A stretch of DNA of 24,825 nt from a virus (IMGVR_UViG_3300031673_000452:1-24825); one strand, 5' to 3'; positions 1-24,825 are shown, counted from the stretch's first letter. Translations and numbers: made by a program. Notes: generated from the sequence alone by a model not told the origin.

Positions 1-1795
1 CCAGTTCTGTAAAGCTTGCTCCAGTTTTGGTAGCAATAAGATTAAGTACAATAAATTCAGCCGCTCTTGTAGGCTTAATGTAGATATCACACCATAGCTC
101 ATTTCTATCAATTCTTTCTGGAGTATTGTTTCTACCGTCACATACTATCAGGTAGTCAAAAATTCCTCTTCTAGCTACAACATCTCTTAGGAACGGATCA
201 ATTAAATTGATTATTTGTAGCCTAGTGAAAGTATCATTAGGTTCAAATAAGAAGTACTTCAAGGCTGTAGAAATTGCTTTAGCTAAAATTATAAAAAGTC
301 TTCTAACATTAACTCTGTTAAATGCAGAGTTTTTATCCAGCATGTTCTTTTGACCCCAAACTACTTTTCCTTGTCCAGAAAAACTCACAATCGGATTGAT
401 TCCATTCTTGTACATAATATCTCGTTCACCTTGTACTGGATTCCAAGAAAGTTTTCTTACGTTGTTTAGAATTGCTCTATTTAATCCAGCAGGAGCAAAC
501 CAAGCTTCTGCTACATCATCTGTATTGGCATATACACCAGCTACTTGTCCAGAAGCAGGAATCCATCTATAAACGCTATTCCATTTATCATAGACATTTA
601 ACCAGTTACCATAAAGAGCAATATAACTAGAGTTAACATTGAAATCTCCATAGGGAGCAGGATTGTTTAATGTTCCTATTCTCCAGTCTCTTAGATCTGT
701 AGCTTCATTTCCTCTGTTATTTACGACTAGTGTTTTAGGAACGTCTGCTACTACTACTGCATCCTTTCTGTTTATACAAATATTCATCATATAAGTTTTA
801 ACAGTAGTAGATTTATTAGAGTCGATGAATATATTAACATCTACTATTTCTGGATCTGCATAAAGATCAATAGCATCTATAATATCTCCGTCTAAAATAG
901 AGTCTCCGTTATTTCTAGCCCCACCACCAAGAGTAACATAATCAGTCATCCATACCCATTTCATACTTGAATTTATAAATGCTGGTGAAGCGGCACTATT
1001 TATTGCTACTCTAATATATCTTGATTGGTTATTAATTACGTTCTCAACATACTGTGTTCCACCTTCATCATCTATAGCTAAAGGATCTGTACTTACTAAG
1101 AATGACTCTACTACAGAATAGGGGATTACTTTTTTATTTCTATCTTGTTGTTGTGCGGCTTTGACTATAATAATGAATTCTTTATCTTCATCAAAAGCCA
1201 AGTCAACTTGATCGTTTACATCATCATATAAATCAGCGGATAAACCTAAAGTAGCGGTATCTGTTCCTCTTCTAATTCCATTATAGGTTTGTCTTCCCAT
1301 AATAGCTACTTTTACTAAGTTACCCCATTCTCCTCTACTTTGAGCTATAAAGGACATTTGAGATCCTACCTCTGGTCTACCGACATTAAAAGGTAGATCT
1401 TCAGTTGCGAATTCATCTGGATCTTCTGATTCAAAATCTGATAGCTGAAAAGCAGTTGCTTGTACATACGGAGTTAAAGAACTTCCAGCACTAGGAGTTA
1501 AACTACCATATGCTCCAGCGAATGAAGCACTAGGAGCTAAAACTCTTGTGCAATATAAGTTATTTCCAAATTGTAAAAATCCTGCGGCAGACATAATATC
1601 TTCATATGTATTATCTTCTGGCACACCAAAAATTTCTGTTAACTCATCAATAGTATTGACTAGTTGCCTTTTTAACTCTGGGCCTTTCCATGTATTCCTC
1701 AAAACACTCACACCTATGGAGGTTGCTACGGCAGGGATAGTAGTTGAAAGGTCTATCTCATTTACATCTACTAACGGTGATAAGTATTGTGTCAT
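1..1795 (-). CDS. Tail sheath protein, T4 gp18-like (3' end beyond window)
   Basis: This is the subunit of the contractile sheath around the tail tube. About 598 codons are visible from the ATG at 1795, and the frame runs off the left edge without a stop (T4 gp18 is about 659 residues). The C-terminal part carries the conserved sheath core: a stretch reading FLRDVVARRGIFDYLIVCD, then NTPERID and ELWCDIYIKPTRAAEFIVLN, which matches the gp18-type domain that interlocks sheath subunits. The start is supported by a strong AGGAGGA Shine-Dalgarno site just upstream. The 148-bp upstream gap holds two perfect T4-type late promoters and a hairpin, fitting the high level of expression a sheath needs. 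A tube-fold protein gene lies directly upstream. Family assignment is firm; only the missing 3' end is uncertain. Confidence 0.93.
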   Translation of the reverse strand, partial: MTQYLSPLVDVNEIDLSTTIPAVATSIGVSVLRNTWKGPELKRQLVNTIDELTEIFGVPEDNTYEDIMSAAGFLQFGNNLYCTRVLAPSASFAGAYGSLTPSAGSSLTPYVQATAFQLSDFESEDPDEFATEDLPFNVGRPEVGSQMSFIAQSRGEWGNLVKVAIMGRQTYNGIRRGTDTATLGLSADLYDDVNDQVDLAFDEDKEFIIIVKAAQQQDRNKKVIPYSVVESFLVSTDPLAIDDEGGTQYVENVINNQSRYIRVAINSAASPAFINSSMKWVWMTDYVTLGGGARNNGDSILDGDIIDAIDLYADPEIVDVNIFIDSNKSTTVKTYMMNICINRKDAVVVADVPKTLVVNNRGNEATDLRDWRIGTLNNPAPYGDFNVNSSYIALYGNWLNVYDKWNSVYRWIPASGQVAGVYANTDDVAEAWFAPAGLNRAILNNVRKLSWNPVQGERDIMYKNGINPIVSFSGQGKVVWGQKNMLDKNSAFNRVNVRRLFIILAKAISTALKYFLFEPNDTFTRLQIINLIDPFLRDVVARRGIFDYLIVCDGRNNTPERIDRNELWCDIYIKPTRAAEFIVLNLIATKTGASFTEL

Positions 1796-1813
1796 AATTT
1801 CTTCCTCCTGTCA

Positions 1814-1830
1814 ATCGGTATAAAACCGAT
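1814..1830 (-). other. Stem-loop in the sheath mRNA leader
   Basis: A perfect 6-bp inverted repeat, ATCGGT / ACCGAT with a 5-nt AT-only loop, lies just upstream of the sheath Shine-Dalgarno site. No U-tract follows it, so it is not a normal terminator. It sits downstream of both late promoters, so every sheath transcript would carry it. An mRNA-stabilising or translation-tuning role is possible. Confidence 0.5.
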
Positions 1831-1868
1831 AGCTTTTCTGAATTATTGAAGATACTACTATCCTATGT

Positions 1869-1876
1869 TATTTATA
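1869..1876 (-). promoter_or_regulatory. T4-type late promoter, sheath proximal
   Basis: The minus strand reads TATAAATA exactly, the T4 late-promoter octamer recognised by the phage late sigma factor (gp55 in T4) with the sliding clamp. It lies about 75 nt before the sheath ATG in an intergenic gap. Transcription would start some 6-7 nt further downstream. A perfect 12-bp palindrome (AGAAGTACTTCT, 1883-1894) lies between it and the next copy. Confidence 0.75.
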
Positions 1877-1902
1877 AGATATAGAAGTACTTCTTCTAAT
1901 AC

Positions 1903-1910
1903 TATTTATA
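1903..1910 (-). promoter_or_regulatory. T4-type late promoter, sheath distal
   Basis: This is a second exact TATAAATA on the minus strand, 34 bp upstream of the proximal copy and just after the end of the upstream tube-fold gene. Two perfect octamers in one 148-bp gap ahead of a sheath gene are unlikely to be chance, although AT-rich sequence raises the background. Confidence 0.65.
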
Positions 1911-1943
1911 TTTTTTTAGTAATTTTGAAGAAAATATAAGGTT

Positions 1944-2477
1944 TTATGAGATATCTGGTTTGACAACTAAGAAGTAATCATATGAAAAGCTTACGGTACT
2001 TTCTAATTGAACGTCACCTTCTCTCGTACTAAAAGAAACTTCTCCTAAAGTACTGGGCCAGATGTCTATAAATCTAAGTTCAATTACTGGTACTCTGTAG
2101 TTTGTAGTAACTACTAGACTGGCATCTACGGCATATTTTTTATGTAGTTCTGCTATTTTATTGAAGTTATTATTTAAAAATGACATCCAATCGAAAAGTA
2201 ATTTCCAGTTTGATAAGTTAGAATCCACAACATAACTAACTAACCAAGTATCGAATTCCATAGGTATTAAACTACGTTTTGTTTTATTACCTTGCCAACG
2301 AAGTTCTTCCTCTGCCATTGATATACTAGGTATAACGGCAGAAAAGATATTCATCATAAACGGATTGTTAGCTGATATGGTTTCCTCTGTAGGAAGTTTT
2401 GGAAATATCAACTGAAAATTCGTAGGTGTAGCTTTATCTAAGTTAGTTAAACCTGATTGTCCACAAGAAATTGTCAT
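1944..2477 (-). CDS. Tail tube-fold protein (gp19-like, or a tube terminator)
   Basis: A 177-residue protein encoded between the gp15-like and sheath genes. The C-terminal half matches the tail-tube pattern: IELRFIDIWPSTLGEVSF followed by a final strand ending VSFSYDYF. T4 gp19 has IEIKGLWPTNVGEL and ends in an ALDYW strand in the same places. The middle has LSNWKLLFDWM, comparable to the conserved helix of tube proteins. Length (gp19 is 163 residues) and position between sheath and neck genes fit a tube subunit. A tube-terminating protein such as T4 gp3 (176 residues, neighbour in function to gp15) shares size and probably fold, so the exact role is open. The ATG has an AGGAG site upstream. 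Confidence 0.7.
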   Translation of the reverse strand: MTISCGQSGLTNLDKATPTNFQLIFPKLPTEETISANNPFMMNIFSAVIPSISMAEEELRWQGNKTKRSLIPMEFDTWLVSYVVDSNLSNWKLLFDWMSFLNNNFNKIAELHKKYAVDASLVVTTNYRVPVIELRFIDIWPSTLGEVSFSTREGDVQLESTVSFSYDYFLVVKPDIS

Positions 2478-2491
2478 TTACTTTACTTCTC

Positions 2492-2668
2492 CTACTTTAT
2501 TTTCTTCTTCTTCTTTTTCTTTTTATCATCATCATCATCCCATCCGTACTTATTGTTGAATGTATTTTGATTGGTTTTTACGTTATGTTTCCCACTTTGG
2601 TTAACATTTCTTTTATAGTCTGCATTACTATAGTTTGCATCTCCTAAATACTTCTCAATTAAATCCAT
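2492..2668 (-). CDS. 58-residue protein with capsid-targeting-like N-terminus and D5K8 tail
   Basis: I do not recognise a family. The N-terminus MDLIEKYLGD matches the short motif shared by eight other proteins encoded between here and 9.65 kb, most closely MDLVDKYIGE of the 269-residue protein. The middle is rich in Asn, Lys and Tyr. The end is five Asp followed by eight Lys, a strongly charge-segregated tail. The ATG at 2668 is chosen because a GAAGGAG site sits right upstream and it places the motif at the true N-terminus. An in-frame ATG at 2716 overlapping the gp15-like stop (ATGA) would add 16 residues and cannot be excluded. It lies between two tail genes and would be a late product. 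Confidence 0.7.
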   Translation of the reverse strand: MDLIEKYLGDANYSNADYKRNVNQSGKHNVKTNQNTFNNKYGWDDDDDKKKKKKKKIK

Positions 2669-2682
2669 TTTTTTCTCCTTCT

Positions 2683-2711
2683 CCGCTCTACCTAGAGCGG
2701 TTCTGCGCTCT
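2683..2711 (-). other. Two mutually exclusive hairpins ahead of the 58-residue gene
   Basis: The arm TAGAGCGG (plus strand 2693-2700) can pair perfectly with CCGCTCTA (2683-2690). Alternatively its first six bases after T can pair with CGCTCT (2706-2711). Both stems are GC-rich in an AT-rich genome. The element fills the gap between the gp15-like stop and the next Shine-Dalgarno site, and no U-tract follows. It could couple translation of the two genes. Confidence 0.45.
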
Positions 2712-2712
2712 G

Positions 2713-3480
2713 TCATGGTTCAAATAGATGATACTTGATAATTAAATCCCCATCTTCTATCTTCCCCCTTAAATCTATGTGCGTTCCTCCCGAAGCACCA
2801 GAGGTAAAGGTGGAAGTACTATCTCCAACGGCTTCACAAAAGGCATCTGGATTTGTCCACATGCTAGCAAAGATCTTACCAATAAGTTTACTTGACTCTA
2901 CAGGCTTGAAGAACCATGTCTGTAGCTCAAAATCCAGCGTGTAGTTAATTACTCTATAGTCTTCATCTGCCATTTCATGACTTATTTCTGGTGTAGCACT
3001 TCTAAAAATTACTTTAACATCAAAATCTAATCCCAATTCATCTAATCCAACTCTTATGAAAATATGCGGAGCAAAAAATGGAAGTATTTGTTCCATAATT
3101 TGATCAATATCTACCATATGTAAAGTCCATATATTCATAGTAACCGTAATATTATATGGAATAGGATGTAAGTACTTCTGAAATTCTTCCGTTTCAGTAC
3201 TAGCACCTTTACATATCTCAAAAAATCCATTTACTGCTCTATCTGCCGCCCAATCAATAGAAGAGATCCATGCAGTTATCATAGGAAGCATTTTATCATC
3301 TTTTCTTTGGTTTAACCAATACCAAACCTTTTCTTTGACTGATAAACTTATCGGTACTTCAACATACTTTTCTATTGATTGTCCATCTGGTGTATACCTA
3401 GCAATCTTTATATCATTGAAAGCATCTAAAAATTGTATTACTGTTTTTCTGAAAACATTAAAAAAGAAATAATCTTTCAT
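2713..3480 (-). CDS. Tail terminator / sheath stabiliser, T4 gp15-like
   Basis: A 255-residue protein matching the T4 gp15 family (gp15 is about 272 residues), which caps the tail after sheath assembly and joins it to the head. Diagnostic stretches run in the family order. These are an N-terminal FRKTVIQFLDAFNDIKIARY, then EVPISLSVKEKVWYWLNQR, LPMITAWISSIDWAADRAVN and IPYNITVTMNIWTLHMVDID. QIMEQILPFFAPHI follows, and the C-terminal region reads YTLDFELQTWFFKPV. An AAGG ribosome site precedes the ATG. It is cotranscribed with the preceding block from the late promoter at 10761. The assignment rests on pattern memory of the family and is strong. Confidence 0.88.
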   Translation of the reverse strand: MKDYFFFNVFRKTVIQFLDAFNDIKIARYTPDGQSIEKYVEVPISLSVKEKVWYWLNQRKDDKMLPMITAWISSIDWAADRAVNGFFEICKGASTETEEFQKYLHPIPYNITVTMNIWTLHMVDIDQIMEQILPFFAPHIFIRVGLDELGLDFDVKVIFRSATPEISHEMADEDYRVINYTLDFELQTWFFKPVESSKLIGKIFASMWTNPDAFCEAVGDSTSTFTSGASGGTHIDLRGKIEDGDLIIKYHLFEP

Positions 3481-3493
3481 AGTTAGTTACCTT

Positions 3494-4441
3494 TTACTTT
3501 TTACTAAAATGTATAGTTTGTACTCTTTTGAATTCTTTAGCACTAAAATATTTGACTATATATTTACCTTTTAATTTTTTATCAATTCCTTCTTGTAGTT
3601 TAATCCACCGTTCTATTCTTTCTTTAGACCAATCATCCCAAATACTTTTTGGATCTGCTTTATATTTAGCTACATCATCTTTAGATGCTTTTTCTAAAAT
3701 ATAGAGATAGGATTTTTTAGGAACTTTTAAAACTTTTGTTTTAACTACCCATTCTCCCTCACTTCCATATATTCCTTTAATCCTTTTAAATGCATCTGCG
3801 ATTATACTAGTGAATTCTGAATCTGATATCTTATCGAATATCTCTTCAAATCCATCTTCTCTAGAAAATACTTTACTACCCCACTCTTTAGATGTTTTTT
3901 CTTTATTTGATAAAAATCTATAAACTTTTCTGAAAAATTTTATATAGTCTTTGACTCCATTAATTTTAGCGGCTTTGACCATTGGAGCATCTGCCATTGT
4001 TTGATAAGGAGCGGAATAATCAATATCATATTTTGTTATATGTCCACGATCTTTTAGACTATGAAAAACATGTTCGTTTAAATTAAAAAGTACTCCTCTG
4101 TTATCTTGCCCTTCTTGCCTTTGGTACATTCTCCTCAACCACTTCATATTATTACTTAGCATATAATGAGGATTATCGTATAGAAACCTAGAAATTTTAT
4201 TATTCTCTAATACTTCTTGACCATTCATGACTAGAAGTATATCTCTTCCAGCACCTATCCATTGAAATGTTAGATCTCCAGCGTCACTAATACCAGTTAA
4301 CCCCTTCAATTCCATTTTCTCTAGCTGTTTTAGAGTTTCAAATGCTTTATCGTCATATCCCCATTCCATAGCTACTCTGAAAACTCTAGGAACATCTACT
4401 GGTTCAAATGATTTTTCCGTTAAGTACTTTCTTAATCTCAT
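3494..4441 (-). CDS. Unknown protein with capsid-targeting-like N-terminus (315 aa)
   Basis: No family recognised. It starts MRLRKYLTE followed by KSFEP, a clear copy of the shared N-terminal motif with a (L/I)xE site at residues 7-9. The C-terminal third has a segment EGEWVVKTKVLKVPKKSYLYIL that looks like two adjacent beta strands, then a Lys/Trp-rich helical region. No transmembrane segment is visible. The ATG overlaps the stop of the 32-residue gene (ATGA), so translation is probably coupled. If the N-terminal motif works as in T4 it would be carried in the head and cleaved by the prohead protease. Function unknown. Confidence 0.75.
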   Translation of the reverse strand: MRLRKYLTEKSFEPVDVPRVFRVAMEWGYDDKAFETLKQLEKMELKGLTGISDAGDLTFQWIGAGRDILLVMNGQEVLENNKISRFLYDNPHYMLSNNMKWLRRMYQRQEGQDNRGVLFNLNEHVFHSLKDRGHITKYDIDYSAPYQTMADAPMVKAAKINGVKDYIKFFRKVYRFLSNKEKTSKEWGSKVFSREDGFEEIFDKISDSEFTSIIADAFKRIKGIYGSEGEWVVKTKVLKVPKKSYLYILEKASKDDVAKYKADPKSIWDDWSKERIERWIKLQEGIDKKLKGKYIVKYFSAKEFKRVQTIHFSKK

Positions 4442-4536
4442 TTACAGCAACTCCCTCCACACTTAGGATGTTCCTTTTTGCTTGCCTTTTCAATCCATTT
4501 TAGAAATCTCTTCCACCAGTTTTCTTTTTTTTTCAT
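4438..4536 (-). CDS. 32-residue basic, Cys-containing mini-protein
   Basis: A small reading frame bracketed by tight overlaps. Its ATG overlaps the stop of the 98-residue gene (TAATG), and its TGA overlaps the ATG of the 315-residue gene (ATGA). A GAGGAAG ribosome site lies 6 nt upstream. The product starts MKKKENWWKRFLKWIEKA, a Lys/Trp-rich amphipathic helix, and ends KCGGSCCK, a cluster of three cysteines. Such tight packing on both sides supports a real gene despite its length. Function unknown; it could bind metal or membrane. Confidence 0.6.
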   Translation of the reverse strand: MKKKENWWKRFLKWIEKASKKEHPKCGGSCCK

Positions 4537-4832
4537 TATTCTTCCTCTTTTTCTTTCCCCTTATCTCCAACAAATTCAGAAATCTTTTTAATTTCATAGT
4601 CTTTTACATTTCTAAATTCCTTTCTCATCAATTGGCTTGCTGATAATTGATTTTTAACGTAAAGAGGAGATATATTCATTTCCGCTGGAAATAAAATAAC
4701 AATTTTATATCCTTTTGCTTTCATCTTAATTGCAATACTTTTCTCATCTTCATAAGATCCTGGCCCACCTACTGCTTCATCTAATTTAAATCCCTTTAAT
4801 GCTTTTTCTAAATACTCATTCATTGTAGTCAT
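4536..4832 (-). CDS. Small protein with variant capsid-targeting-like N-terminus (98 aa)
   Basis: A 98-residue protein of unknown family. It starts MTTMNEYLEKALKGFKLDE then AVGGPG, a looser version of the shared N-terminal motif. A (L/I)xE site at LDE precedes a small residue, as in T4 prohead-protease cleavage. The body is a mixed alpha/beta stretch (SIAIKMKAKGYKIVILFP) with a highly charged Lys/Glu tail. An AAGGAG site precedes the ATG. It sits in the run of motif-bearing genes and overlaps the next mini-gene. Confidence 0.7.
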   Translation of the reverse strand: MTTMNEYLEKALKGFKLDEAVGGPGSYEDEKSIAIKMKAKGYKIVILFPAEMNISPLYVKNQLSASQLMRKEFRNVKDYEIKKISEFVGDKGKEKEEE

Positions 4833-4856
4833 TTTTATTTTCTCCTTATTTTCCTT

Positions 4857-5666
4857 TTATTTTACTCTAGATACAGCAGTAAATTTATAGGCTACTTTAT
4901 TCCATTTGTTTATTTCTGCTTTCTCATGTCCTTTTACTGTAAAGTCAATTTTTTTCTTATCACCTTTTTTAAGGTTATTTCTACCAAAGTGTTGTAGTAT
5001 ATTTCCTTCTTCATCTTTCATTACAGTTATAGAGCTTTGACCAAATCTTGTTTCGAAAAAATGTTGACGTACAACTTCTACTTCAAGATCTTTTACTCTT
5101 TCACCAATAACTCCTATATATCCGCTTTTATTAAGTTGTGCTATATCTGCTTGAATCTTCTTCTTTTGATTCATATCTTCTTGAGCAACTATTTCACGAA
5201 ATGCTTCTACTTCATCATTTTCTTGTCGTGTCCATTCTTTTTTAGTTTTACTAAGGTCTAATTGGGATGCAGATCCACCTTCTGTATATATGAATCCATA
5301 TTTATATTTTTCTCTTACTCCTACATCATCTACTACATAACCCCATTCTATACGTCTATACCCTTGACCAGTACCTTTGCCAAATACCATTCCTGCATTT
5401 ATTTCTACTAGATAATCTCCTTTTTTAAGACCAGTAAACCCTCTCATTTTTTTTGAATCAAAACTACCACTCAAATCACCACTAGCTCCTACCTGTCTAT
5501 GTTTCCAAGCTTTCTCTAGTAGATACCATCTCTGTTTGGAACTTTTGAATATTCCATTATTAGATTTTATAAGGCTTTGAAGAGTACGGTGATTTTCTGC
5601 ATCCATTGTTGAGGAGTATTCAAATCGTCCTTCTCCTTCTCCTATATATTTATCTACTAAATCCAT
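4857..5666 (-). CDS. Protein with capsid-targeting-like N-terminus and possible OB-fold C-terminus (269 aa)
   Basis: The N-terminus MDLVDKYIGE then GEGRF fits the shared motif with an IGE cleavage-like site. From about residue 180 the sequence follows a pattern I associate with an OB-like domain in phage nucleic-acid-binding proteins: YIGVIGERVKDLEVEVV, then a strand with ITVMKDEEGN, FGRNNLKKGDKK, IDFTVKGHEK and a last strand ending in FTAVSRVK. The pattern is recalled, not searched, so the domain call is tentative. The middle (about 60-130) is rich in Gly, Lys and aromatic residues and not recognised. An AAGGAG site 5 nt before the ATG supports the start. Confidence 0.72.
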   Translation of the reverse strand: MDLVDKYIGEGEGRFEYSSTMDAENHRTLQSLIKSNNGIFKSSKQRWYLLEKAWKHRQVGASGDLSGSFDSKKMRGFTGLKKGDYLVEINAGMVFGKGTGQGYRRIEWGYVVDDVGVREKYKYGFIYTEGGSASQLDLSKTKKEWTRQENDEVEAFREIVAQEDMNQKKKIQADIAQLNKSGYIGVIGERVKDLEVEVVRQHFFETRFGQSSITVMKDEEGNILQHFGRNNLKKGDKKKIDFTVKGHEKAEINKWNKVAYKFTAVSRVK

Positions 5667-5674
5667 AATGCTCC

Positions 5675-5833
5675 TTAATCAAATATTGACATTGGTAATG
5701 ATTTTCCTTTAGAAGATATTTGTTTTGGTTTTTCTTTCTTTATTACTTTTTTCGGTTTTATACCTTTTGGTATTATTATATTATTATAATCAAAATCTTT
5801 TTTGCTAATATATGGATTGTTATCAAAAATCAT
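5675..5833 (-). CDS. 52-residue Lys/Ile-rich mini-protein
   Basis: A short frame that fills the gap between the 153- and 269-residue genes. It starts MIFDNNPYISKKDFDYNN, has a Lys/Pro-rich middle (IPKGIKPKKVIKKEKPK) and ends SLPMSIFD. An AAGGAAGG site abuts the ATG, and the stop is followed at once by the ribosome site of the next gene. No family recognised. Its base composition and spacing match its neighbours, which favours a real gene. Confidence 0.55.
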   Translation of the reverse strand: MIFDNNPYISKKDFDYNNIIIPKGIKPKKVIKKEKPKQISSKGKSLPMSIFD

Positions 5834-5856
5834 CCTTCCTTGAACACCACTTCTTG

Positions 5857-6318
5857 TTAAATTAAATGATAAACATCAATTATTTTTTCTCCATCAAAAG
5901 ATGCTAATCTCCATGTATAATATTCGTTACCTTTACGTGATGAATATTTTTTTAATACTGGTTTAAATTTTGCATTAGGAAATTCTGATAAAGGAAATTT
6001 TTTCCCTTTTCTTTGCTTTACTAGTTCTGGAGTCAAAGTTAACATATCCTCATCTCCATAAACATATTTACCTTTGTATTTTACTGGAGCTTCTTCTTTA
6101 GCTTCATTTATACTATCCTTTGCCTTTTTCAAAGAAGTATAAGTTCCTATTTTTTTATAGCTATTAGGTGTGTCTCCCTTTTGAGTTATATCATACATTG
6201 TAAATGTTCCATCTGGTTCTTTGATAAGCTCATACTTATCGTAATGCCAAAATGGTTTACCTTTATAGGTTTGTCTTCTTTGCCAATTTACTTCTTGTAG
6301 ATATTGTTTAAATTTCAT
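5857..6318 (-). CDS. Unknown protein with capsid-targeting-like N-terminus (153 aa)
   Basis: The N-terminus MKFKQYLQE then VNW is one of the clearest copies of the shared motif, with LQE as the cleavage-like site. The rest is basic and Tyr/Lys-rich. It contains two stretches that look like small beta-meander repeats (GKPFWHYDKYELIKEPDGTF and KPVLKKYSSRKGNEYYTWRL). No transmembrane segment, no known catalytic motif. The ATG follows the preceding stop by only a few bases (GGGTAAAGATTATG), so translation is probably coupled. A basic, small, motif-bearing protein is what T4 internal proteins look like, but function is unknown. Confidence 0.72.
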   Translation of the reverse strand: MKFKQYLQEVNWQRRQTYKGKPFWHYDKYELIKEPDGTFTMYDITQKGDTPNSYKKIGTYTSLKKAKDSINEAKEEAPVKYKGKYVYGDEDMLTLTPELVKQRKGKKFPLSEFPNAKFKPVLKKYSSRKGNEYYTWRLASFDGEKIIDVYHLI

Positions 6319-6323
6319 AATCT

Positions 6324-6659
6324 TTACCCAATTCTTATTTGGTCAATATCAATAATAGAAGATGAATTTATTCTCATGTTGCTATTATTAATTGAAAATC
6401 CATCCACTCTATAACTTTCTTTTCCTCTTTTGATTAAATACATACCTTCATCGTCAATCACTTTTAGTTTACCCTTAAAGGTATAATCAATAGGATTATT
6501 ATTACTTCGATATCCATCTGCTTCGAATTTATAAATACCCTTTCCTAATTCTATAGCAGTTTTTTTCAGCATATCCCTTATATCATCATCTCTTGAGATA
6601 TTTTTGAATATCTTTTTTTCAGTCAGATATTTTTCAATCAGGTATTGAATTTTTTTCAT
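6324..6659 (-). CDS. Unknown protein with doubled capsid-targeting-like N-terminus (111 aa)
   Basis: The N-terminus MKKIQYLIEKYLTE then KKIF contains two overlapping versions of the motif, QYLIE and KYLTE. The body has a domain of alternating strands (IDYTFKGKLKVIDDEGMYLI) and an Asn/Ser/Ile-rich end. I recognise no family. The AGGATAAG ribosome site lies in one copy of a 24-bp tandem duplication, and the ATG begins immediately after that duplication. Confidence 0.7.
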   Translation of the reverse strand: MKKIQYLIEKYLTEKKIFKNISRDDDIRDMLKKTAIELGKGIYKFEADGYRSNNNPIDYTFKGKLKVIDDEGMYLIKRGKESYRVDGFSINNSNMRINSSSIIDIDQIRIG

Positions 6660-6707
6660 ATTTCTTATCCTATGCGTTTCTTTATTTCTTATCCTATGTG
6701 TTTCTTT
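6660..6707. repeat. Tandem 24-bp duplication at a gene junction
   Basis: Two adjacent 24-bp copies (6660-6683 and 6684-6707) differ at one base (C at 6675, T at 6699). Each contains an AGGATAAG ribosome-site-like stretch on the minus strand. The left copy supplies the ribosome site of the 111-residue gene. The right copy holds the TAG stop of the ParB-like gene. It looks like a recent slip duplication of the 3' end plus intergenic signal. Confidence 0.85.
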
Positions 6708-7395
6708 TATTTCCTATTGCATCTCCGTATGCTATTGCCATAGGTAATAACTTATCTATAGGTAATTTAATTTTTAAAGCATTTACTTTGGAATTAGGAT
6801 TGATCATCAAAGCAGATAAAAATCTATGATGTCCATCAATGATGTAGTTATCATCACTTATAACAAAAAATGATTTTTGAGTAACAAAATCTTGAGAAGC
6901 TTTGGTTCCAAATTGTTTTATAGTTCCCATAGATTTATCATAGTAAACTTGCTTCTGAATAGGCTTTAAATCTTTTACAGAAACCTTAGTAATTCTTACA
7001 TCTATTTTATCGTCTGTTTTTGATCCGTCTTTTAAACCTAACTCTAGCCATTTTTTTGCGGCTAGTCCAGAAAGCCCTTCTGGAAATGGATTTTTCTTTA
7101 CTATTGGATCTTTAGCTAGTGGTTTATTTATATCTATTGTTCCTGATTCCAATCTACCTTGAAATTTTTTAACATCATCATCAGTAATAACTGGCATATC
7201 TTTTCTTTTTGTTCTACCAATTTTAATTATTGATTTAGCCTTTTCAAAGTTTTCATCAAAATTAGGAATTTCTTTATCTAAATCAAAATCTCCTTTTTCA
7301 GCAAACTCTTTTGCTTTTTCTAAAGAAAGTTTATCTACTTCCAATTTACCAGCGGCTTGACCACCTTGTTCTGTTAAATAATTTTTAAATCTCAT
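6694..7395 (-). CDS. ParB/Srx-fold (DGHHR) protein with capsid-targeting-like N-terminus
   Basis: A 233-residue protein. It starts MRFKNYLTE then QGGQA (motif with LTE site). Residues about 133-200 match the ParB/sulfiredoxin-like fold: VRITKVSVKDLKPIQKQV, then FFVISDDNYIIDGHHR with the diagnostic DGHHR at 187-191 that binds nucleotide or acts as a nuclease centre in relatives. The first half contains RTKRKDMPVI and a GTIDI segment, a pairing I recall from other phage proteins of this type. Members are variously CTP-binding DNA clamps or nucleases; which applies here is not visible. An AAGGAG site lies 6 nt before the ATG. If carried in the head, an injected DNA-acting enzyme would be a reasonable guess. 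Confidence 0.78.
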   Translation of the reverse strand: MRFKNYLTEQGGQAAGKLEVDKLSLEKAKEFAEKGDFDLDKEIPNFDENFEKAKSIIKIGRTKRKDMPVITDDDVKKFQGRLESGTIDINKPLAKDPIVKKNPFPEGLSGLAAKKWLELGLKDGSKTDDKIDVRITKVSVKDLKPIQKQVYYDKSMGTIKQFGTKASQDFVTQKSFFVISDDNYIIDGHHRFLSALMINPNSKVNALKIKLPIDKLLPMAIAYGDAIGNKRNT

Positions 7396-7404
7396 ATTAA
7401 CTCC

Positions 7405-8199
7405 TTATTTTGGAAATGTCCTCATATTCTTCCCTAGTAATTTTTCTCTAGCCATTCTCTTTAGAAGTAGTTTCTTCCATATATCATTTACTTCTTTTCC
7501 GTATTGTTTTGTACTATTCCATGTTCCATATATAGGTGGATATAATTCCATAACATCCAGTAAAGTCATTTTATTCCATTGTGCTGTAGTGTATTGCTGT
7601 TTTAATGCTTTAATACCATGAATTTGTGCGTCTATTTCAAAATGAGTCATATTAACATCTTCTTTTCCTAATTTAAGAATACTTGGATCATTATATTCTT
7701 TTGCCAAATCTACTATTTTTTCTATATGGCTATTATGCAGTACATCATTCATCCAATGTGATAGTTCATGAGCTATTGTTGCTTTCATTTTATTTGGTGA
7801 TGTTTCACTATTAAATCTTCTTATTTCTTCTTTACGTAAAACGTCCGTACTTCCTAATCTTAATATATCTAATACCATAGGGTTAAATGTTAAATTTATT
7901 CTATTATCTGATGGTATATATGCTGGAGATGGAAATACACCAGCATGTATTTTTATTGGTTTTATAGCATGAGCCGCTCTAGCTGATTTAGAAGTCAATC
8001 TACTACTATCCATTGATTGTCTGGAATATCCCATTCCTTTTAATGATCCTTGTATAATTTCCGCTGGTGGATATTCTCCTCTTTTTAATTCATCTATAAA
8101 ACCAGAAAAAAGAACATCATAAACTAATTGAACATCTTTTTTAATGTTAAATGTCTTTTCAAGTAATAGTTCTTCTTTTAAATATCTTTTAAGTCTCAT
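7405..8199 (-). CDS. HExxH zinc metallopeptidase-like protein with capsid-targeting-like N-terminus
   Basis: A 264-residue protein starting MRLKRYLKE then ELLLE. Residues 142-150 read IAHELSHWM, an HExxH zinc-peptidase motif (His144, Glu145, His148). A further FEIDAQIHG at about 187-195 offers Glu188 as the third zinc ligand, as in gluzincins with a downstream ExxA. No signal peptide or transmembrane helix is seen. The catalytic residues are all present, so activity is plausible; the substrate is unknown. Its ribosome site is weak and the gene follows the neck gene by 2 nt, so translation may be coupled. It could process virion proteins or, if packaged and injected, host proteins. Confidence 0.8.
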   Translation of the reverse strand: MRLKRYLKEELLLEKTFNIKKDVQLVYDVLFSGFIDELKRGEYPPAEIIQGSLKGMGYSRQSMDSSRLTSKSARAAHAIKPIKIHAGVFPSPAYIPSDNRINLTFNPMVLDILRLGSTDVLRKEEIRRFNSETSPNKMKATIAHELSHWMNDVLHNSHIEKIVDLAKEYNDPSILKLGKEDVNMTHFEIDAQIHGIKALKQQYTTAQWNKMTLLDVMELYPPIYGTWNSTKQYGKEVNDIWKKLLLKRMAREKLLGKNMRTFPK

Positions 8200-8201
8200 A
8201 T

Positions 8202-8861
8202 TTAATATCCGTAAATTTTTGTATCTATATCAATGCTCTTATCATAGTCAAAAATTTCATCACTTTCTTCTTCTAATTCTTTATTATCTCCGTATGCAGT
8301 TAATGGAGTAGTAGTGGTATCTAAATCAATTGGTGGACTTGGATCTCTATTAAATCTTGAGATCTTTTCCGCTGATTCTGATTCTTCGCTGAATCTATAA
8401 GGTTTAAGTACAAACCCCCAAATCATTTTTTTCAATTGGAATATCTTCTCTTCTTCTTCTACGTCTGCTATTTCATATGCTCTATTATTCCATACAGTAA
8501 TTATAGCATCTCCAGGCTTCGGATGATATCCACTACCACTAACATCTCTAGTAAAAGTTAACTTAGGTATAGATGCAAATGAGATTGACTCTTCCGAATA
8601 GACACCAAATCCAGTAGTTAAAGTAGGCTCTTCTGTAGGCTCATATATTAACTTTGTTGTTTTTGGATCTAAATACCTTGTACGTGTGGATTCACCATAG
8701 AAGTAATCTTTTTTTACTCCTTCATCTCTTATATAATATAGACATTGTATACCTGAAATATCCGTAAACTCTACTATTACGGATTCGAATAAATCATGTT
8801 CTACATTATCTTGTAACTGGTGTAGATCCCACTTTGGTCTTATTAATTTACCTGATTTCAT
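8202..8861 (-). CDS. Neck protein, T4 gp14-like
   Basis: A 219-residue protein resembling gp14 neck proteins of T4-like phages (T4 gp14 is 256 residues), which close the portal and accept the tail. Supporting stretches are an N-terminal HDLFESVIVEFTDISGIQCLYY, then DYFYGEST, FGVYSEESISFASIPKL, HPKPGDAIITVWNNRAYEIADVE and an EKIFQLKK segment, in the family order. The C-terminal 50 residues are acidic and low in complexity. It overlaps the preceding gene by ATGA. It is two genes downstream of the gp13-like gene, as expected for a neck module. Assignment rests on recalled family pattern. Confidence 0.72.
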   Translation of the reverse strand: MKSGKLIRPKWDLHQLQDNVEHDLFESVIVEFTDISGIQCLYYIRDEGVKKDYFYGESTRTRYLDPKTTKLIYEPTEEPTLTTGFGVYSEESISFASIPKLTFTRDVSGSGYHPKPGDAIITVWNNRAYEIADVEEEEKIFQLKKMIWGFVLKPYRFSEESESAEKISRFNRDPSPPIDLDTTTTPLTAYGDNKELEEESDEIFDYDKSIDIDTKIYGY

Positions 8862-9238
8862 TTTCCTTCTATAAGCTTCTTTTGAGTTGACATGACTAGC
8901 GAAAGAGCTTCTTCTAATAGATTTACTCTTTTCTCAAGCTTTTCATAATCACTATTATTTTGCACTCTAACATTCGGATTGTTGTTCTGCATTTTATTGT
9001 TTTTCATTTCATTGATTCTTTGTTGCATCTCAGAATCGAATTGACTATAATCAGTAACGGCTTCATCCTGAAAATTATCTCTCTTTACTTGTTCACCTAA
9101 CGGAGCCGCTGGTCTGTCTACCGCTCCCTCAATTTGTGATACATCTGGTTGTGGTTGTGATATATGAATAGGTTTATAAGCACTTCCATCTGCAAACATT
9201 TGTTCGTATTTCTCTAGAATTTTACTATGCTCTGACAT
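8858..9238 (-). CDS. Unknown protein with C-terminal coiled coil (126 aa)
   Basis: No family recognised. The N-terminal half is Gln/Pro/Asp-rich and probably disordered (QPQPDVSQIEGAVDRPAAPL). The centre is very Asn-rich. The last 35 residues (KLEKRVNLLEEALSLVMSTQK) form a heptad-like coiled coil. A strong AAGGAGGAGG site precedes the ATG. It sits between the DUF5661-like gene and the gp14-like gene, so a role in head or neck assembly is possible, but this is only from position. Confidence 0.75.
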   Translation of the reverse strand: MSEHSKILEKYEQMFADGSAYKPIHISQPQPDVSQIEGAVDRPAAPLGEQVKRDNFQDEAVTDYSQFDSEMQQRINEMKNNKMQNNNPNVRVQNNSDYEKLEKRVNLLEEALSLVMSTQKKLIEGK

Positions 9239-9264
9239 ATTATTTTTCCTCCTCCTTGACCAAA

Positions 9265-9654
9265 CTATTTTTTTTCTGCTTCTTTTTCCATTTTAATTAA
9301 TCTTGTGTAGTAATCTGGAAATTCTGCTAAATGGTCTATAGCAACTCTTTTAGCAATTGCTTTATTTCTAGTATGTTCCATTTCTACTTTAATTCCCATA
9401 GCTAATTCTTTATTATCTGCATCTTTTTCTGTAAATTTTTTCTCTTTAGCTCTACCTCTTCCCAACATAGATCCTAATATAGAGTAGATATATGCTTCAA
9501 ATTTATGTGCATCAATACCTAGCTTCTCCGCAAGATCATGTATATCATCATCTGGTGGACTTGGGTTGTCTGCGAAAAAATCCATGATAGCAGTATATAT
9601 TTTATCATCCTTCTCTGATCCCTCTGTTATAAATTCTCTAAATGATCTATTCAT
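9265..9654 (-). CDS. DUF5661-like phage protein with capsid-targeting-like N-terminus
   Basis: A 129-residue protein. The N-terminus MNRSFREFITE then GSE is the copy closest to the T4 internal-protein sequence MKTYQEFIAE, including the F-I-x-E ending. The C-terminal half has ELAMGIKVEMEHTRNKAIAK and AIDHLAEFPDYYTRL, which matches my recollection of DUF5661, a small phage-associated domain of unknown function (E-H-T and D-H-L-x-E-x-P-D-Y-Y). A GGGAGGA site precedes the ATG. It lies between the gp13-like and 126-residue genes. Confidence 0.78.
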   Translation of the reverse strand: MNRSFREFITEGSEKDDKIYTAIMDFFADNPSPPDDDIHDLAEKLGIDAHKFEAYIYSILGSMLGRGRAKEKKFTEKDADNKELAMGIKVEMEHTRNKAIAKRVAIDHLAEFPDYYTRLIKMEKEAEKK

Positions 9655-9666
9655 ATTTATCCTCCC

Positions 9667-10575
9667 TTAACCCCAAAATATGGGATATCCTTCCCATACT
9701 TCCTCTAATCTTAAAGTTTCTTCAAGTGCGGCTTTTTCTTCTTTCCCTTCTGATACTAATTCCGCTCCATCTAAGTCAATTCCAGCATTACCGATAGAAG
9801 TAAATCCAGCAAACTTACTTCTGATCCTACCTAAAATTATTTTACACTCCGCAAGCGCATAGTCAAATATCCAATCAGAAACGAAAAAATTTTCATTTTG
9901 ATTTCCACTACGCAAGCTATTTTCTCTTCTCTTCCAAGGGTCTGCTATATGATTATTAGTTTCCATACCTGAATAATGACTACCTTCTATCATAAAACTT
10001 CTTACAAGTATGAATCCTGGAGAATCTACAGTAGTAGTAACAAGAGTTCCATCACATTCTCTTCCACTTACAGGAATTTCCATAGAATTACCACACGGAG
10101 GAGGTGGATGTACCTCTAATTGATTAGTATATGGATGATATTTATAGTTATATGCAGTTGGAGTATACCTATCTATTGTTTTTAAATAATCCAAAGATAA
10201 ATGATAACTCACAAAACTATAGTTATATCCTCCAGTAGCCCATATCCAATTATACATACCTCTATTGAATAAGTAGTTATCTATGGTAAAAAGTGTATTT
10301 ACTCCTCCCCATGCCGCTCCTCTATCGTCATAATCCACTATGGTTACTACTCCTACTGGTAGATCATAAAATGCCTTTCCAGCGGAAAGTAAAACTGTGA
10401 AAAATGTTTCAGCGGTAGCTTGTCCTGCCGCCCATTTAATCCATTTGTCTCTAGCATAATCAATAGCATCAAAGATTTGTTGAGGATCAAGTTCCACCTT
10501 TATTACTGGATATCCCAATCTTCTTTTTAACCTTTCAGCTAAATCTGTTTTCGATTGCCTAATGTCTAGTGCCAT
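9667..10575 (-). CDS. Neck protein, T4 gp13-like
   Basis: A 302-residue protein (T4 gp13 is 309). Its N-terminal region LKRRLGYPVIKVELDPQQIFDAIDYARDKWIKW follows the gp13 pattern of RLG-x-P-V-I, an acidic beta strand, QI-x-DAID and a helix. The middle is rich in aromatic residues (NYLFNRGMYNWIWATGGYNY). The later part has DWIFDYALAECKIILGRIRSKF, a long helix typical of these connector proteins. gp13 and gp14 in T4 form the neck that seals the filled head. It is the second gene after the late promoter at 10761 and overlaps the stop of the 50-residue gene (TAATG). Confidence 0.78.
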   Translation of the reverse strand: MALDIRQSKTDLAERLKRRLGYPVIKVELDPQQIFDAIDYARDKWIKWAAGQATAETFFTVLLSAGKAFYDLPVGVVTIVDYDDRGAAWGGVNTLFTIDNYLFNRGMYNWIWATGGYNYSFVSYHLSLDYLKTIDRYTPTAYNYKYHPYTNQLEVHPPPPCGNSMEIPVSGRECDGTLVTTTVDSPGFILVRSFMIEGSHYSGMETNNHIADPWKRRENSLRSGNQNENFFVSDWIFDYALAECKIILGRIRSKFAGFTSIGNAGIDLDGAELVSEGKEEKAALEETLRLEEVWEGYPIFWG

Positions 10576-10727
10576 TATTTTTTTCCTTTTAATTGATCCT
10601 TTTCTTTTTTGGTAAGCATGGAAGTAGATAGATATCCATGTTCTTTCTTTTTCTTTTCAATTTTATGTTTAAGAAGTGATTTTACTTCTGCCTTTTCAAA
10701 TACTTCTAGCTTTTTTGTTATATCCAT
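10575..10727 (-). CDS. 50-residue Lys-rich protein, first gene of the late structural operon
   Basis: A short frame starting MDITKKLEVFEKAEVKSLL and ending KEKDQLKGKK. It is helical and about one third Lys plus Glu, with no known family. An AAGGA site lies 8 nt before the ATG. The TAA overlaps the ATG of the gp13-like gene, which implies coupled translation. A perfect late promoter is 34 nt upstream of the start. These signals make it a likely real gene that leads the neck-to-tail operon. Confidence 0.65.
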   Translation of the reverse strand: MDITKKLEVFEKAEVKSLLKHKIEKKKKEHGYLSTSMLTKKEKDQLKGKK

Positions 10728-10760
10728 TATTTTTTCCTTTAAGTTATACTCTTCCTATAT

Positions 10761-10768
10761 TATTTATA
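10761..10768 (-). promoter_or_regulatory. T4-type late promoter of the neck-tail operon
   Basis: An exact TATAAATA on the minus strand in the 46-bp gap between the terL stop and the 50-residue gene. It can serve all genes from 10727 down to 1944, which have no other intergenic late octamer. Confidence 0.72.
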
Positions 10769-10773
10769 TATTT

Positions 10774-12324
10774 TTAATCCCAAAGTGATGATTTTGTTAA
10801 CCAACTCCAATCATCTATATCATCTTCTACATCTGATAAGATACCCCATGCATCATTTTCATCCATCTGACCATCTTTAAATTTCCAATCTTCGTTTAGT
10901 ATATTCATCTGGAAGAGATAAGTAGCCCAAAATAAAGCACAAACTAAATCATCTGGTTTGTCTTTACCGAAAAATTTATTCTTCTCTTCTATAAATGATC
11001 CTAATTCCTCAATGGTTTCCTTATCAACTAATCTTACACTACCATCTTCTATTAACTTCTTCATTAGAAGTACTGCTTTTGGTTTAGTATCTTTCTGTGA
11101 GCGCACACCAAGGCTTTTCTCCTTGCTACCTGAATTGACTAGGTTCTCATTTTCGAATGTCCACCATAACTGACTAATAACAGCGGCTCCTTCTCCATTG
11201 TTTTCACACATAATATAGGCATTATTGTAGTAATATGATAGCTTATTAATGATTTGTGAGAATTCATAGACATCTGTTAAGTTATTTTCGAATACTCCTA
11301 CTTGAATTAGTTCTACAGGATTTACCGATTCTACCTTTAGTATTTGGATACCAGAACTATTTTCCCCTGTACCTTTGGCTGGATCTACTCCCATAACATA
11401 CTTAGCTCCTTCTCTTGGTTTCTCCCATAATCTAAGTCTATCTTGTAGATCATAGTAAACGGGTTCGCTATACATACTCATTAAGGTTCTAAGGCACTCT
11501 GGATGAATGACTGTATTAGTAGATCCTAAAAATTTACAAGCGTATTCCTGATTGAACGCTTGTGTACCCATATTAGCAATTTCTTGTTTAGCCCATTCCT
11601 TATCACGCCCTGGAACCTTATCCCATATGACTTTATAAGGTTTGAAGAAATTGTCTCCTACCTGTGCTTGTGTCCATAGTCTATGAAAGATATTGAACAT
11701 ACCATTAGGAGTAGAAATAATTATCAGCTTTGATTTTTTTGAGGAAGATATTGTAGGATAATTTGCCGCCCAAAACTCTTCTGCTTGATTACTAGGCACA
11801 AAAGCAAATTCGTCACAAATAACCATATTCATAGGCCACCCTCTAAAGGCATCAGAGGTAGTAGCGGAGATGATCATGTTTGTTCCATTATCGAAATGTA
11901 CAGAAGTCTTTTGATATTCCGTCACTCCAGGCTTCAACCATACTGGAAGACCTTCATACATTCTTTTGATTGTATCTAGGATTCTTTTAGCGGATGTTTC
12001 TTTATTGGATACTATTCCTACATTTTTATTTGCATGGAAGATAGCATACCAAAGAGCAAAAATAGCTACTATTGTAGTCTTGCCAGATTGTCTAGCCCAT
12101 AGCCCTACAAAAAATCTATTCTTATTAAGTAAGTCAATTGTTTCTAATTGATATTTGTATGGAGCAAAAAGTATTTCTCCATGATCTAATGTAACAATTT
12201 TAATGTAATGAGTAGCAAAATGAAGAATATCTTCTTTGCATTTCATTAACTCCGATATATGTTCTGGAGTATATTCAAATTCCTCATTAGGACGTTTTAC
12301 ATAATCATCATATCGTATAGCCAT
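10774..12324 (-). CDS. terL: Terminase large subunit, T4 gp17-like
   Basis: The ATPase-nuclease motor that packages DNA into the prohead. With the ATG at 12324 it has 516 residues. Motifs appear in order: adenine/Q-type YKYQLETIDLL, Walker A ARQSGKTT (about 77-84), Walker B MVICDEFAFV (DE at 171-172) and coupling motif STPNG (about 204-208). A RNase H-like nuclease domain follows, with GVDPAKGTG (Asp about 314), CENNGEG (Glu about 374) and a late DDLVCALFWA. T4 gp17 is longer (610) mainly outside these motifs. A GTG at 12336 gives four more residues, but that codon lies inside the upstream hairpin; the ATG sits right after a GGGG-T6 stretch. Its own late promoter is 31 nt upstream. Confidence 0.96.
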   Translation of the reverse strand: MAIRYDDYVKRPNEEFEYTPEHISELMKCKEDILHFATHYIKIVTLDHGEILFAPYKYQLETIDLLNKNRFFVGLWARQSGKTTIVAIFALWYAIFHANKNVGIVSNKETSAKRILDTIKRMYEGLPVWLKPGVTEYQKTSVHFDNGTNMIISATTSDAFRGWPMNMVICDEFAFVPSNQAEEFWAANYPTISSSKKSKLIIISTPNGMFNIFHRLWTQAQVGDNFFKPYKVIWDKVPGRDKEWAKQEIANMGTQAFNQEYACKFLGSTNTVIHPECLRTLMSMYSEPVYYDLQDRLRLWEKPREGAKYVMGVDPAKGTGENSSGIQILKVESVNPVELIQVGVFENNLTDVYEFSQIINKLSYYYNNAYIMCENNGEGAAVISQLWWTFENENLVNSGSKEKSLGVRSQKDTKPKAVLLMKKLIEDGSVRLVDKETIEELGSFIEEKNKFFGKDKPDDLVCALFWATYLFQMNILNEDWKFKDGQMDENDAWGILSDVEDDIDDWSWLTKSSLWD

Positions 12325-12330
12325 AAAAAA

Positions 12331-12375
12331 CCCCACATAATTATTTACTATACTTATTTATATAATTATGTGAGG
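12331..12375 (-). terminator. Hairpin terminator of the accessory operon, overlapping the terL leader
   Basis: Two 14-nt arms (12331-12344 and 12362-12375) pair along their whole length in minus-strand RNA, with one G-U pair and a 17-nt loop. Six U residues follow, then directly the terL ATG. It starts about 20 nt after the stop of the 73-residue gene, so it looks like an intrinsic terminator for upstream transcripts. The AT-rich stem is only moderately stable. The 3' arm also contains the GGGG that could act as the terL ribosome site. Confidence 0.7.
12355..12362 (-). promoter_or_regulatory. T4-type late promoter of terL, inside the hairpin loop
   Basis: An exact TATAAATA on the minus strand, of which seven of eight bases lie in the loop of the terminator-like hairpin. 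Transcription from it would start near 12349, inside the loop, giving a leader of about 25 nt without the 5' arm of the hairpin. Confidence 0.75.
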
Positions 12376-12394
12376 TTATTTCGGAAAATTGCTA

Positions 12395-12616
12395 TTATTC
12401 TAATACAAGCCTAGCAACAAATTCCGTATTGTAGATATTCCAAAGATCTTTTTCAATACCAAAAGAATTACATGTTGTAGTGAATGAGTCTTTATCGTCT
12501 TTATCTATAGATATAACTAGTCTAAGATTAAATCCATAACTTATTCCCTCTATGATCGGAGGATCTATAGGTCTTACCCAATCTCCTATTTTTGGTTCGT
12601 AATCCATATTTTGCAT
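12395..12616 (-). CDS. Small unknown protein (73 aa), last gene of the accessory operon
   Basis: No family recognised. It starts MQNMDYEPKIGDWVRPIDPP and continues with GISYGFNLRLVISIDKDDKDSF. The 'KIGDWVRPI' start recalls small SH3-like beta-barrel proteins that begin with a 'GDWV' strand. The ATG at 12616 is chosen because a GGAGGAG site lies just upstream and the previous gene ends at 12618; an upstream in-frame ATG at 12655 would overlap that gene. The terminator-like hairpin follows the stop. Confidence 0.65.
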   Translation of the reverse strand: MQNMDYEPKIGDWVRPIDPPIIEGISYGFNLRLVISIDKDDKDSFTTTCNSFGIEKDLWNIYNTEFVARLVLE

Positions 12617-12617
12617 T

Positions 12618-12911
12618 TTATTTCTCCTCCTTCCTTTCAAACACATATGTTTCATGAAAATCTCTCTTTTGATATATCTTCACAGGCACATCCTTGATTA
12701 TATTATCTATATGTCTAGTGAATATCTTAATTCTCCCATCTTTAAATGTTAGAATAGTCCTATTTGAATGAGATAGAAAGCCACTATCCATCAAATATTC
12801 AACATTGACAATAGTTCCTTCCATTACTAAATTTCTTTTATCCTTATTGACTACACCACTAGTGATAAAAATTATTAGTAAGAATCCCCATCCTATAGCA
12901 CCAAATTTCAT
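12618..12911 (-). CDS. Membrane-anchored small protein (97 aa)
   Basis: The N-terminus has a single hydrophobic segment (GAIGWGFLLIIFITSGVV, residues 4-21) with no cysteine lipobox, so it is probably an uncleaved anchor or signal peptide. The remaining 75 residues are a basic, strand-rich domain (GTIVNVEYLMDSGFLS, then TILTFKDGRIKIFTR), plausibly a small beta barrel facing outward. It is preceded by GGAGGAG and lies just downstream of the tRNA-Trp gene. Phage accessory membrane proteins of this sort can act in superinfection exclusion, but nothing here proves it. Confidence 0.68.
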   Translation of the reverse strand: MKFGAIGWGFLLIIFITSGVVNKDKRNLVMEGTIVNVEYLMDSGFLSHSNRTILTFKDGRIKIFTRHIDNIIKDVPVKIYQKRDFHETYVFERKEEK

Positions 12912-12933
12912 TCTGCTCCTCCTTTTTTTTATT

Positions 12934-13007
12934 TGGCAGAGGTAGAAGGAATTGAACCCTCACAGCTTAGATTTGGAGTCTAGCTGGCTCAACCTACGCT
13001 TACCTCT
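12934..13007 (-). tRNA. tRNA-Trp (CCA anticodon)
   Basis: 74 nt with the 3' CCA encoded. A perfect 7-bp acceptor stem (AGAGGTA/TACCTCT), discriminator G as usual for Trp, T loop TTCAATT, and anticodon loop CTCCAAA giving CCA. The D arm is short and hard to draw as a normal 4-bp stem. The anticodon stem has a bulged A but is extended by 4 further pairs (CAGC/GCTG). The base is a good tRNA with a slightly unusual core. Confidence 0.88.
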
Positions 13008-13008
13008 A

Positions 13009-13086
13009 TGGAAGTGGTAGTGGGAATCGAACCCACGTTCCAAGCGTGAAAGGCTTGTATCCTTTGCCAATTTGGACTATACCACC
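13009..13086 (-). tRNA. tRNA-Glu (TTC anticodon)
   Basis: 78 nt with CCA encoded. Acceptor GGTGGTA/TACCACT (one G-U), D stem GTCC/GGAT with an 11-nt loop containing GG, anticodon arm CAAGC-CTTTCAC-GCTTG, T arm GTGGG-TTCGATT-CCCAC. All four arms are canonical. The discriminator is U rather than the usual G of bacterial tRNA-Glu. It lies directly between tRNA-Trp and a Cys-rich gene in the same transcript. Confidence 0.92.
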
Positions 13087-13296
13087 TTATTCTCCAAAGC
13101 TTTTTGAACTTACTTGTAGCCAAGTTTCATCTTCTCTAGCTATAATACAACGTCCTCTATTCTTACATTTTCTTCCTTGCTGATAAGCTTTACATTTACA
13201 CGTTGATATGCCTGTATCTACGAATCCTTTTTTCTGATCGTATCCCATATCATTATATACTTTTAATTCTCTACATGTTATAAATGTAATTCTCAT
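13087..13296 (-). CDS. Cys-rich mini-protein (69 aa)
   Basis: No family recognised. It contains TCKCKAYQQGRKCKNRGRC, with cysteines spaced CxC-(8)-C-(5)-C, which could bind zinc. An earlier ITCRE adds a fifth cysteine. It ends with a short WLQVSSKSF segment. The start overlaps the preceding stop by ATGA. It is the third of three consecutive Cys-rich mini-genes between tRNA-Thr and tRNA-Glu. Confidence 0.68.
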   Translation of the reverse strand: MRITFITCRELKVYNDMGYDQKKGFVDTGISTCKCKAYQQGRKCKNRGRCIIAREDETWLQVSSKSFGE

Positions 13297-13481
13297 AATA
13301 TTTCAAAATCCTCAGTTTTTAAGAACTCTTCATATTCTTCACAAAGACAATTACAAGCAAAAAGTTTACAAGTATAAGTATTTTCTTTATGTGGTTTAGC
13401 ATGAAAACATATTTTTTTAGGATTATCAAAATATCTACAATGATCTATTTTAGGACATAACATTAATCTAGTCAATTTCAA
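13293..13481 (-). CDS. Cys/His-rich mini-protein, CPKxDxC family copy 2 (62 aa)
   Basis: The sequence LCPKIDHC, then KICFHAKPH, then a C-rich LFACNCLCEEYEEF makes a probable zinc-binding protein. The layout LCPK-x-D-x-C ... C-x-H-x-x-PH matches that of the gene just upstream, so the two look like diverged tandem copies. The start used is a TTG at 13481 with an AGAGGA site very close to it. An ATG at 13463, four bases after the upstream stop, is a good alternative giving 56 residues and coupled translation. Function unknown. Confidence 0.6.
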   Translation of the reverse strand: MKLTRLMLCPKIDHCRYFDNPKKICFHAKPHKENTYTCKLFACNCLCEEYEEFLKTEDFEIL

Positions 13482-13692
13482 AGTCCTCTGGAAAGAATGT
13501 AATATCAGCGGCTAGTTCTTCCACACAAGAAGGACATTGAGATCCTTCATTGACTCTATGGTTCTGGTCACAAAATTTCTCAAACCCATGAGGTATTTTA
13601 TGGTGACAGTCCATAACACATTTATCCGATTTAGGACATAAATATAGTTTTACTTTTTTTACTTCTTCTTTTGATGGTGTATATTCCATCAT
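13468..13692 (-). CDS. Cys/His-rich mini-protein, CPKxDxC family copy 1 (74 aa)
   Basis: The N-terminal part is EVKKVKLYLCPKSDKC, followed by DCHHKIPHGFEKFC and a CPSCVEEL pair, so up to six cysteines and several histidines could hold zinc. It shares LCPKxDxC and the HxxPH element with the gene downstream. It overlaps that gene and starts next to tRNA-Thr. No known family. Such pairs are typical phage accessory proteins of unknown role. Confidence 0.68.
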   Translation of the reverse strand: MMEYTPSKEEVKKVKLYLCPKSDKCVMDCHHKIPHGFEKFCDQNHRVNEGSQCPSCVEELAADITFFPEDFEID

Positions 13693-13710
13693 TTTTTACC
13701 TTTAAAAAAA

Positions 13711-13786
13711 TGGAGCCGCTGGAGGGATTCAAACCCCCAACAATCTGATTACAGGTCAGCTACTCTATCGTTAGAGTTACAGCGGC
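13711..13786 (-). tRNA. tRNA-Thr (TGT anticodon) with unusual core bases
   Basis: 76 nt with CCA encoded. Perfect acceptor GCCGCTG/CAGCGGC, D stem ACTC/GAGT, anticodon stem CTGA/TCAG and T stem GGGGG/CCCTC. The loop CCTGTAA reads UGU (Thr). The same arm occurs in E. coli tRNA-Thr(UGU) except that nearly universal U33 is C here. The T loop is TTTGAAT, so C56 is U, and the D loop TAACGATA lacks the G18-G19 pair. The usual elbow contact G19-C56 is therefore missing. Confidence 0.78.
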
Positions 13787-14437
13787 TTATTCTATGTCTA
13801 GTTGTCTATTTATCAAATCTTTATAATCATCATCTTCATCTATCATATCTTCATAGTTACGAATCCGCATCATTGTTGATTGTCCAGTAACAGGATCAAA
13901 AGAAAACACATCACTAGTCATTGAAATGAGATATCTCCAATCTTTTGCTTCTGCTTTAAATTTTTCAAATGGCATAGGCTCTGCTGTATTCCATTGATCC
14001 TTATTATCTTCTTGGAATTTAATTAGATACATCTTATAGTACTTATCTATATCTTCATTAGTTGGAGTTTTTCCACTCCGCATAAGTACAGTTTCTTCTG
14101 CGCTCTTCATTAAAGATTTTTTCATTCTATCAATAACTTGATCTATCAGTTTTACTTCTCTTTTATGTTTTACTATAATATAAATAATAACAAAAGGAAT
14201 AAGAAGAAGTAAACCTATCGGTATCCAATACCAAGGATTTTGTAAATTTCTTTGTGTTATTTCCCATGTTCCTACTGGATCTTGATACCATTGCCAGAAA
14301 TTATAACTCCATAAACAAGCTAACATACTCCAAAATACTTTGTTCATATGTTTTTTCCATATTAAATTGACTATATTCCCGACTCCAAATATAATAAAAG
14401 CAAGAAATCCTTCTAAATAGCTTTGTAATTTCTTCAT
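13787..14437 (-). CDS. Multi-pass membrane protein (216 aa)
   Basis: Three hydrophobic segments are visible: about residues 9-27 (FLAFIIFGVGNIVNLIW), 33-50 (Trp/Phe-rich) and 68-89 (YWIPIGLLLLIPFVIIYIIV). A soluble, acidic C-terminal domain of about 125 residues follows. That domain is helical with DRMKKSLMKSAEE and a terminal run of Asp/Glu. No family recognised. Its stop abuts the tRNA-Thr gene and its start overlaps the methyltransferase-like gene by ATGA. It is probably an inner-membrane protein of infection; function unknown. Confidence 0.72.
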   Translation of the reverse strand: MKKLQSYLEGFLAFIIFGVGNIVNLIWKKHMNKVFWSMLACLWSYNFWQWYQDPVGTWEITQRNLQNPWYWIPIGLLLLIPFVIIYIIVKHKREVKLIDQVIDRMKKSLMKSAEETVLMRSGKTPTNEDIDKYYKMYLIKFQEDNKDQWNTAEPMPFEKFKAEAKDWRYLISMTSDVFSFDPVTGQSTMMRIRNYEDMIDEDDDYKDLINRQLDIE

Positions 14438-15090
14438 TCAGACCCCCTAGAAGCGATTATAAGAGCATTTTTAGGTGAAAGCACGTTCTCATCCACGATT
14501 AACCTCTTCTGTCCTTCTACAAGGTTTAAGAGGTACATACACCACGTTAAATAGTTACCTATCTTCTCTTTTATGACTTGAGGGAGAGAATACTTAAATT
14601 TGTCTCCAGTACAGCAAGGCATAAGAATTAAGTGATCTGCTTTTGACTTATTGTAGATCTCAATAATTCTTGTTGCTAACCCTACGCATGGATGTACTCC
14701 GATAATTATAAAATCAGTCATAGGGTAAATAAGTCTTTGCTGATGAGTCATATACTCCCATCTTTCTTTGTAGATATTGCTCTTGACATACATGAAGCGT
14801 CTTATTTTAGACCATTGCCTATCCCGAACCCTTTTATCTATAGCGTATGAATGAATATTAGGATAGAGGAAAGAAGCAATGGTACTAGTCAAAGCATTAC
14901 CAGCGCAAAAATCGAATATAAAAAAGCTCTGATCTGGTTTCTTAAATACAATTCTTCGGATCTGATTAATTACTGCCATTGATTCAGTAATTTCTTTCTT
15001 CCTACCTGATATCGGATTCAGAATGTCAAGGATATCTTGATAGCAAGTCAAACCAAAGAATTCATTTATGTATTTATTTGAAGTATCCAT
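14434..15090 (-). CDS. SAM-dependent methyltransferase-like protein (Methyltransf_32 type)
   Basis: A 218-residue protein. Residues 57-66 read FIFDFCAGNA, a Rossmann-type SAM-binding loop of the DFCAG/DFCCG kind. Asp85 in SYAIDKRV would bind the ribose. Residues 130-139 read IGVHPCVGLA and 155-160 LILMPCC. The pairing of 'G-H-x-C-x-x-L' with 'M-P-C-C' is what I recall from the METTL25/Methyltransf_32 group, where the cysteines are conserved. The substrate is unknown (members are suspected to act on RNA or protein). Operon partner of the PilX-like and J-domain genes. Confidence 0.7.
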   Translation of the reverse strand: MDTSNKYINEFFGLTCYQDILDILNPISGRKKEITESMAVINQIRRIVFKKPDQSFFIFDFCAGNALTSTIASFLYPNIHSYAIDKRVRDRQWSKIRRFMYVKSNIYKERWEYMTHQQRLIYPMTDFIIIGVHPCVGLATRIIEIYNKSKADHLILMPCCTGDKFKYSLPQVIKEKIGNYLTWCMYLLNLVEGQKRLIVDENVLSPKNALIIASRGSE

Positions 15091-15101
15091 TAGTTTTCCC
15101 T

Positions 15102-16220
15102 TTAAATATTAAAATGAGCTATCATATCACTCCAGCTAGTCATTGAGTATCTTGAATGATCCTTCTGTAGATCTGCCAGAACATCACAGTCATATTGAAT
15201 ATCTACAGAACCATTGATAGCAACGGCTTCTCCCATTGCAACTACGGAGCCATAAATGATTTTTGATCCACCACCAGAAAGTACAATATCTCCACCTACG
15301 ATAATAAGACCATGCCAATCAAGATTACCAGCACAATCAAAGTCTCCATCTACTACTAGAATCCCATAACCAGTTAGATTAGTTATTTTGGCATTGCCAG
15401 TTACAAAGATAACTCCAGTATCATCCTCACTAGTGATAATATCGGTAGCTTCTACTTTACCAGATACAGGAGCCATTACCTGAGTAGCACTTTTTAAAAG
15501 GTTATCCCTCATAAGTGGATAAGGATACATTCCACCACTTTCAGAAATTACTGGATCATCCCCCATATCACCACTATAGTCAATGGTTCCACCAGCAACA
15601 TCATACATGATGTCTGGAACATTATCACAACTAGAATCATATTTCGCTTCTCCTATAATGCTACCAGATACACCATTACCGTTTACATTTGTATTGACAC
15701 GTAAAGCGGCATCAGGCATTGCAAAGATCCAATTGTATTTGAATGTAGCTTTAATATAATGTTTTCCACCACGTAAATGAGTACCTTCACTATAGGAAAT
15801 TTCAAAAGGCATACCAGTAGTAAAGTTTTTCTCATTCATATAATCTCCGTTTTCATCCCCCCACAATACAACCTTCTCTATTCCATCGGCAGGATCTATT
15901 TTTGTTATATGTTTTATTTTAACGGAGAAGTCATTCTCATCCATAAATCCTGGAGTTGTAATATAGGTACTTTTTTCATATTCTCCAAGAAAAGAAGTAT
16001 TTTTATAATCTACTTCTGTCAAGTTACCTTTTAACCAAAGGGGAACTAAAGCCGTACCTGATTCAGCCGCATAGAAACTCTTATTCATGATCTCTCCATT
16101 AACTGCCATATTCAAATTAAAAATGGAAAGTTTAATACTGGCAATTCCCAAAATAGTCATGGTAACTAGGATTAACATTGTAATGAAAATAATTGTAATT
16201 CCTTTTTCATTTTTTAACAT
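15102..16220 (-). CDS. PilX-like type IV pilin / pseudopilin-type protein
   Basis: With the ATG at 16220 (AGGAG upstream) the product has 372 residues. It starts MLKNEKG then ITIIFITMLILVTMTILGIA, a type III (prepilin) signal: short basic leader, Gly at -1, hydrophobic helix. Then NKSFYAAESG follows, the PilX N-domain signature. Glu5 of major pilins is absent, as in PilX-type minor pilins. The C-terminal half has beta-helix-like repeats (GYGILVVDGDFDCAGN, HGLIIVGGDIVLSGG, GSVVAMGEAVAINGSV), as in PilX-like proteins of environmental Gram-negatives. It would need the host peptidase and pilus machinery. An earlier in-frame ATG at 16289 would overlap the J-domain gene heavily. A pilin-like protein in a lytic-phage operon is unexpected. 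Confidence 0.78.
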   Translation of the reverse strand: MLKNEKGITIIFITMLILVTMTILGIASIKLSIFNLNMAVNGEIMNKSFYAAESGTALVPLWLKGNLTEVDYKNTSFLGEYEKSTYITTPGFMDENDFSVKIKHITKIDPADGIEKVVLWGDENGDYMNEKNFTTGMPFEISYSEGTHLRGGKHYIKATFKYNWIFAMPDAALRVNTNVNGNGVSGSIIGEAKYDSSCDNVPDIMYDVAGGTIDYSGDMGDDPVISESGGMYPYPLMRDNLLKSATQVMAPVSGKVEATDIITSEDDTGVIFVTGNAKITNLTGYGILVVDGDFDCAGNLDWHGLIIVGGDIVLSGGGSKIIYGSVVAMGEAVAINGSVDIQYDCDVLADLQKDHSRYSMTSWSDMIAHFNI

Positions 16221-16587
16221 AGTTATTGACTCCTCTTCTTTTCCATTCATGGTTTCTTTCAATATCCCAAATGTATCCATATCTTCCACCTTCTATATTA
16301 ATTCTAATTTCTCTTATTCCATAAAGAGGTACTTCACTAGTGAATATTTTTTCTTCTTTTAATTTTTCTTCTTTTAATTTTCCAAGCTCTGCTAAAATAT
16401 CTTGTTCTTTTTTAATAGCCTTATATGCTTCTTGGACAAATTGAAAAGCTCTTTCACTTCCCCCATGATCTGGATGATATTTTTGACAAAGAATTCTCCA
16501 TCTCCTTTTTAATTCTTTCGGAGGAAATACATTTAAAGGAGTTTTAATTCCAAAAGCTTTTTTATATTTGATTAAATTTAAATCCAT
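16207..16587 (-). CDS. J-domain (DnaJ-like) co-chaperone
   Basis: A 126-residue protein. Residues about 5-60 form a J domain: helix II ELKRRWRILCQKY, the HPD signature at 38-40 (YHPDHGG), then helix III ERAFQFVQEAYKAI. HPD is the part that triggers Hsp70 (DnaK) ATPase. No G/F region, zinc domain or client-binding C-domain is present. A Lys/Glu linker leads to a 45-residue tail with RIN-x-EGGRYGYIWDIER. It overlaps both neighbours. It could recruit host DnaK to a phage target, perhaps for folding or export of the neighbouring pilin-like product (inference). Confidence 0.85.
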   Translation of the reverse strand: MDLNLIKYKKAFGIKTPLNVFPPKELKRRWRILCQKYHPDHGGSERAFQFVQEAYKAIKKEQDILAELGKLKEEKLKEEKIFTSEVPLYGIREIRINIEGGRYGYIWDIERNHEWKRRGVNNYVKK

Positions 16588-16844
16588 AATATGAACATCT
16601 CTTTTCGTCTTGCTTTTTTACCTCTGGTTAGAATTGTAAATCCTTCTGGTATAAAATTTTCAAGAGGAGATATATTCTTTCTGGCTTGAGTAAGAGAAGG
16701 AAATACTCCAGCGGCAGTTAAGATATGGGCTAAAGTCCAATTCTTTTCCATAACTATAAACTCTTCTCCATCTAAAGGCCCAAAGAACATTTCTTTGTCC
16801 TCTTCTGTAACATTTGGAGATATGAAATTTAAGCCGCTAGACAT
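16578..16844 (-). CDS. Small protein, possibly S4-like RNA-binding (88 aa)
   Basis: No firm family. The segment TLAHILTAAGVFPSLTQARKN followed by a strand and ILTRGKKARRK resembles the helix-turn of S4-type RNA-binding domains (as at the C-terminus of tyrosyl-tRNA synthetase: two helices with SxxxAR and a closing VGK-like strand). The likeness is weak and recalled only. It overlaps the J-domain gene by 10 nt. Ribosome site GGAG is within the end of the upstream mini-gene. Confidence 0.6.
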   Translation of the reverse strand: MSSGLNFISPNVTEEDKEMFFGPLDGEEFIVMEKNWTLAHILTAAGVFPSLTQARKNISPLENFIPEGFTILTRGKKARRKEMFILWI

Positions 16845-16849
16845 TCTTT

Positions 16850-16987
16850 TTACTCCATATGGGTTTTTATAAATGATAAAGGAACATGCTGATTAAGATC
16901 ATATAAAAGCATAGTCTGAATAACTTTAGCTTTTTCATCTGGAGTACCAGATAAATTTTTAGCTAATTGTTTAATTCGCTTTTCCAT
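16850..16987 (-). CDS. 45-residue unknown mini-protein
   Basis: Starts MEKRIKQLAKNLSGTPDEKAK and ends FIKTHME; helical and mildly basic. The start is directly after the stop of the DUF6573-like gene, whose last codons supply a GAGGAA ribosome site. The end is just before the next gene, whose GGAG site lies in its last codons. No family recognised. The tight tiling argues for a real gene. Confidence 0.6.
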   Translation of the reverse strand: MEKRIKQLAKNLSGTPDEKAKVIQTMLLYDLNQHVPLSFIKTHME

Positions 16988-16988
16988 T

Positions 16989-17351
16989 TTAGTATTCCTC
17001 TGGAGTTATGATATGAATTGCTGACCCACTAGTTGAATCCAAGCAAGCCCAAAGTTTAAAATTTTTCCTGCCAAGCTTGCAAAAAAATTCTACCAGGGAA
17101 GAACCTTTCTCCGCATTACGGATTGCATTTCTGGCAACATTCAAAACATCCCAAAGTCTACCATTATAATCTTGAGTAGAATTTTCGGGAGGAGTACAAG
17201 CGTTATGGACGGATCTAGAAATTCGATATTTCCAAGACATATCACAACCGACTTGAAAAATTTCATTTGCCATTTCGGTAACGTCTACCAAAATACCATC
17301 CTTAACCGCTTGATTTGCCGTATAAGAAAAAATTACATTTAAATCATCCAT
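16989..17351 (-). CDS. DUF6573-like protein
   Basis: A 120-residue protein matching my recollection of DUF6573, a family of unknown function in phages and plasmids. Features are FSYTANQAVKDGILVDVTEMANEIF near the N-terminus (the family's SYTRAQAIxDGxLVDV), a GRLWDVLNVARNAI core helix, and a C-terminal strand ending with IHIITPEEY (family ends with TIMLPEED). An AGGAGA site precedes the ATG. It is the first gene after the 149-nt RNA. Confidence 0.75.
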   Translation of the reverse strand: MDDLNVIFSYTANQAVKDGILVDVTEMANEIFQVGCDMSWKYRISRSVHNACTPPENSTQDYNGRLWDVLNVARNAIRNAEKGSSLVEFFCKLGRKNFKLWACLDSTSGSAIHIITPEEY

Positions 17352-17371
17352 ATTTTTTTATCTCCTATTAC

Positions 17372-17400
17372 AGCTTATCAGAATTTATTTTGAATGTCAA
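17372..17400 (-). promoter_or_regulatory. Weak sigma70-like promoter upstream of the DUF6573-like gene
   Basis: TTGACA (perfect -35), 17-bp spacer, then TAAGCT with an extended TG. The -10 match is poor and the predicted start would fall within the ribosome site, so this is tentative. It could instead be only readthrough from the promoter at 17801. Confidence 0.3.
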
Positions 17401-17415
17401 TAAAATTTTTTGTGT

Positions 17416-17564
17416 GGGAGTATGAGGAATCGAACCTCAATACATTGTTACTGCAAACATGCCTTTGTTTTACCAATGTTTCCCCAAGTTGGCATCTTAT
17501 TTGAAATACCTTTGCAAAGCATGAAACGCCACGTTCTATATTTCAAATAAGCCTTGGTACTCCC
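17416..17564 (-). ncRNA. 149-nt tRNA-like cloverleaf RNA with enlarged arms
   Basis: The ends are those of a tRNA: a perfect 7-bp acceptor (GGGAGTA/TACTCCC) and a canonical T arm TGAGG-TTCGATT-CCTCA joined directly to it. Between them are two further nested helices instead of normal arms. CCAAG/CTTGG is continued by a perfect 13-bp stem (17496-17508 with 17539-17551) with a 30-nt loop. ACATTG/CAATGT (17442-17447 with 17474-17479) has a 26-nt loop. The loop of the first contains TTGCAAA and that of the second TTTGCAG, both resembling a Cys (GCA) anticodon. No CCA is encoded. It may be an interrupted tRNA-Cys, a decayed one, or a tRNA-like structured RNA with another role. Confidence 0.6.
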
Positions 17565-17571
17565 TTAGATG

Positions 17572-17769
17572 TTAAGCCAACATTTCAGAATTTGCCGTTC
17601 CCCTTCTTACCCTTTCTGCCATACGGTAAAGATCCTTTAATTCAGTTTTCGATTTTTTCATCAATTCTTCGACTTTCCAGTTATCAGTTTTTACAGGATC
17701 ATCACCAGAAAGATGTTTTGCAAAAAGCGTATTCGTTATAAAGAGTGCCATGTCAATTTTTCTCATCAT
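17572..17769 (-). CDS. 65-residue unknown protein
   Basis: No family recognised. It starts MMRKIDMALFITNTLFAKHL and continues with DNWKVEELMKKSKTELKDLY, a helical, basic product. The ATG at 17769 is preferred over the one at 17802. An AGGAGA site lies just before it, and the promoter's -10 hexamer would overlap the earlier start. The stop is 7 nt before the cloverleaf RNA, so both are made in one transcript from the promoter at 17801-17829. Confidence 0.65.
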   Translation of the reverse strand: MMRKIDMALFITNTLFAKHLSGDDPVKTDNWKVEELMKKSKTELKDLYRMAERVRRGTANSEMLA

Positions 17770-17800
17770 TTTGTTTCTCCTTGTTTGAGTTTCTATATAC

Positions 17801-17829
17801 ATTCTATCTTATATAAGAAATTTTGTCAA
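17801..17829 (-). promoter_or_regulatory. Sigma70-like promoter of the accessory operon
   Basis: TTGACA (perfect -35), exactly 17 bp, then TAGAAT (5 of 6). A start near 17794 leads into the 65-residue gene, the cloverleaf RNA and on to the accessory genes and tRNAs. It is of host-polymerase type, so early or constitutive. Confidence 0.72.
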
Positions 17830-17830
17830 G

Positions 17831-17850
17831 CATTATTTTGCATTATTTTG
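17831..17850. repeat. Perfect tandem 10-bp repeat next to the -35 box
   Basis: CATTATTTTG occurs twice head to tail, starting one base from the -35 hexamer of the promoter at 17801-17829. Ten-base spacing puts both copies on the same face of the helix, as expected for a paired regulator-binding site, but AT-rich slippage is also possible. Confidence 0.5.
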
Positions 17851-17857
17851 GACGCAC

Positions 17858-17879
17858 GAATCCTGCGTATGCAAGATTC
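17858..17879 (-). other. Hairpin after spoVR
   Basis: In minus-strand RNA a continuous 9-bp stem (GAAUCUUGC / GCAGGAUUC, one G-U) closes an AUAC loop. It lies between the spoVR stop and the next promoter. No U-tract follows, so it may protect the 3' end or pause polymerase rather than terminate. Confidence 0.45.
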
Positions 17880-17911
17880 ATGCCAATGTAAACTATTGAA
17901 TTTGTTAGATT

Positions 17912-19420
17912 TTATGATGAACTTGAGGTTGAAATTAGATATGGATTTTCTGCCTTATATCTTTTTGAAACTTTGTTTTGAATAGTGTTTAGATGAACAT
18001 TCTCACCCCAAAGGTAGGCTATATGAGCAAGCGTCTTTTCTGTATACTCTTGATCAAGATCCATTCCGACATGTCTATGTTCAAGGTTCAATTCTCTTCG
18101 TCCATCCTGTACCATAATTTTAGGGATTCCAGAATGAGCAAAACTTTTTATTATTAGTTCTTTAACCTCTTCTTTCTTCTTATCGGTAACAACAATCTTT
18201 TCAGAGTAAGGATCTTTTTGTTTGACATACAGGTAAAGCTCAAGATCCCTTGTAAGCTCATCAGTTAAAAAGTTTTGCATGAAGAACCAATCATTGTGAG
18301 TCCTTAGAGTCTCAAACATTTTTTCTCTACCTAACATATCCCCTGTATCCCAATCTTTTCTTTTTTGCATATTTGGCTCTTCATCATAGGCTTCTCCAAA
18401 TCTACCCTTATCGTATCGGTTTACAAGATCATACCACATCTCACTACCTATCAAATAAGGATTCATAGCAAATGGATTTTTAGCTTTGACTAGTGCATTG
18501 GTATAATTATATTCAGCGTGTTCTTCACTAGTCAAAAGATTTTCATTAAAAAGTTTTCTCAAGATAAGCTCATGCCAATAAGTAGCAAATCCCTCATTCA
18601 TGTATTTCGTTTTTACATGGGGCCAAATGTATCTTCCCTGATATCGTAAGATCTCAAGAATATCTTTTTGCCAGTCTGATAAGACTCTGGAGTTATCTAT
18701 AACGAAACGTAGTAAATCTTCTGTAGGCTCAACTGGAATTTGATTTTTTAATTTCATCCAAAGATTATGATTAAATAAATCCCTTTCTACATCTGCTTCT
18801 TGAGCTAAATCATTATTATCTACAAATAGATCATCATACTGTGTAGTTTTTCTTTCATGAGCTTTCTGTTTCATTTTAGCAAAAATTCTATTTCTCTTTT
18901 CATCTTCTGTCTCTTCTGTTTCAAAAGGAGAAGAATGAAGATAAATAGCATGTCCAGCGTCCACCGTTTTTTCAAGTATCTCAATTCCATATTTCCGCTC
19001 ATAGTCATTGAATCTATCAGAAGCGGCAATAAACTTAGATACAATATCTTTGTCTAGTTCATCATGGTATTTGTTCATTGTAGAAAAAGAAACATGTCCT
19101 ACAACGTGAGCTACCACAAGAGCTTGAACAGCAAAGGTATTATTTTTCATTAAATAGGATCTGGCAGGATTAGTAGTAATGACTACTTCCATAGGAAGAC
19201 CACCTAAAGAATGTTCGTAGATAGTTTTAAGCCTTTCGTAATCTCTTCCAAATTTCCAGTTAGAGATTTGCCCTGGCATCCCATAAGCCATAATTTCAAG
19301 CATCTTATTTTCTGGTACAATATCAAATTCAATAGGAACAAACTCCAATCCCTCTTCTTCGGCAATTTGATATATTCTTTCTTCTAACTTGACTAGTCTT
19401 TGAAGTTCTAATTTATCCAT
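17912..19420 (-). CDS. spoVR: SpoVR/YcgB family protein
   Basis: A 502-residue member of the SpoVR family (B. subtilis SpoVR 468, E. coli YcgB 510). Family blocks are in order: YGMPGQISNWKFGRDYE (46-62), ITTNPARSYLMKNNT (81-95), AHVVGHVSF (104-112, with the His pair at 105 and 109) and MNEGFATYWHE (274-284), then NPYLIGSEMWYDLVNRYDKGRFG. The His and Glu-rich blocks suggest a metal site, but its reaction is unknown. In Bacillus the gene is needed for a proper spore cortex; in E. coli it belongs to a starvation regulon. The ATG lies inside the end of yhbH with an AGGGA site, so translation is coupled. Third gene of the module; the last residues (ISTSSSS) are phage-specific. Confidence 0.95.
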   Translation of the reverse strand: MDKLELQRLVKLEERIYQIAEEEGLEFVPIEFDIVPENKMLEIMAYGMPGQISNWKFGRDYERLKTIYEHSLGGLPMEVVITTNPARSYLMKNNTFAVQALVVAHVVGHVSFSTMNKYHDELDKDIVSKFIAASDRFNDYERKYGIEILEKTVDAGHAIYLHSSPFETEETEDEKRNRIFAKMKQKAHERKTTQYDDLFVDNNDLAQEADVERDLFNHNLWMKLKNQIPVEPTEDLLRFVIDNSRVLSDWQKDILEILRYQGRYIWPHVKTKYMNEGFATYWHELILRKLFNENLLTSEEHAEYNYTNALVKAKNPFAMNPYLIGSEMWYDLVNRYDKGRFGEAYDEEPNMQKRKDWDTGDMLGREKMFETLRTHNDWFFMQNFLTDELTRDLELYLYVKQKDPYSEKIVVTDKKKEEVKELIIKSFAHSGIPKIMVQDGRRELNLEHRHVGMDLDQEYTEKTLAHIAYLWGENVHLNTIQNKVSKRYKAENPYLISTSSSS

Positions 19421-20711
19421 TAGTTTTCCCTTCTATGTCTTGTATTCCTAACATATGTTTTAAAGCAGATCTGATATGCTTTTTTTGACGGATTACAGAC
19501 ATAAAGAAATGTTTATCATGATTTATCCAGAAATTTCCCTCATTGCCAAATTTTTTTTCTTCAAAATTCCATTTCTTTTTCATTGCTGGCATCAGATTTG
19601 AATAATCACCAGATGGTTTTACTTCTATGTAACTAAACATGTTTACTTTTTCAAGAAGGTCTTCTATTTTGGAAACAGTAGTATGTTCATCAAAATCCTC
19701 TCCATCGGAGCAGTATAGACTGTAGATGTTCCATTCATCAGTAGGATATTCGGCATCTATCATCTGAATAGCTTTTTCAATAGCGGTATAGCAGTAAGTA
19801 CCACCAGTAGTTCCCCTATTGAAAAATGTATCTTCATCTACTTCTACAGCTACATCAGAATGTTGTATAAATCTAATTTGAACATGCTCATATTGACTTC
19901 TTAAAAATTCAACCATCCAAAAGAGAAGACTTCTAACTAAATATTTCTTCTGGATATCCATAGATCCCGATACATCCATTTTAGCAATGACTACAGCATT
20001 AGAACAAATTTCAATATCCTCATCTACGGTTTTAAATCTTAAATCATCATCGTCTATCATGATATGATTTTCTTGAGCTTTGACATCTCCTATAAAAACC
20101 AATTTAATTGCTTCATGGATATCAAAGTTAGCTTGCTTCAATGCATTTTGAGCAGTTTCTAAATCACAATCTGTTTGAGCTACTATTTCTCCACTAAGAA
20201 TAGCGTTTCTTTTAATAGCTTCAAACATGGTACGCTTCTTATGTACTCTGGACAGCGGCCCGACTTTCGAAATGGAGTTAGTAGTCCAGCCCTTAGAGAT
20301 AATTGTGCTGTTTTTATCTTTCTCTTCTAAGTAAGGCAATCCAAGATCTTCAAACATGATTTTAAGAAGATAATCAATATCTACTTCTGTCTCTAGGTAG
20401 TCGGAACCCATTTGATCACCAGCACCACCTTTATTACTACCTGTAGGTCTTTCATCCAAAATGTCACCAGCTTTCTTATCACCTTGACCAACTCCAGCCA
20501 CACCTTTTTTACCATATCTAAATTGATAGTCTTTCAATCCTCTTACTGGAACCTTTATAGTTCTTTTTCCGTCTTCTCTAGTGATAATAGATTCTTCACC
20601 AATGACATTCTGGATGTTATCCCTAATAGCTTTGTCTACTTTCTTCTGGTGTCTAGCGGCATCTTTAGTGCCTTTGTTTATATTCCAATCGTCATGGTAT
20701 ACTATAGCCAT
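19413..20711 (-). CDS. yhbH: YhbH/YeaH (DUF444, UPF0229) VWA-domain protein with extra segment
   Basis: A 432-residue protein (B. subtilis YhbH about 390, E. coli YeaH 427). The N-terminal part has VPVRGLKDYQFRYGKKG and a Gly-rich linker typical of the family. LLKIMFEDLGLPYLEEKDK and RVHKKRTMFEAIKRNAI follow. The C-terminal half is a von Willebrand A fold with a full MIDAS: DVSGS (246-250), TTGGT (301-305) and SDGEDF (335-340). Between them, residues about 174-215 (VAQTDCDLETAQNALKQANF, then DIHEAIKLV) look like a UBA-type three-helix unit that I do not recall in the bacterial proteins. E. coli YeaH is a partner and substrate of the kinase YeaG (PrkA), encoded just upstream here as well. Confidence 0.94.
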   Translation of the reverse strand: MAIVYHDDWNINKGTKDAARHQKKVDKAIRDNIQNVIGEESIITREDGKRTIKVPVRGLKDYQFRYGKKGVAGVGQGDKKAGDILDERPTGSNKGGAGDQMGSDYLETEVDIDYLLKIMFEDLGLPYLEEKDKNSTIISKGWTTNSISKVGPLSRVHKKRTMFEAIKRNAILSGEIVAQTDCDLETAQNALKQANFDIHEAIKLVFIGDVKAQENHIMIDDDDLRFKTVDEDIEICSNAVVIAKMDVSGSMDIQKKYLVRSLLFWMVEFLRSQYEHVQIRFIQHSDVAVEVDEDTFFNRGTTGGTYCYTAIEKAIQMIDAEYPTDEWNIYSLYCSDGEDFDEHTTVSKIEDLLEKVNMFSYIEVKPSGDYSNLMPAMKKKWNFEEKKFGNEGNFWINHDKHFFMSVIRQKKHIRSALKHMLGIQDIEGKTNG

Positions 20712-20736
20712 TTTTTATCCTTTTTTTCTCTTTTTA

Positions 20737-22740
20737 TTAGTTCTCTCTTCTGAGGATCTCACCTACAAAGGCAAGAAGATGTTTAGCACAATTCGGACAA
20801 TAGCCTTTAGCCAATAAAGTCTGCATAGCTGTATCTCTACGCCTTTCAGCTTTCGGAGAAGTAACGGTAGTATCAGCGATAGAAAGAGTGACAACATTTT
20901 TAAGATCACTCATAAGCTTCTTTTCTATAGCAAGCTTTAAAGGACTATACGTTCTCCATGTAAATTCTTTCTTTTGAAGTAACGTATCTCCAAGATAGAC
21001 AAAAATACCTTTTCGGAAATCCTTCTTTGACTCTTTAGGAATCCCGATTTGCTCTTCGATTGCTCTCATTATATCTTCATCAGGTTCTTTAAATTCTCCA
21101 ACGCTATCAAGAACAGTTACATTTTTGCAGTATGCCGTAACATTGACCATGTATCTTCCAAATAATTCATCGGCTTGATCATCGTAGGCATGTACAAAGG
21201 CTTTACTTACTTCCCTCTTTGCGAATTCCCTGTATTCCGATAGGATAGAGTCAGAATCAGCGGTAAGCAATTGTTCAAAAGCTTTTCTGCTTTTTTCATC
21301 ATGTCCAATATGATGATCAAAAGTATTTCTAATGGAGCGGATCATATCCAATGCAGTAATACAACCGCAATATTTACTATCTCCAGTATCAACACTTTCT
21401 TTAGCCGCTAAGATAATATTCAGAGCGTTCATAATGAATCTTGGAGAAATACCATTCATACATTCATTATGAGCTTTACCCTCTTCACGTAATTTTCTTA
21501 TGTCAAAGTCTTTGCCTTTAGCAAATTCTTCTAGATATTCTCCATTGTATAACTTCATTTTCTTGATCAGGTTTATTTGATCAGAATGATAATACCTTGT
21601 CAGTACCGCAAATTGAGCGGCAACTTCTAGAGCTTGAGGAGAAATATGAATATTGGTAAATTCAGAGTCGGCAATAATTTTCTTGTAAATTTCTACCTCA
21701 TCTTTTACCCTGTCATTCCAAGGAATATTGATAATATACATCCTGTCATGAAGTGCTTCATTCTCTTTATTGTTCCTGAATTTATCGAATTCAGTATGAT
21801 TGGTATGAGACAAGATTAATGTATCAATATACATTTGAGGAAATCTTGGAGCTTTGATAGTTTGCTCTTGAGCGGCAGTAATTAAGACATAGTGAAATTT
21901 GGTATCTGCTTTTAAAATTTCAATATACTCAATCAATCCACCATTGGCAACCTGTAGCTCACCATCAAAGGTGTAACCTCTAGGATCTGATTCACCATGA
22001 ATTGCTACTTTACCCATATTGACACTTCCAATCAATTCCGAAACATCTTGACTCTTAGGATCGGAAGGAGTAAAAGTACCAATACCAATTCTTCGCTGTT
22101 CGGAAATTTTGACTTGCTCTACAGGTAGGTCATGCCACCTAACAGTACCATCAGTATTTGTGAAATGATCATCCACATTTAATTGACAGACTGGACATAG
22201 CGTACCTTCAATTTTTACTCCTAACTTCTCTTCCCAAAAAGCCCTATTGTCTTCTGGAATTGCATGTAAAGGTTCTTCATGCAATGGACAATTAATAAGA
22301 GCATACTTAGGAGTATCATCCCTTTCCAGACCTCTCTTTATAAGGGAAGAGATAGTTGACTTTGCAGAAGCGACAGGCCCGACAAGCATAAGGATTCGTT
22401 TACCTGTCTCCGTTCTCCTAGCAGAAGCTTTAAGAAATCTCATGATATCATGAATTGCTTCCGCTGTTCGATTACCAAAGATCTCCCCACTAAAGAAATT
22501 GTACCATACAAGATCTTCATATCCCTTTGTTAAGATCTCTTTTTCTACAGGAGAAGTACCTTTCTTCATGATCATGTTGTAGATCCTAGCAGGAGATAGG
22601 TTTGCAATCTCTGGAGCGGCTTCTACTTTTTGCATGTAGTCAATCAAAGACCCCGACCAGTTAGTTTTTGGAGCGTCCTTTTGTTGATCTAAAGCGATTG
22701 TTCTAAAATCCATGTTTTCCCCACCATTTAAGATTTCCAT
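20737..22740 (-). CDS. prkA: PrkA/YeaG AAA+ serine kinase/protease
   Basis: A 667-residue PrkA (B. subtilis PrkA 631, YeaG 644). The AAA domain has Walker A GPVASAKST (121-129), then CPLHEEPLHAIPE, a CPVC pair (182-185) and IGIGTFTPSDPKSQDVSELIG. The ANGGLIEYIEILKA block stands for Walker B in this family. NKENEALHDRMYIINIPWNDRVKDE follows. The C-terminal kinase-like domain has FRKGIFVYLGD and AIEKKLMSDLKNV, ending CPNCAKHLLAFVGEILRRE. All family landmarks are kept, so it is probably active. PrkA is described as a Ser/Thr kinase (E. coli, for YeaH) and as an ATP-dependent protease in Bacillus sporulation. A second in-frame ATG nine codons in, with GGGGAA before it, could be the start. Confidence 0.96.
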   Translation of the reverse strand: MEILNGGENMDFRTIALDQQKDAPKTNWSGSLIDYMQKVEAAPEIANLSPARIYNMIMKKGTSPVEKEILTKGYEDLVWYNFFSGEIFGNRTAEAIHDIMRFLKASARRTETGKRILMLVGPVASAKSTISSLIKRGLERDDTPKYALINCPLHEEPLHAIPEDNRAFWEEKLGVKIEGTLCPVCQLNVDDHFTNTDGTVRWHDLPVEQVKISEQRRIGIGTFTPSDPKSQDVSELIGSVNMGKVAIHGESDPRGYTFDGELQVANGGLIEYIEILKADTKFHYVLITAAQEQTIKAPRFPQMYIDTLILSHTNHTEFDKFRNNKENEALHDRMYIINIPWNDRVKDEVEIYKKIIADSEFTNIHISPQALEVAAQFAVLTRYYHSDQINLIKKMKLYNGEYLEEFAKGKDFDIRKLREEGKAHNECMNGISPRFIMNALNIILAAKESVDTGDSKYCGCITALDMIRSIRNTFDHHIGHDEKSRKAFEQLLTADSDSILSEYREFAKREVSKAFVHAYDDQADELFGRYMVNVTAYCKNVTVLDSVGEFKEPDEDIMRAIEEQIGIPKESKKDFRKGIFVYLGDTLLQKKEFTWRTYSPLKLAIEKKLMSDLKNVVTLSIADTTVTSPKAERRRDTAMQTLLAKGYCPNCAKHLLAFVGEILRREN

Positions 22741-22755
22741 AAGTAATTTCCTTTC

Positions 22756-23250
22756 CTAAGTTAGTTTTTTTACTTCTTCTATTTTTCCTTCACCTATTTT
22801 TTTTGGTTCATTTGACATTATCTTTAAAAGGTCTTCTCTTGAAGTTACTATAATATTTTGATTGGTAGTTGTTCCTCTGATTCCTACTCTTTCTTTAATG
22901 ACTACTTCTCTTTCTTTAAGATTCTTTAATTCTTTTCTTACTTCTAAATATCCAACGTAATTTTCTTTGCCTATGATCTCCTTGCTAGCGGCAGTTATAC
23001 CGTTTATAATATTACCAGCAACTTCAACCATTCTTGCTGTGAAATTTCCACCATCAATTTCATCTTGAATTTTATCTAAAATTTGATTGGCTTTTTTAAT
23101 GTTACCTTTTAATATATCAACTGGATCATTATAATCAATTTCAATTTCATCTCTTTCGGTTAATCTTTCTTCTGGATCTTTCGGTAAATCATTATAATTT
23201 AAACCAAAAACCTCATCTAAGGTTGATAAATCTAATTCTTTTTCTTTCAT
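22756..23250 (-). CDS. terS: Terminase small subunit, T4 gp16-like
   Basis: With the ATG at 23250 (GGAGG 8 nt upstream) the product has 164 residues, the same as T4 gp16. The layout matches: acidic N-terminus LDLSTLDEVFGLNY, then YNDPVDILKGNIKKANQILD, a long paired-helix centre with FTARMVEVAGNIINGITAASKEII. The C-terminal part TTTNQNIIVTSREDLLKIM compares with the NIQNATVF-x-GSPTEL end of gp16. gp16 is the ring that recognises DNA and stimulates the gp17 ATPase. Unusually it lies 10 kb from terL and is the first gene of an operon with prkA-yhbH-spoVR. An upstream ATG pair would overlap the ribosome site and is unlikely. Confidence 0.8.
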   Translation of the reverse strand: MKEKELDLSTLDEVFGLNYNDLPKDPEERLTERDEIEIDYNDPVDILKGNIKKANQILDKIQDEIDGGNFTARMVEVAGNIINGITAASKEIIGKENYVGYLEVRKELKNLKEREVVIKERVGIRGTTTNQNIIVTSREDLLKIMSNEPKKIGEGKIEEVKKLT

Positions 23251-23277
23251 ATTATAAACCTCCATCATTTATATAGA

Positions 23278-23306
23278 TATTTATCATACTTAAATAAAAA
23301 TGTCAA
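23278..23306 (-). promoter_or_regulatory. Sigma70-like promoter of terS-prkA-yhbH-spoVR
   Basis: TTGACA (perfect) with 17-bp spacing to TAAATA on the minus strand. The -10 is weak (3 of 6) but the spacing and position, about 21 nt before the terS ribosome site, are right. No late octamer is present, so this operon is expected early or throughout infection. Confidence 0.6.
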
Positions 23307-23322
23307 GTATAAAATTAGGACG

Positions 23323-23350
23323 TTTACAAAATCGTCAAATCTGTTATAAT
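23323..23350 (+). promoter_or_regulatory. Sigma70-like promoter, divergent, for the dCMP deaminase operon
   Basis: TTTACA, 16 bp, then a perfect TATAAT preceded by TG (extended -10, TGtTATAAT). It faces right towards 23382. The two divergent -35 hexamers are only 16 bp apart (23306 and 23323), so polymerase binding at one may affect the other. Confidence 0.78.
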
Positions 23351-23381
23351 GGTTATATCAAATTAATGGAGGTATGTCAAT

Positions 23382-24044
23382 ATGAAAATTAATTCTTATA
23401 CTGTGGAATTGGAGAATCCAAAATCATGGGATGAATACTTTTATAATTTCTGTGTAACAGCGGCTAGCAATTCTAAATGCCTGTCACGAAAGATTGGTGC
23501 TGTAATAGTAAGGGATAAAACTATTTTGTCAACTGGTTATAACGGGCCACCTAGAGGAGTAATGACTTGTGATAAACGCTGGCTCTATGATAAAGAAATA
23601 CGTAAGGAATTTAATAAAAGAGTAACAGAGAAAGGTAGAAGTGATAAGGTTCTTCCAGAAAATTTCACAATGAATTCAGAAGGAATTTTTCATGATATTA
23701 AAGTTGCTGAAAAATGGGAATCTGAATTTAAAGGTATCTGTCCACGTTATGTAAAGGATATGGGATATGGTTCTGGTCAAGGGTTGGAATGGTGTGTAGC
23801 TGGTCATGCGGAAAGAAACGCTATAGTAAATGCCGCTAGAATGGGTATGCCTGAATTAAAAAGAAGTTCAATTTACATGTCTTGTGGAGTTCCTTGTACT
23901 CCCTGCTTGATTGAAATCATAAATGCTGGTATAGAAGAAATCATATGTACGGAGATTTCTTTTTATGCTTTCGATAGATCATGTAAATATTTGTTAGACA
24001 ATTCAGGTTTAAAAATTAGGAAATTCGATTTTATAAAGGAGTAG
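23382..24044 (+). CDS. Deoxycytidylate (dCMP) deaminase-like enzyme
   Basis: A 220-residue zinc deaminase giving dUMP for thymidylate synthesis. WDEYFYNFCVTAASNSKC and RKIGAVIVRDKTILSTGYNGPP form the N-terminal part. The catalytic site is GHAERNAI (His and Glu) and CGVPCTPC (the PCxxC zinc cysteines), with VNAARMG and IEEIICTE after. An insert of about 60 residues (roughly 70-130, rich in Lys, Trp and Phe, with GICPRYVKDMGYGSGQG) lies between the GYNGPP and HAE blocks. T4 cd also has an insert there but of a different sort. GGAGG precedes the ATG by 9 nt. It heads a three-gene plus-strand operon. Confidence 0.9.
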   Translation: MKINSYTVELENPKSWDEYFYNFCVTAASNSKCLSRKIGAVIVRDKTILSTGYNGPPRGVMTCDKRWLYDKEIRKEFNKRVTEKGRSDKVLPENFTMNSEGIFHDIKVAEKWESEFKGICPRYVKDMGYGSGQGLEWCVAGHAERNAIVNAARMGMPELKRSSIYMSCGVPCTPCLIEIINAGIEEIICTEISFYAFDRSCKYLLDNSGLKIRKFDFIKE

Positions 24045-24046
24045 GT

Positions 24047-24466
24047 ATGCAAAAATTATCAGATCTTGAAAAAGATGTCAGAGATAATATAGAAGAAGAA
24101 TTAGAATCTAAAGCTACAGAATTGGGAATGGATTCCTATAGCTCTTATGCTGGAGGTAATGATTTAAAGTTACTCAAGGATTTTATAGGAATTTGTGCTG
24201 ATTGTAAAAGCCTACAGTATTGTAAAACTGAATTTGGTAAAGTGTTTGCAAGATGTAGTCATTATGAAATTGGATTAACAGGACAGAATAGAATAACGGA
24301 GTGTACTTGTCATGATCCTAAAGGTATTTTATCATTACAAGAAATGTATGCTATGGCAACTCTTATTGATGTAGATCAACCATCAGTAAGGGGATTTATT
24401 AGTACAGATCCTAAATTTATGAAGAAGAAAATTCAAAAAAGAATACGGAGGTCAATTAAAATATGA
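24047..24466 (+). CDS. Conserved phage-type Cys-rich protein (139 aa)
   Basis: No named function. The centre reads GICADCKSLQYCKTEFGKVF, then ARCSHYEIGL and TECTCHDPKGILSLQEMYAMA, a metal-site-like arrangement of cysteines I recall from hypothetical proteins of other large phages. The N-terminal helix is acidic (DNIEEELESKA), and the C-terminus is basic (FMKKKIQKRIRRS). It starts 2 nt after the deaminase stop and overlaps the next gene by ATGA. Confidence 0.72.
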   Translation: MQKLSDLEKDVRDNIEEELESKATELGMDSYSSYAGGNDLKLLKDFIGICADCKSLQYCKTEFGKVFARCSHYEIGLTGQNRITECTCHDPKGILSLQEMYAMATLIDVDQPSVRGFISTDPKFMKKKIQKRIRRSIKI

Positions 24467-24669
24467 AAATAGTAGCTATAAAGGATGAAGTAGATGGAAA
24501 TGATTCTGTAGGTACAATGTGGCAGGAGACAAAAATTTTTGATTCTGATACTCCTATAATTGAAGTCATGAAATGGTGTGGTAATTATAGAAGGAGGGTA
24601 GTTTTAACTATTCCAGAGAATTCACTAGAAGAATTTCATAAGACAATAAGGAAAATACCTATAAAATAA
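24463..24669 (+). CDS. Small unknown protein (68 aa)
   Basis: No family recognised. It reads MKIVAIKDEVDGNDSVGTMW and ends EEFHKTIRKIPIK, a small alpha/beta product with one strand RRVVLTIPE. It overlaps the previous gene by four bases (ATGA) and has GGAGG upstream. Last gene before the terminator. Confidence 0.7.
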   Translation: MKIVAIKDEVDGNDSVGTMWQETKIFDSDTPIIEVMKWCGNYRRRVVLTIPENSLEEFHKTIRKIPIK

Positions 24670-24709
24670 TTTAGGAGCTAAGTATATAAGTTATAGAAGA
24701 TGGAATAAA

Positions 24710-24741
24710 AAAAGGGATCTCCTGTGAGGGAAATCCCTTTT
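24710..24741. terminator. Bidirectional terminator
   Basis: AAAAGGGAT and ATCCCTTTT pair as a 9-bp stem with a 14-nt loop. On the plus strand TTTT ends the stem and then acTTTT follows. On the minus strand the stem is followed by a run of U. It can end the dCMP deaminase operon from the left and a convergent minus-strand gene from the right. Confidence 0.85.
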
Positions 24742-24767
24742 ACTTTTACTTATTCATACACCGTCTA

Positions 24768-24825
24768 TTATTGCGGTATATTAGTTAGTCGAATCAACTG
24801 GTAGAATTCTCTCGCACCAAAAAGA
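24768..24825 (-). CDS. Possible 3' end of a convergent minus-strand gene (frame unsure)
   Basis: The last 58 bases may be the end of a gene entering from the right. One minus-strand frame reads LFGAREFYQLIRLTNIPQ then TAA-TAG at 24768. Another reads SFWCERILPVDSTN and stops at 24781. The T-rich minus-strand side of the terminator just beyond supports a convergent gene, but the fragment is too short to choose a frame or name it. Confidence 0.3.
   Translation of the reverse strand, partial: LFGAREFYQLIRLTNIPQ

Follow-up and report, generated by a model that had tools for sequence, protein, structure and literature searches.

The window, which is the entire 24,825-bp IMG/VR virus record analyzed here, has a GC content of 33% and carries on its minus strand, in this order, terS, prkA, yhbH, spoVR, a cargo region, terL, the gene for a neck protein, and tail genes as far as the sheath. 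The gene for the small terminase subunit, terS (22756..23268), matches phrog_445 with an E-value of 1.4e-7 and is the first gene of a putative operon; its likely true start is at 23250, where an ATG is preceded by GGAGG in the sequence. Three complete ORFs follow, all on the minus strand. The first, prkA (20737..22740), encodes a YeaG-like AAA+ ATPase of 667 aa that matches PF08298 (E = 4.8e-99) and PF06798 (E = 1.1e-59) with 332 and 203 bits, respectively, against a cut-off of 25, and that matches the solved homologue 9xip with an E-value of 4e-113. The second, yhbH/yeaH (19413..20711), encodes a DUF444 protein of 432 aa (PF04285, E = 9.4e-87, 292 bits against a cut-off of 27). The third, spoVR/ycgB (17912..19420), encodes a protein of 502 aa that matches PF04293 with 312 bits (E = 7.4e-93) and the SpoVR_C profile PF24755 with 43 bits (E = 4e-11). 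The gaps between terS and prkA and between prkA and yhbH are approximately 15 and 25 nt, respectively, and yhbH and spoVR overlap by 8 nt. An earlier note had described this trio as complete, motif-intact genes that follow terS in a phage operon and keep the order known from bacteria; the ORFs, the Pfam matches, and the phrog_445 match agree with that description, coordinates included, and the profile search that it proposed placed PrkA, DUF444, and SpoVR all far above their cut-offs.

At its other end, the conserved terS-trio-terL block is closed by terL (10774..12336, minus strand), which encodes a large terminase of the gp17 type (PF03237/PF17289; phrog_2). The interval between spoVR and terL is usually 80–300 bp in relatives and about 5.4–5.6 kb in the window, where it is occupied by lineage-specific cargo (12395..17802, minus strand) comprising small ORFs, DnaJ-like, PilX-like, and methyltransferase-like genes, and tRNAs. 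One cargo gene, at 15102-16289 on the minus strand, lies between the trio and terL and has a product that carries the minor-pilin-like PilX N-terminal domain (PF14341, E = 2e-8); among relatives, only the closest ones have it. Such a pilin-like protein made by a phage might influence the pili of its host. A DnaJ-domain protein (PF00226) is encoded in the cargo at 16207-16587 on the minus strand, and several relatives have one. At 17410-17572 on the same strand lies a tRNA-like structured RNA with an acceptor stem (GGGAGUA/UACUCCC), a T-arm, and a long extra hairpin, for which the fold z-score is −3.25. No Rfam match was obtained for this RNA, and ARAGORN, with introns allowed, returns a doubtful tRNA-Ala.

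The phage is T4-like by its gp17-type TerL, contractile-tail sheath, and neck protein and, in relatives, by gp23 and late promoters. The capsid gene gp23 is present in 5/6 long relatives. Relatives of the window PrkA, at 50–83% identity, are found in dozens of viral contigs with the typical order terS-prkA-yhbH-spoVR-terL. The clade was sampled by terL alone rather than by presence of the trio. Where a sampled contig reached 3.5 kb or more upstream of terL, both yhbH and spoVR were present (48/48), and where it reached 8 kb or more, all three genes were present in 31/32; one alignment used for the TerL sampling came from trio-bearing contigs, and these counts could therefore miss distant trio-less sisters. 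The sole exception among the 32, L167, is a contig that starts inside yhbH. Among TerL relatives at approximately 35% identity, no trio was detected in the flanks examined, many of which are short. In three further contigs (L152, L153, and L154), PrkA and YhbH follow TerS and SpoVR was not detected; minus-strand genes come next, one of them with a PcfJ-like domain. The terL of contig L003 (14441-16993) has its Walker A motif interrupted by an intein-like insert (RQSGK^...HNTT). Among phage records, the best TerL reaches 38% identity, and the clade is therefore without an isolate in the collection searched. The trio is thus core to a large, uncultivated T4-like clade, and this is new: no report of the clade's module was found in the open-access literature, subscription papers lying outside that search.

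The signals for expression are consistent with transcription of the trio from terS. A putative promoter region (23267..23306, minus strand) precedes terS and contains TTGACA (23306-23301) and an imperfect T4-type late motif, TATAAATG, at approximately 23273. The late promoter motif TATAAATA itself is located just before terL (12355..12362, minus strand). Within the window alone its frequency is not significant (9 occurrences against 6 expected). The 150 bp before each gene were scanned in non-redundant relatives, with dinucleotide shuffles as the expectation. The motif TATAAATA was found before terS in 31/55 relatives (2.9 in shuffles) and before terL in 43/76 (2.8 in shuffles), and before prkA, yhbH, and spoVR in 1/61, 0/65, and 0/67, respectively. 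A sigma-70-like site precedes terS in 44/56 relatives. In 5/8, sigma-70 region 2 is recognized in a small protein (E-values of 3e-7 to 5e-5) that could be a late sigma factor. A terminator-like hairpin follows spoVR in 20/68 relatives. Since the late motifs precede terS and terL and not the trio genes, terS and the trio probably constitute one operon with early-type and late-type promoters that ends before terL, an indirect argument for co-transcription. A single transcript is not universal, because a terminator-like hairpin also follows prkA in 17/64 relatives.

The phylogeny suggested in the earlier note, against bacterial and other phage copies, was carried out, and the T4-like clade is a single group in each of the PrkA, SpoVR, and YhbH trees (SH-aLRT of 100, 100, and 99, respectively). 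Its neighbors are chromosomal operons in metagenome-assembled genomes (MAGs) of Desulfobacterota and Spirochaetota. The trees indicate that the trio was captured once, by the ancestor of the clade, from a bacterial operon; the bacterial sample behind these trees was pattern-limited. A PrkA-like match was found in 20/148 Desulfobacterota genomes, and near 54% only in two genomes that were already known. The Thermus phages form a group of their own and the huge phages are placed elsewhere, both on long branches of unsure position, and capture by phages in general therefore probably occurred more than once. All three genes are under purifying selection: dN/dS is 0.07–0.18 at informative distances, about 0.1 for each gene and similar to that of TerL, with a value of 0.02 for one pair in which dS is saturated. 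The pairwise distances of the trio proteins correlate with one another (r of 0.76–0.83) and less closely with those of TerL (r of 0.42–0.58), with 0/2000 permutations in each case, in favor of co-inheritance of the trio.

In PrkA, the Walker A motif (GPVASAKS) is intact, and Lys127, which corresponds to K116 of YeaG, is invariant in all sequences compared. In E. coli, YeaG needs R232 and K426 for complementation in addition to the Walker A lysine (PMC4664914). These two residues align with Gly243 and Asn438 of the window protein, respectively; the former position is not conserved in the phage copies, and the latter is occupied by Asn or Asp both in relatives from phages and in several bacteria. 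With purified PrkA from B. anthracis, protease activity could not be detected and kinase activity was negligible, and the latter is disputed even for bacterial PrkA (PMC13001217). The earlier suggestion that PrkA acts as both kinase and protease is therefore not followed here; from the aligned residues a kinase role is doubtful, and PrkA is treated as an AAA+ motor because R232 and K426 are absent and because of the data for the B. anthracis protein. In YhbH, the MIDAS is complete (D246-x-S248-x-S250, T305, and D336) and invariant in 77 sequences, and the predicted structure has a vWA fold with a Z of 16.6 to a vWA domain.

The motifs of SpoVR are H105-V-V-G-H109 and N-E276-G-F-A-T-Y-W-H283, in which H105, H109, E276, and H283 are invariant in 82 sequences. 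The zinc metallopeptidases of the M1 and M61 types carry HExxH and NEGFA motifs, and these are echoed by the HVxGH and NEGFA of SpoVR. The AlphaFold2 model (pLDDT of 91) was compared using VIA-align, and the top 14 matches are mostly of M1 and M61 type, together with ACE2 and a carboxypeptidase; the best of these is a moderate one (Z of 10.9, 193 residues, rmsd of 3.7). With Foldseek, no match to the model had an E-value below 0.001, and the test against the gluzincin fold gave E > 0.1; the gluzincins emerged from VIA-align only. The position of the catalytic Glu of HExxH is occupied by Val or Ala in the 21 sequences compared for it, and Val is nearly invariant there in 82 sequences. Because this Glu is replaced, SpoVR may, judging from motifs and model, bind a metal without being a peptidase; support for the metal site and the fold is indirect. 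Intein-like inserts interrupt spoVR in L167 (1462-4083, an ORF of 874 aa) and L161 (5285-7975, an ORF of 897 aa) at the identical point, NEGxA^T-YWH. Since these two phages are divergent, the shared insertion point marks NEGxATYWH as a conserved functional site.

The reading preferred here, and put forward tentatively, is that a captured bacterial operon became a core, co-transcribed block with terS and that its AAA+/vWA machine acts through SpoVR on the envelope or stress state of the host. PrkA would be the ATP-driven AAA+ ring, and YhbH, as a vWA protein whose MIDAS binds metal, would couple this motor to a client. The effector would be SpoVR, a metal-binding protein in which the active site is gluzincin-like but the usual catalytic Glu is missing. 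The three proteins, presumed to work as a single machine inside the infected cell, would act on the envelope or stress state during infection and thereby keep that cell intact and productive until lysis. Mutants of yeaH have been tied to antimicrobial-peptide resistance, and ycgB likewise as unpublished data (PMC2375023), and YeaG and YeaH act jointly in nitrogen starvation (PMC4664914). It is from the parts of the machine together with this literature on peptide resistance and starvation that an action on the envelope or stress state is inferred; the link to the envelope would follow by analogy with one screen and unpublished data from enterobacteria.

The phage module could instead replace or override that of the host, so that a starving host is kept metabolically productive or entry into or exit from dormancy is steered, which is close to the idea of the earlier note. 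YeaG and YeaH govern metabolic heterogeneity and the lag before regrowth in nitrogen-starved E. coli (PMC4664914), PrkA is required by B. anthracis for sporulation and for growth under osmotic stress (PMC13001217), and spoVR is the most abundant sporulation-related auxiliary metabolic gene in viromes of oxygen-minimum zones (PMC8940887). The YeaG residues required for the starvation phenotype, however, are those replaced in the phage copies, and since the whole clade retains the trio, it seems to be needed in each infection and not in dormant cells only. The tie to sporulation drawn in the earlier note finds no pointer to a spore-forming host, the nearest bacterial operons being in MAGs of Desulfobacterota and Spirochaetota. 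Control of dormancy is accordingly regarded as rather unlikely.

A role in the virion is less probable still. The trio would then help to assemble heads or to package DNA, and PrkA and YhbH would be a remodelling ATPase for the terminase or prohead. The trio is locked between terS and terL in the clade; the coordinates put gp23 no more than a few hundred bp from terS in two long relatives and no more than about 4 kb from it in two others; and in the unrelated Thermus phages the trio of Lalka27b is between portal/minor head genes and TerL and that of phiYS40 is near TerL. Against this, other T4-like phages package DNA without the trio, the flanks examined for terL relatives of about 35% identity do not contain it, and the bacterial homologues work without any virion. 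In the Ralstonia phage RsoM2USA, as described in excerpts of PMC8504454, the trio genes are at 22–27 kb and terL is at 163 kb.

The repeated capture that is apparent among unrelated phages, and the host-interaction-like cargo of the operon region in the window lineage, would suit a counter-defence module, one that shuts down an envelope-stress response, abortive infection, or another of the host's defences. Genes for counter-defence usually vary among relatives, whereas the trio block is universal in the clade and strongly constrained, and little weight is given to this possibility. Contamination or a passively carried host segment can be dismissed, since the trio genes, though bacterial in origin, are under strong purifying selection, occupy as a block the interval from terS to terL in dozens of viral contigs, and are monophyletic, separate from the bacterial copies. 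A bacterial segment at the flank of a prophage, also considered, was rejected on the same gene order in dozens of independent viral contigs.

PrkA, YhbH, and SpoVR are widespread in bacteria, and their biochemical function is unsettled. Their constant retention in the clade, under selection as strong as that on the terminase, suggests that the three act together in a way that is useful to a replicating virus and independent of spores. A more far-reaching form of the envelope or stress reading, itself doubtful, is that SpoVR is a metalloprotein of non-classical gluzincin fold driven by PrkA and YhbH and that the whole T4-like clade depends on this machine in every infection. If true, that dependence would reveal what a bacterial stress system, unexplained for decades, really does at the molecular level. 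The active site proposed for SpoVR (HVxxH and NEGxAxxxH, split by an intein in two phages) is directly testable, and approximately 100 diverged natural sequences are available for finding functional residues. With the module fixed in a phage genome, a virus offers a way to study this poorly understood bacterial machine.

Phages that carry the trio are already known, and the earlier statement that no described phage has all three genes does not hold. In the phage collection, relatives of PrkA occur in 16 records, of which 11 are Thermus phages, 4 are uncultured huge phages, and 1 is an Enterobacter phage. As in the window, all three families are present in one phage in Thermus phages phiYS40, phiLo, MN1, and Lalka, either annotated or, in the first three at least, detectable; in phiYS40 the genes are YS40_056, 057 ("SpoVR"), and 059 ("serine kinase"). 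The trio is close to TerL in phiYS40 and Lalka27b, as in the clade. Unlike the window, phiYS40, phiLo, MN1, and Lalka27b have the order yhbH-spoVR-prkA, and no terS-trio-terL block is present in the Thermus loci examined. In the trees of PrkA and of SpoVR, the Thermus phages (phiYS40, TMA, phiLo, MN1, and Lalka) stand apart as a clade of their own, at approximately 26–36% identity. Enterobacter phage LAU1 has yeaG/yeaH at the end of its record, with no SpoVR in the stretch examined. In RsoM2USA, a jumbo myovirus compared by description from excerpts of PMC8504454 in which ORF29 is not named, SpoVR (ORF28) is near PrkA (ORF30), far from terL, and the best database matches are to PrkA of Alcanivorax and SpoVR of Vibrio. 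SpoVR has also been noted as a viral gene in viromes of oxygen-minimum zones (PMC8940887).

Among bacterial systems, E. coli yeaGH and ycgB belong to the same families as the phage genes and share with them the Walker A motif, the MIDAS, and the site residues of SpoVR; in E. coli, ycgB is located away from yeaGH, and R232 and K426 of YeaG are not conserved in the phage. RavA-ViaA, NorQ-NorD, and CbbQ-CbbO are AAA+/vWA-MIDAS pairs in which a motor works with a MIDAS adaptor, and their likeness to PrkA-YhbH is drawn as one of principle. The operons of Desulfobacterota and Spirochaetota (for example L012, L014, L016, and L022) are the nearest bacterial relatives found. The two that were checked, L014 and L016, are chromosomal, with metabolic and envelope genes alongside and no terminase genes seen. 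The gene order of these operons is that of the window, and the identities to the window proteins are 51–55%, 39–45%, and 38–46% for PrkA, YhbH, and SpoVR, respectively.
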